Position numbers and translations under genes: made by a program
Virus record (IMG/VR): IMGVR_UViG_3300010397_000005
Coordinates: 1-64,000 of that record
Reading direction: 5' to 3' (one strand)
Source of the DNA: a virus
DNA length: 64,000 nt
Notes under the pieces: generated by a model
Seen by the model: only the letters and a program-made list of their open reading frames with translations
Database searches by the model: none
What the model was told of the DNA's origin: nothing
In this document: piece by piece, positions 1-64,000 of the stretch
Numbering within the stretch: the first letter of the stretch is position 1
Layout: each line of letters starts with the position of its first letter

Positions 1-1
1 T

Positions 2-328
2 CGTGCAGGATTTGTACAACTGCTGCCTGGAGCACTCAATCCCAAAATCGCCGGAGATCCCAACGACAGCAGCCAGCCAGACGATCTCCGAGACTACCGC
101 CGCTGGCTCACCCACCCCGGCAACCCCGCTGGACGAAAACCTGCATACATCGACAAGCATCTCGTAGCAAGGTTTCTGCAAGTTCCAGTCTGGTTGCTAA
201 GTCGCGTGCCGCTTCACTATCAGGAGGAGGCGCGAATCATTTTACAAGCTAAGCATGGCGCGCGTATGCACGCACTGGGGAGTAACAAGCTCATGGCTAC
301 GTTCCCGGTTGATCCATATGAAATGTAA
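2..328 (+). CDS. Phage protein upstream of tape measure, 5' truncated
   Basis: The frame is open from base 2 and ends with TAA at 326-328, so only the C-terminal 108 residues are visible. The protein is soluble, with a stretch rich in Arg, Pro and Asp and the C-terminal residues DPYEM. I do not recognise the family. Its place just before a small gene and the tape measure gene is where tail assembly chaperones lie in siphophages, but no slippery heptamer is seen near its end. The stop overlaps the next start as TAATG, which suggests translational coupling. Confidence 0.7.
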   Translation, partial: RAGFVQLLPGALNPKIAGDPNDSSQPDDLRDYRRWLTHPGNPAGRKPAYIDKHLVARFLQVPVWLLSRVPLHYQEEARIILQAKHGARMHALGSNKLMATFPVDPYEM

Positions 329-546
329 TGACTGAGCTACCATTCAACTTACACGACTTGGGTATAGTTCCTGAAGTGTTTTGTCGGTTATACGCAGCGC
401 GAATTACCCTCGTGGCCCATAAGGACGAGTCGGGAACAGTGGCAGGATTCTGGGTTCGTCATCCAAAGAACGACTGTCGTCACAGTGAACAGAAAATCGT
501 CATGCCAATAGTTTCGCTGGCTGAGATCGTATTGAAAGTTAAGTAA
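328..546 (+). CDS. Small protein before tape measure (possible tail assembly chaperone)
   Basis: This 72-residue protein starts at an ATG that shares one base with the upstream TAA stop and ends 7 bases before the tape measure start. Phages often place tail assembly chaperones here, sometimes as a frameshift product. The sequence itself carries no motif I recognise, so the chaperone role rests only on position. Confidence 0.6.
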   Translation: MTELPFNLHDLGIVPEVFCRLYAARITLVAHKDESGTVAGFWVRHPKNDCRHSEQKIVMPIVSLAEIVLKVK

Positions 547-553
547 ATCATCT

Positions 554-3500
554 ATGGACGTAGCTGAACTCAGAGCGATATACACCGCCACGAGTCAAGA
601 GTTTGACCGCGTCACAGACCACGTCCAGAAGCGGCTCAAAGAGACTCAGGCGCAGGCTGGCGGTCTGGGCGGCGCGTCGCAGGCCGTTGCGAACGAAGTA
701 AAGAAGATCGAGTCTACTCTCACCTCACGCGCGCCAGTGCGATTCCTTGGCATCGACGTAGCGAGCGAGAAGAAAGCCGCGGCGGAAGTTGTCAACACCG
801 CGCGTACTACTGCAAGTCAGGTTCAACAAGCTACTACCAAATTCGATTCAACCGCCTTCTGGGCGCGACAGGGCAAAGCCGCTACTGATTCCTTCCGTAC
901 TACTGAGCATGAAAGCGTACGCGCGGCGAAAGCTTCCAGTCTCGTTTGGGACAAAGCTACCCTCGACCGAATCAAAGCTGCCGAGCAGGGAGCCGCACAG
1001 GAGGCTCAGGTAACAGCCAAACGAGTAGCGTCAACTACTCGTGCTACTTCAACGATTGTCCGCGACGCCAAAACAGGCGCGACTCTCACGCAAGCTGAAC
1101 TGGCGAAGATCATCGGTGGCGGGTCGAAGGTAGTCGAAGCCGAGGCTGCGAAAGTCGGTAAAGCTACCGGAGGCGTCCTTGCCAACCTCCAAAAACTATT
1201 CCTGCAAAACAATTTCCTTTTCCGCCAACTCGGCCAGCGTGTGGCAGGCGATCTGGGATTCGCCGCGGTTGGTGTGAGTAAGCTCGCGCTCAACTTCGAG
1301 CAACTCGTCACCAAGTCAGGAGGCGCAGCTACGGGACTAGGAGACGTGGCGAGTAATGCGCTGGGGGCCACTGGGGCGCTTGGCCCGGTGGGGATCGCGG
1401 TTGGAGTCGTGGTAGTCGGACTCACCGCGCTGGTGGCAGCTTCAATTGGCGCGGCGGCGGGGATGTTCTACTTCGCAAGTTCAGCAGCAGAAGCCGAGGA
1501 GCGCTTCGCCGATCTTAGCCGTCAGACCGGATTAAGCACCGACAACCTGCAAGTGTTTGATCTCGCCGCGCGCCAGTCCGGTACTACACTGGATAAATTT
1601 GTGACAGGCGTGGGCCAGCTAGACCGAAAGCTGGTTGATGCCGCAGAGGGCGGGACCAGCAGGTTTAGTGTTGGACTGAAAAAGCTCGGCATTGATGCCG
1701 AAGATCCGAATAAGGCCATCAGTCAGTTAATTGACCTGTTTGCCAAGCTCCCCGCTGGAGTTACCCGCACAGGCGCGGCTATGCAGGTATTTGGCACACG
1801 TGACGGGAAAGCGGTTGTTGCGGTAGTGGACCAAATTACCGAGAGTGTCGGTACAGCAGACGGCGCTTTAGACAGGTTCAAAAAACAAGTACAGGATACA
1901 GGGGTCCATATTAACTCCGACGGGGTTGAAACGGCAGCGGCTTTTCATAAGCAAGTAGTCTTGCTCGAAGCCCAGTTCGAGTCCTTCAAACGTATCGTCG
2001 GCGAAGAAGCACTCCCCACTGTCCTAGCTGCGGCCACGAAATTCAGCGACTGGATCGCGCGTAATCGAGTTGAGATTGGCAACTGGGCGCGGGATATCGA
2101 GCACGTAGCCGAAGGTGTGCTCAGTCTCACCGGAGCACTGCTCAAACTTGCCGCAATCGCCGCTTTGCCGATGATTATCGAACTGCGGCTGATTCCTAAA
2201 ATAGCCGAAGGTGGCGGCAACATTACCGGGAGTATTGCGGCTGAGATAGGCAAGCGCATCGGCGTGCCGATTACGCCTCCCGAGCCAGTGCTGGCGCGAC
2301 GCACATTCACGCAGGACAGGGAAGCACAGCAAACCGCGGCGGATACAGCTAAGCGAATCCGTGATGCGTTTGCTCCGAAGGGACGTGGTGGGGGCAAGGG
2401 AGAAGATCCAGCCCAGACTGCGCGACGACTGGCTGAGATCTCACTACAGGAGACGCTGAAAGGATTACAGGCCGAGCATGACGCGCTCCAGCGGCAACTG
2501 GACCTCAATTTCGTCTCGCGGGAGAAGTACACACAGGACACGATCAACCTCGAACTCCATCGTCGGCAAGAGACGATTGTGGGCTTGCAGAAGGAATTGG
2601 CTGAAGCTGAAAAGATCCGCAAGCCGGGCCAGAGGGCGGTTCGGGTGGCTGAAATCAACGCGCGCATCAAGGAGGAGGAACGTCGCAGCGCGAAAGAGGT
2701 CCAGCAAATCACTGACGATTCCGCGGCTGAGCAACTGCGCATCGGCCAAGCTACAGCGAACTCGCAACTGCGCATTATCGAGACTCAGACCGAGCAGGTG
2801 AAAGCGCGCATCCGTGAGCAGGCTGACTTCCGCATTATCACCGAGCAGCAGGCAGCGGAGTTCGAGGAGAAGCAAGCGCTCAGGGTGTTCAACGCGCGAG
2901 AGCGGATCTTGCGGCAGGAGAAAGACGATGCTCGTCTCAGCGAGGAAAGACGTAATGAGGCGCAGAACAAGCTCGATGAACTAGCCGCAGAACGTAAAGC
3001 CTTCCTCGAAGGCGGTAGTCGTACTATTGCCGCTGCGATTCGCTCCGACGCCGAGCACGTGGTCCAGTTCGCGGCGCAAATCAGAGACGCGTTCCAGCGC
3101 GCGGCTGATGTGCGACTTGAGGCTGGCGAAACGAATCTGGAACCGCTACGTAACTCGATCCTTACTCGTCATCAACTCTGGGACGCAGAGTTGCAATTCG
3201 AGATCACGCGTGAGGAAGATCGACATGATCGAGTCATGCAGGGATTTAAGGACGAGGCCGATTTAGCGCGTATTCGTATCAAGAACGCGAAGGAGTTAGC
3301 CGACACCCTCGCAGGCATTCACGCGCAAGAGCAGGCCGAAGCAGAACTGCATCAAGCTCGATTGCGACAACTGGCGACACAGGCAGCCGAGCAGCGTCGT
3401 CAGGAGTTGCTGCAAGTGGCGGATGACCTCGCCTCGATTGCGTCTGACATCTTTGACGCAATTGGCAAGTCGTCAGACGAGTTCTGGAAGTCGTTGAAGC

Positions 3501-4108
3501 AATCCGCGGCAAATTTTGCCAAGCAGATTCGTGATGAACTGTTCAAGGGATTACTGGAGCGCCTCATTACCGGACAGGCACAGGGCGCGGAAGGGTTGAT
3601 CGGCACGATCATCAACCCCCTGCTCGGCGCGCGTGGGCCACATGCAGAAGTGGCTGACAATACCAAAGCAACTCGCGACAACACTGCCGCGCTTAACGCC
3701 CTCACTCGCACGATGGGTGGTACAGCGGCGATGCCGACTGACATCGCAGGCGGGATTAGCATGGCGCTACACGAGCTTGGTCATGGAGTCGGTGATCGAG
3801 TGTCGAGTTTATTCAGCGGCATCTTCGGCGGCGCGCGAGCAGGCGGCGGTCCGGTGGACATGGGACGAATCTACCAGATTCACGAGAAGGAATTCTTTCG
3901 CCCGAACGTGAGCGGGAAGATCTACAACTTGGACCAGATGAGCGCAGTACTGAGCAAGTCAAGTGGAGAAGTGCGGACCATTGTGGCACTGGGAGATGAC
4001 GCGGTCGGGGAAGCAATGGAGTCGCATCGGCTGACGCCGCAGGGACGACGAGCACAGATCGTGCGGGGCAGGTGGAATCGCAAAGTTGGAGGATTGCAGT
4101 TTGTATGA
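554..4108 (+). CDS. Tail tape measure protein
   Basis: This 1184-residue protein sets tail length and is threaded through the tail tube, then released on infection. Residues 1-200 and 600-1000 are rich in Ala, Glu, Gln, Lys and Arg and look like long coiled coils. Residues about 225-320 hold several hydrophobic segments with Gly and Val, typical of the membrane-active part of tape measure proteins. The region after them has the common pattern of a tape measure core (a FADLSRQTG-like stretch). By the rule of about 1.5 angstrom per residue the tail would be near 180 nm. The stop overlaps the next start in an ATGA junction. No peptidase or lysozyme motif was seen. Confidence 0.93.
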   Translation: MDVAELRAIYTATSQEFDRVTDHVQKRLKETQAQAGGLGGASQAVANEVKKIESTLTSRAPVRFLGIDVASEKKAAAEVVNTARTTASQVQQATTKFDSTAFWARQGKAATDSFRTTEHESVRAAKASSLVWDKATLDRIKAAEQGAAQEAQVTAKRVASTTRATSTIVRDAKTGATLTQAELAKIIGGGSKVVEAEAAKVGKATGGVLANLQKLFLQNNFLFRQLGQRVAGDLGFAAVGVSKLALNFEQLVTKSGGAATGLGDVASNALGATGALGPVGIAVGVVVVGLTALVAASIGAAAGMFYFASSAAEAEERFADLSRQTGLSTDNLQVFDLAARQSGTTLDKFVTGVGQLDRKLVDAAEGGTSRFSVGLKKLGIDAEDPNKAISQLIDLFAKLPAGVTRTGAAMQVFGTRDGKAVVAVVDQITESVGTADGALDRFKKQVQDTGVHINSDGVETAAAFHKQVVLLEAQFESFKRIVGEEALPTVLAAATKFSDWIARNRVEIGNWARDIEHVAEGVLSLTGALLKLAAIAALPMIIELRLIPKIAEGGGNITGSIAAEIGKRIGVPITPPEPVLARRTFTQDREAQQTAADTAKRIRDAFAPKGRGGGKGEDPAQTARRLAEISLQETLKGLQAEHDALQRQLDLNFVSREKYTQDTINLELHRRQETIVGLQKELAEAEKIRKPGQRAVRVAEINARIKEEERRSAKEVQQITDDSAAEQLRIGQATANSQLRIIETQTEQVKARIREQADFRIITEQQAAEFEEKQALRVFNARERILRQEKDDARLSEERRNEAQNKLDELAAERKAFLEGGSRTIAAAIRSDAEHVVQFAAQIRDAFQRAADVRLEAGETNLEPLRNSILTRHQLWDAELQFEITREEDRHDRVMQGFKDEADLARIRIKNAKELADTLAGIHAQEQAEAELHQARLRQLATQAAEQRRQELLQVADDLASIASDIFDAIGKSSDEFWKSLKQSAANFAKQIRDELFKGLLERLITGQAQGAEGLIGTIINPLLGARGPHAEVADNTKATRDNTAALNALTRTMGGTAAMPTDIAGGISMALHELGHGVGDRVSSLFSGIFGGARAGGGPVDMGRIYQIHEKEFFRPNVSGKIYNLDQMSAVLSKSSGEVRTIVALGDDAVGEAMESHRLTPQGRRAQIVRGRWNRKVGGLQFV

Positions 4109-4485
4109 GTATCAGTGACGAAGCGGGAGCGGATCTATTGAACTTGGATTTCAATGGCACGAGCTACAGTCCACCCGCGGTCTGGTATGTCGGCTTTCGG
4201 GGTGGGGGTAGCGAGCTAAGCGGCAACGGCTATGCGCGCATCCCGCTCACCGCGAACTCGACGAACTTCCCAGTCACTGCGACGAAGGCGATTAGCAATG
4301 GAATTGAGTTCGAGACGCCTGTTGCGACTGGTGGAGACTGGGGACAGGCCGACGAAGTGGGATTGTGGGCTGCATCGAGTGGGGGTGATCCGAGGTATTA
4401 CGATTTGCTTGATGCGCCGTTCACGGTGCTGAACGGGAGAAAGAGGACATTCCCTGTCGGATCTCTGACGATTAAACTTATATGA
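4105..4485 (+). CDS. Gp80-like phage tail fibre protein
   Basis: The start is the ATG in the ATGA overlap with the tape measure stop, giving 126 residues. The order of motifs follows the Gp80-type small tail protein family: an N-terminal helix with DLLNLDFNG, then YSPPAVWYVGF, a GYARIPL strand, NFPVTATKAISNG, a Trp-Gly loop and a C-terminal GSLTIKL strand. Proteins of this family are beta-sandwich structural components of tail tips or fibres. The next gene overlaps its stop by ATGA. Confidence 0.8.
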   Translation: MSISDEAGADLLNLDFNGTSYSPPAVWYVGFRGGGSELSGNGYARIPLTANSTNFPVTATKAISNGIEFETPVATGGDWGQADEVGLWAASSGGDPRYYDLLDAPFTVLNGRKRTFPVGSLTIKLI

Positions 4486-5330
4486 CCTACGCCAGCATTG
4501 AACAATCCGAATACGATGCCGCGCAAACTTTTCTCTACGAGTTCCGTGGGCCATTTGGCACCTTCAGGTGGTCCAGTGCTCCTGTCGTCATCGCTGCAAC
4601 TATCGGCGCAACTCTAACCACCTTCCTCCACCCGCGCGGTGGTATCTCGCACAACGATCCGACGATGTCTCCTCAAGCTGACAGGGGAAACTTGGAAATC
4701 ACTGTCAGCCATCGCAACCCGATAATTCGCGCGCATCGCGAGTTTCCTCCGGCTGGCGATACTGAAGTGACGGTGTGGAGACAGAATGAGATCAGTGGGG
4801 ACGTGTTCGAGATCTGGTCAGGGGTGGTGATTGAGACGCCGATCGTAGGATCGACAGGAATCATTCGCTCGCAGCACTGGGCCGCGGTGGTCGCGGGTAG
4901 TGAGGGGCTGAGTGAGAAGTGGGCTCCGACCTGCCCGTTTATGACGTACCAGTTTCCCTGTCCGGCGCAGATCGCAAATCACTCCACGGCAGTGGTGGTG
5001 AGTGCGGTTGACACGGAGAACTTTACTGTCACTGTCACTGGAATCACGCAGATCGACCACTGGTTCAACGCGGGCGTGTTCTCAGTTGCGAACGGCGACA
5101 AGCGCTTCATCTTGGACCATACGGGCGACGTGCTCACGCTACTCCAGAACTTCCCCGTGTCGTCATTGAAAGTAGGCGATTCGGCGACGCTGATCGATGG
5201 CGACGATCACTTGTACCAGACGTGCAGGGACAAGTTCGGCAGTGAGACTGGCAACGGGGCGGCGTTCGGGGGAAATCACTTGCAGACGAATAAGAACGTT
5301 CATGCGATTGGGAGGATTGAGGTGACGTGA
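4482..5330 (+). CDS. BR0599/DUF2163-type tail assembly protein
   Basis: This 282-residue protein has the outline of the phage BR0599 (DUF2163) family. A beta-rich N-terminal half with NPIIRAHREFPP and WSGVV stretches is followed by a Cys pair in the CPFMTYQFPC segment and a C-terminal CRDKFG...FGG stretch. Related proteins act in the distal tail, comparable to lambda gpL, in which conserved cysteines bind an Fe-S cluster. The four cysteines seen here could do the same, which is inference. It overlaps both neighbours by four bases. Confidence 0.75.
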   Translation: MTYASIEQSEYDAAQTFLYEFRGPFGTFRWSSAPVVIAATIGATLTTFLHPRGGISHNDPTMSPQADRGNLEITVSHRNPIIRAHREFPPAGDTEVTVWRQNEISGDVFEIWSGVVIETPIVGSTGIIRSQHWAAVVAGSEGLSEKWAPTCPFMTYQFPCPAQIANHSTAVVVSAVDTENFTVTVTGITQIDHWFNAGVFSVANGDKRFILDHTGDVLTLLQNFPVSSLKVGDSATLIDGDDHLYQTCRDKFGSETGNGAAFGGNHLQTNKNVHAIGRIEVT

Positions 5331-5446
5331 GCGATTGGGATTTCTTTTACCAGCAACTACAAGTCAGCTTCAAAGTATTAGCCATCATAGCGCCGTGTAT
5401 CACCGTGGTGCTCGTTCTACTATGGGTATTCAGGAGGAATCGCTAA
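5327..5446 (+). CDS. 39-residue single-pass membrane protein
   Basis: This short gene begins at a GTG that overlaps the upstream TGA (GTGA) and ends at the base before the next gene's TTG start. It encodes 39 residues: a short acidic-aromatic head (SDWDFFYQQL), one hydrophobic segment of about 22 residues, and a basic tail (FRRNR). The AGGAGG near its end serves as the ribosome site of the next gene. The tight fit between two tail genes supports it as real. Its function is unknown. Confidence 0.65.
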   Translation: MSDWDFFYQQLQVSFKVLAIIAPCITVVLVLLWVFRRNR

Positions 5447-8047
5447 TTGAGCGGCGGCGCACTGGGTCGAGCAGCCAGCAGGGCGATAACACAGCGCTCT
5501 GTGCTCTCGTCCACGCTGCTCCTGGCAGGCTCCCAAGCGCTTAACGTCCTGCTCGAACCGACTGGAGTCAAACGCGCCACTTTTAACGACTTCAACGTCT
5601 CTCCGGGGGAAGCATCCGACACTGTTTCCTACATCGCAGGCACGGTCGAAACCGTCCCGCATCTCATCTCCTACTTCGACTTTCATAGCAAGAAGGTAAA
5701 GAACGATGTCTCGATTGCGCAGATGCTGATCAGCGCAGGGCTGGATGGGCTGGCGGGTTACGTTGCAGGGGGAGGTTCATTCGGGCTTGTACCTGATCCG
5801 CCTACAGCCTACATCGGACTGGCCGAAGGGACAATACTGGGAGCAATCGTCGCCGGACTCGGGCAACTTCGCACCGCTTCATACCGCTACTACTGCGGCT
5901 TCCTCTACGGGATTTGTCATGGAGTGATCGATGCAATCACTGCGGTCAAAGTCGACGAGCGTATTGTCAGCTTCGGCGCTCCAGCGGGGAACCAGTTCCT
6001 CATCGATGATCCGAGTGCATGGGGCGGGGATCATGTCGACGGTGGAGTGTACGCGCTCTGTAAAGCCATCTCCGGCCACTTCTGGCCGACACAGAACATT
6101 GATCCCTACATCGCCGCGCAACTCGGTGCGAATACAGCGTCGTGGAGTGGTAAGGCGCTGTTCCTCATCTACGGCTTCACGGGCTATCCCGAGTCGGGTT
6201 ACTTCGCTGCTACTCCACAAGGCGCACCAGCGGTCAGGCCGCTCAAATTGCGTGTGCGCCGCCTGCCGAACAATCTCGGCGTACCTGCCTATCACGACAT
6301 CAACGGAGACGCGAATCTCGCCGAGTGCTGCTATGAGTGGCTGACGAGCCCGACGTTCGGCGTGAAGAAGCTCCCCTTGAGCAAGATCGATCTCGCCTCA
6401 TTCCAGCTCGGCGCGCAGACGCACTTCAACCGCGGGCTGGGTATCTCCATCGAGATGAACGCCGACACAGACGTCGAGACCGCGCTCGACAAATTCACCG
6501 CTCTCGGCGATTCGATTATCTACTACTCGTTCAACTCAGGCATGATTCGCTACAAGGTGATTGAGCGCGATTACTCGATTCCGAGCTTGCCTGTGTTCAG
6601 GCGTGGACCAGACGGCTCATCGCCTGAGTTGTACAACGTCATCAAAGTTGACGGCTTCACTCCCGGCACGTGGGCCAGTACAGCAAACGACTTCAGCTTC
6701 GATTACATAGATCGAAATAACAACTACTTGAAAGCCACCCGCTATGTGCAGGACATCGCGAACAAGATGCTCACGGGCAGGACGAGGTCGCTCTCGCAGT
6801 CGCTGGACGGGGTGAGCAATGGAGCAAGTGCGGCGTTAGTCGGAACTCGCGAGTTGCGCGCTGGTTCATATCCCCGCTCTCCATTCAATCTCACCGTCAA
6901 TCGCGATGGCTACGCACTCGAACCCGGCGACGTGATCAAGTATATCGACAATGTAGATAACTTCATCAAGATCCTGCGGGTTGGGGAAGTGCAGGCACTG
7001 GCGACTGACTCGACTGCGGAGATTCAACTCAACTGCACCGAGGACCAGTACGGAGTGGGTGCAGCGGCGTTTGCGGCTTATGTTCCACCCGGATTCACGC
7101 TCACCCTGCATTTACATTTTGAGCTGGAAGATAGCCTGAGTGCGTTGAGCGATGCGTTCAATAAGTTTATCGCAGTGGCCCAGAGTTCCTCGTTCGCGGA
7201 CAGTCTCAACCTGAGCGATGCAATTAGCATACAACTCAACGTGCCTGCATCACTAGCATTGAGCGATTCACTGAACAGTCTCACCGACGCGGTTGTTATG
7301 GCGGGCTTATTCGATCCGTCTCAGGAGGCCTCGACCGCGCTCTGGCTGCGTGCGGGAGATGAAGCCTATACCGACGATGGCACTACTCCTGCCTCGACTG
7401 ACGGCGACGCTATTCAGATGGTTCGTAATAAGCTCAACACGGCAGAGCGCTGGCGGCAGACCATCGCCGGAAGCAAGCCGACACATAAAGTAGGTATTCA
7501 AAACGGTCGTCCGGTCTGGCGATTCGATGGCGACGATTTCTTAGACCATAACAATACGGATCACTTCTTTGGTGGAACCGCGAATACCTTAATGGTAGTT
7601 GTGTCAGCGTCATCCACAGTTGACTACATCCTCAGCGGTTCGACCAGTGAGGGCGGTCCAGCGATCATCACCGGATTCACCCCGTCAGGCGGTTCGCCAC
7701 AGGAGTTTGAGTATTTCACGCAACAGAGCGGCGAGCGAAAGTCGTTTGCCCAGACGGCGACAGGGTTCCATATTCTGACGGTGACGAGGCCTGAGGGCGT
7801 GGGGACGCATAAGCTGTATTTTGACGGAGCGCTCGTCAATTCGGGGACAAACTTCAATAGCGCCAATGACAACTGGTCCAGTCATATTTTAGCGCGCATC
7901 GGGAGATTCATTACTGGAAGCTCTGGTGGTATCACCGCAGATCTTTGTGAGGTTGTTCAATGCACGACTGTGTTAAGCGATTCGAGACTGAATGACATGC
8001 ATCTCTACGCAGGCAACTATTGGGGAATTTCCGTTACCTTGCTCTAA
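5447..8047 (+). CDS. Tail tip (central fibre-like) protein with LamG-like C-terminus
   Basis: This 866-residue protein starts at TTG with a perfect AGGAGG nine bases upstream. The N-terminal 150 residues include Ala/Gly-rich hydrophobic stretches. Residues 160-540 resemble tail tip proteins of the gpJ or GTA hub type, with a long beta-rich part and a DVIKYIDNVDNFIKI-like strand. Residues about 553-620 hold three copies of the DS-x-L-x-D repeat that fills the large protein at 52.9 kb. The C-terminal 240 residues look like a concanavalin/laminin-G sandwich and could bind cell-surface glycans. Receptor binding is inferred. Confidence 0.75.
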   Translation: MSGGALGRAASRAITQRSVLSSTLLLAGSQALNVLLEPTGVKRATFNDFNVSPGEASDTVSYIAGTVETVPHLISYFDFHSKKVKNDVSIAQMLISAGLDGLAGYVAGGGSFGLVPDPPTAYIGLAEGTILGAIVAGLGQLRTASYRYYCGFLYGICHGVIDAITAVKVDERIVSFGAPAGNQFLIDDPSAWGGDHVDGGVYALCKAISGHFWPTQNIDPYIAAQLGANTASWSGKALFLIYGFTGYPESGYFAATPQGAPAVRPLKLRVRRLPNNLGVPAYHDINGDANLAECCYEWLTSPTFGVKKLPLSKIDLASFQLGAQTHFNRGLGISIEMNADTDVETALDKFTALGDSIIYYSFNSGMIRYKVIERDYSIPSLPVFRRGPDGSSPELYNVIKVDGFTPGTWASTANDFSFDYIDRNNNYLKATRYVQDIANKMLTGRTRSLSQSLDGVSNGASAALVGTRELRAGSYPRSPFNLTVNRDGYALEPGDVIKYIDNVDNFIKILRVGEVQALATDSTAEIQLNCTEDQYGVGAAAFAAYVPPGFTLTLHLHFELEDSLSALSDAFNKFIAVAQSSSFADSLNLSDAISIQLNVPASLALSDSLNSLTDAVVMAGLFDPSQEASTALWLRAGDEAYTDDGTTPASTDGDAIQMVRNKLNTAERWRQTIAGSKPTHKVGIQNGRPVWRFDGDDFLDHNNTDHFFGGTANTLMVVVSASSTVDYILSGSTSEGGPAIITGFTPSGGSPQEFEYFTQQSGERKSFAQTATGFHILTVTRPEGVGTHKLYFDGALVNSGTNFNSANDNWSSHILARIGRFITGSSGGITADLCEVVQCTTVLSDSRLNDMHLYAGNYWGISVTLL

Positions 8048-8056
8048 TTACAAGCG

Positions 8057-10033
8057 ATGACCCTCTCTTACTCAGACACCGTACTCAGCCGCAGCGGGCT
8101 CAAGCTCTTTCATCGCATGGATGAAGCGAGCGGCACAGTGCTGCGCGACTCCTCGCCTTTCGCCACCGACGGGGAGATCTACGCGCCAGTATTCGGCATC
8201 GCCTCGCCAGTGGAGACTGACCCAGCCTCGCTCGCGATGAGTGGTGCAGCGGGTAAGACGCTGATTAGTGTCGCGCCCCAGTCAGACGTGCGCGATAACT
8301 TCTCGATTGAGGTCTTCGGCTACGTGCTCCCACCTGTCCAAGTCTCGCACCTCGTCACGCGCAACGGGCAGATCGGGCTCAGTGGCGGCAATTACATCGC
8401 CATCGATCAGGGCGGCGGCGGGATTCGCTTCGTGCTATCGATTGGCGGCAGCGACTGGGAAGTGAACTTTACCCCGCCTGTCGTGAACCGCTGGTATCAC
8501 ATCGTTGGGATGCGCAACGGGAATGTGATGCGGCTGTATATTAACGGCGTGCTGGTCGCGAGTCGGAGCGATCTACCTACAGGCGATATCAACATCGGCG
8601 GATCGCCCGCGTGGTTCTTTGGGAGCGCGGCGAACCAGAACCTGTTCGTCAGCGCGGGGATTGACGAAGCCTCGATCTGCTCGCCAGCGTTGAATGCAAC
8701 CGAGGTGAAAGAGAACTACGAAGCTGCCATCAATCGTCTGCTCAGCAGTGCGACGATCACGGTGCGAGTGCAAGTCGTCCTCGATACCGACGCTCCTGAG
8801 CCAGTCGACTTCCCCTTCGCCCACAACTGGACTGAGCCGATCAGTGGGAGTGAGCGTGTCATCACCGAGCACCTCAGTTGGAAGACTCATGGCAATCGCT
8901 CCGAGCCTGACTATGAGCAGCGAGTGAATGCGCGCCCGCATGGACCACGACGCGCACTGGAGTATGCGATTACGCCGACGAGCACACAGGCTAAGGCATT
9001 GTTCCAGTGCACGCTATTCACCCCTGCGCAGGTGTTCCGACTGCCCATCCTCACCGACTGGGTACCGCTCATGACGACCGCGAATGTCTCTGACGCGACC
9101 CTCGACTGCGACACGACGCTGCGAGATTTTGAGATCGGCAGCTACTGCACAACGTTCACCGACCCCTACGATCCAACGACATTCCAGTTCTTCAAAGTCA
9201 CCTCACGCACTGACTCACAACTGGGAGTGAGTCCGGCGGTAGGCACGGCGATTGCGAACGGGCTGGTAGCTCCGGCTCGACTGGCGCACTTGCCAAATGA
9301 CGAATCACAACTGGAAGCGTACGTGATTGATCGTGAGACTGGAGCACTCACTTTCGAGATCCTCGATACTGAGCTGAGTTCACGACGGGTGACGGCTTAC
9401 AGTCCGACTTCCACTTACCAACCCAATTTGAGCAAACCTGCCATCGAAGTATTCAGCCTCGACTCGGCGCGATTCGACGTGCTCGAACAGACGCAGTACT
9501 CCATTCGCCAGCGTCAACTAGGCACGGGCAATCTCACTGGGAATGACTACTTTCGTGGGTTAGATACCGCAACTTCATCGACAATCCCGGCGCGGGTACT
9601 CTTGGTTTCACGCGAGGCATTAAGTGAGTTTTATGGCTGGCTGGAGGCACGACAGGGACGACAGAATCCAGTCTGGGTGCCGAGCAAGGAGAACGATCTT
9701 ACCTTCATCGCTCGCGTCAGTGGTACAATACTTCGAGTTGCGTCGGGCTACTCTTTCTACAATCTCCACTACGCCAGACGCGACGTCCAGCTCACTTACA
9801 GCGACGGTACTGTAGCAAATCGCCGCATCACATCAGTGGTGGATAATGGGAACGGAACCGAGGATATTGCAATGGCAAGTGTGCCGAGCGGGACAATTGA
9901 GGAAATCTCATGGCTGAGATTCTGCGTCGCACCGGACTCATTCGAACTGAGATTTCATCGCGATTTGAGCGTGCAAGGTGGAATGATCGTCGAGTGTGCG
10001 TGGGAATTCACTGAACTATTAACAACCCCCTGA
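8057..10033 (+). CDS. LamG-domain minor tail protein
   Basis: This is a 658-residue protein. Residues 1-220 fit a laminin-G/concanavalin-like sandwich (KLFHRMDEASGT start, WYHIVGMRNGN strand, LYINGVLVASR strand), a fold used for carbohydrate binding. The rest is beta-rich and ends with GMIVECAWEF-like strands. A WLEARQGRQNPVWVPS segment recalls phage minor tail proteins of the distal tail. It follows the tail tip gene by 9 bases with only a weak ribosome site. Confidence 0.7.
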   Translation: MTLSYSDTVLSRSGLKLFHRMDEASGTVLRDSSPFATDGEIYAPVFGIASPVETDPASLAMSGAAGKTLISVAPQSDVRDNFSIEVFGYVLPPVQVSHLVTRNGQIGLSGGNYIAIDQGGGGIRFVLSIGGSDWEVNFTPPVVNRWYHIVGMRNGNVMRLYINGVLVASRSDLPTGDINIGGSPAWFFGSAANQNLFVSAGIDEASICSPALNATEVKENYEAAINRLLSSATITVRVQVVLDTDAPEPVDFPFAHNWTEPISGSERVITEHLSWKTHGNRSEPDYEQRVNARPHGPRRALEYAITPTSTQAKALFQCTLFTPAQVFRLPILTDWVPLMTTANVSDATLDCDTTLRDFEIGSYCTTFTDPYDPTTFQFFKVTSRTDSQLGVSPAVGTAIANGLVAPARLAHLPNDESQLEAYVIDRETGALTFEILDTELSSRRVTAYSPTSTYQPNLSKPAIEVFSLDSARFDVLEQTQYSIRQRQLGTGNLTGNDYFRGLDTATSSTIPARVLLVSREALSEFYGWLEARQGRQNPVWVPSKENDLTFIARVSGTILRVASGYSFYNLHYARRDVQLTYSDGTVANRRITSVVDNGNGTEDIAMASVPSGTIEEISWLRFCVAPDSFELRFHRDLSVQGGMIVECAWEFTELLTTP

Positions 10034-10047
10034 AAGGATTGATTTAT

Positions 10048-12105
10048 ATGTCTATAACCAACAATCGTACAGGTATGAATTACACCAGCCTGCAACAAGC
10101 GATCAACGAAGCAGCAGGTGGAGACATCATCGCTCTCACTGCGGGCGTAGCGGTCATCGCCAACATCGTCTTGCCGAACAAGAACATCGACAAGGAGATC
10201 GTCATCCAGAGCGATCGGGCGAGTGAGTTGCCAGCGAGTGAGAGAATCAACCCCACGACACAAGGACAGTTACTCGCCAAGATTCAAGGCAGCGCGGCGG
10301 CTGAGCCTGTGATCAAAACCGCAGCAGGAGCGCACCACTACAGGTTCGTCGGCATTGAGATCTCCACCGTGAGCGAATCCACCATCGTCTACGATCTGGT
10401 CCGTCTCGGCGAGGGCAGGCAAGTCCAGAACACACTCGACTCAGTCCCGCACCACCTCTCATTCGATCGTTGCTGGATTCACGGCTTCGCAGTGCAGGAC
10501 GTGCAGCGCGGCATCTCCCTGCAATGCAGGGAGAGTGAGATAGCGAACTCCTACGTCTCCGATATCCACATGGTCGGAATCGAGGCGCAGGGAATCTGTG
10601 GCTGGAACGGGCCAGGGCCTTTCAGGATCGTCAACAACTACATCGAAGCCTCTACACAGGGGATCTTGTTTGGCGGAGCAGATCCATTCTCCGAGTCGTT
10701 CACTCCTTCGAACATCAGCATCCTGCGCAACCATGTATTCAAACCGTTGAGCTGGAAGGTGGACGATCCGTCTTACGCAGGCAAGCACTGGACCGTGAAG
10801 AACATCCTCGAACTGAAGAACGCAAAGAATGTGTTGATCGATGGCAACGTACTGGAAAATGTCTGGACCGACGGGCAGACTGGTATTCCGGTCCTATTCA
10901 CCGTGCGCAATCAGGAATGCTCGGCTCCTTACTCGACGATCAGGAACGTGATTTTCACGAATAACGTCGTGAAGAACGCCAATGGCGGATTGAACTTTCT
11001 CGGGAAAGACAACGAAGCAGATCCGGCCTTCGGCAAGTGTCCCGGAGCCGCCGGAGGCTCAGTACGCGGCTCGGATGCGTTGATTGCCAATAACCTGTTT
11101 TACGACATTCACGGTCCTTTCCTCACGATCAACGGCTTCGACAGTGTTACCCTCGACAGGAATACCCATGTCCAGCAAAGCAACTTGATGACGCTCTACG
11201 GCGAGCAGTCGAATGGATTCAGATATACCAATAACCTAACTATAGACCATGATTACGGCATCTTCGGCGACGGCGGCACGAGTGGCTCGGCAGCGTTTGC
11301 GAAGTTCACGCCGGGTGCGGTAGTAACTGGCAATACGATTGCTAAGCCTTACGACAAAGGTGCGTATCCGGCGGGGAACAATTACCCTGACACACTGGCA
11401 ATCCCGCCCGATTGGCGCAGCCCGATCGTGGGAGTCGGCGCAGATATCGATCAGCTACTGGCCGCGCAGGGAGTTACAGGTACGCCGCTACCCATCCCAG
11501 ATCCAGTCCCTACGCCAACTCCTACACCTGTTCCGCGACCAGCAGCGCTATACAAGCCGGGCGACACGATAAAACTCGACATGGACGGCGTATTCGTACG
11601 CAGTGGCCCATCTCTCTCACAGGGAGTAACAGGGACACAGTCAGCCAGTGTATTCGCAACAGTGAATAGTGAAGCCACGTGGGATGACACAGGCTCGAAG
11701 TATTTCTACAATCTCGACTTTGACTCGGGCGTTGACGGCTGGTGTCCCGAGGAGCATTTGGTTGCAGCAATGAGACCAGTGCCTACTCCGACGCCTGTGC
11801 CGACTCCCACACCCGTACCAATTCCACCGCTGCCCTGCACCATGCTCGTCAGCGTTGAGCCTCCTGTACTTGCTCAGTGGGGCACTGGAAAGCTCATAGT
11901 AAATATCTCCGGGCTGAGCGGGCCAGCAACTGTTCGGGTCACGGCGAGCACAGGACAGGTCAGCGTCAGCCCACTGTCGAAATCAGTTGCTCCCGGTGCG
12001 ACCAGCGCGATTGTCGAGTTTTCTCTGCAATCAAAGAAGAAGTCGAGTAGCGTGGTGGTGACTGGGCCGTGTGGGACGCAGACAGTGATGATCAACGTGC
12101 GCTGA
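10048..12105 (+). CDS. Right-handed beta-helix protein with SH3-like and Ig-like domains
   Basis: This 685-residue protein is started at the ATG 9 bases after an AAGGA site, although an in-frame TTG lies 9 bases upstream. Residues 1-470 show the repeating N-N-x-I/V pattern of a pectate-lyase-like beta-helix, with segments such as FDRCWIHGF, IVNNYIEA and LKNAKNVLIDGN. Pro-Thr linkers (PTPTP) flank a 70-residue SH3-like part with VRSGPS, and a second linker leads to an Ig-like end. From memory, the helix part resembles a family common in Acidobacteriota genomes. In the virion it may be a fibre or a polysaccharide depolymerase. No catalytic residues were assigned. Confidence 0.75.
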   Translation: MSITNNRTGMNYTSLQQAINEAAGGDIIALTAGVAVIANIVLPNKNIDKEIVIQSDRASELPASERINPTTQGQLLAKIQGSAAAEPVIKTAAGAHHYRFVGIEISTVSESTIVYDLVRLGEGRQVQNTLDSVPHHLSFDRCWIHGFAVQDVQRGISLQCRESEIANSYVSDIHMVGIEAQGICGWNGPGPFRIVNNYIEASTQGILFGGADPFSESFTPSNISILRNHVFKPLSWKVDDPSYAGKHWTVKNILELKNAKNVLIDGNVLENVWTDGQTGIPVLFTVRNQECSAPYSTIRNVIFTNNVVKNANGGLNFLGKDNEADPAFGKCPGAAGGSVRGSDALIANNLFYDIHGPFLTINGFDSVTLDRNTHVQQSNLMTLYGEQSNGFRYTNNLTIDHDYGIFGDGGTSGSAAFAKFTPGAVVTGNTIAKPYDKGAYPAGNNYPDTLAIPPDWRSPIVGVGADIDQLLAAQGVTGTPLPIPDPVPTPTPTPVPRPAALYKPGDTIKLDMDGVFVRSGPSLSQGVTGTQSASVFATVNSEATWDDTGSKYFYNLDFDSGVDGWCPEEHLVAAMRPVPTPTPVPTPTPVPIPPLPCTMLVSVEPPVLAQWGTGKLIVNISGLSGPATVRVTASTGQVSVSPLSKSVAPGATSAIVEFSLQSKKKSSSVVVTGPCGTQTVMINVR

Positions 12106-12189
12106 GCCGTACAAACGCAATAAACAGTGACTATTTCGTGAAACTTTGTTAACCTGCGTGAGACGGGAAACCTCGCCAAAGGAGAACGC

Positions 12190-12687
12190 ATGAATCGACG
12201 AACCTTGCTGAAAATTGGCGGACTGGCGGCGGTTGGCGCAATGACAGTGGGTATCACTGCCTGCGGCGAGAAGATCTCCTTCTATGTCTCAACTGTCATC
12301 GGCTCTCTCCAAACACTCTCGCCGCTCATCCCCAGTGCGTCGGGGCTGATTACGAAAGCAGTCGCCGCAGCTAAAGCATTCGACGCAGCTTATCGCGCCG
12401 GGAAGTTTGCGGACGCGACAGCTTCGTTCACGAGTCTCGGCGAACTCGCGCTACAGATCGCAGGAGTAGTGGGAGTCGCTAGCCCACCAATTCTCGTCGC
12501 GATCTCCGTAGGCCGCGTAGCCCTGAACGCAATCGCCCAGATTCTCAAGTCGCAAATGAAAGATCCGGTTATTGCGGGCATGGTCGCAGCGCGCAGCGAC
12601 CCGGCGGCACAACGACAGAAGGCGATGATCGAGAGGATGGCTGACGATAAGATGATTGAGATGATCGTAGCTGCTTCGAGACCGTAA
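12190..12687 (+). CDS. Tat-signal, probable lipoprotein
   Basis: This is a 165-residue protein with a strong ribosome site (AAAGGAG). The N-terminus NRRTLLKIGG is a twin-arginine signal, followed by a hydrophobic segment ending in ITAC|G, which fits a lipobox, so the mature protein should be lipid-anchored outside the cytoplasmic membrane. The mature part is Ala-rich and helical. Phage lipoproteins are known to act in superinfection exclusion, but nothing here proves that. It stands 84 bases after the beta-helix gene. Confidence 0.7.
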   Translation: MNRRTLLKIGGLAAVGAMTVGITACGEKISFYVSTVIGSLQTLSPLIPSASGLITKAVAAAKAFDAAYRAGKFADATASFTSLGELALQIAGVVGVASPPILVAISVGRVALNAIAQILKSQMKDPVIAGMVAARSDPAAQRQKAMIERMADDKMIEMIVAASRP

Positions 12688-12722
12688 TAGCAAACGAGCC
12701 GCCAACGATTAAGGATGAGTAC

Positions 12723-12863
12723 ATGATCGACGGCCTCTATCGCGTAACCACTTCCTATCTCTGCGCGGGGTTCGTGGTGGCAGGCGGTCGAGTTACGACG
12801 TGCGCACCGATACTAAGACGCAGGATTAGTTACTGGTACAGCATCGCGGAGAGGATCGCATGA
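12723..12863 (+). CDS. 46-residue conserved small phage protein
   Basis: This gene encodes 46 residues from an ATG with AAGGA upstream. The pattern IDGLYRVTTSYLCAGFVV then CAPILRRRI and a basic tail matches a small protein I recall from many siphophages near tail or lysis genes. Two cysteines and a short hydrophobic stretch are present. The function is unknown. Confidence 0.7.
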   Translation: MIDGLYRVTTSYLCAGFVVAGGRVTTCAPILRRRISYWYSIAERIA

Positions 12864-12886
12864 TCGGCAACTAACAGGAGATGTGC

Positions 12887-13141
12887 ATGGCCCTGGTTTT
12901 TAAGTTCGACCCTGAGCAACTGGACAGGCTGATCACGTCGATCAATAACCTCTCCGATAACCTCGCCAAGTGGCAAGGAGAGGAGATTCTCGCCATTGAA
13001 CAAGGCTTCGCTAACCTCGTCTCGACCCTCGGCGGCGACGTGAACGAAGAAGTACAACAACGCATCGACGCAATCGCCAATTCCGTTAAGTCGGTCAAGG
13101 ACAAATTGCAAACATCTGTAGATTCTCAAAAAGGAGACTGA
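12887..13141 (+). CDS. Small helical phage protein
   Basis: The start was set at the ATG six bases after AGGAG rather than the ATG touching it, giving 84 residues. The protein is predicted helical with heptad-like leucines (LDRLITSINNLSDNLAKW) and a Gln/Lys-rich end, suggesting a small coiled-coil protein. It is paired with the next gene. The function is unknown. Confidence 0.65.
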   Translation: MALVFKFDPEQLDRLITSINNLSDNLAKWQGEEILAIEQGFANLVSTLGGDVNEEVQQRIDAIANSVKSVKDKLQTSVDSQKGD

Positions 13142-13146
13142 AACTA

Positions 13147-13389
13147 ATGCCCGCAGATTTCACGACACTCGACACCGAGGTGGGAGAATTGACTTCCGTA
13201 GCAGATTCCGCCGTCGCACTCATGGACGGCTTCGATCAACGATTGAAAGACGCAATTGCCGCTGACAACCTAAGCGACAACACGAATGTCGCGCGACTCT
13301 CTACTGAGTTCAGCGCGCAGAAGCAGAAGCTCGCGGACGCCGTGACGCGCAACACCCCCGCGGCCACCGAGCCACCTGCTGAAGGCTAA
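13147..13389 (+). CDS. Small acidic helical phage protein
   Basis: This 80-residue protein has AAGGAG about ten bases upstream of its ATG. The sequence is acidic and helical with a Pro/Glu-rich C-terminus. It lies 5 bases after the previous small helical gene, with which it probably forms a unit. The family is not recognised. Confidence 0.6.
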   Translation: MPADFTTLDTEVGELTSVADSAVALMDGFDQRLKDAIAADNLSDNTNVARLSTEFSAQKQKLADAVTRNTPAATEPPAEG

Positions 13390-13415
13390 CGCTTAACAGC
13401 TTAACCATTGCCCAA

Positions 13416-13856
13416 ATGCCTGACGAGGAATCCCCCGACACGTCTTTGAACGAACCAACCACGACGGACGCGCTACTGGAAACGGCGGCGCGGCCATTCC
13501 TTAGTTATTCGTTCCTGTTCAAGTCGTGGATGAGATCGAGCGATGCGAAGATTATCTCAGACGGGGAAACGATGTTCGCGGTCAACGAGGAGGTTTGCGC
13601 CACCTTTGGTTATCACCCTTCCGAATTAATCGGCAAGTGTGTTGACATGCTGCTGCCGCAGACGTTGAGACCCAAACATAAAGGCTTTCGCGAGGGCTAC
13701 CGGGAGCATCCCATGAACAGGCCGATGGGAGCCAGCCGGACACTCAAGGGACTGCACAAGTCAGGGAGAGAATTCCCTGTAAAGATCGACCTGCTCTACA
13801 ATACCGACGTGAACGAAACGCTTATTGAGGCTACGATACGGAGAGTTGAAGGCTGA
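13416..13856 (+). CDS. Stand-alone PAS domain protein
   Basis: This 146-residue protein has a PAS domain over residues about 45-145. After a disordered Thr/Glu-rich start come FAVNEEVCATFGYHPSELIGK, LLPQTLRPKH, MGASRTLKGLHKSGREFPV and a C-terminal IEATIRRV strand, the usual order of a PAS fold that binds a small ligand or a partner. No kinase, cyclase or DNA-binding domain is attached, and the LOV flavin-binding cysteine motif is absent. A phage PAS protein without an output domain may act on a host sensor, which is inference. Confidence 0.8.
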   Translation: MPDEESPDTSLNEPTTTDALLETAARPFLSYSFLFKSWMRSSDAKIISDGETMFAVNEEVCATFGYHPSELIGKCVDMLLPQTLRPKHKGFREGYREHPMNRPMGASRTLKGLHKSGREFPVKIDLLYNTDVNETLIEATIRRVEG

Positions 13857-14314
13857 AAGAGCTGTTACCATACGTCGGATTAGTGGCGCTGGCGCTGTCG
13901 GTTATTAACACCCTTTACCAGCGCAAGAAAGACCAGCAAGGCGATTGGGGTAAGCAAATTAGTGACGCGGTTGCACCATTCAAGGGATTGCCGGAAGCGG
14001 TCAGTGAAATACGCGCTGAACTGCTGGTGCTAAAGAAGCAAGTAGAAGTGTTCTGGAAAGGGGTGAGTTTCTCGTCGGCACAAGCGCTGCATTCACCCCA
14101 TACTCAGGAACTGGACGAACTGCTGGAGAAGTTCCAGCGCGATGAGATTCAAAGTGAGAAAGATCTGGAGAAATTGAAGTCAATGCTACGCGAGGTGGTT
14201 GAGAGCGATCCCAGCCCGATACGCAAGAAGTACGCACTGGATATTCTTACTTTGATTCATGTCAGGTTTGAGATTGGCGGTGATTTGGTAGCTGCCATGC
14301 GAGGTTCGAGGTAG
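13853..14314 (+). CDS. Membrane-anchored coiled-coil protein
   Basis: The frame runs from 13850. The first standard start is GTG at 13883, but that would cut the membrane segment. A CTG at 13853, overlapping the PAS stop and 10 bases after GGAG, gives a full N-terminal segment LLPYVGLVALALSVINTLY followed by basic residues. The remaining 110 residues look like helical coiled coil. This 153-residue form is preferred but the start is uncertain. The topology suits an inner-membrane protein facing the cytoplasm. Confidence 0.6.
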   Translation: MKELLPYVGLVALALSVINTLYQRKKDQQGDWGKQISDAVAPFKGLPEAVSEIRAELLVLKKQVEVFWKGVSFSSAQALHSPHTQELDELLEKFQRDEIQSEKDLEKLKSMLREVVESDPSPIRKKYALDILTLIHVRFEIGGDLVAAMRGSR

Positions 14315-14427
14315 CCGGAATTTGGATAGACTCCCGCGATGAATTTCAACCGTGATACTAAACGGAACTTTCAGTGGTACACACTCACGCGTACTACGAT
14401 CTGATTAAAAGGGAGACGAGGAGAACA

Positions 14428-14577
14428 ATGTCAAGCAATCGCCCAGATGATAAACCGGTTGATACGCCGCCGAGTGGGAAGCCAGTGGAGCCACAGACAC
14501 CCAGCCCGCAGGGACCACCGCCGAGGCCCAGAGAAGGCGGCGACGTGCCGGGACCGGGTAAAGGTGGTGGAGGTTAA
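14428..14577 (+). CDS. Pro/Gly-rich small protein
   Basis: The 49-residue product starts at an ATG after GAGGAGA. It consists largely of Pro, Gly, Ser and Lys and ends in a run of glycines, so it is probably disordered. An upstream GTG at 14374 is in frame but has a poorer ribosome site. The function is unknown. Confidence 0.45.
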   Translation: MSSNRPDDKPVDTPPSGKPVEPQTPSPQGPPPRPREGGDVPGPGKGGGG

Positions 14578-14582
14578 GCCAC

Positions 14583-15020
14583 GTGTTCGAGGACGAGATA
14601 AAATCAGCTTATATCGTATTTCAAACGAAAAGTCTTGACGACGACCCGCACGTCCCGCGTCTAGTCAAGTGGCTGCTCCGGCGCATCTATCATCGCTACG
14701 GCTGGACCGCGATGGACCATGACGGGAAGTCGTACTGCAAGTGGGAATTTATCGGAATTTACGACACGGCAACAGGGGCTCGCTGGGCCGCGATGGTGCC
14801 GGGCGGGAGCTGGATGGAGTTACCGCTGAACGAATCCCTGCCCGAGGAGACCAGCCAGTTTCGCAATCACGACTTCCCGCGCTCGTCCGTCTCATCCGAA
14901 TATCGCAACCGTCAACTACCCTTCGTCACAGTGGCCCGGAAAGACTTCGAGGCACTGGACGAAAAGACTCTACAGACTCTCAACTGCGCTCACGGAAAGT
15001 GTGACCCACGAGTTGTATGA
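14583..15020 (+). CDS. Hypothetical protein, 145 residues
   Basis: The start is GTG with GGAGG twelve bases upstream. The protein has a basic helix (LLRRIYHRYGW) and Trp-rich beta strands (CKWEFIGIYD, RWAAMVPGGSWMEL), and ends with two cysteines. I do not recognise the family. It precedes a membrane protein by 3 bases, so the two may be co-translated. Confidence 0.6.
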   Translation: MFEDEIKSAYIVFQTKSLDDDPHVPRLVKWLLRRIYHRYGWTAMDHDGKSYCKWEFIGIYDTATGARWAAMVPGGSWMELPLNESLPEETSQFRNHDFPRSSVSSEYRNRQLPFVTVARKDFEALDEKTLQTLNCAHGKCDPRVV

Positions 15021-15023
15021 GAT

Positions 15024-15494
15024 ATGCAGGATACCCTCACTACGCCAGCATGGCTCCAGACTGCTCTCGGGTGGCTAGCATCGTTTATTACAGGGGCCAC
15101 TATCTTCAAGCTGGTCGAGATTTGGCTCAATCGCAAGAAACCCGCCGCAGAACTCCATGTTACCCAAGCCACCGCTAACGAGATAACGGCCAGATCGAAC
15201 TGGACCGCCGGGGACGCCATTATGCGTATGATGACACGGCTGGACGAGGCGCAGACGACGATCGACAGGCTACGTAGTGAACGAGACGAGTGGGAGATGA
15301 AGGCGTTTGATTTACAAGTGGAATTGAAAGACTCGCGCACGGCCAATGGACTGCTGCTGTCACAAGCCAAGCTGGACAACTACTATATCCGCAAGCAGGC
15401 GGCGTTTATTGAAGCGCGGAGCTTGAAGGAGGAGTTTCTTAAGCTGGATGAAGTGAAGTGGAAGGAGCCTGCCAGCGGCGAGATTAATGAATAG
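15024..15494 (+). CDS. Membrane-anchored coiled-coil protein (spanin-like topology)
   Basis: This 156-residue protein has one hydrophobic segment near the N-terminus (WLQTALGWLASFITGATIF), a basic turn and a long coiled coil (about residues 55-110). That is the topology of inner-membrane spanins, but no outer-membrane partner or endolysin was found nearby, so the assignment is weak. It is the last + gene before a convergent - gene. Confidence 0.55.
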   Translation: MQDTLTTPAWLQTALGWLASFITGATIFKLVEIWLNRKKPAAELHVTQATANEITARSNWTAGDAIMRMMTRLDEAQTTIDRLRSERDEWEMKAFDLQVELKDSRTANGLLLSQAKLDNYYIRKQAAFIEARSLKEEFLKLDEVKWKEPASGEINE

Positions 15495-15545
15495 CAAAGA
15501 GAGACGCCTCATGCGACGCCTCTCCTTCTCTCTACCCACCTTCCT

Positions 15546-15791
15546 TCAATCATTATTCGGCGAACACCCGTTCGCTCTCACGCACATGGTCCACCACGTC
15601 TTCTCATCCAGTGCGCAATTCTCGGTACTGCCGCCGCCGGAGATGCAGGCGTTGTAGATCGAGGCTGACGCCTCCCCGCAGGTCCAGCGCACTTCGTTGC
15701 AGTCTTCGCAGTGCGCGGCAGGAGTGGTTGAAGTTAGTGATAAGCCAGCGATGGCGAGCAGCATGAACAGGGTTAGGATTAGTTTTCGCAT
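15546..15791 (-). CDS. Secreted cysteine-rich small protein
   Basis: The 81-residue product has a classic signal peptide (basic MRK, a hydrophobic core of about 17 residues, then an Ala-rich cleavage region). The mature part of about 55 residues holds seven cysteines in a spaced pattern (HCEDC, WTC, NAC, ENC, MC, GC), suggesting a disulfide-linked exported protein. AAAGGA lies 8 bases upstream. It is read against the late genes and is set apart by 142 bases from the next - gene, as expected of a moron that brings its own promoter. The function is unknown. Confidence 0.7.
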   Translation of the reverse strand: MRKLILTLFMLLAIAGLSLTSTTPAAHCEDCNEVRWTCGEASASIYNACISGGGSTENCALDEKTWWTMCVRANGCSPNND

Positions 15792-15933
15792 TTGAGTTTC
15801 CTTTCGTTTGTTGGATTGACCCGTGTGTCACCGCCTGAAGCGTCTCTCCTGCTCTCTTTCTCAATGTTGCTCCATACCCCAGCCAGATTGCCATTGGCTG
15901 AAAATCAGCAACTTTGTTAACTTGACTTTCCTT

Positions 15934-16551
15934 TCAACTCGTTCCTCCTTTCAAAGTTGAATTTGAATACTTCCCTGCTTGTTCGAAAGTGCTTGGTGAA
16001 GTAGTAGTAAGCGCGACTCGCCCCATAATTCCAGTGCCGGGAAACAGATCAACGACTTCGTCGCCGAGTTGGACGTTCAGCAGCTCAAGTATCCAACGAC
16101 AGACCGCCTCCGGTTTCGCGCCCGTCAGTCCCTTCCTGAGCGTGATCGGCTCCTTGATTGCAGGCGAGTCGATCTCAGTTATGAAGAAGTCCTTCGGCGT
16201 ATTTTGCTTCCCGTTGCGTTCAGGGGGATCGTGTCGATGACCGTTACTCGGGTTGCGTCCACCGTAGAAAATAACAGGCTCCCACATATACGCAGGCCGG
16301 ACACCCTTCTTGAACGCACCAAACGATTTCACCCACGCGCCTACTCGATGACCATCAGGACAGAAAGGTAGAATTGACTTTAGACTCGGAGTGCTGGCTG
16401 ACAGCGCCCAGCCATCAGGGAAATCTCGCTGAAGTCTCGTAATCAGCCGTGCGTGCGTATCCACGTCGTTCCAGCACAGACCGTCAGGGTGGGAGTGATC
16501 GTAGAGTGCGCAACAACCTAAATAAGGAGGATCTGCGTAAGCGAATCTCAT
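15934..16551 (-). CDS. DNA adenine/cytosine-N4 methyltransferase (DPPY type)
   Basis: This 205-residue enzyme starts at the ATG overlapping the upstream TGA (an in-frame GTG precedes it). Motif IV, DPPY, is at residues 8-11 and the SAM-binding motif DLFPGTG near residue 170, an order typical of beta-class amino-methyltransferases. The segment between should recognise the target. No restriction enzyme is seen, so it probably protects phage DNA or regulates. The first motif so near the N-terminus makes it a compact member. Confidence 0.8.
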   Translation of the reverse strand: MRFAYADPPYLGCCALYDHSHPDGLCWNDVDTHARLITRLQRDFPDGWALSASTPSLKSILPFCPDGHRVGAWVKSFGAFKKGVRPAYMWEPVIFYGGRNPSNGHRHDPPERNGKQNTPKDFFITEIDSPAIKEPITLRKGLTGAKPEAVCRWILELLNVQLGDEVVDLFPGTGIMGRVALTTTSPSTFEQAGKYSNSTLKGGTS

Positions 16552-16790
16552 CACTTCTCCTTCACGTAATCCGGCTGGGCGCGCTCGTACCAGTCCCGCA
16601 AACGTCGTTCTCGATCAAGCCGTCGTTCGCGGTTAGCTCGGCGTTCGTTTTCCGTCGCAGGTCGCGTACCCCACGAGGACGTACAGGCGCAGCCAGCGTA
16701 ACTCGCAATATCAGGATTCTGTTGGTGGAACGGACAGGTGTAGCGAGTGCTTATTGCTACGTAGCTGTCAGGGTCGTGAACGATTAGCAT
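16551..16790 (-). CDS. Small protein with Cys/His cluster
   Basis: This 79-residue protein has a C-x2-H...C-x-C cluster (TCPFHQQNP...GCACTSS) that may bind zinc, followed by an Arg/Glu-rich helix. The stop overlaps the methyltransferase start (TGATG). The pattern recalls small phage proteins of unknown role. Confidence 0.65.
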   Translation of the reverse strand: MLIVHDPDSYVAISTRYTCPFHQQNPDIASYAGCACTSSWGTRPATENERRANRERRLDRERRLRDWYERAQPDYVKEK

Positions 16791-16792
16791 GG

Positions 16793-16957
16793 TTATTTCT
16801 CCTTTGCATGATTTGGCAGCGACTTATCCAGCACCGCATCCCGATCCAGTAATGGCGCTCCGGTGTCGTGGATGTTCGTGCGTGGTAGTCCTTCTCGCTC
16901 CGCATCAGACTGCCACGACTGGGGCTCGGGCTGAGGTTTATCGAGGGTGTCAGTCAT
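16793..16957 (-). CDS. 54-residue hypothetical protein
   Basis: The start overlaps the stop of the upstream gene in an ATGA junction, and the stop lies 2 bases before the next start with AAAGGAG inside its end. The product is hydrophilic, rich in Asp and Pro, without recognised motifs. It is supported mainly by the perfect packing between neighbours. Confidence 0.55.
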   Translation of the reverse strand: MTDTLDKPQPEPQSWQSDAEREGLPRTNIHDTGAPLLDRDAVLDKSLPNHAKEK

Positions 16958-17238
16958 TGTTCTCTAATGGCTGATGCGATCTTTCCAGCAACCTCGGCGT
17001 AGCTCGTGTAAGTGGACTGGGCCAAGCCGCCCACAAGATTGTCAGCCCGTGCCACATTTCTCGCATTTTCAAGCCACTCGTTTTCAACGGCGTCGGCAAT
17101 CTGCGCCGCCCGCTCATCACGATCACGGAGGGCTTTCTCGATGTCGGCCTGCATTCGTTCATACGTAATCACCAAGCCGATATCGGTTTTCCACTTAGAA
17201 GTAATCTCTTGCGCTACTTCTTTAGCCGTCTTACTCAT
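16954..17238 (-). CDS. Hypothetical helical protein
   Basis: The start was set at the ATG after GGAGGG rather than an in-frame codon 12 bases upstream, giving 94 residues. The protein is helical and charged (DIEKALRDRDERAAQIADAV), and no family is recognised. It overlaps both neighbours by ATGA. Confidence 0.6.
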   Translation of the reverse strand: MSKTAKEVAQEITSKWKTDIGLVITYERMQADIEKALRDRDERAAQIADAVENEWLENARNVARADNLVGGLAQSTYTSYAEVAGKIASAIREQ

Positions 17239-17435
17239 CCCACCCTCCACACTGGCCCAGCTTCTCCTCGCTCACCCCACACCACCCGGCTCGCCAGCTC
17301 CATCAGCCCGAGTACGCCTGTACGAAACTCCTGCAACTCGTCAAAGCGCCGTTCGAGCTGTGCGCCGCAGGTATCGCAAAAGTGGAGATACTCGGCGGGG
17401 GTGAAGTCGCAGCGGCACTCGGGGCAGAGAGGCAT
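17235..17435 (-). CDS. Zinc-ribbon small protein
   Basis: The start is the ATG in a TGATG junction, giving 66 residues. The N-terminal CPECRCDF...FCDTCG carries two C-x2-C knuckles of a zinc ribbon, followed by a helical tail. Such proteins are common in phage accessory regions. The partner is unknown. Confidence 0.65.
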   Translation of the reverse strand: MPLCPECRCDFTPAEYLHFCDTCGAQLERRFDELQEFRTGVLGLMELASRVVWGERGEAGPVWRVG

Positions 17436-17719
17436 CAGTTGTCCTCGGGCCATTCAACCTCAGCCCAGTGAGTTACGAGGTACTCGTCATCGGCTGTCAA
17501 ATATCCCTCACTGCCACGCTCGTAAACCTCACTATCATGTAAAGCCCACAACCACCCGTCCTCGCCGTCCACGCGACCACCTAAAGTTATCAAACGGCAA
17601 TGGTCGTACCCCTGCTCGTTAGGCTTGAAGATTACATGGACTACCTTATCCAACGGCGGCAGTAGTTCAGGGTGCGCGTCGTTGTCGGCTGGGTTGGGTT
17701 CAACTTTAATCCAATTCAT
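17435..17719 (-). CDS. DUF551-like protein
   Basis: This 94-residue protein begins with NWIKVEPNP and ends with a VTHWAEVEWPED stretch, the signature end of DUF551-like phage proteins (VTHWMPLP). The role is unknown. A second member of this type lies at 31222-31428. It is coupled to its neighbours by overlaps. Confidence 0.6.
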   Translation of the reverse strand: MNWIKVEPNPADNDAHPELLPPLDKVVHVIFKPNEQGYDHCRLITLGGRVDGEDGWLWALHDSEVYERGSEGYLTADDEYLVTHWAEVEWPEDN

Positions 17720-17823
17720 ATCAGTACCAAATCCCTGTACGAATTAAGGTCCACGTCCCCGCAGACGCACCTGTTCGAGTAATCCAGAAACACATGCGAC
17801 TTCTTCCCGTCCTCGCGCACCAC
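17716..17823 (-). CDS. Small protein with CxC motif (35 residues)
   Basis: A longer frame exists up to 18024, but it overlaps the well-supported upstream gene. A GTG nine bases after GGAG gives a 35-residue product with an NRCVCG motif, ending in an ATGA junction. It fills the space between two genes. Moderate support only. Confidence 0.4.
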   Translation of the reverse strand: MVREDGKKSHVFLDYSNRCVCGDVDLNSYRDLVLI

Positions 17824-17837
17824 ACAGCGCAACTCCG

Positions 17838-18182
17838 CTATTCGATCAGCAGTCCACTGCTCGTCAGGTTGCGTGTATCCGGTCTGGTCCAGACTCGATC
17901 TGCCACTTTCCACCCCTCCAGCACCTTCACGGTCAACGTCTGCGCTTCCCATCGTGCCTCCTGTACCGCTACCGGGTGCGGATAGCCCTCGATCTCCGCA
18001 ACCACTACTAACCCCGCTTTCCACGCCTTGCGAATCGTCGCTGGGCCAAACTTGTCCGGCCAGCTTGAACTCCCCGGCGTGACGTTGCGACGATGGTCAA
18101 AGTCGTAGTGGACCACCTCCGGCGCTGTGTCATCGAAGTCCTGCGGTCCTTGACGTTGTTGCCAGTTCAACCTGCGCGTCAC
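17838..18182 (-). CDS. Hypothetical protein, 114 residues
   Basis: The start is GTG overlapping the upstream TGA (GTGA). The product has a basic N-terminus and a beta-rich second half (VVVAEIEGYPHPVAVQEA, LTVKVLEGW). The family is not recognised. Confidence 0.6.
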   Translation of the reverse strand: MTRRLNWQQRQGPQDFDDTAPEVVHYDFDHRRNVTPGSSSWPDKFGPATIRKAWKAGLVVVAEIEGYPHPVAVQEARWEAQTLTVKVLEGWKVADRVWTRPDTRNLTSSGLLIE

Positions 18183-18574
18183 GGGATCACCTTCGATTCA
18201 AGATCGTCCACATCGGATTCCAGATCCTCGATCAGTTCAGCCAAGTCCTCAGCTAGTGACTCATTCAATGGACCATCTCCGGCTACTTCGCCCACCAGCT
18301 TCACGTGATACGCCTTCAGCGCCACCAGCCGCTTGACCAGCTCGCTATGAACGCCTAGTACTTCACCGGCATCAACCTCAAGCTTATCGCTCTCGTGATC
18401 GCCGTGGTCCTCGCATACCGAGCATATCAGACACCGATCGTCCCGCTCGTCTAACTCATCAACACACCGCTCCAGCGCCACCGCTAACTGCGACTCACGA
18501 CTGTCGCTACCAAACGTCGCAATCACAGCATCGTTCGCCAGTTGCTTGAGGCGAGTTCTCTCTGCTTTATCCAA
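18179..18574 (-). CDS. Acidic helical protein with Cys cluster
   Basis: The start is TTG with GGAGG six bases upstream. The 131-residue product has a C-x2-C-x2-C cluster (CLICSVC) and a very acidic leucine-rich C-terminal coiled coil. Its first residues (DKAER) resemble those of the HNH gene just upstream (DKAGR). The function is unknown. Confidence 0.6.
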   Translation of the reverse strand: MDKAERTRLKQLANDAVIATFGSDSRESQLAVALERCVDELDERDDRCLICSVCEDHGDHESDKLEVDAGEVLGVHSELVKRLVALKAYHVKLVGEVAGDGPLNESLAEDLAELIEDLESDVDDLESKVIP

Positions 18575-19241
18575 GCTGAGCCTCCATTCCTTGCACGTGC
18601 GAAGGAGTTGTTAGCGCTCGCGCAGGAGACCAGCCTCGACGTATTCGACCGCGCAGAGTCCATTGATTAATACTGGATATTTCCGCCCACTCGGCTATGG
18701 TTCTACTCTGTCCGTTAAGGACCAGATTTCTATTATTGCTGGTGTTATTCATCTGTGTCTTAGCGGTCGCCCACTCACAGTTCTTCTTCCAGCTATTTGC
18801 TACACACTGATCACAATGACCACACCAGTAACCTCCGTCGTTATCAATCCGATTAATCGACATATTTCGCGGCTTATCGCCCATGTCGGTGTAGAAACTT
18901 TTAAAAGAAGTTCGCCAACCGTTACAGACCACAATCCCCCTGCCTGCGTAATTGACGAAGTGCTCGTAGGTAGGATCGTAGCAACGTCTACGAAGATTGC
19001 ACCAAGCCGTATAAGTTGACGATCCGCTTTTGCCGTGCGTTGAGTGGGTACGTTCACAACCACAGGCAGTAACTCGTCTATTCAGTACAGGGTACTTACT
19101 AACTACCTTCTTAGTACCGCAGTCACAGCGAACTACGATACATTGCTCTGAATTAGTGGTGGCGATCACAAGCAGGCTAGAAAACCTTTTGCCGACCAGT
19201 GCCGCTGCTGGAAACTGAACTTTTCTACCAGCTTTGTCCAT
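18567..19241 (-). CDS. HNH/AP2-type homing endonuclease-like protein
   Basis: The 224-residue protein matches free-standing phage homing nucleases. An N-terminal part has LVGKRFSSLLVI and a VRCDCG...CGCERTHSTHGK cluster, then SSTYTAWCNLRRRCYDP, YAGRGIVVCNGWRTSFKSF, and SINRIDNDGGYW...CEWATAKTQMNNTSNNR, the usual H-N-H core. Extra cysteines (CGHCDQC) sit inside the core. A DNA-nicking role that spreads the gene is known for the family. It lies exactly between two small accessory genes. Confidence 0.8.
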   Translation of the reverse strand: MDKAGRKVQFPAAALVGKRFSSLLVIATTNSEQCIVVRCDCGTKKVVSKYPVLNRRVTACGCERTHSTHGKSGSSTYTAWCNLRRRCYDPTYEHFVNYAGRGIVVCNGWRTSFKSFYTDMGDKPRNMSINRIDNDGGYWCGHCDQCVANSWKKNCEWATAKTQMNNTSNNRNLVLNGQSRTIAEWAEISSINQWTLRGRIRRGWSPARALTTPSHVQGMEAQLG

Positions 19242-19434
19242 TGGTTGGTCTCGCTCCCTTACAATGATCTATCCGTACGTATTCAATGTCGGTATCGTAG
19301 ATCTTGTCCTGACACCACGACGCTTCACTCCAGTCAACTTCCTTCATCTCGCGCGCACTGGTCACGTCGTCGCCGACCTGTAGCCAGATTCGCTCAGGCG
19401 CGGCGCTGATTCGCTGAACTTCGGCTTTCTTCAT
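19225..19434 (-). CDS. Hypothetical protein, 69 residues
   Basis: The start is the ATG after AAAGG. The product begins KKAEVQRISAAPERIWLQVGDD and continues with Trp-rich, acidic strands. It resembles small phage proteins of unknown role. It overlaps the HNH gene start by 17 bases. Confidence 0.55.
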   Translation of the reverse strand: MKKAEVQRISAAPERIWLQVGDDVTSAREMKEVDWSEASWCQDKIYDTDIEYVRIDHCKGARPTNGQSW

Positions 19435-19597
19435 CGGTTGCCTTTCGCTGGTTCCAACACGACTGACAACTCCCGTCAGGTGCAATCCACTCCACCCTCA
19501 CCCACTGCGGCGTGTTGATGCGTGCCTTGATCGGCCGCTGGCACTCGACGCAGAGGAGGAGGATGTCGGAGAGGTAGAGATCGTCATCGAGTGACAT
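19394..19597 (-). CDS. Zinc-ribbon small protein
   Basis: The 67-residue product has paired C-x2-C knuckles (LCVECQRP and SCQSCW) separated by about 25 residues, a zinc-ribbon layout, and a basic tail. It starts at ATG shortly after a GGTGGA site and overlaps the next gene by 41 bases. Confidence 0.55.
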   Translation of the reverse strand: MSLDDDLYLSDILLLCVECQRPIKARINTPQWVRVEWIAPDGSCQSCWNQRKATDEESRSSANQRRA

Positions 19598-19796
19598 ATT
19601 TTTCCACCAGATCACGTAACCACTGAAGTTGAGGTTCACTGCACCCCCACCGCGCTACTTTCTCCGGCATGTCCTCGACGAAGGCCAGTTCACGCGCATT
19701 CATCCGCGCGGTGCAGTCTTCAAGCAGCGCGAGGCACTTGTAGGCGCTGCGGTTACGCTCGTCGGGGGTTAGGACGTTGTCACGTTGGAAGCCCAC
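19584..19796 (-). CDS. Small phage protein, 70 residues
   Basis: The start is GTG. The product is helical, with a NARELAFVEDM...QLQWLRDLVEKY pattern seen in small phage proteins near replication genes. It has no known function. Confidence 0.6.
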   Translation of the reverse strand: MGFQRDNVLTPDERNRSAYKCLALLEDCTARMNARELAFVEDMPEKVARWGCSEPQLQWLRDLVEKYVTR

Positions 19797-19799
19797 GGC

Positions 19800-20207
19800 T
19801 CACACCTCCCTGAGAAACACTTCCACCTTCTGTTTCTCGCTATCCACTGAATCCCAGCTACCAAACTTCGCTCGTTTATCATTGAATCCGGCCTTTGCCG
19901 CGATGAGATCGATCAACGGCTTCACTGCGTTATGGGTGTCGAACTCCCTGAGCTTCCCGTTGGCGTAGTAGAAAGGGTAGTGGAAGACCGTGTCGATTCG
20001 GATTAACGATGACTCCGACTGCAACTGAATCCTCGGTACGAATATCGCCGCATCGTTCTTCCACTTGCGCACTTCCGGCTTCAGTTCCACTCTCCGCTGC
20101 GAGTAGATGATCTGATGCAACGAATTCACCGAGGGAAAGGCCAGTGGAATTGTGAAGCGAACCTCGAACCCTCCACTGTTTGCGCTGGCCTTTCCCTCGC
20201 CCCCCAT
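19800..20207 (-). CDS. rusA: RusA-family Holliday junction resolvase
   Basis: This 135-residue protein fits RusA, a dimeric endonuclease that cuts Holliday junctions. It has the strand FTIPLAFPSVNSLHQ, a basic helix with KPEVRKWK, and the acidic motif EFDTHNAVKPLIDLI followed by a second acidic site near FNDKRAK, where metal-binding aspartates lie. It sits in a recombination set with an ATPase and a nuclease. The N-terminal Gly/Ser segment may be disordered. Confidence 0.8.
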   Translation of the reverse strand: MGGEGKASANSGGFEVRFTIPLAFPSVNSLHQIIYSQRRVELKPEVRKWKNDAAIFVPRIQLQSESSLIRIDTVFHYPFYYANGKLREFDTHNAVKPLIDLIAAKAGFNDKRAKFGSWDSVDSEKQKVEVFLREV

Positions 20208-20211
20208 CGAA

Positions 20212-20796
20212 CTACCCTGCCTCCACGCTGCGAAAGTTCTTCACCTCGTTGCGATATTCCCCAGTCCCTACCCACTTCGTCTGACCTTCTGGCGGTGGCG
20301 ATTGAATCTCTCTCCGCGTAACATCCGCGAACACTTCCCGGCCCGTTAGCTCGATAAGGAAGTTATCGTTGATCTTCGGCGGTGCAGCTGGATCGAATCC
20401 CATCGCCTTAAGAAACACCTTTGTGTCAAACCGCGCCTTCGTCTTGTAATTCTCTGTATCCAATTCCGGGTAGTCGCGCGTGTTCGCAATGAGGAGGAGA
20501 TCTTGAAACATATGCTTCCCTTTGTACTTCCCTTCCTCGTTGACGCCATCGACGATGACGAGGTCTAGCGCGAGAAACTTCTTGCGCCAACTCGCCTCCC
20601 CGTCCTTCTGATACGGTCGCACTGCGGCTTTGCGAATCTCAAATCGCACTCGCTTCGCAGGCTCGATCACGTCGTTCCCTTGCTGGGTCGAGAGATCGCC
20701 TACGTCCACTTCGTCCGTCACATCAAACCCGCCGCTGCTGTCACTGTCGCTATCGCCATAGTCCAGCGCTTCGCCCGTGCCTGTTGCTGATTCCAT
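20212..20796 (-). CDS. DUF669-like DNA-binding accessory protein
   Basis: The 194-residue protein has an acidic, Ser/Asp-rich start and a beta-rich core (VRFEIRKAAVRPY, FLALDLVIVDG, KHMFQDLLLIAN) resembling DUF669-type proteins that travel with Sak4 ATPases and may act as single-strand binding factors. AAGGAG precedes its ATG. The position between resolvase and ATPase supports a recombination role. Confidence 0.6.
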   Translation of the reverse strand: MESATGTGEALDYGDSDSDSSGGFDVTDEVDVGDLSTQQGNDVIEPAKRVRFEIRKAAVRPYQKDGEASWRKKFLALDLVIVDGVNEEGKYKGKHMFQDLLLIANTRDYPELDTENYKTKARFDTKVFLKAMGFDPAAPPKINDNFLIELTGREVFADVTRREIQSPPPEGQTKWVGTGEYRNEVKNFRSVEAG

Positions 20797-20866
20797 TTGA
20801 GTTGATTCTCCTTCAGTTGAGTTGTTGAATTTAGCCTATCTGTAAAGTTTCAGGTTACGTCCGGTG

Positions 20867-21787
20867 TCACGCGCCCGCTGTTGTGGGCCTCGCTTGTGAC
20901 GGCTGCGACGGAGTGGCCGCAGCTTGTTCCCGCTTGATCTTCAAGGAGTGAGCGATCGCTTCGTAGAGCGTGGTGCCGTTCAGGTTGAGCCGCGCTGGGA
21001 GCCCGTAGCGGTTCTTGGCGTTCACGATGCCGCCGTAGCCCCGCGTCATGTCGCAGAGTGCGTCGTAGATGATCTTCCCGCTGCTGTCCTTAGCCAGCGT
21101 TTTCTCCAAGTAGAGGTCAGCTCCAACCAACCCGCTCAGCTTGTTGCGAAACCCGCCCTCGATCTGCGCGGCGAGGTCGGAGTTGGTCATGACCTTCTTA
21201 GCGCGGTTCTTGATGTTCGCGTTGCCATGCACCTGCTCCTCGGATTCACGCTTCAGGTGCGTGGTGAGGATGACGTTGAGCGAATTCCGCGTCGCCACTG
21301 TCATCAAATCACTCGCGACGAAGCGATGCAGGTATAAGCCCAAATTGCGGTACATAGCCTGCGTGTCGATGTTGCCAGTGGTGGCGGACTTCGCTACCTC
21401 GTATTCGTTGATCTGCCGCCACTTCATGTCCACGAAGTAGGTGAAGCCGTCGATCACGAGAGTTTCAATCGCGCCAGCCGCCGCCAACTCCTTCGCGTGA
21501 GCAATGCAGCCGTAGACCGAGCCGCGCTCGTCCGTCTTCGCCGTCTCGCGAAACATCTCCCGTAGTTCCTCTTTGGCGTGATTATGCAACTCCTCGTACT
21601 CAACGAGGTTGGCGAGGAACTTGGCGTTATCGGGCTGGCGGATCGTCTCCAATCCGGCTGGGTCGCAGGAGATCACGTAGCACTTGGGGAAGCTGAGCGA
21701 TTGCAGCGTCTTCCCCGTGCCGAAGAAGCCGGAGATGTTGAGCGTGAGCGCGGGGCGTCGCGCAATGAAGTCGTTTTTAGTTGGCAT
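20867..21787 (-). CDS. Sak4-like recombination ATPase
   Basis: The start was placed at the ATG after AGGTGAG, giving 306 residues. The Walker A loop GFFGTGKT is at residues about 20-27 and a Walker B-type TLVIDGFTYF strand near residue 130, followed by the ILTTHLKRE strand. This fits single-strand annealing or RecA-like ATPases of the Sak4 type found in phages. The C-terminus is a Pro/Ala/Thr tail. It lies directly downstream of the Cas4-like nuclease. Confidence 0.75.
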   Translation of the reverse strand: MPTKNDFIARRPALTLNISGFFGTGKTLQSLSFPKCYVISCDPAGLETIRQPDNAKFLANLVEYEELHNHAKEELREMFRETAKTDERGSVYGCIAHAKELAAAGAIETLVIDGFTYFVDMKWRQINEYEVAKSATTGNIDTQAMYRNLGLYLHRFVASDLMTVATRNSLNVILTTHLKRESEEQVHGNANIKNRAKKVMTNSDLAAQIEGGFRNKLSGLVGADLYLEKTLAKDSSGKIIYDALCDMTRGYGGIVNAKNRYGLPARLNLNGTTLYEAIAHSLKIKREQAAATPSQPSQARPTTAGA

Positions 21788-21860
21788 CGGAATAGTCTCA
21801 CCTTTCGTCAAGGCCGCAGCGCGTGGCTATCGGCAGGTTGCGTAACAGTTGCCGCGCTTG

Positions 21861-22835
21861 TCAAACTTCGATCTCAAACTCCGCCTGCTCGACTACCTTT
21901 GTCGCCGAGCACTCGCCGTCGTGGCCCAGTTGCAGCGCACAGTGCTCGTCAGCGTCGAGTAGCGCGTCACAGGCTTGATAGTACTGGATGCGAATCAACT
22001 CGCGATCGTCCTGCGACTGCCACTCCGGCTCGTCATCCCACACCCACCCCGCCTTGCAGATCGGCCTGTACTGGCAGCGCCAGCAGGAGTCGGTGTTTGT
22101 GCGCCAGAAACCAGCCGCTCGACTGCGCTCGATGTCTGCGATCCACGCCGCTCGACTGGCACGCTCGTACTCGATCTGTTCAGTTCTCCGATTGAACGTC
22201 TGCCGCTCGAAGTTGCACCAGAACCCGGCCACGGGTGCGTTCTTGCTCGCCTTCTGGTTAAACCGGAACGAGATGGCGTTAATGATAAACCCCTCGATTG
22301 GGCCATACTTACTGGAGCCGTAGTCGAGATAGTGCGTGATCTGGCTGTTCGGCTCAAACCGCTCCCAGTACTTGTAGTTGAGGTACTGACCTGTGGTCTT
22401 GTGGTCCATTAGGTAGATGCCACCGTGCGCCAGGTTCTCCAGTACGATGTCCGGCCTCACGCTCCACGGGTCATCGCTCCGGGTTTCGATCTCCAGTACT
22501 CGCCACTGCCTGTCGTCCACCGCCCAGCGCTTCACGTACTCGCGTAGCGCCGTAATGCCGTTCTGGCGCGTCTTTGCCTTATCGTTCATGTCCAGTTGGC
22601 GTGGGTAGTGGGCCAGAAACGCATCCTGCGCCTCACGCAGCGTCCCGCCTCGGTAGACCACTTCCAGCCCCTTGTGAAAGGCATGTCCGTAGCGCAGGTG
22701 GTGGTCCCCGGTTTCGTCGTCCAGCGCGCGCAGTTGCAGATCCCAGAAGAAGCGGTACTGTAAGGGACAGTTTTTGTAAGACTGGAGCTGGCTGTTTGAG
22801 TAGGCCGTAGTTGAACTGTGCTGGGGGATCGTCAT
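21861..22835 (-). CDS. Cas4/RecB-like PD-(D/E)XK exonuclease
   Basis: The 324-residue protein has YSNSQLQSYKNCPLQYRF near its start, RYGHAFHKGLE, a catalytic RPDIVLE...YLMDHKTTG (D then D-x-K) and a C-terminal Cys triplet (CWRCQYRPIC). With the first Cys near residue 22 these could hold a 4Fe-4S cluster, as in Cas4 and AddB. It probably resects DNA ends for the neighbouring ATPase. The start was set at ATG 22835, because the GTG at 22847 lies inside the promoter -10 box. The mRNA appears leaderless. Confidence 0.8.
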   Translation of the reverse strand: MTIPQHSSTTAYSNSQLQSYKNCPLQYRFFWDLQLRALDDETGDHHLRYGHAFHKGLEVVYRGGTLREAQDAFLAHYPRQLDMNDKAKTRQNGITALREYVKRWAVDDRQWRVLEIETRSDDPWSVRPDIVLENLAHGGIYLMDHKTTGQYLNYKYWERFEPNSQITHYLDYGSSKYGPIEGFIINAISFRFNQKASKNAPVAGFWCNFERQTFNRRTEQIEYERASRAAWIADIERSRAAGFWRTNTDSCWRCQYRPICKAGWVWDDEPEWQSQDDRELIRIQYYQACDALLDADEHCALQLGHDGECSATKVVEQAEFEIEV

Positions 22836-22845
22836 AGCGAGAGGC

Positions 22846-22874
22846 ACTTTACACGAGCGTCAACTCGATGTCAA
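22846..22874 (-). promoter_or_regulatory. Sigma70-type promoter of the leftward recombination operon
   Basis: The box TTGACA (22869-22874), a 17-base spacer and TAAAGT (22846-22851) are read leftwards. The start codon of the nuclease begins 10 bases after the -10 box, so the transcript should have a leader of only a few bases. Confidence 0.7.
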
Positions 22875-22902
22875 TAGGTAAATCGTTAAATCTGAAAATA
22901 AG

Positions 22903-22930
22903 TTGACAGTAGTGGAAATCCGCGTAGAAT
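22903..22930 (+). promoter_or_regulatory. Sigma70-type promoter of the rightward HTH/helicase genes
   Basis: TTGACA (22903-22908), a 16-base spacer and TAGAAT (22925-22930) are read rightwards. The HTH gene's ATG begins 9 bases after the -10 box, so this mRNA also appears leaderless. It is back-to-back with the leftward promoter. Confidence 0.75.
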
Positions 22931-22939
22931 ACCTGCGCA

Positions 22940-23152
22940 ATGATGGAATACTGTACAATCAAAGGCGGCGCAGAGATTCTAAAGGTTTCCCGGCCCACGG
23001 TCTACAAGTTTATTTCCGAGGGGAAGCTGGGCGTGTATCACGTGTTGGGACGGCCCGCGCTGAAGCTGACGGAAGTTAACCGAGTAGCACGCATCAGGGC
23101 AAAACGGGCTAAGAAGTCTAACCAGAACAGTAACGGTAATGGCTACAGATAA
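22940..23152 (+). CDS. Helix-turn-helix (excisionase-like) DNA-binding protein
   Basis: The 70-residue product has an EYCTIKGGAEILKVSRPTVY helix-turn-helix of the MerR/excisionase type followed by a short wing and a very basic tail. ATG codons occur at 22940 and 22943, with no ribosome site. It is the first gene of the rightward replication unit and probably binds near the divergent promoters, which is inference. Confidence 0.75.
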   Translation: MMEYCTIKGGAEILKVSRPTVYKFISEGKLGVYHVLGRPALKLTEVNRVARIRAKRAKKSNQNSNGNGYR

Positions 23153-23176
23153 CCTGTAACAATTTAGTCCTATAAA

Positions 23177-24646
23177 ATGGCAAAATCCCCCGCAGGTAAA
23201 CATGCCTTAAAAGCGGCCCCGTCTGCTGCTGATGCGTCACCATCAAAACCCGTTGATTACTTCACCCATACCGATGAAGGGAACGTTGATCGCTTCATCG
23301 CCGCCTACAGCAATCGAATTCGGTACGACGAAACCCGTGATAAGTGGTACCTCTGGCGTGAGCACTGGTGGAAAGAAGTCGGTTACAGCGTAATTCACGA
23401 AGCGGCATCGAAACTGGTGCGCGGCCTGCACGACAAAGCAACCGAGCAAAACCACGACTCACTCGCCCTCTGGCTGTACAAGTCCATGTCCGGTAGTCAC
23501 ATTCGCGAAATGATTAACCGGGCAAAGTTGATTCTACCTATCTGCGTACGGGAGAGCGGCACGTGGAACAGGAATCCGTGGCTACTGGGGGTAGGTAACG
23601 GGGTGGTGGACTTGCGCACGGGGGAGCTGTGCAAGGGCGCGAAGTCAGATTACGTTAACTGCCACAGCCAGATCACCTTTGACCCGTCTGCGGTCGCGAC
23701 AGTGTTTCCCGCCAGTCTCCGGCAAATCTTCTGCGAGCGCGAGGACTTGATCGACTATGTGCTTACCGCCTTCGGGTACGCGCTCACGGGGCTGACTAAC
23801 GAGCGCACGATGTTCATCCTGCACGGCTCCGGTTCCAACGGGAAGTCGAAACTACTGGAACTGCTCGCCTACATCCTCGGCGACGGGGAAGCGGGATATG
23901 CTAAGTCGGTTCCAGCAAACTCCCTCAAGCCAGACAATCGCGGCAACCCGGACGCGCCGCGCAACGATCTTGCCACTATCGCCGATGCGCGACTTGTACT
24001 CGTCAACGAATCCGACCTCAAGCAAGGCGTCGCGGAGTCAATGGTCAAATGGCTCACGGGTGGTGACATGATCAGCGCTCGGTTCAACCACGGTAAACCA
24101 TTTCAATACAGGCCTCGCTATAAAATCTTTCTCTCCTGCAATCACCGTCCAGTCGTGCGTGGCACCGACGCAGCGATCTGGAACCGTCTCCCGCTCATTC
24201 CATTTGAAGCAAAGTTTGAAGGCGCGAGCGAGGACATCTACCTGATTGATAAGTGGAAAGCGGAAGCGTCAGGGATTCTTAACCTTCTCATCCAGTACTG
24301 CCTCAAATGGCAGCAATCCCGCCTTCAACGTCCCGAATGTATCACAGTTGCCTCAAGTGAATATCGCACCCAGTCCAATCCGATCGCGCCATTCCTCGAC
24401 GCTTGCTGCTCCTACGACCCCGAGAAAATTAAGGATTCCACTTTCAGGGACGGAGTCGAACCCGGTGACCTATGGGAACACTATGTCCTGTATTGTCATA
24501 AAGTTAGAGAGAAGCCAGACGATGTAAGGAAATTCAAGGCAAACATGGAAGCCTTCGGTTTTGAACAGGTCAGAATGAACGCTCGACGCGTCTGGCGCGG
24601 GGTGTTTATGGAAAAAGCCGAGGAAATTCAAGTTGATACACTATAA
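23177..24646 (+). CDS. D5-type/P4-family superfamily 3 helicase (replication)
   Basis: This 489-residue protein has an N-terminal D5_N-like part (YDETRDKWYLWREHWW, NGVVDLRTGEL) and an SF3 helicase core with Walker A GSGSNGKSKLLELL near residue 220, a B motif DARLVLVNES near residue 275 and motif C with IFLSCNHRPVV. P4 alpha and related proteins unwind the phage origin. No primase catalytic domain is attached, so priming must come from another protein. The iteron cluster begins 3 bases after its stop and is its likely binding site. Confidence 0.85.
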   Translation: MAKSPAGKHALKAAPSAADASPSKPVDYFTHTDEGNVDRFIAAYSNRIRYDETRDKWYLWREHWWKEVGYSVIHEAASKLVRGLHDKATEQNHDSLALWLYKSMSGSHIREMINRAKLILPICVRESGTWNRNPWLLGVGNGVVDLRTGELCKGAKSDYVNCHSQITFDPSAVATVFPASLRQIFCEREDLIDYVLTAFGYALTGLTNERTMFILHGSGSNGKSKLLELLAYILGDGEAGYAKSVPANSLKPDNRGNPDAPRNDLATIADARLVLVNESDLKQGVAESMVKWLTGGDMISARFNHGKPFQYRPRYKIFLSCNHRPVVRGTDAAIWNRLPLIPFEAKFEGASEDIYLIDKWKAEASGILNLLIQYCLKWQQSRLQRPECITVASSEYRTQSNPIAPFLDACCSYDPEKIKDSTFRDGVEPGDLWEHYVLYCHKVREKPDDVRKFKANMEAFGFEQVRMNARRVWRGVFMEKAEEIQVDTL

Positions 24647-24649
24647 GGG

Positions 24650-24893
24650 GTGACAGCGGTGACAGATGCGTGACAGATACCTGTCACCGCTTAACTCCTT
24701 TATCTTCTTTAATTAAACACGTTAGTGACAGAGTGACAGGTATAGTTAACGAAATACGCACACGCGCGCGCGCATGTGAGAGAAAATTTCGCACATTATC
24801 TGTCACTCTGTCACTTTTCTATCTAAATGGTTGATATATAGGAGGTTAACTCGTGACAGGTACCTGTCACCTATCTGTCACGGATGCTGTCAC
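24650..24893. repeat. GTGACAG iteron cluster, candidate replication origin
   Basis: Twelve copies of GTGACAG lie in 244 bases, at 24650, 24659, 24670, 24725, 24733 and 24853 on the + strand and at 24681, 24800, 24808, 24864, 24875 and 24887 on the - strand. Several are 8-11 bases apart. The pair at 24853-24870 forms a perfect 18-base palindrome and the pair at 24670-24687 a nearly perfect one. AT-rich stretches and a CG-alternating run (24757-24778) lie between. Such iterons downstream of an SF3 helicase resemble the origin of phage P4. Confidence 0.8.
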
Positions 24894-24909
24894 GCGAAAA
24901 GCTAAATTC

Positions 24910-25161
24910 TCATTTTCCTAAGAATTTCCCACAGATCGGTCCCATGCCACGCTCGACCGAATCGGGGTTTTTCAGCGAGCGTCGGCAGACGAGGCAGCGA
25001 CGGCAGATTCGCATGAGTTCGATTGCGCGAGCACGAGGCATCCGATCCTCCGGGTAAAGTCGATAGACTGCACCTTGAGCGTATTCGACGGTGATCCCAG
25101 AACGATCGATCTTCACCAACTGTTCCGCGTACAGTCGCTGCCCGTCATGGGTCGGACGCAC
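24910..25161 (-). CDS. DUF6011-like zinc-binding protein
   Basis: The C-terminus CLVCRRSLKNPDSVERGMGPICGKF is the signature of DUF6011, with paired Cys residues likely to bind zinc. The first standard start is GTG at 25161, giving 83 residues. However, the frame is open 54 bases further and reads TEPGLYESVDGIFLV, which looks like the usual N-terminus of the family and lacks a standard start codon (a TTA stands where the start would be). The start is therefore unresolved. Confidence 0.65.
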   Translation of the reverse strand: MRPTHDGQRLYAEQLVKIDRSGITVEYAQGAVYRLYPEDRMPRARAIELMRICRRCLVCRRSLKNPDSVERGMGPICGKFLGK

Positions 25162-25218
25162 GAGGAAGATGCCATCAACGGACTCGTACAGTCCCGGTTC
25201 GGTTAATCGCTGGAGCCT

Positions 25219-26595
25219 TCATATCCATCGCGCCACGCGCGGATCGACTTTGCACCGCCTCACCAGTAGTCCTTCGTCCCCGACGATCCGCAGTCCCTCC
25301 GGTGTGCGGCAGCGACTGACCGCGACGTAGGTCATGGCCGGAGACGAGAAGAAGTGGTTGCGCAGGTCAAGTTGAACTCGGTCCAGCGTGAGCCCCTGCG
25401 ACTTGTGGACCGTGCTCGCCCAAGCGAGGCGCAGTGGGAGGTACTGCACCTCGCCGATGACATACCGCTCCGCCTTCTCGTCAAAGTACGGCTGACCCCA
25501 GACTGAAACTGCCGCCAGCTTCCCGCACTCGTCGGGATCGACGGTGTGGACCTTGCGTGTGATCGCGCCCACGCTGACCACCTCGTCGTTCCGGGCGAGG
25601 CGCACTTGCACAGTGGTCGCGTCCCGGCCCACGATCAGCCCGCAGTCCCCGTTGGCGTAGGCAAACTCCCCGGAGCCTGTGTCATTGGCGAGGATCATCA
25701 CGTAGGCTCCGATCTTCAACTCCAGTCGCTGCGGGATGTAGTTCCACTCACTCGGTGGTCGGGCCACGTGCCAGCGCTTGCTGTTGACGACGAACTTCTC
25801 GCCGCGCACCCGTTGCAGCGCCTGCCAGTTGAACCTGTCCACTTCGTCGTTCTTCGCCATGATGGTTGTGCCGGGGAAGTGGAGGTCGAGGGCTGACGAG
25901 AATTCAGTCGCAGTTGTATGCAGAGCCGCTGCTCCAGCCTCCCCCTCCCCAGCGCGCAGGTGGTTGATCGACCGCAGGAACTGCTCATCCCCCTGCCGCC
26001 AGTTCTTCTCCAGTCGCTCAGTGCCTGCGTCAAACTCCGGCCAGCACTCGGCTTCAAAGATCCACCGGGCCTTGATCGGCGGGAGTTGGCATAGGTCGCC
26101 CACCAGCACCAATCCCAGCCCCTCCGGGTTGCGCGACTTCGTCACAGCCTTGCGCTGGTTCGCCTCCATCACCGCTTGGTACAGCGTGTCCAACTGCTCG
26201 GCTGGCATCATGCTCACTTCGTCAATGTAGAGGTTGCGGTAGGACTGCGCGATCTTTGCCAGTCGAGTCACCAACCTCCCACTCACGAACGCATTCACCA
26301 TCGAATCCGTGTCGAAGTAACGGAGCTGCGAGTTGATCGTCACTGTGCCGAGGTTCACCCCTGCGATCCCGGTCGTGGCGCACAGCAACCCCTCGCACGG
26401 ATCGTTGCGGATGCGCTCTCGCACTTGGTAGGTTTTTCCAGTCCCAGCCGCCCCGGTCAGGAACGCACAGCGCGGCGGGGTCAGGCCAAAGTCAAGGTCG
26501 ATCTCGTCTCCGTCAGGTGCGTCGTCGGTTGTGGCGGCTGTCGGCGCAGTCTGAAGTAGCTCAACTTCCTCATCATCAAACACGTCTTCACTCAT
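25219..26595 (-). CDS. Pif1/RecD2-like superfamily 1B DNA helicase
   Basis: The 458-residue protein has an acidic N-terminus, Walker A GAAGTGKT near residue 50, motif II with LYIDEVSMM, motif III VLVGDLCQLPP, and a C-terminal WASTVHKSQGLTLDRV and YVAVSRCR of the UvrD-like end. This is the pattern of 5'-3' helicases such as Dda, RecD2 and Pif1. It is a natural partner of the origin helicase and recombination genes. It follows the gene at 26592 with an ATGA overlap. Confidence 0.88.
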   Translation of the reverse strand: MSEDVFDDEEVELLQTAPTAATTDDAPDGDEIDLDFGLTPPRCAFLTGAAGTGKTYQVRERIRNDPCEGLLCATTGIAGVNLGTVTINSQLRYFDTDSMVNAFVSGRLVTRLAKIAQSYRNLYIDEVSMMPAEQLDTLYQAVMEANQRKAVTKSRNPEGLGLVLVGDLCQLPPIKARWIFEAECWPEFDAGTERLEKNWRQGDEQFLRSINHLRAGEGEAGAAALHTTATEFSSALDLHFPGTTIMAKNDEVDRFNWQALQRVRGEKFVVNSKRWHVARPPSEWNYIPQRLELKIGAYVMILANDTGSGEFAYANGDCGLIVGRDATTVQVRLARNDEVVSVGAITRKVHTVDPDECGKLAAVSVWGQPYFDEKAERYVIGEVQYLPLRLAWASTVHKSQGLTLDRVQLDLRNHFFSSPAMTYVAVSRCRTPEGLRIVGDEGLLVRRCKVDPRVARWI

Positions 26596-27482
26596 CGTTC
26601 CCCACCTTCCCCTCTTCCTTTTAGTTGTTCAAGCGCAGCCAGTAGTGACTTGTGCGCGGCTTCTAGATAGCTTTTCGCTGCTACCCATGCTGTTGCGTCA
26701 GACTCCGGTATTTCGCCGAGTACCTGCGGATGACGACGTTTGACGACTTCGACTGCTTCTCCAATAGCATCAGCGCGGGTGGTTCGCAGTTCGTGCTCGA
26801 CTACTTGGTAAATCTTGAGCAATGCTTGGTCTTCGATTCCCTCGTCAGGCAGTAACAATGCAATGTGGTATTGCCAATCGGGCTGCGCTCCCGCGATGCG
26901 AACCGAGTCGATCACTGCGGCTTGTGCAATTACGATAGATAGATGATCGCAAGCCGATTCGTAACCGCCCATCCACACGCAGTCATTGCCTTTTGCCGCT
27001 TCCGGTGCCCGCTTAAATTCATCTCGCGCCATTTCTGCCGCTCGTAACATCCCCGCTCTAAAACCATCGTAGTTTTTCATTGAAGTATCTCCCTGATGGC
27101 TTAATCGCGGCGCGGCGTCAAAACCGGAAAGTCGCTCTACCTCACCTTTAAGCCGCTCGACTTCAGCGGTGAACGCGTTGATTTCAAACGCAGCACGGCC
27201 AGCCAGATCCTTTAACTGTTCTCTACCCTCAAGCCAGTCTGCGTTTAGTGCGTCGTAGCGACTGCGAGGTACTAAATCTGTCTGCTCGTAATCATTTATT
27301 TCCTGACGGAGCGGTGAGTAGTGCGCCGCGATGCGGCCATTGATTCGCTCGCACTTCGCGCACGTACCATCGGCCCTAAGTTCGGAACCATCGCACTCCA
27401 GTTGAGTTCCGTTCAGGGGATATTGCGGCAAGTGAATCTGGTTAGTGGCGGACTGTAATTCGTGGTCTTTTATTAGGGTCAT
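26592..27482 (-). CDS. Hypothetical protein with Cys motif and coiled coil
   Basis: The 296-residue product has an N-terminal C-x10-C-x2-C stretch (ECDGSELRADGTCAKC), a coiled coil with EVERLKGEVERL, and a C-terminal half that looks like several helices. The family is unknown. It overlaps the RHH gene upstream by 41 bases and the helicase by 4. Confidence 0.6.
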   Translation of the reverse strand: MTLIKDHELQSATNQIHLPQYPLNGTQLECDGSELRADGTCAKCERINGRIAAHYSPLRQEINDYEQTDLVPRSRYDALNADWLEGREQLKDLAGRAAFEINAFTAEVERLKGEVERLSGFDAAPRLSHQGDTSMKNYDGFRAGMLRAAEMARDEFKRAPEAAKGNDCVWMGGYESACDHLSIVIAQAAVIDSVRIAGAQPDWQYHIALLLPDEGIEDQALLKIYQVVEHELRTTRADAIGEAVEVVKRRHPQVLGEIPESDATAWVAAKSYLEAAHKSLLAALEQLKGRGEGGER

Positions 27483-27633
27483 ATCCGTTCTCTTTCATGT
27501 ACTTCGCCAGAGCGAGACGAATAAGAGTAGAGCGTGACTCGCCTGTTTTCAACGCAAGGGCGCTAAGGTTCAAATCCATTGCCTCGGTAAGAAAGATGGT
27601 CGTGCGGACCATCCGTTGCTTAGTTGCCTTCAC
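27442..27633 (-). CDS. Ribbon-helix-helix DNA-binding protein
   Basis: The 63-residue product fits the CopG/Arc type: a short strand VRTTIFLT, then two helices AMDLNLSALALKTG and SRSTLIRLALAKYM. A basic tail follows. It starts at GTG overlapping the upstream stop. It may repress the accessory operon, which is inference. Confidence 0.75.
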   Translation of the reverse strand: MKATKQRMVRTTIFLTEAMDLNLSALALKTGESRSTLIRLALAKYMKENGYDPNKRPRITVRH

Positions 27634-28970
27634 CGATCTTCCTCAACTTCTGGTTGCTGTGCTGGTAAGCCGCGATCATGTCCCTTCGCAAGGGCGTGTT
27701 CAATGTATTCTTCTGCTGTACAGACTGCTCCGCAGGAACAGTGATAGATCCGTGGTTGCGGGAAATAGCGGGAGATGATGGCGGCAACTCTCTCGGAGTC
27801 GTTCTGGTCAATGCCGCAGTAGTCGCAGATCTTCGTTGCGGCTGCGTTAATCCTGTCCTGCCTATTTCCGCAGACATGACTGCCGTCAGGAAGTACCATT
27901 TGCGGTGCCTGACACACATCGCACCAGTCTGCCTCTACTGCTGTAGTGGTGGGGGTAGTAGTGCTTGCAAGATACGACAACCATCGCTCGTGTTCGCCTT
28001 CGAAGTTCCAATTGGCGGCACGCTTAGCCTTCTCTCTTAACCATGAACGACACGTATGCCAGCAAGCGTGGTTGTCTCGCTTGGAGATCCCACAAATCGC
28101 GCAGTGGTATTTCGGGCCGTCTGGGCCGTCAATCCAAACGTGTTCCACGTCGCTTGTGTAGTTCACCGGATCGGCTTCCGGTTGCGCTACTCCCATAACC
28201 ACGCTTTCGCGCTCTCGATCCATGCCCGCTTTAGTCGCGCTCGGCGACGCAGGATCGACTTGCGCTTTCGCGGCGGCATTAGATCCAGAATCCACTTCGG
28301 ACAGTGTTTGAGACACGCTATGCTGCTCGGATTGCAGGTTAGACATCTTGTCATCGTCACTCCATCCTATGAAATAGTTATGGTCCATCTGGCAGTGATC
28401 GCAATAGCGAGTGCGATACAAACGACGGGGTTGCGCTACTGGAGTAGCAGGGGCAGACGATACAGGAAACTGCAAGTCACAGTTTTTGCACTCGTACCAG
28501 AGACCAACATCGGGATCGAAGTCCGAGGTTAAGGCGCGACCACACTCAGGACACCTCGCGCCATCTCGCAAGATCTTAGGCACCTTCTGTTCCCCCGCCT
28601 GTTCAGTTGATGCAGGGAATACGCACTTGCAGCCGCATAGTGACTTGTCGAGATGCACGTGCCAGCACTCGCCGTTGACAACGTGGTTATGGCCGCACTT
28701 GAGACACTTTCGCTCCCCGCACCGCGCGCTCGTCTCGGTGGGGGCGGTGGCGGAAAGTCGTCTTGCTAATCTCCGCAGCTCAGCATATTGCTCAGCTTGA
28801 ATTGTTGAACGACCAACAGAAGAAGCATCATGCAATAGCCACTTCTCACGGGCAGTCAATGCCGCGCCACCGTCTTTAACCAAAGAGAGTAAGTAGTCGG
28901 CTTCCTCTCGTGTGGGTTGAGCCGATTGATCTTCAGTTAGGCGTTTGCGGATCTCATCAATCGTGCTCAT
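27630..28970 (-). CDS. Large multi-zinc-knuckle protein
   Basis: The 446-residue protein is built around at least seven C-x2-C or C-x-C knuckles (CLKCGHN, CPECGR, CKNCD, CDHCQ, CAICG, CDVCQ, CDYCG, CSCG) joined by low-complexity linkers. It may bind nucleic acid or several protein partners. I know no named family with this set. It may be a chain of duplicated ribbon units like those in the small neighbouring genes. The N-terminal 60 residues are a charged helix. Confidence 0.65.
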   Translation of the reverse strand: MSTIDEIRKRLTEDQSAQPTREEADYLLSLVKDGGAALTAREKWLLHDASSVGRSTIQAEQYAELRRLARRLSATAPTETSARCGERKCLKCGHNHVVNGECWHVHLDKSLCGCKCVFPASTEQAGEQKVPKILRDGARCPECGRALTSDFDPDVGLWYECKNCDLQFPVSSAPATPVAQPRRLYRTRYCDHCQMDHNYFIGWSDDDKMSNLQSEQHSVSQTLSEVDSGSNAAAKAQVDPASPSATKAGMDRERESVVMGVAQPEADPVNYTSDVEHVWIDGPDGPKYHCAICGISKRDNHACWHTCRSWLREKAKRAANWNFEGEHERWLSYLASTTTPTTTAVEADWCDVCQAPQMVLPDGSHVCGNRQDRINAAATKICDYCGIDQNDSERVAAIISRYFPQPRIYHCSCGAVCTAEEYIEHALAKGHDRGLPAQQPEVEEDR

Positions 28971-29083
28971 GCTGTTGTGCCTTTCACTTTCGTTAAGTCA
29001 GCGCTCTCAAGTATGTCAATCAGGACTTGGTACTTCTCCGGCGGCAGCACAAGCGTCCAACCTAACTTATTGGCAGTCTTCAT
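28967..29083 (-). CDS. 38-residue hypothetical protein
   Basis: The start is ATG after GAAAGGCGGTGAAC, a sequence also found before the gene at 29172. The stop overlaps the next start (ATGA). The product is a short amphipathic helix with Trp, Pro and a basic end. It is supported by packing and its ribosome site. Confidence 0.5.
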   Translation of the reverse strand: MKTANKLGWTLVLPPEKYQVLIDILESADLTKVKGTTA

Positions 29084-29088
29084 CAGGT

Positions 29089-29172
29089 TCACCGCCTTTC
29101 CTGCCACACTCGCCCGAGAATCATTCCACCAACAGCAACGATCACGATTAGCACTAGCCAGCCATTACTCAT
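29089..29172 (-). CDS. 27-residue membrane protein
   Basis: The product is one hydrophobic segment (NGWLVLIVIVAVGGMILG) with a basic C-terminal tail (QERR). It overlaps the end of the previous gene, and its leader GAAAGGCGGTGAAC is repeated before the next gene. Its function is unknown, and such tiny proteins may tune the membrane or a larger complex. Confidence 0.5.
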   Translation of the reverse strand: MSNGWLVLIVIVAVGGMILGRVWQERR

Positions 29173-29347
29173 GTTCACCGCCTTTCACTTCGCGCTCGTA
29201 ACGAACATCAATAATCACTCCCCGACACAGATCGCCGCCGTAGTAGTGCTTCGCCGTTAACGGACGCACAAGATCGTTTCGCCCACACGCACGACAAAAC
29301 TTCATTGTCAACGTGATCGGCGGCTCTTTTGGATCGTCTTCACTCAC
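29165..29347 (-). CDS. Small protein with Cys motif (60 residues)
   Basis: The product has FCRACGRND and a later Cys (DLCRG), suggesting a single zinc knuckle, in a proline-rich and acidic context. It starts at ATG overlapping the next reading frame and ends inside the 27-residue membrane gene. Confidence 0.55.
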   Translation of the reverse strand: MSEDDPKEPPITLTMKFCRACGRNDLVRPLTAKHYYGGDLCRGVIIDVRYEREVKGGEHE

Positions 29348-29562
29348 GACTTCTCTCCTTTCCTCTCTGCACGGGACTTCGGTTCGCTGTAGCCGAACTC
29401 CGACATGATCATCTTTACTGCTTTTTCAATTCCAACGACGTGCAGGTTCGGCCCGTACCGTTCAATCGGCAAATGCTCAACTTGCACGTCCAGCGATTCG
29501 ACAAGAATGCGTCGAACTTTGCCGAGCTTCTGTTTGTAGGCATGTGGGTTACTGGCCGCCAT
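29344..29562 (-). CDS. Hypothetical protein, 72 residues
   Basis: The start was chosen at ATG 29562 after AGAAAGAGAG, because a longer version would cover the gene at 29549-29815. The product is mixed alpha/beta with a basic end. No family is recognised. Confidence 0.5.
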   Translation of the reverse strand: MAASNPHAYKQKLGKVRRILVESLDVQVEHLPIERYGPNLHVVGIEKAVKMIMSEFGYSEPKSRAERKGEKS

Positions 29563-29815
29563 CGCTCTCTTTCTCAGCTCGGGACTTGGACCAAGCGCGG
29601 ACTTGATCCATTGCCTCTTCCAGCGTCTCGGCTTCGCAAGAGGGTGGTGACTGGCCGCTGCTAATATGAATCTGAACTCGACGTGATACGTTTGGGCTGT
29701 ACGTGTCGATGAATTCTTGACGCTTGATTGAAATGAATTGCCAGTCCTTGCCGACGCTCGGAAACAATTCTCGCAACTCGGCCAGCGCATCGGTGATGTC
29801 AGTACGTGTTTCCAC
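29549..29815 (-). CDS. Hypothetical phage protein, 88 residues
   Basis: The start is GTG with AAAGGAG five bases upstream. The product has two helices (DALAELRELFP and EEAMDQVRAWSK) around a beta-rich centre. It overlaps the next gene by 14 bases. The role is unknown. Confidence 0.6.
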   Translation of the reverse strand: METRTDITDALAELRELFPSVGKDWQFISIKRQEFIDTYSPNVSRRVQIHISSGQSPPSCEAETLEEAMDQVRAWSKSRAEKESDGGQ

Positions 29816-29825
29816 GGTTTCTCCT

Positions 29826-30389
29826 TTAGTCAACACTGCCAATTAGTAGAAATTTAAGTGCGCGTTGCACGTAGAACTTGCAGTTTTCGGTGTCATACAC
29901 GGGCAGTCTCGGATACTTGTCATTGAACGCCACAATGAAGTCATCCCACGTTTTCGGCGCTGCTTCTACTGTTAATCCTGTCTGAGCGCGGGGAGTGGTG
30001 ATTATTCGCCTGAGAATCTCGTTTGCCGCAGATTTGAAATAATGTAATCGTAATCTCTCGACATTGGATGTGGTATCAAGATCAAGCGCTTGTCCACATT
30101 CGTCGATGTAGCCGTTGATAATGCCCAACGCGTCCGCTGCTGCGCGGGGAAGATCGGCACGAGATTGCCACTTTGCAATTGCTTCTTCTCGCGTCAGCGC
30201 AGAGTGCCCGACTCCGCATCCGACAGGCGGCGCGGAAGGGCTTAGATGGATTTCGCAGCCAACCCACCAATATGTATCCTGTGTGCCCTTAACTTCCTTG
30301 ACTATCGGAGGCAAATGTTCAGGCGGTGGGCCGAACGGGCACGGAATCAGTTTCACTGCTTCCGCTGGTTGCGTCTGTGGTTCAGTCAT
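29826..30389 (-). CDS. Lar-like (restriction alleviation) N-domain fused to helical domain
   Basis: Residues 1-80 follow the Lar family: LIPCPFGPP, a Trp/Val strand with GCEI, VGCGVGHS and an EEAIAKWQSR end, with cysteines that may bind zinc. Lar proteins in Rac prophage modulate type I restriction. The second half (about 100 residues) is helical and unknown. It could also be an unrelated zinc ribbon. It stands among small accessory genes. Confidence 0.6.
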   Translation of the reverse strand: MTEPQTQPAEAVKLIPCPFGPPPEHLPPIVKEVKGTQDTYWWVGCEIHLSPSAPPVGCGVGHSALTREEAIAKWQSRADLPRAAADALGIINGYIDECGQALDLDTTSNVERLRLHYFKSAANEILRRIITTPRAQTGLTVEAAPKTWDDFIVAFNDKYPRLPVYDTENCKFYVQRALKFLLIGSVD

Positions 30390-30643
30390 CGATTTTCCTC
30401 TCCTACCATGTAATCTAGCCAGTTTCGTCCGGTGCGCCCGATGCCGCCCTTCTTAGAGACGTAGACCCATATCCTTCTACTTCCGCGTGGGGCTCGTTCT
30501 ATCGGCCCGTAGACACGGCCCTTCACGTGTTTTTGGAGAAAAGCCAGAGCCTCGGCTTGAGTTAGGATCTTTGTTGACTTACGCGGCTCTGAAGCAATTA
30601 CGCCTTTATCGTCAGCGGCGCTTATGTAGTTCAGGGTGTTCAT
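30386..30643 (-). CDS. Hypothetical basic protein, 85 residues
   Basis: The start was set at ATG 30643, which avoids overlap with the upstream gene. The product is basic, with two Gly-rich segments (PRGSRRIWVYVSKKGGIGRTGRNW) that could contact nucleic acid. It resembles no family I know. Confidence 0.5.
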   Translation of the reverse strand: MNTLNYISAADDKGVIASEPRKSTKILTQAEALAFLQKHVKGRVYGPIERAPRGSRRIWVYVSKKGGIGRTGRNWLDYMVGEENR

Positions 30644-30647
30644 GTCT

Positions 30648-30896
30648 TTACGTACTGCAAGTAACGCGCCCCGCATCGTCAATCACTCGTAGCTGTGCGC
30701 GGTCGCAAACGACGAACGGGCCTTCACTGCCCTCGACGTTGTTTCTGCAAATGGCCGCATACGGTTTTTTCTTTGTGCCAACCTGCGCTACGATGTCTTC
30801 AACTTCTTTCACAACCTCCGCTGCGCGAGTCAGTGAACGGTAACGCCATTCTCCGACCTTCTGATCTTGCAGGAACAAGTCAACGTAAATCTTCAC
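30648..30896 (-). CDS. Hypothetical protein, 82 residues
   Basis: It starts at GTG about seven bases after AGGAGC. The product begins with the strand KIYVDLFLQDQKVGEWRY, then a helix, and has two cysteines. It is probably a small alpha/beta protein. The family is unknown. Confidence 0.55.
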   Translation of the reverse strand: MKIYVDLFLQDQKVGEWRYRSLTRAAEVVKEVEDIVAQVGTKKKPYAAICRNNVEGSEGPFVVCDRAQLRVIDDAGRVTCST

Positions 30897-31225
30897 CTTG
30901 AAAGCTCCTGTTGCGCCTGTGGTGAATCATCCTTCATGGTTGCTACTTCCTTTCGAGTTGCTGAAACCACTTCGCTTCGCTGGCCTTGTCGCGTTCGGGA
31001 TCTATTCCCCGATGTCGCAGCACTTCTCGCACCAGTTCTGCCACGGGTAACTGGATCGAATGCGGCGATAAAAGTGGTTAGGTTCTCAAGTTGCACATTT
31101 GCGCATAACCTTGTGGTGGCGTCAGCCGAGTGCGGGTATCTCATCACGTCGGCAATGGCGTCAATGCTCGCGCTCCCAGACTTCTCCGCTACCTCAAGCA
31201 GCGTCTTCAGTTCAGTGTCAGTCAT
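30893..31225 (-). CDS. Hypothetical protein, 110 residues
   Basis: The ATG start overlaps the upstream stop (ATGA). The N-terminal half is helical (ELKTLLEVAEKSGSASIDAI) and the C-terminal half rich in Arg, Ser and Thr. No motif is recognised. Confidence 0.55.
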   Translation of the reverse strand: MTDTELKTLLEVAEKSGSASIDAIADVMRYPHSADATTRLCANVQLENLTTFIAAFDPVTRGRTGARSAATSGNRSRTRQGQRSEVVSATRKEVATMKDDSPQAQQELSR

Positions 31226-31428
31226 GGCCGTCTCCAGTGCGTTGGCGTGTAGTAGACGTAGATTGCGTCTGGGCCGCAGTTCGTCCACCAAAGGCGGCTA
31301 TGGAAGCAAAGCTTCTGCTCGTTGCGAACGCCCTTGCCGTCATCAATCTTCGTCATTAGTATGACATTCTCAGGTGGCGGCTCATCAGCGAGCGCGATCC
31401 ACTGTTTGAGTTCACTCTCATTCAGCAT
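31222..31428 (-). CDS. DUF551-like protein (second copy)
   Basis: The 68-residue product ends in YYTPTHWRRP and has PPPENVILMTKI, the layout of DUF551-like phage proteins. Together with the gene at 17435-17719 it suggests a small paralogous set. It is chained to the next gene by ATGA. Confidence 0.6.
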   Translation of the reverse strand: MLNESELKQWIALADEPPPENVILMTKIDDGKGVRNEQKLCFHSRLWWTNCGPDAIYVYYTPTHWRRP

Positions 31429-31573
31429 CTGTGTTTCCTTGTCGAGCGCGCATAATTTCGATCACGCGGCCCATGAATATCTTTCGCTGGTTGCATCGTG
31501 TTTCGAAGTCCTGGCCATTCCCTTCACCTACCTCTCCGCTTACTGAATCTTCGGCAACCACTTCTTTAACCAT
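31418..31573 (-). CDS. 51-residue hypothetical protein
   Basis: An ATG at 31573, inside the end of the upstream gene, opens a 51-residue frame that runs to a TGA overlapping the next start by 11 bases. The product is acidic at the start and basic at the end (MGRVIEIMRARQG). It fills an otherwise empty gap. No strong ribosome site was seen. Confidence 0.45.
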   Translation of the reverse strand: MVKEVVAEDSVSGEVGEGNGQDFETRCNQRKIFMGRVIEIMRARQGNTDAE

Positions 31574-32112
31574 GCGCGCGCATCCTTCTGCGTTTTGAAC
31601 TGCTTTGAATCCTCTGTAACCATGTGCCGCATGACCTCACAGTGATATAGACCATCGTCACGAACGTAGAAGTTGATCGCGCCAGTGTCGCCAGCGGTAG
31701 TCGCCGCCAACCCGCGTCGCAGGATGTCGAATGCGCGCGAAACACTAGAGAACATTTCACCGTCTCTCGGCTTGCCATCGGTTCCCGGTAACCCACTCAA
31801 CATCGGCATCTCTTTTCCGTGCGGTGAGTCGTCAAGACGGAAGTCGAAGCCCTGGAGTGGCTCCAGCGCCTCGCGCAGTCGGCCTACCTCTGCAACCGCG
31901 TCGATTGTTATTGGTCCAAGAAACTCCCGCCGTTTCAGGAACGACGAATCAGCGTAGAAGAATTGGCCTTCATAGCGGACTCCGCTGCGGTTGTGCCCGA
32001 CCCAGACAATCAACCCTTCCGCGATCGGCTCCTGACCCTCATCGCGCATGTAGTACCAGCCACACTTCGCGGGAAGTTCTTTGGTCCATTTCGCTGTCGC
32101 CTTATTGCTCAT
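31540..32112 (-). CDS. Hypothetical protein, 190 residues
   Basis: The ATG was chosen ten bases after AGGAG; a longer frame extends upstream into the neighbour. The product has a Trp- and Tyr-rich strand region (WYYMRDEG, LIVWVGHNR) and a C-terminal YHCEVMRH...KDARAWLKKWLP helix. No family is recognised. Confidence 0.6.
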   Translation of the reverse strand: MSNKATAKWTKELPAKCGWYYMRDEGQEPIAEGLIVWVGHNRSGVRYEGQFFYADSSFLKRREFLGPITIDAVAEVGRLREALEPLQGFDFRLDDSPHGKEMPMLSGLPGTDGKPRDGEMFSSVSRAFDILRRGLAATTAGDTGAINFYVRDDGLYHCEVMRHMVTEDSKQFKTQKDARAWLKKWLPKIQ

Positions 32113-32123
32113 TGGGGTTGCTC

Positions 32124-32621
32124 CTACGAAAGCTCTGCTGGAACGCCGAGCGTGGGCCATTTTGCGGTCTTGCCCATAGGCCATCTTTTCTCGGCCCATG
32201 CGGCTATCTTTTGAACAACCAAACGCCCGTTATGTTTCCATTCAACGGGGTAGACTTCTTCTCCGACGCTATCCATTAGAACGTCCCTGTAGATAAAGCG
32301 GACGTGCTCCCCCTCGTAGTTGGTATTCATCTCGGCTTCGAGGTGCTCGTGAAAGGATCCAGCATCGCCATATCCGCCCCAGCCTCCCTCTGGATGTGCG
32401 CTGCCACCTCCCGGCAGTTCATCCCAATAACGGAAGCGTGGCGGCCGTCCTCGTCGTGGTCCCACGCCAGCGGGGTAGTAAGCGCCGGAGGTTCGTTGAG
32501 ACAGACGCAGACCGTCTCTCCGTTCCCAGTAGTATCCAATACCGCCATGTACGGTAGAGCGATATTCCCACTCTTGCCATCCTCCAAATTCACTAAACGC
32601 GTTCTCGGTTGTAGTTGCCAT
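32124..32621 (-). CDS. Hypothetical protein, 165 residues (frame uncertain in N-terminal half)
   Basis: The ATG overlaps the upstream TAA (TAATG) with AAGGGA before it. The C-terminal 68 residues (from ATG 32330) look ordinary. The first 95 are unusually rich in Gly, Arg, Tyr and Trp, and another frame (32327-32593, 88 residues) across the same bases ends exactly in an ATGA junction with ATG 32330. Either one gene, or two genes in different frames, is possible. Confidence 0.5.
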   Translation of the reverse strand: MATTTENAFSEFGGWQEWEYRSTVHGGIGYYWERRDGLRLSQRTSGAYYPAGVGPRRGRPPRFRYWDELPGGGSAHPEGGWGGYGDAGSFHEHLEAEMNTNYEGEHVRFIYRDVLMDSVGEEVYPVEWKHNGRLVVQKIAAWAEKRWPMGKTAKWPTLGVPAELS

Positions 32622-33130
32622 TAAATTGTGTCCCTTGCTTTGTATCCATCGATCCACTTCTGATCGGGTACAGCGGTGATATGAGGCCAGCGAGGGCGTC
32701 CGACAGTTGCTAGATACGCTTTCCTGCACCGTCCTTTGACCAGCAAGCGTTCTGCACGTTCCCGCTCTTCTTGATATGGTGAGTACTGCGACCAAAGAAG
32801 GAAGTTAAAGTGCGTGCTGTGTTCCAGTGCGGCCTCAAGTGGGCCGAGCATGTAAATCCTGAACCCCAAATAATAAAAACCAAACGCGCCGCAAAGATGC
32901 GTCATCGGAGCAAAGAAGAAGTCCACCCAAAACACGCTGCGCTCGTGACAATAATCAAGCTGCTCTTTCTTTATCTTCCTGCGAGCGCGGGGCGGCAACG
33001 TGTAGTAGTGCCACCATTCACACGCTCGCCACAGACCAATCAGAGACAGAACGGCGGCTATCGGGTGGCCCAAAATCATATGCGGCATCATCTGCCACAT
33101 CATGAGCGTTCGAAGGTGTTTTCTCGTCAT
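32621..33130 (-). CDS. Multi-pass membrane protein, 169 residues
   Basis: The start is ATG after GGAGGGG. Hydrophobic stretches near residues 15-35 (MMPHMILGHPIAAVLSLIGLW) and 60-90 (FWVDFFFAPMTHLCGAFGFYY) suggest two to three membrane passes, separated by basic loops. No family is recognised. It lies in the middle of the accessory operon. Confidence 0.6.
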   Translation of the reverse strand: MTRKHLRTLMMWQMMPHMILGHPIAAVLSLIGLWRACEWWHYYTLPPRARRKIKKEQLDYCHERSVFWVDFFFAPMTHLCGAFGFYYLGFRIYMLGPLEAALEHSTHFNFLLWSQYSPYQEERERAERLLVKGRCRKAYLATVGRPRWPHITAVPDQKWIDGYKARDTI

Positions 33131-33134
33131 GTCT

Positions 33135-33554
33135 TTATTCCCCTCCATCGAATCCCGGCGCAAAGACAGCAAGCGAATCATCGGCGTTGTCTTCAATATC
33201 GTGATAATGGCAATCGGCTGCCAGGGATGCGTCAGCGCGTAACAGCCGATCAATTTCCGCCACAATCAATGCTCCAGCCTTGGCTAGCCGCTTCAACTTG
33301 TCAGGCTCGGGATCAACGTAAAAACCACACCCGGTTTCGAGCGTGATACGCAGGGCGATAAAGTCATCCTGTTTTAGCAACGGTTCGTTGCCAACCCTCG
33401 CGTCATAAGGTAGAGCGTACAGCGCGGCAGCAAGACCCAACTCGCCAAGATCGTGCTCATCGTCGTGCTCAGGCGTGTAGCCCTTAACTTCAATCTGCCG
33501 TTTACGCTCTGTTGCGATAATATCGATTCCCGTTACCTTTACTTCGTCAGCCAT
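33135..33554 (-). CDS. Conserved phage protein with ERxRQ motif
   Basis: The 139-residue protein has ATERKRQIEVKGYTPEHDDEHDLGELGLAAALYA near its start, a pattern I know from many phage hypothetical proteins that carry this ER-x-RQ-x-G-x-TPEHDD stretch. It is helical, possibly MazG-like in packing, but no catalytic motif is assigned. Confidence 0.7.
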   Translation of the reverse strand: MADEVKVTGIDIIATERKRQIEVKGYTPEHDDEHDLGELGLAAALYALPYDARVGNEPLLKQDDFIALRITLETGCGFYVDPEPDKLKRLAKAGALIVAEIDRLLRADASLAADCHYHDIEDNADDSLAVFAPGFDGGE

Positions 33555-33574
33555 CTATTCCCCTTTCCCTGCAA

Positions 33575-33928
33575 TCACTGATCGGCTTGTTGAAAGTTCT
33601 GAGACACGCCGCATTCGGCGGTATCGGCGTGGCAGCACGTATCAGCAACGCAGTCGCACTCCTGCCCGCATTCGCGGCATTCATGTGCGGGCGTCACGTA
33701 GTTATCCTCCCTGCCTTTGTGTAATGCCACGATCTTCTCAGCAAATTCGTCCCCGGCTGTGGCTTCGTACTTCAGTACATAGCTCTGCGGACAGTCGGGT
33801 TTGCGAAAGAATAGATACGCTTCCCAATCGCCGATGCGATAGTGCGACAACAATCCGCGCACTTCATTCATGAAGCCGTTGAGATCCTGATCAAACATCT
33901 CCATTGCTTGCTCTTTGCTAACAGCCAT
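33575..33928 (-). CDS. Cys-rich C-terminal protein
   Basis: The 117-residue product has a helical N-terminus and a dense Cys cluster at the end (HECRECGQECDCVADTCC and AECG), a possible multi-zinc or redox knot. AGGA precedes the ATG. The function is unknown. Confidence 0.6.
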   Translation of the reverse strand: MAVSKEQAMEMFDQDLNGFMNEVRGLLSHYRIGDWEAYLFFRKPDCPQSYVLKYEATAGDEFAEKIVALHKGREDNYVTPAHECRECGQECDCVADTCCHADTAECGVSQNFQQADQ

Positions 33929-33966
33929 CGTCTTTATCCTCACGCAGCATTCTTCCTAACCATTCT

Positions 33967-34149
33967 TCAAACTCTGTTTTCGTCCTCGTCGTCATCAATC
34001 TCCAACTCACAATTCGTACACCGTCCCGCTTCCAGATCCGCGCTCGTCAGTGTCGCGTCACAGGACCAGCACGCGCCGAGGTCGTAGTCTGAGCGGGGTG
34101 CGGCGATTCGGGTGCGGAGCTGTGCGGAGAGATGATTGAAGTTGGTCAA
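33967..34149 (-). CDS. Zinc-ribbon small protein, acidic tail
   Basis: The 60-residue product contains CWSC and CTNC knuckles 17 residues apart and ends in an acidic run of Asp and Glu. It starts in an ATGA junction. A nucleic-acid or protein-binding role is possible. Confidence 0.6.
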   Translation of the reverse strand: MTNFNHLSAQLRTRIAAPRSDYDLGACWSCDATLTSADLEAGRCTNCELEIDDDEDENRV

Positions 34150-34370
34150 TAGTCAACCCCCAGAGCTTCACGTAGCAGTTCAGGGTAACGCTGCCTGAGA
34201 GCCTGCTCCTGTCGCTGCGTAACACTGAACTCAATTGCGTATGCTCGTTTGGCAACCCGCAGCAGGCCCAGAGTCTCTTTTACCGTTAACGGCTCTGGTG
34301 GTCCCATCGTTTTACCCTCCAGCCACGCCATGGTTGCATTTTCCCAGTCGTCAAACTTCGTCTTTGTCAT
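34146..34370 (-). CDS. Hypothetical protein, 74 residues
   Basis: The ATG is preceded by a purine-rich AGAGGA. The product has TVKETLGLLRVAKRAYAIE, a helical segment, and a second helix with EQALRQRYPELLREA. No family is recognised. Confidence 0.55.
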   Translation of the reverse strand: MTKTKFDDWENATMAWLEGKTMGPPEPLTVKETLGLLRVAKRAYAIEFSVTQRQEQALRQRYPELLREALGVDY

Positions 34371-34402
34371 CTCTGAATCCTCTCCCTTCCCACGCGCAGC
34401 GT

Positions 34403-34612
34403 TTACGACAGTCCCCAAATGTACTGACCCCAAAGCGGATCAAGGCTCTCAAGTGCGGACATCGTTACGACGCAATTCTCGAATTCCTGCTTCGACTCAT
34501 TCCACGGTCCGACCTTAACGCCTACGTCTTCAAGCACGCGACGGTAGTTGTCTACGTTTGACGTATTCTTGCAGGGCTGAATCCAGCCACGTAGCACAAT
34601 CTCTTCGTTCAC
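34403..34612 (-). CDS. Hypothetical protein, 69 residues
   Basis: The start is GTG overlapping the upstream stop (GTGA). The product is mixed with two cysteines (QPCKN, ENCVV). No family is recognised. Confidence 0.55.
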   Translation of the reverse strand: MNEEIVLRGWIQPCKNTSNVDNYRRVLEDVGVKVGPWNESKQEFENCVVTMSALESLDPLWGQYIWGLS

Positions 34613-35163
34613 TTTGAAATCCTTTCTCGGCCCACACGCAGCATTTCGGCCAGATCCTCATTCTGCAACCGCAACGTCTCCGTGTGCGCGTCAGCCCACC
34701 CCGTCGCATACCCCGCGCAGTAGTCGGCGTACTGCGGGTCGAAGTTATGCGGGGCGGATTGCAACTGGGCGATGCGTCGACAAACCGCCTCGACAAACTC
34801 GAACCTGTTCTCACAAGCTTCTTCGTCAGTGATCCGATGCTTCTCACAGTCGTTCGCGCTCAGTTCTTTCACGTTCTGATCGAACACGTCGAATAGCGCC
34901 GCCCGAATTGTCGTCAACGAGGCGAACTTCTTATCGTTCTCCACTGCATGGTCCGAGTCAAGCTTGCGTAGCTCCGTCAACCTCTCCCCGTCGTTCAGAT
35001 CCGCTCGCGCTCGTTCGAGGACAGGTCCGGCAAGGGCGACAAACTCAGCCTCGCTCAGTTGCGCCTGTCTCTGCTCGTAGTCGTTGGCAGCAGCACACAT
35101 CACGCATGGTCCACCCGCGTTGAGCGTGCAAGTGTGCGAGTCGTGGGGGATAGGGGTGGTCAT
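34609..35163 (-). CDS. Hypothetical protein with N-terminal Cys cluster
   Basis: The 184-residue product has HTCTLNAGGPCVMCAA, a likely zinc site, at its start, followed by helices (AEFVALAGPVLERARADL) and an acidic, Cys-containing centre (CEKHRITDEEACENRFEF). The function is unknown. Confidence 0.6.
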   Translation of the reverse strand: MTTPIPHDSHTCTLNAGGPCVMCAAANDYEQRQAQLSEAEFVALAGPVLERARADLNDGERLTELRKLDSDHAVENDKKFASLTTIRAALFDVFDQNVKELSANDCEKHRITDEEACENRFEFVEAVCRRIAQLQSAPHNFDPQYADYCAGYATGWADAHTETLRLQNEDLAEMLRVGRERISK

Positions 35164-35363
35164 TGCAGGTCTTCCTTTCTTGGTGGTAACGCAGCGGTGA
35201 CGAGATATATTGACGATAGCCAGCTTCTAATCGCCAGCATCGGACCAGCGGAACCTAACGCAACCACCAATCCCCACGCTGCGCTGTTAGTTTTCGCTGT
35301 GACAATAACCGCTGCCACTACCGTCATCAGCAATCCGATTCTTTCATCGACCGTGATCTTCAT
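35160..35363 (-). CDS. Small membrane protein, 67 residues
   Basis: The product has two hydrophobic segments (LLMTVVAAVIVTA and WGLVVALGSAGPMLAI) and a basic tail. GAGGAG precedes its ATG. It is paired with a larger membrane protein upstream. Confidence 0.6.
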   Translation of the reverse strand: MKITVDERIGLLMTVVAAVIVTAKTNSAAWGLVVALGSAGPMLAIRSWLSSIYLVTAALPPRKEDLQ

Positions 35364-35387
35364 ATCTCGCCTCCTCGGGTGGTGGGG

Positions 35388-35837
35388 TTAGTCGCCATAA
35401 CTGGCAGCATTGCTTGGTATTTCTGGTTTAGTAATGGCACGGTACACGTACGACACGATCCCGATTAAAATTCCTGTCACTATAATCAGATCGCCAATAC
35501 TGAACCCTGCCCAGAGTACGTCGCAGAGAAACTGCAATCGGCTCTGCTCGGTCAGTGGTTTCCACCAGCGCGCGGTGTCGGTTCTCCCTAAAACAGGCAT
35601 TCGTCCGCCGTTCACAGTCAAGGCGATAGTATTCAGTATCCCACCTGCTATGATCACAATGTTTTGTGGTCGGAACCGAAAGTAGCAATCAAGTGCTTGC
35701 CACGTCAGTGCAGCCACGAAAAACAGTTCCGCAAATAGTGCCCAAGGACGTACCTCCCATTGCGTAATGACAATCAGCGCGAAAGCTGACCATCCAGCAA
35801 CTCGCTTTACCTGTTTTAGCTTTAACTGAGCGTTCAT
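35388..35837 (-). CDS. DUF5317-like multi-pass membrane protein
   Basis: The 149-residue product has four hydrophobic segments and the sequence LNTIALTVNGGRMPVLG followed by FSIGDLIIVTGI, which resembles the DUF5317 membrane family of bacteria. The role in a phage is unknown. It may come from the host. Confidence 0.6.
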   Translation of the reverse strand: MNAQLKLKQVKRVAGWSAFALIVITQWEVRPWALFAELFFVAALTWQALDCYFRFRPQNIVIIAGGILNTIALTVNGGRMPVLGRTDTARWWKPLTEQSRLQFLCDVLWAGFSIGDLIIVTGILIGIVSYVYRAITKPEIPSNAASYGD

Positions 35838-36037
35838 CTCCTCCCCTTCCCTTTCGGCCCCGGCTTCGTCTCTCGATTGCGAATAATTCCCATTTGCTCA
35901 GCCGTGAACAGTTGATTGCGTCCGACAGTTTGAATCGGCCCGAGGTGTCGGCGCAGGTCACGCGCAATCTGCGACACTCGTGCAGGTGTCAGCCTGAGCC
36001 GCTTCGCTACTTCCTTCGTTGTCAGTAGTCCGTTCAT
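35834..36037 (-). CDS. Helix-turn-helix DNA-binding protein
   Basis: The product (67 residues) has NGLLTTKEVAKRLRLTPARVSQIA, a helix-turn-helix of the excisionase/MerR type, and a basic tail. An upstream in-frame GTG lies inside the -10 box, so ATG 36037 is the likely start. The -10 box ends six bases before it, giving a leaderless mRNA. Probably a regulator of the leftward genes. Confidence 0.75.
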   Translation of the reverse strand: MNGLLTTKEVAKRLRLTPARVSQIARDLRRHLGPIQTVGRNQLFTAEQMGIIRNRETKPGPKGKGRR

Positions 36038-36043
36038 TGCTTC

Positions 36044-36071
36044 ATTATCCACAAATGAAGTTATTTGTCAA
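36044..36071 (-). promoter_or_regulatory. Sigma70-type promoter of the HTH gene
   Basis: TTGACA (36066-36071), a 16-base spacer and GATAAT (36044-36049) are read leftwards. The ATG starts about where transcription should begin. The -35 context CTATTGACA matches those at 22.87 and 51.57 kb. Confidence 0.75.
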
Positions 36072-36112
36072 TAGTGATTGTGACGTAGTAAGCCGCAGCC
36101 TGATCCCCTCTA

Positions 36113-36505
36113 TCACCCGCTCCGGCGCGGGGCGGTGAGGGCGGCGGTTGCTCGACAACGCATGCAGGGTTTTGCTAGTCCACGCTTGATACAGCTATCA
36201 CCGTTGAGAGTGCAGTCCTTCGCCGCGATTTCCGCTACCGTTTCCACCAGTCGCGGCACGGCGTTATGATCCGCCACGATCTGTTCAGCGTCCTCTTTGC
36301 GATAAATGTCGGCGACTATCTCCTGTCCGGTGGCGTCAACGACGCGCCAACCGTGTATTGGCATCGCTTCGACGCGCCACTCCCCGGTCTCCGGCGCGGG
36401 TTGCGTCGGTTCCGTCTGTTGTTCATTGCTCTCCGCAGCGTCAATCGCTTCATACGCGGCGTCTTCATCTATCTTTGCAAGTTGCTTCTTAGTCAACGGT
36501 GTCAT
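36113..36505 (-). CDS. Hypothetical protein, 130 residues
   Basis: The start is ATG ten bases after AAGGAG; a longer frame reads into the previous region. The centre has a GEWRVEAMPIHGWRVVDATGQEIVADI strand pair, and the end a Cys cluster (CTLNGDSC, CMRCR). No family is recognised. Confidence 0.6.
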   Translation of the reverse strand: MTPLTKKQLAKIDEDAAYEAIDAAESNEQQTEPTQPAPETGEWRVEAMPIHGWRVVDATGQEIVADIYRKEDAEQIVADHNAVPRLVETVAEIAAKDCTLNGDSCIKRGLAKPCMRCRATAALTAPRRSG

Positions 36506-36546
36506 TGTTTTGAGCTCCTTTCCAAGTTGCGGTCCGATGAGTTGAG

Positions 36547-36756
36547 TTAGTTGAATGAAATCTCGTCCTTGTTGTCGAATAGTGGTTTGTTGTCTTGTTC
36601 GTTGTCGCGATAGCAGTCGCAACCCATCGGCACGAACATGTGTCCGTCGTAGTAGCCGTGCTCGTTTTCCGGTTGGCCGCACCAGCAAGTATCAGGATCG
36701 ATCATCTGACCGCACTGCGAGCACTTTAAGTGCGGATCTGGAAACTCACCGCTCAT
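36547..36756 (-). CDS. Small Cys/His zinc-binding phage protein
   Basis: The 69-residue product has CSQCGQMI, DTCWCGQPENEH and GHMFVPMGCDCYR, a pattern I know from many phage genomes. Three Cys clusters and conserved His suggest zinc. The role is unknown. Confidence 0.7.
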   Translation of the reverse strand: MSGEFPDPHLKCSQCGQMIDPDTCWCGQPENEHGYYDGHMFVPMGCDCYRDNEQDNKPLFDNKDEISFN

Positions 36757-37040
36757 CCTTCCCCGTCCTTTCGTGGCTGGGTGCTGCGAATTTCAGCGAG
36801 CATTGCTTGTTTCTCTTTCTCTAATTTCTTTGGATCAACGCCGATGAATAAGCCGATAATCTCAGCCGGACGCTCACGGATAGGCCATAGCCGTTGAGAG
36901 TCGTCGTCAAACTTGGCGATCTCCCAGCCTTGCTCCTGTGTGAGAAAGTCATAGAACTCGCTTAGTAAGCCTACGTCTCGTTGATGAGCTTTCAATTTCT
37001 CATGCTCGGGATACTTCTGTTTCGTTGCTGCTTTTGACAT
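36753..37040 (-). CDS. Hypothetical protein, 95 residues
   Basis: The start was taken at the ATG after AGAAGGA. The product is charged and helical, with GLLSEFYDFLTQEQGWEIAKF, and ends basic. Its start lies within the end of the 57-residue gene upstream. Confidence 0.55.
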   Translation of the reverse strand: MSKAATKQKYPEHEKLKAHQRDVGLLSEFYDFLTQEQGWEIAKFDDDSQRLWPIRERPAEIIGLFIGVDPKKLEKEKQAMLAEIRSTQPRKDGEG

Positions 37041-37173
37041 CGTCCTTCTCCTTCTCAATCTTCTCACTCTCCCGCCGCACTGCCTCCAGCAGCGACTCAA
37101 CTTCGTGCCACTGCTGGCAACCGGAGCAGTAGAAGGTTTGCTTAGGCGTGGTCTGATCGGTGGCTGTGGTCAT
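37000..37173 (-). CDS. 57-residue protein with Cys knuckle and coiled coil
   Basis: The start overlaps the upstream TGA (ATGA). The product has TFYCSGCQQWHEVE, a single zinc-knuckle-like motif, then a Glu/Lys/Arg helix. It overlaps the next gene by 41 bases. Its small size and clean junction support it. Confidence 0.55.
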   Translation of the reverse strand: MTTATDQTTPKQTFYCSGCQQWHEVESLLEAVRRESEKIEKEKDDVKSSNETEVSRA

Positions 37174-37907
37174 TGTCTGATCTCCTTGCGTTTTACGATC
37201 TTGAACTGCGCCATGATGGCGTCAAACTCCGCTCTCTGATCCTCGTTCAAACAATCCATACAATTTCCCTCGTACAAAGGGATCTTCTCAAGTTTGCAGA
37301 CAGCGCATACACTTGGCCCATCCGGTTGACCTAGAACTACTGTCGGGCTCTCGCATTCTGGTGAGCAAAAGGACTGCCACCACTGCTTTTGCAGGAATAG
37401 AACCTCGCAACGAGCGCAGCGTCGTTCCTCGCAACTGTATTTAATATCCCACCTATCGCTCCAGTTTGACTCATGCGCCTCGGTCCACTCCTCTTTGACT
37501 TGTCTGATAGCCCTGTTCGCAACCTTCCAGATTTTCAACCGCTCGCAGTTTCCGCAAAGCGTGCGCTTGTAGCTTTTTGGGATTCGGTAAGCACACTCTG
37601 AGCAACGTCGCTCTTTGGGTGAGCTGGTTCCCTTTGGAAAAGATTTGTTATAGGATGGCTGAAACAGGGCGATCATAGCCGACTCGAAACTAGCTGCGAC
37701 TTCACGGTTGGGAAAGAACCAGAAGTCGAAATGATCGCCTTCCCTTACATCGTCAGCCTTGTCAATAACATCGTGATTATAGAACGGACGTCGATAACCC
37801 TTCGCGGTGACGCCGATGTATAGATATCTCTCATTTCGCCTCCATCCGTAGACCGCGAACGCTCTCCAGTTCGGCATTCCGGCCAGCGTTAAATCCGGTT
37901 TTTGCAT
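37170..37907 (-). CDS. GIY-YIG nuclease with zinc knuckles (homing-type)
   Basis: The start chosen (ATG 37907) gives 245 residues. The N-terminal 85 residues carry a GIY-YIG fold: WRAFAVYGW, then YLYIGVT, a His, and FESAMIALFQPSYN with the conserved Glu and Asn. The rest contains at least four C-x2-C knuckles (CSECAYR, CGNCER, CARCE, CAVCK, CMDC), suggesting DNA-binding fingers. Such proteins are homing endonucleases. The catalytic Arg was not certain. Confidence 0.7.
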   Translation of the reverse strand: MQKPDLTLAGMPNWRAFAVYGWRRNERYLYIGVTAKGYRRPFYNHDVIDKADDVREGDHFDFWFFPNREVAASFESAMIALFQPSYNKSFPKGTSSPKERRCSECAYRIPKSYKRTLCGNCERLKIWKVANRAIRQVKEEWTEAHESNWSDRWDIKYSCEERRCARCEVLFLQKQWWQSFCSPECESPTVVLGQPDGPSVCAVCKLEKIPLYEGNCMDCLNEDQRAEFDAIMAQFKIVKRKEIRQ

Positions 37908-38073
37908 TCTCAGGTTTCTCCTCCCGTTTGCGAGGATGCGCCTGATCCCATGCCAGCCAGCGGCAATTGGGCGAGCAGTAGTTTTGCTTCTCACGACCCG
38001 TCTCGAAGGATTTACCGCACTTTTCCCACTGACAGGTCTTTCTCAATCTCGGCTTTGGCTTGTAGCGACCCAT
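37831..38073 (-). CDS. Treble-clef zinc protein
   Basis: The 80-residue product has CQWEKCGKSFETGREKQNYC-x2-N-C, a treble-clef or HNH-associated zinc motif common in phages, and basic flanks. The ATG lies six bases after GAGG. It is the first gene of a leftward transcript with its own strong promoter and overlaps the GIY-YIG gene. Confidence 0.6.
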   Translation of the reverse strand: MGRYKPKPRLRKTCQWEKCGKSFETGREKQNYCSPNCRWLAWDQAHPRKREEKPENAKTGFNAGRNAELESVRGLRMEAK

Positions 38074-38117
38074 AGACATCCTCAAATTTGAATTGCAACG
38101 CTTATTTCCGTGGAGGC

Positions 38118-38146
38118 ATTATACCTAGCATCACAAGCGTTTGCAA
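38118..38146 (-). promoter_or_regulatory. Strong sigma70-type promoter
   Basis: TTGCAA (38141-38146), a 17-base spacer and a perfect TATAAT (38118-38123) are read leftwards. A leader of about 35 bases with GAGG precedes the gene at 38073. This contrasts with the leaderless promoters elsewhere and may drive the whole 24.9-38.1 kb operon. Confidence 0.75.
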
Positions 38147-38175
38147 GCGGAAGTTTCCCATTTGCTAGTCTCGCC

Positions 38176-38808
38176 CTACCCCCGCACGCGGCTGAGCACT
38201 TCATTCGCAGCGATCCACGCCGGATCTGACATCCACGCCTCACCTGTCTGTTCGAAGCGTGACATCAGCCCTGCCAGCGCCGCGACGAGTTGCGCGTGGT
38301 TATTCAGCGCCGTTAGCACGAACGCCTTATCGTCATCGTTCGGCGCTTCCAAATACTTCACGTTGACAAACATCATTGCGCGGCCATTGGCTTCGGTCAG
38401 CGCCAGCCGATCTCCGTCGCGCGCGATCCACCGTACGGGCGTGATTGGCCCGATCTGCTCACCCAGCGCCCGCTCCGGTTGCGTGCTTACTTTCCCTGCT
38501 CGATCGCAATCGCCACAAAGCCAGGTTTCGGCCTCCGGCGTCACGTCTTCCCTGCCCGGCGCCTGCAAGTACCAGTCACAGGTTTCAGTATCATTTTCGT
38601 AGGCCGTCACCGGGATCGACTCCTGCGCGCCGCATTGAGCACAGGTTAACGTGATCTCCGTGTCGCACTCATGCCCCTCCATCGTCGCATTCGTCCCCTC
38701 AACCCCGCACTGATCACAAGTGGCGGTATAGTCCGGCGCTTCTAAATCCTCGAACATCTGATCGAACTCACATCGTTCACTCGCTGTCGCTTTCGTCATG
38801 GTTGTCAT
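38176..38808 (-). CDS. Multi-zinc-ribbon protein, 210 residues
   Basis: The product contains CDQCG, CAQCG and CGDCD knuckles in its first half and a helical C-terminus (VLTALNNHAQLVAALAGLM). It may be a nucleic-acid-binding protein. The start ATGACAACCATGACG shares the ATGAC-x-ATGAC pattern with several neighbours. Confidence 0.6.
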   Translation of the reverse strand: MTTMTKATASERCEFDQMFEDLEAPDYTATCDQCGVEGTNATMEGHECDTEITLTCAQCGAQESIPVTAYENDTETCDWYLQAPGREDVTPEAETWLCGDCDRAGKVSTQPERALGEQIGPITPVRWIARDGDRLALTEANGRAMMFVNVKYLEAPNDDDKAFVLTALNNHAQLVAALAGLMSRFEQTGEAWMSDPAWIAANEVLSRVRG

Positions 38809-38814
38809 TTACGT

Positions 38815-39141
38815 TCACTCCTCCCCGTCGAATTCGTCACAGTTGCAATCCTTCACGTAGCACTGGCCGATCTCGAAATCCTCAACCTCAAGCCGTGGAT
38901 CTCCCTCGCGCGCGTGCTGCCAGTCTGAATGGCCGCAGGAACACTTGCCGATCTTGCGAAAGTAGCCCTGTGCGTTCATGTCTGATTGATAAGTGTCCTG
39001 TATCTGATCTGAGTCGAGCATCGAAGCGAGGTTCTTTGCCTCCTGCAACAGCTCGCCGTAGCTTAGACCATCGACATATTGCTGCAACCACTCTTGCGGA
39101 TTGCTCCATTTGTAAGTTTTCTCTGTTGCCGTCATTGTCAT
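38815..39141 (-). CDS. Cys-containing hypothetical protein, 108 residues
   Basis: The product has a helical start (WLQQYVDGLSYGELLQEA) and a C-terminal CSCGHSDW plus CYVKDCNCDEF cluster. AGGAGC precedes the ATG. It overlaps the upstream gene by ATGA. Confidence 0.6.
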   Translation of the reverse strand: MTMTATEKTYKWSNPQEWLQQYVDGLSYGELLQEAKNLASMLDSDQIQDTYQSDMNAQGYFRKIGKCSCGHSDWQHAREGDPRLEVEDFEIGQCYVKDCNCDEFDGEE

Positions 39142-39353
39142 TTGCGTGCTCCTGTCTCAGTCTGACGAGCCGCCCTTTCAGCTTCGTGTATCAAGTAAGC
39201 GAGCTGATCGCGTCGTCTGTCTCCAGCATTGCGCGCATAAACCGAAACGCCGTGGCCCACGTTGACGTAACCCATAAACTCACGCTTGAATCCCCGTCGA
39301 GATAGAGCCGCGTCGAACTGCGCCTTAGTCAGATCGCGAATAGTTGTCGCCAT
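39138..39353 (-). CDS. Hypothetical protein, 71 residues
   Basis: The product, starting ATTIRDLTKAQFDAALSRRGFKRE, is alpha/beta with a basic C-terminal helix. It is similar to small phage proteins of unknown role. It ends in an ATGA junction. Confidence 0.6.
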   Translation of the reverse strand: MATTIRDLTKAQFDAALSRRGFKREFMGYVNVGHGVSVYARNAGDRRRDQLAYLIHEAERAARQTETGARK

Positions 39354-39382
39354 TTCTTACACTCCTCTCAGGTTTAGTTAAA

Positions 39383-39616
39383 CTACTTATGCAACGTCAC
39401 AAACATGGTCCGCCCGTAGCTCAACGTCGTGTACATGATCCCGTTCGTAATCCGTCTCGGACCATCCTGCGGGAAGCGCCTGATCAACTCTCGCTGCATC
39501 TCCCGCACCGATCCCCAGCCCGACTCAAAAGTGGTCGGCGGCTTCACTCTCGGCGCGATCGGCGTCCCGTTATCCGCAACATCCTCCGGCCAGTGTTTGA
39601 TGATGGTCATGCGCAT
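39383..39616 (-). CDS. Hypothetical basic protein, 77 residues
   Basis: The ATG is eight bases after AAGGAG. The product is basic with GSVREMQRELIRRFP and ends in a beta strand (RTMFVTLHK). No family is recognised. Confidence 0.55.
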   Translation of the reverse strand: MRMTIIKHWPEDVADNGTPIAPRVKPPTTFESGWGSVREMQRELIRRFPQDGPRRITNGIMYTTLSYGRTMFVTLHK

Positions 39617-39788
39617 CGTCTCCGCTCCTTACTAAGAATTCGCCGCCGTTGTCTTCGAATACAGGATCGCCTGCTTCAATATGTCGCCGAGTATGAAGGC
39701 GGTACTCCCCGCTATCAACCCGACGCTGAACTGTCGAAGTTGAGCAAATAGCGCACGAACCTTTTTCGTCGTAAAGTTGATATTCCAT
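39570..39788 (-). CDS. Hypothetical protein with Cys motif, 72 residues
   Basis: The product begins EYQLYDEKGSCAICSTS and contains a second Cys pair at its end (GGCCG). It overlaps the next gene's start by 47 bases. The overlap is unusually long, so the last residues are less certain. Confidence 0.45.
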   Translation of the reverse strand: MEYQLYDEKGSCAICSTSTVQRRVDSGEYRLHTRRHIEAGDPVFEDNGGEFLVRSGDDAHDHHQTLAGGCCG

Positions 39789-39826
39789 TTGTCTGAATCC
39801 TCCACTCGCTTGTACTCAGCCCTGAG

Positions 39827-40033
39827 TCAGCCCTCCACTCGACGAGCCTCCGGTCGCATCGCCGTCGTGTGGTCATTCGGCGCTTCATCGTTGTTGTGCT
39901 CGCCCCAGCAACCGACACATACATCCTCGGCACAACCAATGCAGAACCGCACAGGAAAACAGCCGTCATGCTCGCACGAAGGACAACCCTGACTGATCTC
40001 CTGCGCGGCAGACGTTAATAGCTTGTCGTTCAT
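39827..40033 (-). CDS. Zinc-binding small protein, 68 residues
   Basis: Three ATG codons in a row (40033, 40036, 40039) follow AGGAG; the last gives the best spacing. The product holds CPSCEHDGC, FCIGCAEDVCVGC and a final acidic part, so two zinc sites are likely. Confidence 0.6.
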   Translation of the reverse strand: MNDKLLTSAAQEISQGCPSCEHDGCFPVRFCIGCAEDVCVGCWGEHNNDEAPNDHTTAMRPEARRVEG

Positions 40034-40035
40034 CA

Positions 40036-40245
40036 TCATTTCTCCTCGTCCCACGACAACCCGCTCAGCCTGTAGAACCGCTCGACTCCCACTACCTGCA
40101 CGATCACATTGCCATGATGACCGTAGTCCTCGATGTCGATAATCACGCAGCGCTGTCCGTAGACTTCGCAGGTCTGGCCGATTTGTGGCTTAGGTCTAGG
40201 TGTCCTCATTGTCTCAATCTCCTCTTTCGTGTTCGTCATCGTCAT
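40036..40245 (-). CDS. Hypothetical protein with beta-barrel-like core
   Basis: The start ATGACGATGACG follows TCACT, as in the gene at 40493; an internal ATG at 40209 with GAGGAG is an alternative start. The core QIGQTCEVYGQRCVIIDIEDYG is a small beta-barrel-like segment. The role is unknown. Confidence 0.55.
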   Translation of the reverse strand: MTMTNTKEEIETMRTPRPKPQIGQTCEVYGQRCVIIDIEDYGHHGNVIVQVVGVERFYRLSGLSWDEEK

Positions 40246-40301
40246 AGTGAGTGCATCCTACTCCTTCGTGATAACTCAATGAGGCATCGCGGTCGAATTG
40301 T

Positions 40302-40493
40302 TTAGTTGCCCGTAGAACGCCACGCAACAAACGCCTCCCTCAGTGTCGGATGCTGACCCTTGCGATAGCTTGCGAGCACTTGCCGAGCAACGGAATCCAT
40401 TTTCATCGGCTGAATCCCGTTAGCGTGTACGTACTGCCGAACTTGCTCTAATGTGAACTTTTTACCCGGCGTCATAATGTCGATGATGGTCAT
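40302..40493 (-). CDS. Hypothetical basic protein, 63 residues
   Basis: The ATG follows AAAGGA. The product has FTLEQVRQYVHANG and a basic helix (ARQVLASYRKGQHP). It is the first gene behind the promoter at 40559-40587 and has a 65-base leader. Confidence 0.6.
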   Translation of the reverse strand: MTIIDIMTPGKKFTLEQVRQYVHANGIQPMKMDSVARQVLASYRKGQHPTLREAFVAWRSTGN

Positions 40494-40558
40494 AGTGAAT
40501 AGTCCTTTCTGCGATGCCTGATTCAGTTATCAAAGAGCGCGTCAATCGAACAATCCGC

Positions 40559-40587
40559 ATCCTACTCCTGTTGCTATACAATGTCAA
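40559..40587 (-). promoter_or_regulatory. Sigma70-type promoter (with leader)
   Basis: TTGACA (40582-40587), 17 bases, TAGGAT (40559-40564), read leftwards, directly after the stop of the gene at 40593. It shares the GCTTGACA context with the divergent promoters at 40.87-40.97 kb. Confidence 0.65.
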
Positions 40588-40592
40588 GCGAA

Positions 40593-40862
40593 TTATTCAG
40601 CCGTTCTGAAATAATTTGCGGGCAATAGCGTCACGACGGGTTTGGCTCTTAGCTCAGGCCTAAACTCGGAACCGTTGACTAGCGACATATAAGGTGCTTC
40701 TCTGTCGCTCGTGGCCCACACTGTCTGCGGTAGCTGGTACATGTCGGCGTCTACTTTAGCGCCAACCATGGCCGTGTGAAGCGCGTCCTGCGCTTTTGTC
40801 AGCTTGTATGACTGTGATCTCCTGCCAGTTGTGAATTGCGTATGCAGTGTTGTTTTTGTCAT
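40593..40862 (-). CDS. Hypothetical protein, 89 residues
   Basis: The start was set at ATG 40862, seven bases after a -10 box, so the mRNA appears leaderless. The product is mixed alpha/beta with a helical SYKLTKAQDALHTAMVG stretch. It is divergent to the RHH gene. Confidence 0.6.
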   Translation of the reverse strand: MTKTTLHTQFTTGRRSQSYKLTKAQDALHTAMVGAKVDADMYQLPQTVWATSDREAPYMSLVNGSEFRPELRAKPVVTLLPANYFRTAE

Positions 40863-40869
40863 ACCTCGC

Positions 40870-40898
40870 ACCCTACTATCATTGTCTAGCGTTGTCAA
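40870..40898 (-). promoter_or_regulatory. Leftward promoter, leaderless type
   Basis: TTGACA (40893-40898), 17 bases, TAGGGT (40870-40875), seven bases before the start codon. The upstream ATGCTTGACA decamer is identical to that of the divergent promoter. Confidence 0.65.
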
Positions 40899-40945
40899 GC
40901 ATAATCTCAATTATTTCACCGTTCAAGTTGACCGCTAATAAATGC

Positions 40946-40974
40946 TTGACATAGATTGACGACTAGTGTAGTCT
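40946..40974 (+). promoter_or_regulatory. Rightward promoter, leaderless type
   Basis: TTGACA (40946-40951), 17 bases, TAGTCT (40969-40974), ten bases before the RHH gene's ATG. It faces the leftward promoter across about 50 bases. Confidence 0.65.
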
Positions 40975-40984
40975 GTGCCTCGAC

Positions 40985-41146
40985 ATGGCGACAACGACTA
41001 AGGACAAAATGTTATTCGCCCGCGTGGAAGAGGCACTAATTCGGCGACTTAAACGGGTAGCGAAACAGATCGACCGCCCGCCTTCATGGGTAGTGAGGGA
41101 AGCGGTGAAGGCTGAATTGGATCGAATCGAAGGCAAGGTCAAATGA
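40985..41146 (+). CDS. 53-residue ribbon-helix-helix repressor-like protein
   Basis: The product has KDKMLFARVEEALIRRLKRVA then DRPPSWVVREAVKAEL, the strand-helix-helix pattern of CopG/MetJ-type regulators. It probably binds as a dimer to the divergent promoter region, controlling itself and the gene at 40862. The stop overlaps the GIY-YIG gene's start (ATGA). Confidence 0.75.
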   Translation: MATTTKDKMLFARVEEALIRRLKRVAKQIDRPPSWVVREAVKAELDRIEGKVK

Positions 41147-41496
41147 TTTCAGCCGCTCGCATTGCCAAGCTAGAGAAAGCGATACGCCTGCGAGCGAAGC
41201 TGTTAGATTTCGATCGTGATGTACCGCCATTCACAGCGGGCGTTTACAGAATCCGCAATACCAAAACAGGGGATTGCTACATCGGAGCCGCAAGCAACTT
41301 AAGAGCGCGAGCATCTGGGCATCGTCATATGCTGTCATTTGAGGCGCACACGAAGCTGATTCAGAAAGCTGTCAAGCGTCACGGAATAACAAGCTTAGTT
41401 TTCGAGGTTTTAATCATTTGCACGCCTGAGCATTTAACTTTGTACGAGACGGCTTGTATTAAGAAGTTTCAGCCAGCATATAATACGCGAGTGTGA
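41143..41496 (+). CDS. GIY-YIG nuclease
   Basis: The 117-residue protein has AGVYRIRNTKTGDCYIG, then an Arg-rich helix, a His-Arg pair, and a Glu followed by Asn in YETACIKKFQPAYN. All key elements of the GIY-YIG fold are present with no additional DNA-binding domain. Small stand-alone members can be homing nucleases. It is coupled to the RHH regulator. Confidence 0.8.
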   Translation: MISAARIAKLEKAIRLRAKLLDFDRDVPPFTAGVYRIRNTKTGDCYIGAASNLRARASGHRHMLSFEAHTKLIQKAVKRHGITSLVFEVLIICTPEHLTLYETACIKKFQPAYNTRV

Positions 41497-41530
41497 GAGC
41501 GCTCGGACCGCAGCGAAAGAGGTGAGGGAG

Positions 41531-41890
41531 ATGAGAGTCGAAACTTGGACGTTTTCAGGAATGCCGATGGGCAAGCGCAGTCAAAGCCGAACGGCGGTTG
41601 CTACGAAATACTTTAGCGGCACCATTGAATTACGCGGTGCGTATCCGCTAATGCGCGCAGTCGTCCGCGAGCAGTTTCCGGCTGGCAGGATTAAGAAATA
41701 CGATGATTTTAACTTGCTGGTTGGGACCACGGATGGAAAGTACTCTGAATCTGCATTTCTGCCCGTGACGCGCATTGTTCGCTATAACGAAGCTGGCAGT
41801 AAGCATAAATGTGACGGACGCTGTTTGAATGCGAAGCGCGGTGATTGTGAGTGTTCTTGTAGTGGCGTTAATCATGGATTAGGCTCGTAA
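41531..41890 (+). CDS. Phage protein with conserved Cys cluster (119 residues)
   Basis: The start is ATG after GAGG; an in-frame GTG lies 9 bases upstream. The C-terminus HKCDGRCLNAKRGDCECSC-GVNHG is a motif seen in many phage proteins, probably zinc-binding. The N-terminal part is beta-rich (TWTFSGMPM...). The function is unknown. Confidence 0.7.
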   Translation: MRVETWTFSGMPMGKRSQSRTAVATKYFSGTIELRGAYPLMRAVVREQFPAGRIKKYDDFNLLVGTTDGKYSESAFLPVTRIVRYNEAGSKHKCDGRCLNAKRGDCECSCSGVNHGLGS

Positions 41891-41921
41891 CCAAAACCAA
41901 CCAGGTTGAGGAGTTGAGGGA

Positions 41922-42530
41922 ATGCGAGTGCTGGTAGCCTGTGAATTCTCCGGCGTTGTAAGAGAAGCTTTCCGAGCGCATGGCCATGATGCGTGGTCCT
42001 GCGATCTTCTACCCTCTGAGCTGCCGGGCCCGCACCTGCAATGTGATATTTTCTCCGTACTGGATCGCGACTGGGATCTGCTAATCTTTCACTGGCCCTG
42101 CACTTACCTTACGCGCGCACAAGCGGGCTGGTTCTTCAACCGTCCGAAGAAACCAAAGGCGCATATTCTCTATGGCTATCCTCGTTATCGGGCCATGAGG
42201 CGCTCAGCGCGCAGCTTCCGTTACCTGTTAAACTCCCGCATTCCCCGGATCGCAGGCGAGAATCCGATTCCCTATCGAGATGCGCGACTGATTATGGGCG
42301 AACCAACACAGACAATTCAGCCTTACCAGTTCGGTCATCCTGAACGCAAAGCCACTTGTTTATGGCTGAGAAATCTGCCACCATTGCGGCCTACGGAGAT
42401 AGTCTCCCTCCCGGAGAAGAAATCAGAGGCGCAACGATTACATCATTTGCCACAGTCTCCCGATCGCTGGAAAGAACGATCTCGAACCTTTCCAGGCATT
42501 GCTGCCGCAATGGCTGAACAATGGAGTTAA
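41922..42530 (+). CDS. C5 DNA cytosine methyltransferase-like protein
   Basis: The 202-residue product begins RVLVACEFSGVVREAFRAHGHDAWSCDLLPSE, a pattern of phage C5 methyltransferases. It continues with a TYLT stretch preceded by WPC instead of the usual PPC motif, and ends with FPGIAAAMAEQW. The catalytic Cys is retained in PC. The enzyme lies beside a GIY-YIG nuclease and may modify phage DNA. Loss of the first Pro could lower activity. Confidence 0.65.
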   Translation: MRVLVACEFSGVVREAFRAHGHDAWSCDLLPSELPGPHLQCDIFSVLDRDWDLLIFHWPCTYLTRAQAGWFFNRPKKPKAHILYGYPRYRAMRRSARSFRYLLNSRIPRIAGENPIPYRDARLIMGEPTQTIQPYQFGHPERKATCLWLRNLPPLRPTEIVSLPEKKSEAQRLHHLPQSPDRWKERSRTFPGIAAAMAEQWS

Positions 42531-42533
42531 CCC

Positions 42534-42683
42534 ATGCACCGCCTAACCCTCTCCGACTACGCTCTCGTCATCCTGCTCCTCCTTGCGCTCGCACTCGGGT
42601 TGAGCTACGGGTTACAACGGTGGGTGGTGCAGGTGAGTAGTGAGACGAGTGGGAGGATTGAGCGTGCAGGGAGGGATTACTAA
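42534..42683 (+). CDS. 49-residue membrane protein
   Basis: The start is ATG three bases after the methyltransferase stop. The product has one hydrophobic segment (YALVILLLLALALGLSYGL) followed by a Ser/Thr/Arg-rich part. It resembles small phage membrane proteins of unknown role. Confidence 0.55.
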   Translation: MHRLTLSDYALVILLLLALALGLSYGLQRWVVQVSSETSGRIERAGRDY

Positions 42684-42688
42684 CCCCT

Positions 42689-42928
42689 TTGTGCCGCTAC
42701 CCGCTCAAGCGTAATCAAGTCCTGCGAGTGAGGGTTGACCCTCTATCCGACTGCTTAATCTTCATTCTCGAAGAAACCCTCGGCAGCCGGAAGATTGCCA
42801 AACCTTACGCTTTCCTTACCGATCCTACTTGTTGGCAAGTGTTTGACGTGGCCCTCGATACCCTACAGCGAGGGCTCAAATTTTACCGTCTCGCTGGTAT
42901 TTCAATACGTCGGACAAGCCGGAAATAG
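42689..42928 (+). CDS. Hypothetical protein, 79 residues
   Basis: The start is TTG, 13 bases after GGAGGG. The product is mixed alpha/beta (CLIFILEETLG, CWQVFDVALDTLQRGLKFY) with a basic end. No family is recognised. The start is uncertain. Confidence 0.45.
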   Translation: MCRYPLKRNQVLRVRVDPLSDCLIFILEETLGSRKIAKPYAFLTDPTCWQVFDVALDTLQRGLKFYRLAGISIRRTSRK

Positions 42929-43020
42929 TCCAGCCGTAGAGAGCGATAGTCTACATCTTGTACTAAGTTCTTTGTATGCAATGAGTTAGCGATACTATTT
43001 TCTCTCCGTTTTTATCGTGC

Positions 43021-43026
43021 TAGTAT
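43021..43026 (+). promoter_or_regulatory. Putative -10 box of the small terminase gene
   Basis: TAGTAT lies six bases before the ATG. No clear -35 box is seen 17 bases upstream, where a T-rich stretch stands. The spacing fits the leaderless pattern of this genome. Confidence 0.4.
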
Positions 43027-43032
43027 TTCCGT

Positions 43033-43602
43033 ATGATTTCCACGAAATACGAACAGTTCTGGACGGAGCAACGAGGGTATGCGGCTTTAGGACTAGCAGA
43101 GGGTAAATCACAGGCAGAAGTGGCTGCTTTAGCAGGGGTGACTGATCGCACTATTCGCAATTGGCTGGACGATGATCGGTTTACGGCTGAGATTGATCGG
43201 TTATCGCTGATGGTAGGGGTAGCCAGTCGAGCAGAGCGACTCAGACTGGTCAATCGCTTAGTAAAACAGCGCGTCCGCGAGGAAGACGGATACATCATCA
43301 CCGAGAAAGATCTCCTCGACTGGCTCAAATTCGCGCAATCAGAAACCGACGGGGCGAAGATCGATCTCAGTAAGTTAGCCGAGATGCTTGCAGGTGAGAG
43401 TGCGCAGCAGGCTGATGGACCAGCGACGCGACAACTGGCGGGGACGATTGACGTAGAGGCTACACAGAGCGCGGTTGAGGCAGGGTTGGATACTGTTATG
43501 TTCACCGATGGTACGTCTACAGGTGGTAGTGAAAGTGGTAATTCGTCGTCGTTATCGCAAGATGTAGTAGCAGGACCAGACGAGGAGTTGAATCCATCAT
43601 GA
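43033..43602 (+). CDS. Small terminase subunit-like HTH protein
   Basis: The 189-residue product has a helix-turn-helix (GKSQAEVAALAGVTDRTIRNWLDDD) near its start like phage small terminase subunits, which recognise the packaging site. It then has helices with basic residues and a low-complexity Ser/Gly/Glu tail. The large subunit gene lies 5 kb downstream. The subunit function is inferred from fold and region. Confidence 0.65.
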   Translation: MISTKYEQFWTEQRGYAALGLAEGKSQAEVAALAGVTDRTIRNWLDDDRFTAEIDRLSLMVGVASRAERLRLVNRLVKQRVREEDGYIITEKDLLDWLKFAQSETDGAKIDLSKLAEMLAGESAQQADGPATRQLAGTIDVEATQSAVEAGLDTVMFTDGTSTGGSESGNSSSLSQDVVAGPDEELNPS

Positions 43603-43784
43603 GCCTGCCATCCGGTATACCATTGGCGTTTATCGCCATCTCCAGTGGTCTGCTTTGGGGATTACTGGAAACGGTAGCGGTCCCCAAGAACGATAACGAC
43701 TGGCCGGAGCTGCATCGCTGGTGTAGGGAAGTATCCAGGATTATCTTCGCGGCGAGCACGATTGCGCTCATGCTGAAGGTATAA
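43599..43784 (+). CDS. Two-segment membrane protein (holin-like)
   Basis: The 61-residue product overlaps the terminase stop (ATGA). It has two hydrophobic segments (LAFIAISSGLLWGLL and IIFAASTIALMLKV) with a short polar link, a topology found in class II holins but also in other small proteins. No endolysin is nearby. Confidence 0.5.
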   Translation: MSLPSGIPLAFIAISSGLLWGLLETVAVPKNDNDWPELHRWCREVSRIIFAASTIALMLKV

Positions 43785-43882
43785 GCCCACTCTCAACAGT
43801 AGACCATAGACCACCACTACTCACAACTGCGCGCGAATCGCCACCGTCATCAATATCTATCATCGCCATTGGCCCACATGGT

Positions 43883-44140
43883 CTAACCCCTACGCCACCG
43901 TGCCACACTGGCCTTAATCCCGGCCACTAACTCGCTTGCTTCAGCCGCGCTGAGCTGTCCTCGCACAACCCAGTCTCGCGCTCCCTCCACACACGCTAAT
44001 GAACAACGATCGCACAAGTCTCGATAGTTACCCTGCACCGTGTGGTAGTTCCAGCAGCGCGGGCACTTGCTACCGTCGGCGCGAGTGATGGAGACTATCA
44101 CCTGTCGTAGTAGTAATTCGTCGTCGTTTGTCGTCGTCAT
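43883..44140 (-). CDS. Zinc-finger (IleRS/FPG-like) small protein
   Basis: The 85-residue product has KCPRCWNYHTVQGNYRDLCDRC, very like the zinc finger at the end of isoleucyl-tRNA synthetase and Fpg glycosylases. It may bind nucleic acid. A Thr/Asp-rich start precedes it. Confidence 0.6.
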   Translation of the reverse strand: MTTTNDDELLLRQVIVSITRADGSKCPRCWNYHTVQGNYRDLCDRCSLACVEGARDWVVRGQLSAAEASELVAGIKASVARWRRG

Positions 44141-44285
44141 CGATCCGTGTCATCAGCTCTCGGCACGCATCACCCTCACACCTCAAATCTAAAAGTGTTG
44201 GGGTAGGTGAGGGAGGTAGGTATGGGCTGAATGCAAATTTTCCCCTTTCCAACTTGCACAATATCTTGTTATCTGGCTTCTGTTC

Positions 44286-44564
44286 CTACTCCCCCGCTCT
44301 TGGAAAACTATAACTTTCCGCTTCCTTGTTCCGTTGTCGGCAATTCAATTTGCGACGCATTCGCTCGCGTGTTGCGACATTATTTATTTGCCGATGTCGC
44401 TCACAGTGGTAAGGCTCTTTCCAGTCTTTTCGAGCGTGTCTACGATATCCATTAGCAGATTCGCCACAGATGATACATTTACCATCGCACCGCTTTCGTA
44501 GCTGGTACTTACGCTGTCGGGAGATGTTCAGTCGCGTAAACTCATCGATAATTTCTTTAAGCAT
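44286..44564 (-). CDS. Cys/His protein (possible HNH relative)
   Basis: The 92-residue product has RKYQLRKRCDGKCIICGES, then YHCERHRQINNVATRERMRRK with Cys and His, similar to small zinc-finger proteins. It is basic and might be a degenerate HNH nuclease or a ribosome-like RNA-binding protein. Confidence 0.55.
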   Translation of the reverse strand: MLKEIIDEFTRLNISRQRKYQLRKRCDGKCIICGESANGYRRHARKDWKEPYHCERHRQINNVATRERMRRKLNCRQRNKEAESYSFPRAGE

Positions 44565-44573
44565 TTGCCGTAC

Positions 44574-44885
44574 CTACGCCAGACAACACTCCCTATCAAA
44601 CATCTCCCGCACGGTGCTCAGTTTCGTCGTAGTAGTGAAATCGGGATTCGTCTTAGCGAGCAGCAGGTGAACCAACTCGTGAATCAACCCCGTATCGGAG
44701 AGCAGGTGCTGTGCCTGTTGCTCCTTCAGCCAGCATGTAATGCAGGCGAAGTGGGTGATATTCAGTAATTCGTCAGTGAATTCCTCGTCTGACATCAGCG
44801 TGTAGCGTCGATAGTCTTCGCGCAGGGCAGAGTATGACAGCAGGTAGTGATTATTGGGATGATTATCGGGATCGTAACTGATCAT
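44574..44885 (-). CDS. Hypothetical protein, 103 residues
   Basis: The product starts with NHYLLSYSALREDYRRY and has an FACITCW motif. It is helical and otherwise unassigned. It stands alone between two small genes. Confidence 0.5.
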   Translation of the reverse strand: MISYDPDNHPNNHYLLSYSALREDYRRYTLMSDEEFTDELLNITHFACITCWLKEQQAQHLLSDTGLIHELVHLLLAKTNPDFTTTTKLSTVREMFDRECCLA

Positions 44886-44907
44886 AGGCTAGCTCGTTTC
44901 GTGCTTG

Positions 44908-45282
44908 TTATAATTCGATTTCCTTCTTTGTCACTATCCCATCCCGCACGCTGACACGCTCGATTGTGTCGCCGCCTTCCCAAACCAGCGTCGCTTCTAA
45001 TATGCCCGTGCTCTCTTTCAGCGCTGGCTCAAGAATCCACTCCCAGAACGTCCCCGATCCTTCTCCGGTCATGTCGAATTCAGTAACGGTGAAGTTACCA
45101 TCGGCCAAGGTGCCCGTAATTTCCTGCTCGCACCCACACTCAAGCACGGCTACATTCGACTGTGGATCATCTACATGGAATTCAGGATGCCAGTCAGTGC
45201 GCTTATGGCGAAAGAACGCAGCCTGCAGGATGGTGAGATTCTCAAGTTTGCGAGTCTTCCATCGACTGATATCGTAGCCCAT
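44908..45282 (-). CDS. Hypothetical protein, 124 residues
   Basis: The ATG seven bases after GGAG was used instead of the GTG three bases upstream. The product has a basic helical start (ISRWKTRKLENLTILQAAFF) and a Gly-rich beta second half with CGCEQEI. No family is recognised. Confidence 0.55.
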   Translation of the reverse strand: MGYDISRWKTRKLENLTILQAAFFRHKRTDWHPEFHVDDPQSNVAVLECGCEQEITGTLADGNFTVTEFDMTGEGSGTFWEWILEPALKESTGILEATLVWEGGDTIERVSVRDGIVTKKEIEL

Positions 45283-45296
45283 CACTTATCTCCGTT

Positions 45297-45491
45297 CTAG
45301 TTCATCTGCCCTTTCAGTTCCAGTGCCGCCCCCAGCGCCCATAGTCTCACCGTGATCTCCGCTGACTGGTCGTCGAGATCTCCGAGTGCATCGAGAACCA
45401 TTCCCGCCAACCTCGGCTCGTACCCATCCAGCACGAGATAGATGACGATCGGATAGTCGAGCAGGAGATCGAGGGCGTCGTCAGGGGTCAT
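45297..45491 (-). CDS. Acidic helical protein, 64 residues
   Basis: The product is rich in Leu, Asp and Ala (DDALDLLLDYPIVIYLVLDGYEP) and may dimerise through its helices. It overlaps the upstream stop by ATGA. Confidence 0.5.
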   Translation of the reverse strand: MTPDDALDLLLDYPIVIYLVLDGYEPRLAGMVLDALGDLDDQSAEITVRLWALGAALELKGQMN

Positions 45492-45739
45492 TGCAAGGAT
45501 ACTCCGTTAGCCCACGTCTCCTGACCGAACCATTCCATTAGTGCGCGAATAAACAGCCCGCGACACTCTTTACAAATCCGCAACGCGTAGAACTTGCGCC
45601 CGTCGCTGGCGATGTGATCGTAGATTGTAAACGGCACTCCTGTCTCGTTTAGACTGTAGAGACAGGCGAGCAGCAGCGTGCGCAAGTCCGGCGACTCCGT
45701 GCCGCAGCGCTGGCATTTTTCTTCGGCTGTTATAGTCAT
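45488..45739 (-). CDS. Zinc-knuckle protein, 83 residues
   Basis: The start was set at ATG 45739. The product has CQRCGTE and a second CKECRG pair, separated by about 45 residues, with a helix in between. A zinc-ribbon fold is likely. Confidence 0.6.
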   Translation of the reverse strand: MTITAEEKCQRCGTESPDLRTLLLACLYSLNETGVPFTIYDHIASDGRKFYALRICKECRGLFIRALMEWFGQETWANGVSLQ

Positions 45740-46017
45740 AAATTGAACCTCGCCCACTTCGTCCTCAGCCACAACCACGCTTTGAACCACCGAGGCAGGA
45801 GATGACGAGTCAGTTCCACACTGGTGTCGCGCCACTCCGTCACCGGAGCGCCATCCGGCAGATCGAGCGAGTTGGCATCGAGACAGAGCGAGACGAGATG
45901 GCGGTTGTAGATTCGTACTTCCCACGGGCGCATGGCGAAGGGGTAGTGAGGGATGAGTGCTGCGTCGTCTTGAAAGTGATTAGCAGTCACTTCGATAGTC
46001 CTCGTTGCTTTAACCAT
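45736..46017 (-). CDS. Hypothetical protein, 93 residues
   Basis: The product begins with a beta-rich segment (RTIEVTANHFQDDAALIP) and ends in a Trp/Arg-rich helix. It overlaps its neighbours by four and about 30 bases. No family is recognised. Confidence 0.5.
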   Translation of the reverse strand: MVKATRTIEVTANHFQDDAALIPHYPFAMRPWEVRIYNRHLVSLCLDANSLDLPDGAPVTEWRDTSVELTRHLLPRWFKAWLWLRTKWARFNL

Positions 46018-46217
46018 CTAGTCATCCCGCTACCCGGTAGTCCGTCTTCCATGTCTGTCGTAATCATTGAAGACATAACACTTACTTCTGGTAGCGGCTG
46101 CACACTGACCGTATGGTTCAGTATTGTGCGAATCCACTCAGACAGGGTCTGGTTTGCGTATTTGGCGGCAGTCTCCCATCTTCTTTTCTCGGCAGGGTTA
46201 ACGCGCAGTACGATCAT
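45987..46217 (-). CDS. Ribbon-helix-helix-like protein
   Basis: The 76-residue product, started at ATG 46217, has VLRVNPAEKRRWETAAKYANQTLSEWIRTIL, which follows the strand-helix-helix pattern of RHH or MobC-type proteins, with a longer tail. It may be a small regulator. Confidence 0.55.
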   Translation of the reverse strand: MIVLRVNPAEKRRWETAAKYANQTLSEWIRTILNHTVSVQPLPEVSVMSSMITTDMEDGLPGSGMTRWLKQRGLSK

Positions 46218-46279
46218 GGCATGACGAGCGCAACCTGTCGGGAGTTGTGGGCGTCCTCGACTATGTGAATAGATGGAAG

Positions 46280-46525
46280 TCATAAGTATGGCCCACCCCA
46301 CTCTCTCAACTTCCCTCGATCCCTCGTTCTCCAGTAATCCTCCAAGTTCACCCCGCCACTCACGGGCCAGTCGAAGCGCACCCACGCAGGTACAGGCGGC
46401 AGTGAATCAGGTAAGCGCGCATCCTCCCATGCCACGAGCTGGCGAATGATCGGCGCAGCAGGGAGCTTGTAGTGGGCTTCTACGGTGTAGAGCAGGCGTA
46501 GTTCACGGGTAAGTCTGGTGCTCAT
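46280..46525 (-). CDS. Hypothetical protein, 81 residues
   Basis: The product has a helical start and a Pro/Trp-rich middle (SLPPVPAWVRFDWPVSGG). It overlaps the epimerase-like gene by ATGA. No family is recognised. Confidence 0.5.
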   Translation of the reverse strand: MSTRLTRELRLLYTVEAHYKLPAAPIIRQLVAWEDARLPDSLPPVPAWVRFDWPVSGGVNLEDYWRTRDRGKLREWGGPYL

Positions 46526-46992
46526 AGCTTGAACCTACTTCTCGCATCATCCTCATACCGGATCTCATCCACTGCCTCGGCCCTGCCCCACCCTGCGTAC
46601 AGGCGATTTGGAAAGTTCAACACAACTGCATTCCATAACCCGACGTTCTGATAAGCATGAACCACTCCCGGCGGCACTAGTACTGAGACTGGATTCGCCT
46701 CACCGACTTCGAGAACGATCTCCTCCCTTGATGATCGATTGTCCCAGAGGCGGAGCTTGAACTGTCCGCACAAAAAGACGAAGAAATCCGATTGCTCGCG
46801 ATGCTCGTGCGGGCCACGGATGACGCCGGGGCGGGTGAGGGAGATATAGGCCATTACGGGATTAAACGAAAACATCCCTAAACCTATATAAAAATCATCC
46901 TCCCTCCACGCTTCGCTCAGCCAGCCGCGCGGGTCCGAGTGACGGGTGAGCGGCGTGATGACAACGCCTGCGATTTTGTTCTCAGTGGTCAT
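46522..46992 (-). CDS. dTDP-4-dehydrorhamnose 3,5-epimerase-like cupin (RmlC family)
   Basis: The 156-residue product has the RmlC/cupin outline: SDPRGWLSEAWREDD, GVIRGPHEHREQSDFFVFLCGQFKLRLWD (with the His of the active site), and LVPPGVVHAYQNVG. In bacteria the enzyme makes dTDP-L-rhamnose. A phage copy suggests changes to surface glycans or to phage DNA or virion glycosylation. Whether the catalytic Tyr and Asp are kept was not settled. Confidence 0.75.
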   Translation of the reverse strand: MTTENKIAGVVITPLTRHSDPRGWLSEAWREDDFYIGLGMFSFNPVMAYISLTRPGVIRGPHEHREQSDFFVFLCGQFKLRLWDNRSSREEIVLEVGEANPVSVLVPPGVVHAYQNVGLWNAVVLNFPNRLYAGWGRAEAVDEIRYEDDARSRFKL

Positions 46993-47209
46993 TTGGATTC
47001 GTCACAATCTCATTCGTCCCACCCAACTGGCAGGCCCAGCAAATCCCCTGCTCGTCACAGCGTTCCACGTGCTCCTCGATCGCCTGTCCCACCAACCCTG
47101 TTCCCGGACAATGATTCTCCTCGATGTCGAAGACAGCGTCGTAGTCGGAGCTGTCCGGCACTTCGACCGGGATAGTGAAAGTGCAGCGGACGTGGACGGT
47201 GCGACTCAT
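46982..47209 (-). CDS. Conserved phage protein, Cys-rich (75 residues)
   Basis: The product has beta strands RTVHVRCTFTIPVEVP and the motif ENHCPGTGLVGQAIEEHVERCDEQGICWACQLGGTNEIV-like, which I recall from many phage genomes. Three or four Cys may bind zinc. The role is unknown. Confidence 0.7.
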   Translation of the reverse strand: MSRTVHVRCTFTIPVEVPDSSDYDAVFDIEENHCPGTGLVGQAIEEHVERCDEQGICWACQLGGTNEIVTNPNDH

Positions 47210-47211
47210 CG

Positions 47212-47403
47212 CTACTCAATTCTCCGCAGCGCTTTCATTAACGGCTGCAAATCCTCAATCGTCAACGGATTCTCTTTTGAGCCGCGGCCTGTGCGTAGTG
47301 CTCGATACAGATCGCGCGAGTAAACGCGGTAGCGCAAGCGCCAGAAGACGCGACGGACCAGTGTCGGCAAGTTGTGCAGCTTGACTTTTGGGCTCTCCGC
47401 CAT
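47212..47403 (-). CDS. Basic hypothetical protein, 63 residues
   Basis: The product is basic with VKLHNLPTLVRRVFWRLRYRVYSR, possibly nucleic-acid-binding. AGGAG lies three bases before the ATG, but the promoter's -10 box ends nine bases before it, so the site may not be in the mRNA. It is divergent to the gene at 47459. Confidence 0.5.
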   Translation of the reverse strand: MAESPKVKLHNLPTLVRRVFWRLRYRVYSRDLYRALRTGRGSKENPLTIEDLQPLMKALRRIE

Positions 47404-47441
47404 TGACTCCTAACAATATCTTGTGCGATGATGGATGTCAA
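47404..47441. promoter_or_regulatory. Divergent promoters with palindromic operator-like motif
   Basis: Leftward: TTGACA (47436-47441), 17 bases, TATTGT (47413-47418). Rightward: TTGACT (47404-47409), 18 bases, GATGAT. The dyad ACAATATCTTGT (47413-47424) covers the leftward -10 box and recurs at 44258 and, as ACAATATATTGT, at 48517. Confidence 0.5.
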
Positions 47442-47458
47442 GGAGGAAGTGGTAATCA

Positions 47459-47698
47459 ATGTCCGATTTTCCCGAGAAGTGCGGCGCACGCCATCCGAAA
47501 TACGAGAACGTCGGACCATGCCAGATTTACGTCGATGAACAGGGGCATACGCCAACGCTTATTCCACATCGCGGCATCGCTGAAGGAGTGGTAGAAGTCG
47601 GGTTTGATTGCGTAAAGAAACGGCCCATCTTTGAATATCGCCGCTGGTGGCGCGAGTGGTATGATGAGCCGCGTGCTGATTGGACCGTAGTCCGTTAG
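47459..47698 (+). CDS. Hypothetical protein, 79 residues
   Basis: AAGGAGG lies upstream of its ATG. The product has two Cys near the start (EKCGARHPKYENVGPCQIYVDE), which may bind zinc, and a Trp-rich end (RRWWREWYDEP). It is transcribed alone between two leftward genes. Confidence 0.6.
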   Translation: MSDFPEKCGARHPKYENVGPCQIYVDEQGHTPTLIPHRGIAEGVVEVGFDCVKKRPIFEYRRWWREWYDEPRADWTVVR

Positions 47699-47701
47699 TG
47701 A

Positions 47702-48484
47702 TTATCTCCGTGGGATGTACTTACCACTTAACTCGATAGCTCTTGCTAGTAAACTAAATCCAGTTTGACCATCGCCGAAGTAGTAAGTACTCCAGTTCTC
47801 GGGTGTCATTTCCATATATGGTTTGGCCCGCAGTGCCGTCATTCCGAGACTCCATCGTTCCTCGCTTGATAGATCGTAATAAGCATCCCAATCAGCTTCT
47901 CCGTCCTCGTCCACTTTGTCCGGCTTCCAATCTGATACTCCGGCGTTCGGAAAGCTATCGCAGACGCTATAGCTTGTTACGACTGGCTCGTCGTCACGTT
48001 CGCGTAAGTGTTCAATTGCAGATTCCCAGCCAGAGTCAGATCGGAGGATTCCCGATTTGCGGCCTTGTTCGATAATCCCAGCCAGCCAGTTGCGATTTTT
48101 ACCTTCGATATAAGTGTGAATCTCACACTGACCGTGTAATCGTGCTGAGAGAATAATCGGATCAGATCCCATGACGATGGCAGTATTCAGCGTGGCGCTA
48201 AACACGTCGATCGGACTACCGCCAATTACCAGTATCGAGCTATCCATAGCGACGCGAAGGGCTGTTGACAAAGTATCGGCAAACTGTCTTCCAGTCTGTT
48301 TCGCAGCGTAGTGGGACGGGTCAAGGATACTTCTCAGAACATGCGGACGATCAGGCGGATAGTCGTAGTCTGATATACCCAGTGCCGAGAGAAACATATC
48401 GCTGATCAAGTGGCCCATGAAGGCACGTTCCGAGCCTCTGACTTCGGATTCGTGTGATGGTGAGTGGAAGTAAATACGTGACAT
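47702..48484 (-). CDS. Conserved phage protein of 260 residues
   Basis: The product starts SRIYFHSPSHESEVRGSERAFMGHL and ends with EERWSLGMTALRA-like helices and WSTYYFGDGQTGFSLL. I recall similar proteins in phages and actinobacterial prophages. The middle has SARLHGQCEIHTYIEGKNRNWLAGII. The function is unknown. Its ATG follows GGGAGAG and its promoter lies before the terminase gene. Confidence 0.65.
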   Translation of the reverse strand: MSRIYFHSPSHESEVRGSERAFMGHLISDMFLSALGISDYDYPPDRPHVLRSILDPSHYAAKQTGRQFADTLSTALRVAMDSSILVIGGSPIDVFSATLNTAIVMGSDPIILSARLHGQCEIHTYIEGKNRNWLAGIIEQGRKSGILRSDSGWESAIEHLRERDDEPVVTSYSVCDSFPNAGVSDWKPDKVDEDGEADWDAYYDLSSEERWSLGMTALRAKPYMEMTPENWSTYYFGDGQTGFSLLARAIELSGKYIPRR

Positions 48485-48516
48485 TTTGACTCTCCCTGCG
48501 GACGGATTATGAAGTA

Positions 48517-48548
48517 ACAATATATTGTACACTCGTCGATTTTGTCAA
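48517..48548 (-). promoter_or_regulatory. Promoter with perfect palindrome over the -10 box
   Basis: TTGACA (48543-48548), 18 bases, TATATT (48519-48524), read leftwards. The perfect 12-base palindrome ACAATATATTGT (48517-48528) covers the -10 box and could be an operator. The gene at 48484 starts about 28 bases after the expected transcription start. Confidence 0.6.
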
Positions 48549-48568
48549 GTGCTGTATACTGCGCGTTG

Positions 48569-49906
48569 ATGAGCGACGATCTCAACCTCCCCCCATCCCT
48601 CCGTCTCAAGCACCTCTGGCCCATCGAGGACAAGCTGGAGGACGCGCGGCGACAACTAGCGAAGTCGGGCGGATTAGGCAACGTTATCGTCGATCTCCCC
48701 AGTCCTCATGCCAAGCAGGAATTGTTCATCGATAGCCAAGCCAAGCGCATCATCGTCCGCGCAGGTCGTCGTGGCGGGAAGACTGTTGGGATTGCGATTC
48801 GTGCGGTGCGCAAGTTCCTCGCCGGAAAACGCGTGCTCTACGCCGCGCCGACACAAGAGCAGATCGATCGTTTCTGGGTGACGGTTACGCGGGCGCTGGC
48901 CGATCCAATTGAGAAAGGCAAGATTCACAAAAACGAAACTCGCCACACGCTGGAGATCCTCGGTTCTGAGCGTCGTATTCGTGCTAAAACCGCTTGGAAT
49001 GCCGACTCCCTGCGCGGCGACTACGCCGACGAGCTAATCCTCGACGAGTGGCAACTGATGAACGAGGACGCGTGGGGCGTGGTTGGTGCGCCTATGCTGC
49101 TCGACAACAACGGCGACGCAGTCTTCATCTATACGCCGCCCAGTCTTAAATCGCGCAGCGTGAGTAAGGCAACCGATCCGCAGCACGCCGCCAAGATGTA
49201 CCGCCGCGCGCAGATGGACAAATCAGGACGCTGGGAATCGTTCCACTTCTCATCCTTCGACAACCCGCACATTCCCGCCGAGGCTGTTAGCGAGCTGGCG
49301 GAAGACATGAGCGCTCTGGCCTATCGCATGGAGATTATGGCCGAGGACATCGACGAAGCGCCGGGAGCGCTCTGGACGCGCGGGTTGATTGAGAAACAGC
49401 GACTGAAATCAGACGTGAGCGACGATATGGAACGAATCGTCGTGGCGATAGATCCATCTGCTACCAGTACTGGAGACGAGGCTGGGGTCGTTACAGTTGG
49501 ACGAGTAAAGAAGAACGGTTACGTACTATCCGATGACAGCGTGCAGGGCTCGCCGAAAACATGGGCCACCGCCGCGGTTAACGCCTATCACGCGTGGAAG
49601 GCTGACTGCATTGTTGCCGAGTCTAATAACGGCGGCGAGATGGTGGCGCTGACGGTGGCGACGGTTGATCCGAACATCAAGGTCAAACTGGTCCATGCGT
49701 CCCGCGGTAAACAAACGAGAGCCGAACCCATTGCTTCGCTGTACGAGCACGCGCGGATCTGGCACGCAGGAAACTTCCCGTTACTGGAAGATGAAATGTG
49801 TCTCTGGCAACCGGGTGCAGGGAATAGTCCAAATCGGTTAGATGCGCTGGTGTGGGGGTTGACTGAAGTAATGCTGAACGAAAAGAGGAAGGTGCTCTAT
49901 GCGTAG
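48569..49906 (+). CDS. terL: Terminase large subunit
   Basis: The start was taken at ATG 48569, eight bases after a TATACT box, rather than the TTG 27 bases upstream. The 445-residue protein has Walker A RAGRRGGKT near residue 60, Walker B ELILDEWQ near residue 145, and the RNase H-like nuclease with VAIDPSAT and a late Asp (NRLDALVWGL). It cuts and translocates DNA into the head. Confidence 0.93.
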   Translation: MSDDLNLPPSLRLKHLWPIEDKLEDARRQLAKSGGLGNVIVDLPSPHAKQELFIDSQAKRIIVRAGRRGGKTVGIAIRAVRKFLAGKRVLYAAPTQEQIDRFWVTVTRALADPIEKGKIHKNETRHTLEILGSERRIRAKTAWNADSLRGDYADELILDEWQLMNEDAWGVVGAPMLLDNNGDAVFIYTPPSLKSRSVSKATDPQHAAKMYRRAQMDKSGRWESFHFSSFDNPHIPAEAVSELAEDMSALAYRMEIMAEDIDEAPGALWTRGLIEKQRLKSDVSDDMERIVVAIDPSATSTGDEAGVVTVGRVKKNGYVLSDDSVQGSPKTWATAAVNAYHAWKADCIVAESNNGGEMVALTVATVDPNIKVKLVHASRGKQTRAEPIASLYEHARIWHAGNFPLLEDEMCLWQPGAGNSPNRLDALVWGLTEVMLNEKRKVLYA

Positions 49907-49952
49907 CTCGCACGGAGCCAATATCAGACCGCGGCGGGTGTTGTATGCTTAA

Positions 49953-50046
49953 AAGGCTGAGCTAGATCGTCTTATCGACAAATCTACCCAGCCTTGCGGA
50001 AAGAGCGCCGGGCCTCCAACTCGCGGGGCGCTCGTTCGAGTCGAAC
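49953..50046. other. Three consecutive hairpins after the large terminase gene
   Basis: Stem 1 pairs AAGGCTG (49953-49959) with CAGCCTT (49989-49995) and contains inner stems AGAT/ATCT and GTC/GAC. Stem 2 pairs GAGCGCC (50003-50009) with GGCGCTC (50027-50033), seven perfect pairs. A third, GTTCGA-G-TCGAAC (50034-50046), is a palindrome. It lies between convergent genes. A two-way terminator is possible but no T-run follows. Other options are a packaging site or a structured RNA. Confidence 0.5.
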
Positions 50047-50055
50047 TTAGCTTAC

Positions 50056-50262
50056 TCATTTTGAGGGATGATGGCAATGACGTTTCCAGTGCTTATTGTC
50101 GTGCGGTTGTCGTGGATCTGCGCGTAGTTTCTTTTTACGTCCACCGACTACGACGGTGGCATTCTTAGCTTGCTCGGCAGTAATCACACCACCTGCTTTT
50201 AATGCCTCGACGACAGCTTTACCGAATTGTTCAGCCTGTTTCTTAGTTGTACATTTTCCCAT
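50056..50262 (-). CDS. Small basic protein, 68 residues
   Basis: The product has GKCTTKKQAEQFGKAVVEALKAGGVITAEQA followed by a Lys/Arg/His-rich tail, suggesting nucleic-acid binding. It stands between two structured non-coding segments. The family is unknown. Confidence 0.55.
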   Translation of the reverse strand: MGKCTTKKQAEQFGKAVVEALKAGGVITAEQAKNATVVVGGRKKKLRADPRQPHDNKHWKRHCHHPSK

Positions 50263-50276
50263 CGAATTAAACCCTC

Positions 50277-50360
50277 AGTGCGGTGGGGAGGTGTTTGACC
50301 GTGATACTATAACGGCTTACCCTTTCGCGGCCTTGTCCTCCTACCGTGTGCCACCGCACT
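50277..50360. other. Ten-base inverted repeat enclosing a folded segment
   Basis: AGTGCGGTGG (50277-50286) and CCACCGCACT (50351-50360) are perfect inverted repeats 64 bases apart. Inside lie GGAGG/CCTCC and CCGT/ACGG pairs, and just after it GGTTCAATTCC, a T-arm-like sequence. It could be an RNA element read from either strand or a degenerate tRNA. No complete tRNA could be folded. Confidence 0.4.
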
Positions 50361-50402
50361 CAAGGTTCAATTCCATGTTTTGTCGTAAGAGTGGCAAGAG
50401 CA

Positions 50403-50627
50403 TCAGTTACGTACCGGAACGACATTTCCTACCGCGGTTTTACTCTCAACACCTGTGAGCCGAACCGTTACGTCGCGACCCCTGCCACACTGGTTCGGAC
50501 ATGGCCCCTTAATGGACAATGGTCCAATTTTAGCAACGATAAGACGCATCTCCTGACAAACCTCGCAACGCCGTTTGGTTGGATAAGAAGTCTCTTTGTT
50601 TACCGAGATTGATAGCAAACCAGCCAT
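50403..50627 (-). CDS. Zinc-knuckle small protein, 74 residues
   Basis: The ATG was chosen for its position inside a longer frame. The product has RRCEVCQEM and a CPNQCGR pair, and a beta-rich end (RDVTVRLTGVE). Its role is unknown. Confidence 0.55.
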   Translation of the reverse strand: MAGLLSISVNKETSYPTKRRCEVCQEMRLIVAKIGPLSIKGPCPNQCGRGRDVTVRLTGVESKTAVGNVVPVRN

Positions 50628-50747
50628 AGTGTTCACTTTCCCAACCGGAGCCAACCCACCGCGTCCCTCGCACAGCAGGCCAGCTCCGGTCGCCATACAG
50701 GAAAACCACTCCACGGGGAGTGATTGAGAGCGATAATAGCACGACAC

Positions 50748-51575
50748 TTACTTGCCCTCGTCTCGCTTCTCAGCAATTACCGTATTCTTCTTTCGGTTCG
50801 TTTCCACTGATTTTAGGGGTGCGAATTTCCAGCATTTACCGCATTGCCGAGGCTGCTCTACTCGTGGAATAAAGCGATGACCGCAGTGCCTGCACGTGGC
50901 GTAAACCAATTTAACCATAGGAGAAGAATCTATATCCTCTGTAGTATTTAGCGTATCAATTTGTACAATATCTTGCAAGTCCTTTCTTGTCGCTCGTATC
51001 GAGCGTCGCTTTTTAGTTGTACGCTTGGAGCGATGTAGACCAATTGTCGAGTCTTTCTCGAGATAGTTGATCACTTTACGAAGTACGTCTGGATCGTCGT
51101 TAAACTTTCCTATTGAGGTGTTACAGTGAACACATAACAAGCCGCGAACGTGTCCGGTTTTTGGGTTATGATCTACTGCTAAAGGGCGACTTTTCTGAGG
51201 CTTTCCGCAAATAGCACAGCCGCCACCTTGCGCGACTCGTAATTGCTCATATTCAGCGTCGGTGATTCCGTATTCATGCCAGCGCCGTCCCATCGACTTT
51301 GACTGAGCGGTTCGGACGGGAGAGCAGGCAATGCAGACAAACCGTGATCTTCCGTTACCGTTACCGCGAGGTTTACGACACCTGTCGCAGAGATTCGCTG
51401 CCCTATTTCGTATTCGAGCGCGCTTCGCTGACGCGATGGTCTTGTTTGCGTGATTGCGGCAGAGTGTCCGTGTGCCATCTTCTCCGCGAGGCTTCCCACA
51501 CCGTAGGCATAAACCCAGTATTACGCGCTGTCTTTGAGCTGGGGATGGTCCCCTAGTTTTTCCCTCTATTGACAT
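50748..51575 (-). CDS. Recombination endonuclease VII-like protein
   Basis: The 275-residue product has two or three N-terminal zinc knuckles (LCLRCGKP, LCDRCRKP, CIACS) and then the endonuclease VII domain: YGITDAEYEQLRVAQGGGCAIC, LAVDHNPKTGHVRGLLCVHCNTSIG. It ends with CRHCG and CGKC. Endo VII cuts branched DNA. This one may be mobile, as such proteins often are, and lies beside a divergent regulator. Confidence 0.8.
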   Translation of the reverse strand: MSIEGKTRGPSPAQRQRVILGLCLRCGKPRGEDGTRTLCRNHANKTIASAKRARIRNRAANLCDRCRKPRGNGNGRSRFVCIACSPVRTAQSKSMGRRWHEYGITDAEYEQLRVAQGGGCAICGKPQKSRPLAVDHNPKTGHVRGLLCVHCNTSIGKFNDDPDVLRKVINYLEKDSTIGLHRSKRTTKKRRSIRATRKDLQDIVQIDTLNTTEDIDSSPMVKLVYATCRHCGHRFIPRVEQPRQCGKCWKFAPLKSVETNRKKNTVIAEKRDEGK

Positions 51576-51598
51576 TTGTTTCTTAGGTAGACTATACT
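51569..51598 (+). promoter_or_regulatory. Leaderless promoter of the XRE regulator
   Basis: TTGACA (51569-51574), 18 bases, TATACT (51593-51598), seven bases before the ATG at 51606. The -35 box overlaps the start codon of the divergent endonuclease gene. The CTATTGACAT context matches the promoter at 22.87 kb. Confidence 0.7.
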
Positions 51599-51605
51599 AC
51601 ATTCT

Positions 51606-51806
51606 ATGAAACTCGGAAAGATAATTCGCAGGTATCGTGTAACCAGCGAACTAACCCTGCGTGATGTCGGTAAGGAGATTGGCATCGGTGCGGCGACATT
51701 GATGCGCTTGGAGCAGGGACGGGAGCCGGACGGGATTACGCTGGCGAAAGTGTTGGGCTGGCTGATGTCGCCGGAGGCGAACGGCACGCGGAAGGAGCGT
51801 AAATGA
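51606..51806 (+). CDS. XRE-family (Cro/CI-like) helix-turn-helix protein
   Basis: The 66-residue product has LGKIIRRYRVTSELTLRDVGKEIGIGAATLMRLEQGREP, a complete XRE helix-turn-helix with no other domain, as in Cro. Its ATG lies at the expected transcription start. It overlaps the next gene by ATGA and is the first gene of a five-gene cassette. Confidence 0.8.
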   Translation: MKLGKIIRRYRVTSELTLRDVGKEIGIGAATLMRLEQGREPDGITLAKVLGWLMSPEANGTRKERK

Positions 51807-52030
51807 GTGAGAGGCCGACTGTATCTCTTAAGCAAGGTGTTAGCTGTATAGGCGTGCTGCTGGCTTTGCTTATACACACACCACTATGGTACTGGCTGGT
51901 TTATCAGATTCTTGTGAGAATCGACGCTACTCCGACAATGTGGGTCTTCTACTGGATCTATCTTCCGGTGGGGCTAGTACTGGCGTTTATTCGCGTTATC
52001 ACGGATGGTTTACTTGCAGAAAAGAAGTGA
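51803..52030 (+). CDS. Two-pass membrane protein, 75 residues
   Basis: The product has two hydrophobic segments (CIGVLLALLIHTPLWYWLVYQIL and WVFYWIYLPVGLVLAFI) with a short polar link and a basic tail. It overlaps the XRE gene by ATGA. A holin or an exclusion protein are possible roles. Confidence 0.6.
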   Translation: MSERPTVSLKQGVSCIGVLLALLIHTPLWYWLVYQILVRIDATPTMWVFYWIYLPVGLVLAFIRVITDGLLAEKK

Positions 52031-52047
52031 CAACGGAGGCTCGAGCA

Positions 52048-52212
52048 ATGAGTGAACGGGACGACGACATGACGGGCGGAGAGGTGGGCTGTGCGTTAGT
52101 GATCGCGGTGTTTTTACTTGTTCTGATGATTGTGATTATTGACAAGAAGAATGTTAGCGAGATTCGCGACCTCCAGCGGAGAGTGTCGCAATTAGAGAGC
52201 GAGAGACGATGA
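52048..52212 (+). CDS. Single-pass membrane coiled-coil protein, 54 residues
   Basis: GGAGG precedes the ATG. After an acidic head (SERDDDMTGGE) come a segment GCALVIAVFLLVLMIVII and a coiled coil (VSEIRDLQRRVSQLESE). It overlaps the SLOG gene by ATGA. It is small but well packed. Confidence 0.6.
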   Translation: MSERDDDMTGGEVGCALVIAVFLLVLMIVIIDKKNVSEIRDLQRRVSQLESERR

Positions 52213-52625
52213 TTTGTCGATGCAATTGCCATGCGGAACACTTTAGCCGAGCAACGTGCTCGCACTGCTACCCGCTTGTGCTGTTCTGTGGTTCGCGGTC
52301 GTGGGACAACCAGCGACTGGTAGATCGTCTTATGGTCCAACTGGGTAACTTGCTAAACTGGCGATTTCATGTAGTTCAGGGCGGGGCGCGCGGCGGTGAT
52401 GAGCAGGCGTGGCTGGCGGCAAAGAAGCTGAACGTTCCGGTGACAACCCTGAAAGCCGACTGGCGTAAGCACGGGAAGCGTGCCGGGTACTTGCGAAACA
52501 TCACCATGCTGGAAATGCAGCCGCAATACGTCGTGGCTTTGTGGGACGGCGTTAGTCGCGGCACGTTGCATACAATTGAGAAGGCTGTAGGGCTGTATCG
52601 GATACCGACGATGATTGTGGGGTAG
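52209..52625 (+). CDS. SLOG (YspA-like, DUF2493) nucleotide-binding protein
   Basis: The 138-residue product has an N-terminal Cys/His cluster (CRCNCHAEH, CSHC) and then LFCGSRSWDN, VVQGGARGGDEQAW, HGKRAGYLRN and VVALWDGVSRGT, the pattern of the YspA/YpsA branch of the SLOG superfamily, which binds nucleotides or their derivatives. Similar domains occur in conflict systems. The zinc cluster as an N-terminal fusion is unusual. Confidence 0.8.
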   Translation: MICRCNCHAEHFSRATCSHCYPLVLFCGSRSWDNQRLVDRLMVQLGNLLNWRFHVVQGGARGGDEQAWLAAKKLNVPVTTLKADWRKHGKRAGYLRNITMLEMQPQYVVALWDGVSRGTLHTIEKAVGLYRIPTMIVG

Positions 52626-52632
52626 CGATGAC

Positions 52633-52710
52633 ATGGAACTACGAGAACTATCAATCGGCTTCGCGCTGCTGGTCATCCTTGGCGTGATCGTTTACTGGTT
52701 ATCGAATTGA
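52633..52710 (+). CDS. 25-residue membrane protein
   Basis: The product is a short charged head (ELRELSIG) and one hydrophobic segment (FALLVILGVIVYWLS). It begins 8 bases after the SLOG gene stop. No strong ribosome site is visible, so support is modest. Confidence 0.35.
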   Translation: MELRELSIGFALLVILGVIVYWLSN

Positions 52711-52737
52711 CAACTTGAAATTACGTGGGGTCATTGA

Positions 52738-52860
52738 GGGCGGCACTTGCGGCGTACCTCAGCGGTAGAGGGGCTGACTAAGTATGAAACTGTAAGCAGA
52801 GACAACCAGGGCCAGCTCGTGAAACCTGTCAGCAACGCGAGCCAGCCCTAATCGTTCACT
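52738..52860 (+). other. Structured segment with tRNA-like D-arm
   Basis: TACCTCAGCGGTAGAGG has a perfect D-stem and loop with the conserved GG. Later, AGGGC-CA-GCTCG (52808-52819) pairs with CGAGC-CA-GCCCT (52838-52849), two five-base stems around a symmetric internal loop. GCTGA and TCAGC could also pair. No complete tRNA was found, as the T-arm is missing. A small RNA or a tRNA remnant are the options. Confidence 0.4.
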
Positions 52861-52928
52861 TCATGGGATTGAAGTCCGGCGCATTATAACCTCAACTCAA
52901 CTTATAAATCCATGCTAAAGTCCGTCCG

Positions 52929-55900
52929 ATGGCCGCAGCGGTACGCACCAGTGCAGTAGGCGGATCGTCTTCCGGGACCGGGAATCGTAACGCGACGATT
53001 ACCCCGGCGTCCGGCGACCTGCTTGTGGTCTATTGCTGCGTCGCGGCCAATACCAATGACACTCCTACCTGCTCTGACGATAACGGCTCCGGCACTTACG
53101 ATCTGATCGAGACGATGAATTTCGCCATTTCTGGCGTGAACTATCGCATGAGCGTGTTCATCCGCACGGCGCTGATGGTTAATACGACTTCGACGGTAGT
53201 GACGGTGGCGACGGGAAGTAACAGTTCGGGCGCGGTCCACGTGCTCGCCATCACTGGAGTCACTCGCACTGGGGCCAACGCAGTTCGTTCCTCTGGCTCG
53301 CAGAACAACCAAGCCGCCGCTACTGCCGCGCCAACGCTTAATCAAGCGGCGCTCACTCTCAACCCCACTCTCGTCGCGCACGGCTCAGCCGACACGACCA
53401 CTACCCCGCCCACCAACTGGACTGAGATTCAGGACACGAACTTCGCCAATGACACCGTGGCGCTGGAGACGGCGTTTCGCGCATCCGGCTTCACGGGCAC
53501 GACGATTACTTTCGGCGCGGCGTCTTCGACTCAATTCTGTTCGCACGCAATGGAGCTGGATACGACAGTCCTGCTCAGTCAGTCAGCTTCGGACGATGTC
53601 AATAACCTCGCCGACGCGCGCGGGGTAGGCTATGGCAATCTCCATACCGACTCGTTCACGCTCTCGGACACGGCGCAGGTAGTGCTTGGCTACGTATTGA
53701 GTGCCAGCGATAACATAAACAATCTTGCGGACGGGACCGCACAAGTGGTCGGAATCATCACCTCGCTCGCCGACTCGCTGGCAACTCTCGCTGACGCTAA
53801 CGCGCGACTGCTCGGCTATCTCCTTGCTCTTGCTGATACGACCGCCGCGAACTGGGCGGACGCGCATCAGCTCTTACTCGCGCAACGCCTCGCCCTCGCC
53901 GACAACTCGTTCAACGCGGCGGATGCCGCAGTACTGCAACTTGACCAGCTTACCTTACTCGCTGACTCTTTCTCACTCGGCGATTCCGAATCTCACCTGC
54001 TCGCAATCACGCTCGACTTTTCCGATTCAATCGACAGCCTGGCTGACTCGGTTCGTTTTGAGCAGGGGTTGACCCTCGCGGACGCTGGCCCCTTCGTCGA
54101 ATCCGCGACTTCCACTCCCGCAAACGTCGTCTACCTCGATCCGGGCGGCGACGCTGTTCAGGCGACGGGTTATTTCAACGTTGCGGGCGGGTCAGGCACA
54201 CTCAACTTCGATTCTACCCGGCAAGTTGTGGGCATCGGTTCGTGGAAGTTCGACTCTGGTGGAGATAACAGTCTTACTCACGCGACGGTAAACGGCGTAT
54301 TGACTGATGGTCTGGGCAATAACAATCGGCGCATCAGTTTTTATTTTCGTTACGACTCAGTACCGGAAACGCTGACCACGATAGTACGAACACTGGAAGC
54401 GGCAGGTGGCCCGATTTTCTCGCTGGCGCTGCTTGATCGGGCCGGGGAAGTCGGGTTGAGGCTCACTACGGCGGTTGACTCCGTTGATAGCGTTGCGTCT
54501 CTTGCTCCGCATGAGTGGCACCGGATCAGCGTGGCCTATACCTTGCCCTCGGCTGATGATCTCTCGGTTAATGTATACTTTGATTCAATACTGGTCCTGA
54601 CACTTGCAAACGTCTCCACCGGTGGTTTATCTCCGGCCTCAAACTTTCGCTATGGCTGGATTGAACAGCCGGGCGCGGATCGGATCTGCTGGTTCGATCA
54701 AATCTACCTCGACGATGGCGGCGATCTAACCGATCCGGGCGACATCCGCAGCACCGCAAAACTCCCCGCCACCGTCAACGCTGACAACTTCGACACTACA
54801 GGCGGCACAGGCGCAGTCAACGAGCGTCCGGTAGACCTCACCAACTATCGCCAGCAAGCCGCCACCGCGCAAGTCCATCAAAACTACACGCTACAGACAG
54901 CCAGCGCCGGCGACGTGGATATTTCCAGTAAAACGATCGTCGGCTACATGGGTTGGGTGATCGCCAAGAAGTCCGGCTTCGGCGCTACGTTTGGCTTTAC
55001 CGTTAACGGTGTAACTACCGCAATTCAGCTTTCAACGACTCCTGCTTTTATAAAACTACCCGTTACCGACGCAGCCTACCCCAGTGACCCTGCCGGTATC
55101 GGAATGCGCAGCACTACGAGCAGCAACGACACTTTTCTCTATGAGTGCGGCGTCGTAGTAGCATTTCGGGAGACGCAGTCAGGACACGATGCAATCGCGC
55201 TGGGTTACGGCTTACTTACCAGCGACTCATTCGCCCTGACCGATGACTGCGTTACTCAACTGTACCAGCACCTCACCCTGTTCGATTCTCTCGACAACCT
55301 CGCCGACTCAATCATATTGCAACTCCACGAGGTCACAGGCGAGATCGTCCTCGAATTGGACGACGTGCTCGTGTTGGGCGACAGCGTAGACTTCCTGCTG
55401 GGTGAACTGGTCGAAGTCTCAAGCACGTTAATCCTGAGCGATAGCGTCACGGCCCAGTTAGACCACCTCGTCACATTCTCGGATTCGATCTTACCTGCCG
55501 ATAGCGAGTCCCATGTCCTCGGCTATGAGGAATCTGTCGTTGACGTGCTCTCGCTCACCGACGTGGAAGCCCACCTACTGGCCTACCTGCTCTCATTTAG
55601 TGAGACGGTCTCACTTGCAGATAGTCTCGCACTCAGCCCCGGACTGGCCTTGAGTGACAGCGTCGTCGCTTTCCTTGATGAAATCTCCCTGCAACTGGCC
55701 CACTTGTCCGGTTTCAGCGATTCGTTCTTACTTACCGACAGCGTCGTTATCGTCCTCGGTTACGAAGAGCGTGCGAGCGACGCCCTGTTGCTCGCTGATG
55801 CTGAGACGCGCCAAGTAGGCCAATTGCGCGCGTTTGCTGACTCGCTGGTCGTCACCGATGAAGTCGCACTTGGACTCGGGTTATTGCTCGCGGATAGTGT

Positions 55901-57302
55901 CACAACCCTCACTGATGCAATCTCGACTCAATTCCACCAACTCCTCGACTTCAGTGATTCGCTAATCCTCGCAGACAACGCATCGTTCCAACTTGGCTAC
56001 GAGCACCAATTCAGCGACTCGATCGATCTCACCGATAGTGAATTACACCAACTCAATCAACGCCTCGCGTTCACTGACTCGATCAACAACCTGAGCGATT
56101 CCCTGACACTGACTCTCGGCGCTGCACTCAATTTCACTGACTCACTCACACTCACTGATTCTCTCCAGCTAGGCTATGGTCTATTCCTTGCCGACGATAC
56201 CAATCTCTACATGGACGACATCCTCACTACTGCACCGCAGGGGCCACTGCGCCAAGTCGGGGTGACGGATGCGTTACAGGATCTCACTGATGAAGTTCAA
56301 CTGCGACTCAACTATTTACTCACAGTTGCAGATGATAGCGCGACGTTTGACGACTCAGTCTTACTACAACTGGGTTTCCTTGCGACTCTCAGTGACTCTT
56401 ATTCACTCGCCGACTCTCTTGCAGCTACTTTAGACTACCTGCAACCACTGGGCGATTCGCTTGCGTTGAGTGACGTGGTCCAATTGCGGCTGGGTTATGA
56501 GATTCCCACGTCAGACACGTTGCAACTGAGTGACCTCACTGCGCTCCGGCTCAGTTATCAGCTATCGACAGACGACTCGATCTTACTAGCTGATTCGATC
56601 TTTCTTGCGGCTGAACTGCGTTTCACGTCGAGCGATCTCATCTCACTAACCGATACTGAAGATGCAACGCTCGGTTATTGCACGTCACTGTCAGACTCTT
56701 TTGTACTCAACGACAGTGTTCAGCTTCGACTGGGATTTGAACTGGCAATCGTTGATACAATCTCGCTGAGCGATACTGAATCCACCTCTCTCACCTACCA
56801 CCTCCCACTTGCAGATAATGTCGCATTATTAGCTGATTCAGTCACTTTAACCCCCGGTTTGGGCCTCATTATCAGCGATAACGGGCCAGTCTTCACTGAG
56901 TCGATCTCCTTGTTTAGCACAGGCCGGTTGCAACTTGCCGACGCACTCGCGCTCGCTGATTCGCTCACAAAGTTTAGCGCAGGATTTATCCAGTTCGAGG
57001 ACACGCTTGCACTCACCGATAGCGTTGCCATCGACCTGCGCGGGCCGGACTTGGACGAAGTGCTCAGCGACGCGCTGCAACTCGCCGACGCAGTCTCGCT
57101 CTCCCTTAACGACGAACTGCGACTGGAGTTGCAACTCACTGATCTCGTCACGCTCTCAGACCACTATTTCGATCTCCGCTACCCCTATACCCCTAGCGCC
57201 AGACGACATATTGTAGTACCATCCCGCACAAGGGTGACGAGGCCAGTGAAGCGGAGTGGGATTATCGTGCCGTCGAGTGACAGGACAACGAGAGTTGAGT
57301 GA
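52929..57302 (+). CDS. Giant repeat protein with LamG-like domains (fibre or adhesin)
   Basis: The 1457-residue protein has an N-terminal beta-rich domain (residues 1-215), a first block of about seven 20-residue repeats (215-385), a LamG-like part (390-600), a further beta domain (600-755), and then a second block of roughly 30 repeats (757-1415) before a basic tail. Each repeat has the form x2-D-S-x2-L-x-D-S-x5-L-x-Y. It may be a beta-solenoid with Asp-ligated metal. It lies between the terminase and portal genes. A virion fibre role is inferred. Confidence 0.75.
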   Translation: MAAAVRTSAVGGSSSGTGNRNATITPASGDLLVVYCCVAANTNDTPTCSDDNGSGTYDLIETMNFAISGVNYRMSVFIRTALMVNTTSTVVTVATGSNSSGAVHVLAITGVTRTGANAVRSSGSQNNQAAATAAPTLNQAALTLNPTLVAHGSADTTTTPPTNWTEIQDTNFANDTVALETAFRASGFTGTTITFGAASSTQFCSHAMELDTTVLLSQSASDDVNNLADARGVGYGNLHTDSFTLSDTAQVVLGYVLSASDNINNLADGTAQVVGIITSLADSLATLADANARLLGYLLALADTTAANWADAHQLLLAQRLALADNSFNAADAAVLQLDQLTLLADSFSLGDSESHLLAITLDFSDSIDSLADSVRFEQGLTLADAGPFVESATSTPANVVYLDPGGDAVQATGYFNVAGGSGTLNFDSTRQVVGIGSWKFDSGGDNSLTHATVNGVLTDGLGNNNRRISFYFRYDSVPETLTTIVRTLEAAGGPIFSLALLDRAGEVGLRLTTAVDSVDSVASLAPHEWHRISVAYTLPSADDLSVNVYFDSILVLTLANVSTGGLSPASNFRYGWIEQPGADRICWFDQIYLDDGGDLTDPGDIRSTAKLPATVNADNFDTTGGTGAVNERPVDLTNYRQQAATAQVHQNYTLQTASAGDVDISSKTIVGYMGWVIAKKSGFGATFGFTVNGVTTAIQLSTTPAFIKLPVTDAAYPSDPAGIGMRSTTSSNDTFLYECGVVVAFRETQSGHDAIALGYGLLTSDSFALTDDCVTQLYQHLTLFDSLDNLADSIILQLHEVTGEIVLELDDVLVLGDSVDFLLGELVEVSSTLILSDSVTAQLDHLVTFSDSILPADSESHVLGYEESVVDVLSLTDVEAHLLAYLLSFSETVSLADSLALSPGLALSDSVVAFLDEISLQLAHLSGFSDSFLLTDSVVIVLGYEERASDALLLADAETRQVGQLRAFADSLVVTDEVALGLGLLLADSVTTLTDAISTQFHQLLDFSDSLILADNASFQLGYEHQFSDSIDLTDSELHQLNQRLAFTDSINNLSDSLTLTLGAALNFTDSLTLTDSLQLGYGLFLADDTNLYMDDILTTAPQGPLRQVGVTDALQDLTDEVQLRLNYLLTVADDSATFDDSVLLQLGFLATLSDSYSLADSLAATLDYLQPLGDSLALSDVVQLRLGYEIPTSDTLQLSDLTALRLSYQLSTDDSILLADSIFLAAELRFTSSDLISLTDTEDATLGYCTSLSDSFVLNDSVQLRLGFELAIVDTISLSDTESTSLTYHLPLADNVALLADSVTLTPGLGLIISDNGPVFTESISLFSTGRLQLADALALADSLTKFSAGFIQFEDTLALTDSVAIDLRGPDLDEVLSDALQLADAVSLSLNDELRLELQLTDLVTLSDHYFDLRYPYTPSARRHIVVPSRTRVTRPVKRSGIIVPSSDRTTRVE
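53575..54095 (+). repeat. First block of 20-residue D-S-x-L-D repeats
   Basis: About seven units of 60 bases encode Ala-rich versions of the repeat (LADSLATLADANARLLGY and others). The protein repeat is clear while the codons vary. Confidence 0.7.
55200..57170 (+). repeat. Second block of about 30 20-residue repeats
   Basis: Units such as LSDSYSLADSLAATLDYLQP, LGDSLALSDVVQLRLGYEIP and TSDTLQLSDLTALRLSYQLS follow each other exactly every 20 residues, with Asp at positions 3 and 9. Some units are shortened or disrupted near 56200 and 56900. The same motif occurs three times in the tail tip protein. Confidence 0.8.
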
Positions 57303-57305
57303 GTC

Positions 57306-57425
57306 ATGGTTGATCTAATCAGAGAATTCTTGTTCTGGAAAATTGTTCCAGTTCTTCTTGTGATCGCCCTAATCTGCGAAGTTGTTAAACTGGCAGCGAC
57401 TATTTACGTGCTGGTAAAAAGTTAG
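57306..57425 (+). CDS. 39-residue membrane protein
   Basis: The product has one long hydrophobic segment (IVPVLLVIALICEVVKLAA) with aromatic residues before it (FLFWK). It ends one base before the next ATG. Its function is unknown. Confidence 0.6.
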   Translation: MVDLIREFLFWKIVPVLLVIALICEVVKLAATIYVLVKS

Positions 57426-57623
57426 ATGACATGGCGAGTAGTGAAACGACCGGATCAATCAGTTGTCCACATCATGCCGATTGGTGACTTCGAGCCGCAC
57501 GATGAAGATGCTGCCTGTCACTGCGAGCCGGAGCTGGAGCTAATCGACGATGCGTTCTGTGACTTGCTGGTCCATAACGCGTATGACGAGAACTTGAATG
57601 ATAAATCTGATGTAATCGAATGA
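57426..57623 (+). CDS. Small acidic phage protein with Cys pair
   Basis: The 65-residue product starts directly after the previous stop and has VVHIMPIGDFEPHDEDAACHCEPE, a pattern seen in phage proteins of unknown role. It is acidic. Confidence 0.65.
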   Translation: MTWRVVKRPDQSVVHIMPIGDFEPHDEDAACHCEPELELIDDAFCDLLVHNAYDENLNDKSDVIE

Positions 57624-57811
57624 GCAATGCCCGCACCCAACTACGAGAGATCGTCGTCGCCGACATCAACGAGCATCATCCTGACAACGCGGACAAAGCG
57701 CACGCGATCGTGGATCGATTACTCGACATGCCGCAGATGCAATCAGACGACAGCGTGATCATGTTTATTCGCGCTTATCGACGGGCGATGGAGAGGAGAG
57801 ACGGTGGATAA
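57620..57811 (+). CDS. Hypothetical helical protein, 63 residues
   Basis: The product overlaps both neighbours (ATGA, then 8 bases). It is helical with ADKAHAIVDRLLDMP and a basic end. No family is recognised. Confidence 0.6.
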   Translation: MSNARTQLREIVVADINEHHPDNADKAHAIVDRLLDMPQMQSDDSVIMFIRAYRRAMERRDGG

Positions 57812-57998
57812 ATTACCGTCAAATAGCTACATCTCGGAATCGGAGTTAGAGGAATACGTGCGCAATGCGCCAGACCTGACCCCCTCGAAGATCGATCTGG
57901 AATGTGCGGCAGGTTGGATCGAGCCCTTCTTAGACGTTCCCGAAGAAGTGCGGATTGCCGCGGCTGAGTTGGCTATTGAACTGATCGAAGAAGGGTAA
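57804..57998 (+). CDS. Hypothetical acidic protein, 64 residues
   Basis: The start is GTG with AGGAGAG upstream. The product is acidic with SESELEEYVRNAPD and helical ends. No motif is recognised. Confidence 0.6.
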   Translation: MDKLPSNSYISESELEEYVRNAPDLTPSKIDLECAAGWIEPFLDVPEEVRIAAAELAIELIEEG

Positions 57999-58006
57999 TC
58001 CTATCG

Positions 58007-58264
58007 ATGGCATTCTCAGACAAGCTCGCAGTAGCTGACGGCGTCACGATCGCACTCAACTGCGCTCTCTGCGGCCAACCCGCAACCGAGGAACACTCCT
58101 GCACGAAGCGCTACTTGCGCAATCCTGCTGTAGTACTGGTCCGTTGTCTCGCCGATCCTTCGTCAAACGAACCTGACGACTTGTTCTTGATTCGCACCGA
58201 GCGCAGCGGTGAGGAATACACGACGACGCGAGCGGTGCTGAAGCGGGATTATGAGGAACTATAG
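58007..58264 (+). CDS. Cys-containing hypothetical protein, 85 residues
   Basis: The product has NCALCGQPATEEHSC, a likely zinc site, and then a beta-rich part (LFLIRTERSGEEYTTTRAVL). It is tightly spaced with its neighbours. Confidence 0.6.
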   Translation: MAFSDKLAVADGVTIALNCALCGQPATEEHSCTKRYLRNPAVVLVRCLADPSSNEPDDLFLIRTERSGEEYTTTRAVLKRDYEEL

Positions 58265-58540
58265 ATGGATCAGTGGCGACAAGTACTGAGGTACTGGTTC
58301 GATCTGGCCCGCATCCGTGACGAGACAGGTTTGCCAGTGGATTTAATCTACCTGGGCGCAGTAGAGAAGGACGCACTGCCCCGAGTGATCGAGAACCATC
58401 AAGTGCGGCCTGTAACGGAGGCGGAATTCCATCAGGGTATCAAAGATTGTATCGCCGTGTTGCAGGGGCGGTCTCCAAAGAGTATGAAGCTGACGAGTGA
58501 GATGATTAATTTTATTAAGAAGGAATGCGTACAGTCGTGA
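58265..58540 (+). CDS. Hypothetical helical protein, 91 residues
   Basis: The start is directly after the previous stop. The product is helical with VLRYWFDLARIRDETGLPVDLIYLG. No family is recognised. Confidence 0.6.
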   Translation: MDQWRQVLRYWFDLARIRDETGLPVDLIYLGAVEKDALPRVIENHQVRPVTEAEFHQGIKDCIAVLQGRSPKSMKLTSEMINFIKKECVQS

Positions 58541-58812
58541 GAGACTTCCAAGTCCGACGACATCCAGACGGCTCGTTCGCGCTCTACGATTCACAGGATC
58601 GACTCATCGATGGAATCATGGTTCAGGATACCGGACAGGAGCCTGTTAAAGTCGCCGCGACTGCGCGCATGGAGGAGAGCGGTCAGAAGTTCTACGTAGC
58701 CCTTCCTGTGACTCGTGACATTTTGGTTCACGATCTGCAAGTCATCGAGGAACGACTGAAGTATGCCGCGCTCAGTTGGGAGCGGGAACACGCTCAGCCA
58801 GTAGAAGATTAA
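58525..58812 (+). CDS. Hypothetical protein, 95 residues
   Basis: The product has a beta-rich FQVRRHPDGSFALYDSQDRLIDGI start and a helical end. It overlaps the previous gene by 16 bases. The function is unknown. Confidence 0.6.
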   Translation: MRTVVRDFQVRRHPDGSFALYDSQDRLIDGIMVQDTGQEPVKVAATARMEESGQKFYVALPVTRDILVHDLQVIEERLKYAALSWEREHAQPVED

Positions 58813-58826
58813 ACTAAGGAGACTGA

Positions 58827-60107
58827 ATGTCTGGACACTACCCAATGTTCACCGGACTACAGGTGGGAATTCCATTAAGTGGGCGACCGATAGTTCCCCA
58901 ATGGGCCTTTGCGTACGCAAGGCTTTCTCCCCCCATGTGCTACAACATGCATAGCTGCCACACGTGGAGAGCCCCGATCGCAGAAGCGCGAAACTACTTC
59001 GCTGAACAAGCGTTAGCCGTCGGTGCGCGTTATTTGTTCATGCTTGATGAAGATGTCGTTGCACCATCTGAGACATTGCAGAAACTGATCTACCGTGCTG
59101 AATGTAATCCCGAACTCATGGTTGTTGGTGGTATCTATTGCCACAAATCTCCTCCTGCAATGCCAATGATCTTCCGTGGCTTAGGTGCTGGTCCATACCT
59201 TGATTGGAAGGTTGGTGAATTCTTCGAGGTTGATGCGATCGCGATGGGTTGTACGTTGATCCGAACAGAAGTATTCAAACATCTGCCCAAGCCGTGGTTC
59301 AAAACCGTGGACTCGAATCACTATCTCGACGGTATCCAGAAGGCGGAGGTCTGGACTGAAGACATGTATGTTTGCGACCTTATCCGAAAGGCGGGGTTCA
59401 AAATCTACGCCGAAGGCTCAATTCTTTGTGAACACTGGGACTACAATACGATGGTAGCAACAACGCTGCCTGCCGATTCTCCGCCGATGAGACGCGCGAC
59501 CACGAAAACCAAAGGGCAAAAGAAGATCGTTGATTTAGGTTGCGGTGAATCGAAGTACGAAACTGATGAGGGCGATGTCCTAACGGTGGATGTTCGGGAT
59601 AGTGTGAATCCTGACTACAGAGCTGATCTTCACGACTTGCCCTTCGCGAACAACGAATTTGACATCGCTTACTCATCCCACGTGCTCGAACATTTCCCGC
59701 GCTCCGACACTGGCAGGGTACTGGATGAGTGGACGCGGATTCTCAAACCGGACGGCGAGATGCGTTTGATCGTGCCGAACCTCGAATGGGCCGCAGATCA
59801 AATCAAGCTTGGCGCGATGAACGACGACGTGCTCAACGTTCTCTACGGAGCGCAGACCTACGGCGAGAATTTCCACCAAATGGGATTTACACCTGCCGCA
59901 CTTACGTCTATGCTAAAAGAGCGCGGGTTCAAGCGCATGGACGTAGAAACGGTTGGATACAATCTGTGCGTTCGCGCATGGCGACAACCGCCCGCTGACT
60001 TGCCGAGTCTGGGCCAGCCGCCGGAGGGAGTGGTGGCGGCGACGAATGGACATAAGAAGCGCAAGGTGAAGGCAGCCAAGCCTAAATTAAACGGTAAGAA
60101 GAAATGA
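58827..60107 (+). CDS. Glycosyltransferase-methyltransferase fusion protein
   Basis: The 426-residue product joins two enzymes. Residues 1-225 look like a GT-A glycosyltransferase: an N-terminal QVGIPLSGRPIVPQ strand, ARYLFMLDEDVVAPSE with a DxD-like motif, VVGGIYCHK, and WTEDMYVCDLIRKAGFKIY. Residues 233-400 are a SAM methyltransferase: KIVDLGCGESK, VLTVDVRD, FDIAYSSHVLEHF and LKPDGEMRLIVPN. The tail is Lys-rich. It may glycosylate and methylate a virion, DNA or host glycan target. It stands upstream of the portal. Confidence 0.8.
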   Translation: MSGHYPMFTGLQVGIPLSGRPIVPQWAFAYARLSPPMCYNMHSCHTWRAPIAEARNYFAEQALAVGARYLFMLDEDVVAPSETLQKLIYRAECNPELMVVGGIYCHKSPPAMPMIFRGLGAGPYLDWKVGEFFEVDAIAMGCTLIRTEVFKHLPKPWFKTVDSNHYLDGIQKAEVWTEDMYVCDLIRKAGFKIYAEGSILCEHWDYNTMVATTLPADSPPMRRATTKTKGQKKIVDLGCGESKYETDEGDVLTVDVRDSVNPDYRADLHDLPFANNEFDIAYSSHVLEHFPRSDTGRVLDEWTRILKPDGEMRLIVPNLEWAADQIKLGAMNDDVLNVLYGAQTYGENFHQMGFTPAALTSMLKERGFKRMDVETVGYNLCVRAWRQPPADLPSLGQPPEGVVAATNGHKKRKVKAAKPKLNGKKK

Positions 60108-60262
60108 TCGACGCCGCAGAGTTGCGCGATCTGATCAGGCAATACGGTGCCGAAGTTGATGACGCAGCCTATCAGGCAGTTTACGGCTTTGGTATCTGGT
60201 ACGCAGATCAACAAAATGCTAGCGAGGTAGTTTTGTCTGACTGGACTCCGGCTAACCAATGA
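60104..60262 (+). CDS. 52-residue hypothetical protein
   Basis: The start and the stop overlap their neighbours as ATGA. The product is helical with AELRDLIRQYGAEVDDAAYQAV and ends in a Trp/Pro tail. It was found from its overlaps and is well packed. Confidence 0.6.
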   Translation: MIDAAELRDLIRQYGAEVDDAAYQAVYGFGIWYADQQNASEVVLSDWTPANQ

Positions 60263-60528
60263 CCCCCTTCATCCAAGATCCCAACGCCACCCTCGACTAC
60301 CCCTTCGACTGGTCCACTTATCTCGCTGGCGATACAATCCAGACCAGCCAGTTTATTGTCGATAGTGGGATCATGGTCGAGTCGGACGCGATTCTCGATC
60401 CTGCGAACACAGTCATCTGGCTCTCGGGTGTGGCTAAAGGCAAACGTTACGCAGTGACAAACCGTATCGTGACTGTAGGCGGTAGGGAGGACGACTGGAC
60501 GATCTACGTGCTAGGGAAGGAGCGGTGA
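60259..60528 (+). CDS. Conserved phage structural protein (fibre-tail adaptor-like)
   Basis: The 89-residue product has QDPNATLDYPFDWSTYLAGDTIQTS, then VIWLSGVAKGKRYAVTNRIVT and a DDWTIYVL end, which matches a small beta-sandwich phage family often lying among head and tail genes. The start and stop overlap neighbours. Confidence 0.7.
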   Translation: MTPFIQDPNATLDYPFDWSTYLAGDTIQTSQFIVDSGIMVESDAILDPANTVIWLSGVAKGKRYAVTNRIVTVGGREDDWTIYVLGKER

Positions 60529-60680
60529 TGGATTATCAAGGCTTATACGAGGACGTTCTCGACATAGAATCCCGTGCTCGTGAAACAGGATTAGCCGAAC
60601 TCGCCCAAGAATGCTACGAGTTCCGCTTGGATATGTTACTTCGTTTTTATACTCCGATTGGGCATTACCGAATAAGCTAA
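60528..60680 (+). CDS. 50-residue hypothetical protein
   Basis: AAGGAG precedes the ATG, which overlaps the upstream stop (TGATG). The stop overlaps the portal start (TAATG). The product is helical and acidic in its first half and ends basic and aromatic. Confidence 0.6.
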   Translation: MDYQGLYEDVLDIESRARETGLAELAQECYEFRLDMLLRFYTPIGHYRIS

Positions 60681-63292
60681 TGGGCTTCCTAGACCGACTA
60701 TCATCAGCCATCAAGTCCCTCCGCTTCCCTGCGCCTGCCCCGCCCAACCTCGTCTCCGTCTTCCCGACATGGGCCGATTTCGATCAAGCTGTTAACCAAC
60801 TCCTCATCGGCTTCAAAGGAACGGGACGAGACTACGCCTCCGCCGTCGGTGATCTCACCATGTCATCGCTGATGATGGCCGCAGTTACCGCAGTCGGCAA
60901 TAGCGCCAGTGAAGCTGAACTCCAAGTGCGTGAGCAGCAAGGGAACGAGGAAGTCATCGTCGACGATCACGAACTGGTTAAACTCTGGTATCGGCCCAAC
61001 AACTTCTACGACGCCCCGACGATGATCAAAGCAGTGAGCACAAGCTGGGTCATCACTGATAACGCCTACATACGCAAGGAACGCAATGAGGAAGGGAGGG
61101 TCAAGGAACTCTGGTACGAGCCACACAACACGATCCGCGCAGTTTACCCCGCTGACGGTTCGGAATTTATTTCCAACTATGAAGTCCAGCGCGGCCCGGA
61201 CTGGCTGCCGATTCCTGTCACCGATGTCATCCATTTCCGCAATGGCCTAGACCCTGCCAACCCCCGCTACGGACTTGCGTCCACCCCCGCCATCTTCCGC
61301 GAGATCTTCGGTGACAACGAATCGGCGAACTGGTATGCGAACTTGATGGCGAATGACGCAGGGTTCAGGTACTTCCTCAGCATCGACAACAAAGCAGGCG
61401 AACTGGGGCAGGAAGACATCAACAATATCAAGAAGCTGCTGATGGCCCAGATCACGGGCGACAAGAAGTTCACGCCGCCTATCATCACCAACGCTGAGCC
61501 AAAGAAGTTGCAGTTCTCGCCGCAGGAGTTGGATTTGCGTTTGCAGCGTTATCTCGCTGAGGAGAGGTTCTGCGCGGTCAAGGGAATTCCCGGTACGGTG
61601 ATGGAGTTCGGATCGGCAGGGGAGCATTGTTTACCTGCGGATACTCGAATCAGTACGGTTGAGCGTGGGCCAGTGTCGATTAGGGACGTGCGGGTCGGTG
61701 ATTTGGTCTGGGCATTTGATCCTGACGGTTCACTTGTCCGGCGGCCTGTCACGTGGTCGGGCTTCACTGGGCGCAAGCAGTTGTTCAAACTGAAGGCACG
61801 CAATCGCACGATCTGGGCCAGTGGTAATCACCCGTTTCTAGTGCGCAAGCAGGAAAAAGTTGAAGCGCCTCGCATAGGCCATCGTCACAGTCCTGAATGG
61901 CGCTACTGGCTGGAGTGGGTGGCGCTGGAGAATTTGCAAGTCGGGGACAGAATTCTTGAAGTGCTCGCGCTGCCAGATACAGGTAAGACCGAGTTGCCGG
62001 ACGGAACTCCGGCCAGCGCTCAACTTATGCAGTGGTTGGGAGCGTTTGTGGGGGATGGGTGCTATCAAAGTGATTGCTATTTAACTTTATGTATCCCTAA
62101 AGAGGATCGGGTCAGGCGAGAATATTATTCCCTAACTCAAGGTTTGTTCACTAAGCAAGTTACACAATCGGGAGGTGGCCGATGGAATACTTTAATAGCG
62201 CTGTCTCCACAGTCTCTGGGTGTTGCGACTGCACCTGCGCACTTGAGGGAAACGAATAATGGCTTTAGTTTCTCGTCGAGACATACATTCCTCTGGTTAG
62301 AGCAAGCGGGATTCAAGCGCGGCGCGCGAAATAAGCACATACCTGAGTGGGTATTCGGGCTGACCGAAGAATTACGACTGGCATTTCTACGTGGAATGCT
62401 CGATACCGATGGTTCGGTTAGCAGGCGTGGTCATGCTGTGTGGAGATTGGCGAGTAGGCAATTAACTTACGACTTGTGGCATCTGTCGCTCGGGTTGGGT
62501 ATGAGCGTGTCAAATATCTACCACCTTCAGCAACCGAAGTCCTGCCTGCCGAACGAGGGTAGGCAAGAGTTCTACGATGCATGGCAATTCACAATCATGT
62601 CTGCGGAGGACGTGAGAAGAATCGGTTCCGAAGATCCGCTGTACGTCAAATACTTATCAGCGACTAATGAGAAGAAGCGAACCAACCGAGCCAGCCGTGG
62701 CGATCATATCCTGCCCGATTTCACTGCGACCGTTGCTATTCAATCAATTGAAGCTGGCCCAGAAGAAGATGTCTACGATCTCACTGTCGAAGGTGCGCAT
62801 AACTTCATCGCCGATGGCTTGACGGTACACAACAGCATTTACAACAATGTTTTTCAGAGTCAACAGCGTTTTACAAACAACTATCTCGCACCGTTCTGGA
62901 AACACATCGCGGAGACGTTGACACATAGTCTCCTTCGCGAATTCGACAACAAACCTAATCACTACGTCTTCTACGACACGGCTGATGTCAAAGCACTACA
63001 GGAAGACGAAAGCAGTCGTCACAAGCGCTGGCGAGAGGATTATTTAGGCGGAGGGATCACTCGGGCCGAGTATCGTCGAGCAATTGGACTGGACGCAACT
63101 GAAGCAGACGACGTATATTTCGTGCCGAGAGGTGGGGCGACACAGGCGAGAGATGCGGCAGCTCCGAAAAATGCAGCGGCTCCGGCGACTACGACTGCAA
63201 CCGCGAGTAGCAACGGGAACGGAATAGGCGATAACGGCACCAGTGGAGTAAAACCCAGTCCGGCGATTTCGACAGCGAGGTTGGTTTCGTGA
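60680..63292 (+). CDS. Portal protein interrupted by an intein
   Basis: The start is ATG at the TAATG junction. The 870-residue precursor has an N-terminal portal domain (KGTGRDYASAVGDL, LVKLWYRPNN, AYIRKERNEEG, DVIHFRNGLDPANPRYGLA) up to His316, an intein of 402 residues, and a portal C-terminus beginning SIYNNVFQSQQRFTNNYLAPF with a disordered Ala/Thr-rich tail. Spliced, it would be about 468 residues, normal for a portal. It forms the DNA gate of the head. Confidence 0.88.
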   Translation: MGFLDRLSSAIKSLRFPAPAPPNLVSVFPTWADFDQAVNQLLIGFKGTGRDYASAVGDLTMSSLMMAAVTAVGNSASEAELQVREQQGNEEVIVDDHELVKLWYRPNNFYDAPTMIKAVSTSWVITDNAYIRKERNEEGRVKELWYEPHNTIRAVYPADGSEFISNYEVQRGPDWLPIPVTDVIHFRNGLDPANPRYGLASTPAIFREIFGDNESANWYANLMANDAGFRYFLSIDNKAGELGQEDINNIKKLLMAQITGDKKFTPPIITNAEPKKLQFSPQELDLRLQRYLAEERFCAVKGIPGTVMEFGSAGEHCLPADTRISTVERGPVSIRDVRVGDLVWAFDPDGSLVRRPVTWSGFTGRKQLFKLKARNRTIWASGNHPFLVRKQEKVEAPRIGHRHSPEWRYWLEWVALENLQVGDRILEVLALPDTGKTELPDGTPASAQLMQWLGAFVGDGCYQSDCYLTLCIPKEDRVRREYYSLTQGLFTKQVTQSGGGRWNTLIALSPQSLGVATAPAHLRETNNGFSFSSRHTFLWLEQAGFKRGARNKHIPEWVFGLTEELRLAFLRGMLDTDGSVSRRGHAVWRLASRQLTYDLWHLSLGLGMSVSNIYHLQQPKSCLPNEGRQEFYDAWQFTIMSAEDVRRIGSEDPLYVKYLSATNEKKRTNRASRGDHILPDFTATVAIQSIEAGPEEDVYDLTVEGAHNFIADGLTVHNSIYNNVFQSQQRFTNNYLAPFWKHIAETLTHSLLREFDNKPNHYVFYDTADVKALQEDESSRHKRWREDYLGGGITRAEYRRAIGLDATEADDVYFVPRGGATQARDAAAPKNAAAPATTTATASSNGNGIGDNGTSGVKPSPAISTARLVS
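61628..62833 (+). mobile_element. LAGLIDADG intein in the portal gene
   Basis: The intein begins at Cys317 (CLPADTRI) and ends in HN followed by Ser as the +1 residue. Blocks seen: A with C1, B with SGNHPFLV, endonuclease motifs LGAFVGDG and FLRGMLDTDG, and block F/G with VYDLTVEGAHNFIADGLTVHN. So both splicing and homing parts look intact. The insertion site lies in the conserved portal core. Confidence 0.92.
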
Positions 63293-63618
63293 GTAAATTT
63301 AGCAACCTAAAGTGCGGGAGGCGATTACCAAGCGTAGAGCGAAACGGGTGGAGATTTTCACTGCTTTGCGATTTGCCTATAGCCCATGAAGGTCCGTGTG
63401 AGCCGGACGATCTAGAAATCTTGGCAGGAACTGTCATTCCTGGCCTAAAACAGCATCAGTGGTGGTGCGGCGGCAAGGAACCGTGTGCTTGTACTGAGAC
63501 GTGGAAAGCCAAATATCTTAAACGTCCAGATCCTGACGGCACGATTGAGTTAATGTTGGAACAGGCTCGCGTAAACGATAAACGCACAATGGAGGCAATT
63601 TACGGTAGGCAAGATTGA
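63289..63618 (+). CDS. Hypothetical protein with Cys/His cluster, 109 residues
   Basis: The start is GTG overlapping the portal stop (GTGA). The product has RFSLLCDLPIAHEGPCEPDD and WWCGGKEPCACTETW, suggesting two zinc-binding sites. No family is recognised. Confidence 0.6.
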   Translation: MSKFSNLKCGRRLPSVERNGWRFSLLCDLPIAHEGPCEPDDLEILAGTVIPGLKQHQWWCGGKEPCACTETWKAKYLKRPDPDGTIELMLEQARVNDKRTMEAIYGRQD

Positions 63619-63624
63619 TTCTGA

Positions 63625-63828
63625 ATGAGCACCCAACCCATTCCCCGCGTGATTAAACCTGTTGCGCCGACACAAATTGGTGATACACTGCGGCTGACTG
63701 ACGAGCTTGAGCTGGAGCTGCGCCGGATTGTACGCGAGGAAATGCGAGAGTTCCTGCTGGCCCAGCGCCGGGCTGCGAAGTATGTTGATAGTGTAGTGAT
63801 TCAGCAGTTGGGGTTAATAACCACATGA
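63625..63828 (+). CDS. Hypothetical protein, 67 residues
   Basis: The product is helical with LELELRRIVREEMREFLLAQRRAAK, a charged amphipathic helix that could interact with a head protein. It overlaps the last gene by ATGA. Confidence 0.6.
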   Translation: MSTQPIPRVIKPVAPTQIGDTLRLTDELELELRRIVREEMREFLLAQRRAAKYVDSVVIQQLGLITT

Positions 63829-64000
63829 GTTGGGAAGGTGCAATACATAGCGAGAGACAGTCAGGTGAAATTGTTCGCTTGCGTGTTGAACTTGAACGCG
63901 CCTACCAGCAAATCAAGCGATTGGAACAAAAATTAGGCGAATCTGGCCCCGGTTTTTACCAGTGTGAGTCAATGGATAGTTCCAGTCCTTATTGGATGCA
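63825..64000 (+). CDS. Coiled-coil protein, 3' truncated by the window end
   Basis: The start overlaps the previous stop (ATGA). Only 58 residues are visible: a polar start, a helix (IVRLRVELERAYQQIKRLEQKLG) and a Ser-rich end. It may be a scaffolding or head protein by position, but nothing proves that. Confidence 0.5.
   Translation, partial: MSWEGAIHSERQSGEIVRLRVELERAYQQIKRLEQKLGESGPGFYQCESMDSSSPYWM

Follow-up and report, generated by a model that had tools for sequence, protein, structure and literature searches.

The cassette at 51569-52710 of the window (the whole 64,000-nucleotide stretch that was analysed, which forms part of an uncultivated phage record of 72,933 bases) is best explained as a phage accessory, or "moron-like", operon, headed by a regulator gene and carrying an exchangeable cargo slot that is filled here by a SLOG gene. 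We assign this explanation a probability of approximately 0.6. The features by which accessory and moron genes are recognized were found at this locus: it has a consensus promoter of its own, its cargo is sporadic, and it lies outside the virion and replication core. The original prediction from this DNA had proposed that the regulator, the small membrane proteins and the SLOG protein together form a defense or exclusion module. Our results indicated that the regulator and the small membrane proteins belong to a real, recurring operon, and did not bear out the role of SLOG as its sensor.

Gene layout and promoter of the locus

On one side, the cassette is flanked by the gene for the large terminase (48542-49906) and a leftward gene of the endonuclease VII type (50748-51575), and on the other by the gene for a 1457-aa repeat protein (52929-57302). 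With 8 kb of the window as a nucleotide query, no match was obtained among named phages. All five of the previously proposed open reading frames were found at their predicted positions, and the features of the locus are as follows:

51569..51598, + strand: sigma-70-type promoter, TTGACA-18-TATACT, matching 11/12 consensus positions
51606..51806, + strand: XRE/Cro-CI type HTH regulator, 66 aa
51780..51799, + strand: 3' linker of the XRE gene, AACGGCACGCGGAAGGAGCG, which also holds the Shine-Dalgarno sequence of the next gene, from 3'-end comparison
51803..52030, + strand: two-pass membrane protein, 75 aa, starting in an ATGA overlap with XRE
52048..52212, + strand: TM-CC, a 54-aa single-span membrane protein with a C-terminal coil, belonging to a family that recurs in phages
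52162..52209, + strand: conserved C-terminal coil of TM-CC, IRDLQRRVSQLESERR, from the family alignment
52209..52625, + strand: SLOG protein (YspA-like, PF10686 / phrog_289), 138 aa, starting in an ATGA overlap with TM-CC
52633..52710, + strand: 25-aa hydrophobic ORF, uncertain as a gene and recognized by sequence only

Homologues back XRE, TM-CC and SLOG as genes. The two-pass protein had a near-neutral codon score, and a single-protein search of viral contigs revealed no close relative of it. The 25-aa ORF had a favorable codon score and no homologue, its hydrophobicity being the only other point in its favor. The ATGA overlaps that had been described for this unit were present at two of the four junctions, XRE/two-pass and TM-CC/SLOG; the other two junctions are gaps of 17 and 7 nt.

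The -10 element ends 7 nt before the ATG of XRE and there is no Shine-Dalgarno sequence. The description of this gene as leaderless is therefore reasonable, and the arrangement is kept in relatives. At background ORF starts, the leaderless promoter arrangement was found in 0 of 104 cases. About six leaderless starts were observed in the whole phage, versus 1.0 in shuffled sequences, indicating that this type of start is general in the phage; for this reason, we rejected the possibility that it is specific to the cassette. The leaderless starts at 22835-22943, 40862-40985, 47403 and 51606 include two divergent pairs, and at several of them the first product is a small DNA-binding protein (HTH_17, ribbon-helix-helix-like, XRE). 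Inspection by eye also revealed a GTAG-N6-CTAC palindrome that covers the -10 element and a TTAGACA sequence that recurs in relatives; as candidate operators, both are suggestive only.

TM-CC represents a family of small phage membrane proteins

A motif scan detected this short protein elsewhere, and we then applied a codon pattern for DLQRR[VI]xxLE to 2.9 million viral contigs. The codon pattern matched 38 stretches, 15 of which encode short single-helix proteins that end shortly after the motif. With the window included, the family comprises 15 distinct sequences on 16 phage contigs. A matched control pattern using the CTG leucine codon found 39 stretches and no TM-CC member. Thus, the family is specific, and its count, which depends on the codons that were chosen, is a minimum. 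Judged by sequence comparison, TM-CC is a previously undescribed family; Pfam and PHROGs contain no model for it, and the best sub-threshold matches were LapA_dom and phrog_33640, each with an E value of 0.03.

The ends of the protein are constant, mostly MSER or MSEQ at the start and IRDLQRRVxxLE at the end, and the membrane helix between them is variable. Several of the constant positions show synonymous codon variation, and some conservation at the nucleotide level is likely as well. Positive charge is usually greater on the C-terminal side, and the positive-inside count is consistent in most, not all, members. Of 19 records searched, only 5, the window's own included, have a terminase detectably related to that of the window, which argues against a link of TM-CC to a single packaging lineage.

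A leaderless regulator gene precedes TM-CC in most loci

This analysis covered the 14 TM-CC loci for which 2.2 kb or more of upstream DNA was available, and required a promoter with at least 9/12 consensus positions, a start codon 5-11 nt downstream of the -10 element and an ORF of at least 40 aa. In 10 of these 14, a leaderless promoter followed by a small first gene precedes TM-CC, as compared to a mean of 0.10 and a maximum of 1 in shuffled sequences. The first gene of these loci encodes an XRE protein in seven cases, a ribbon-helix-helix-like protein with weak RHH_5/Arc matches in two, and a GGxKGG-repeat protein in one. No leaderless promoter was detectable at this threshold in L194, L204 and L226, and that of L208 is weak.

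The genes around TM-CC differ among these phages. In one locus (L185), XRE is followed by a two-pass protein of 65 aa and then by TM-CC, as in the window; L185, L194 and L226 have other 2-TM proteins at the position of the 75-aa protein. The slot after TM-CC is occupied by unrelated genes in other phages. As a counterpart to the 25-aa ORF of the window, a 30-aa TM ORF lies behind TM-CC in L093. The closest sister locus, L204, precedes the same repeat protein (61-74% identical); it has TM-CC and encodes an 85-aa Cys-containing protein where the window has SLOG.

Comparison of the 3' ends of the first genes was informative as to how such differences may arise. The XRE gene of L180 and the ribbon-helix-helix gene of L208, which are not homologous, share an identical 3' stretch, GAGACGAACGGCGCGCGGAAGGAGCG, with the Shine-Dalgarno sequence of the next gene, and the linker in the window is a close version of it. 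Further upstream of TM-CC, identity is at the level of chance (0.25-0.27). The near-identical 3' ends and the chance identity beyond them point to the exchange of first genes at shared linkers.

The two consecutive small membrane proteins of the window might also be viewed as a lysis cassette, in which the two-pass protein and TM-CC would form a holin/antiholin or pinholin pair. Consistent with this idea, no holin, endolysin or spanin was recognized with Pfam or PHROGs anywhere in the 72.9-kb record, leaving its lysis genes to be assigned, and the 2-TM protein at the corresponding position in L226 has a sub-threshold LrgA match. However, no endolysin adjoins any of the loci inspected, the operon has its own promoter and a small gene resembling that of a repressor, conservation does not extend to the two-pass partner, and a coil-bearing membrane protein encoded after the tail genes (15024-15491) is a more usual candidate for this function. 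We consider a role in lysis to be unlikely.

SLOG is found apart from TM-CC in other phages

The YspA-like identity proposed for SLOG was confirmed by its match to the Pfam YAcAr/YspA family PF10686 (4e-10, 39.8 bits, curated cut-off 28.2) and by phrog_289 (6e-23). Structure prediction, which had been proposed as a check, gave a confident Rossmann fold with AlphaFold2 (pLDDT 91.7). A Foldseek search matched this fold to ShosA/DprA/LOG with a probability of 1.00, identifying it as being of the SMF/DprA-LOG type, and returned Cam1 as a weak match. The catalytic motif of LOG proteins, which are cytokinin riboside 5'-monophosphate phosphoribohydrolases, is PGGxGTxxE; in contrast, the consensus of the SLOG family, WDGxSKGTxHxI, lacks a conserved Glu there. 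The window protein shares the Pfam match, the DprA/LOG fold and the family's invariant residues with the YspA-like/YAcAr SLOG proteins of phages, from which it differs in its membrane-protein operon setting and in a unique N-terminal Cys/His extension. This extension, CxCxCH-x8-CxxC (C3, C5, C7, H8, C17 and C20), contains the Cys cluster noted originally; it is modeled with low confidence and has no counterpart in the 88 SLOG relatives inspected. The Cys cluster was therefore rejected as a feature of the SLOG family.

A single-protein search of viral contigs with SLOG found no relative. Several comparisons of loci bear on whether SLOG and the membrane genes form one unit that is kept together, as the original prediction had it. 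Membrane genes of this kind were not kept by SLOG homologues, a result that had been named beforehand as grounds for abandoning the module: TM-CC was found at 0 of 77 distinct SLOG loci, and membrane-protein neighbors of any kind were few (6/65 upstream and 3/68 downstream). Conversely, SLOG was found inside the operon at none of the 15 other TM-CC loci, and thus in 1 of 16 TM-CC operons overall; the single SLOG-like gene elsewhere in these contigs is approximately 6 kb away, in a different operon. Among 16 XRE/terminase relatives, none had a match above the PF10686 cut-off or to phrog_289, and one (G014) had a weak PF10686 match below the cut-off. In named phages, SLOG is mostly located among genes of nucleotide metabolism or genes of unknown function. 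Viral SLOG proteins have been described as typically standalone and posited to degrade or sense ADP-ribose-type immune signals, thereby countering immunity (PMC9503650). Because the loci do not co-occur, L204 differs, and viral SLOG has been described as standalone, we treat SLOG as independent cargo. It would be a one-off passenger of this operon, and a joint defense module is not supported by these comparisons.

An integrated defense or exclusion module, in which SLOG would make or sense a nucleotide signal, the membrane proteins would be the effectors and XRE would control them, is thus rather improbable. The tightness of the unit, with its TM-CC/SLOG overlap, the intact residues and confident fold of SLOG, and the existence elsewhere of nucleotide-gated membrane effectors such as Cam1 are in keeping with it. 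Against it stand the separate occurrence of SLOG and TM-CC and the gene neighborhoods of SLOG in named phages, and PADLOC-DB yielded only generic HTH matches for XRE and none for the other proteins. Thoeris ThsA and the SIR2-SLOG and TIR-SLOG systems have a SLOG domain in common with the window; unlike these, the window protein belongs to the YspA-like clade, consists of a single domain and lacks an effector domain, and no SIR2 or TIR domain was matched by Pfam in the cassette proteins or the other ORFs scanned.

The gene that follows XRE varies among relatives

Pfam matches to HTH_31 (6.4e-7) and HTH_3 (2.5e-5) verified the predicted XRE identity of the first gene product. Its homologues in related phage contigs are 35-79% identical, and most have the same type of promoter immediately 5' of the start codon; the exceptions (L181, L182, L183, L189 and L191) are distant XRE relatives in other contexts. 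The gene after XRE changes in nearly every relative and may encode a glycosyltransferase-like protein (directly after XRE in L179), a 59-aa soluble protein, a 62-aa 2-TM protein or a PAPS-reductase-like protein. XRE is followed by small membrane and signal-peptide proteins in L015, L177, L187 and L188, and by membrane proteins with TM-CC in L178, L180, L185 and L190. Small Cys-rich proteins with signal peptides recur in these phages (15549-15791 on the - strand of the window, 5872-6129 in L093, and in L213, L015, L187 and L190), often within XRE/TM-CC accessory loci; the L093 copy has no Pfam match.

A toxin-antitoxin system, with XRE as the antitoxin and the two-pass protein as a membrane toxin, would be consistent with the small XRE gene in first position, the 4-nt overlap and a promoter that could be autoregulated, but the partner after XRE is not conserved, as the conserved pair of a type II system would be, which makes this the least probable explanation by our estimate.

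Proposed function of the accessory operon

According to the accessory-operon explanation, the promoter, of the host sigma-70 type, would produce a leaderless mRNA. The first gene product, a small DNA-binding protein that is XRE in this phage, probably acts on its own promoter. Behind the regulator stand the small membrane proteins, above all TM-CC, with its one helix and a short C-terminal coil that is most likely cytoplasmic and through which it most likely multimerizes. The inner membrane is the most likely site of action of TM-CC, which, in the manner of superinfection exclusion proteins, would target the host envelope or the DNA that enters the cell. SLOG most likely functions alone and would bind or break a host nucleotide signal. 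For the membrane proteins, superinfection exclusion or envelope modification is our preferred inference because they are small, separately promoted, sporadic and without recognizable enzymatic domains. We regard as doubtful the reading that the locus is modular, with a constant leaderless promoter and TM-CC, and first gene and cargo swapped at linkers bearing Shine-Dalgarno sequences, such that TM-CC would serve as a membrane hub for counter-defense or exclusion cargos, here SLOG.

The protein Imm of phage T4 is very small and located in the membrane. TM-CC can be likened to Imm by size and location, each being a very small phage-encoded membrane protein. Imm is an example of the superinfection exclusion membrane proteins (PMC11436027); unlike it, TM-CC consists of one helix and a C-terminal coil, and its role in exclusion is putative. 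Phage accessory hotspots with exchangeable cargo, such as those of P2 and P4, share with the operon their variable cargo behind conserved elements and their compact accessory genes (PMC9122126). They differ from the present locus, where the conserved elements are found within the operon and consist of a leaderless promoter, a small regulator and TM-CC, where any anti-phage activity of the cargo would be hypothetical, and where no integrase was detected. A search of 24 related records revealed no tyrosine integrase, which counts against a moron expressed from a prophage; a lysogenic role is therefore unproven. Relatives of TerL in bacterial genomes were found on seven MAG contigs, none with XRE or TM-CC, and these identified no host or provirus.

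These findings replace a one-off guess of SLOG plus membrane effectors with a recurrent, testable unit. TM-CC is a tiny membrane protein with fixed ends and a free helix, found in phages with different packaging genes and behind interchangeable leaderless regulators. If it has an exclusion or envelope function, the short coil would be the obvious place to seek its target. Through the linkers at which regulators appear to be swapped, the reassembly of phage accessory operons can be viewed at the level of the sequence.

Genes flanking the operon and other phage genes

The endonuclease VII-type ORF (50748-51575, - strand) has a C-terminal zinc-ribbon, MVKLVYATCRHCGH..., which in the TM-CC operon of L204 occurs as a free-standing 56-aa gene on the TM-CC strand. 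The arrangement resembles the outcome of a fusion or inversion that followed insertion of the endonuclease. The 1457-aa protein contains degenerate LADxxxLxDS repeats; in other phages, the N-terminal part of approximately 220 residues shows 73-81% identity, and the repeat part diverges or is missing. An intein carrying LAGLIDADG and Hint/splicing domains interrupts the portal gene (60611-63292). In five related records (L060, L061, L062, L085 and L086), the terminase matches span about 2 kb versus 1.2 kb, suggesting an intein or intron inserted in the terminase gene.
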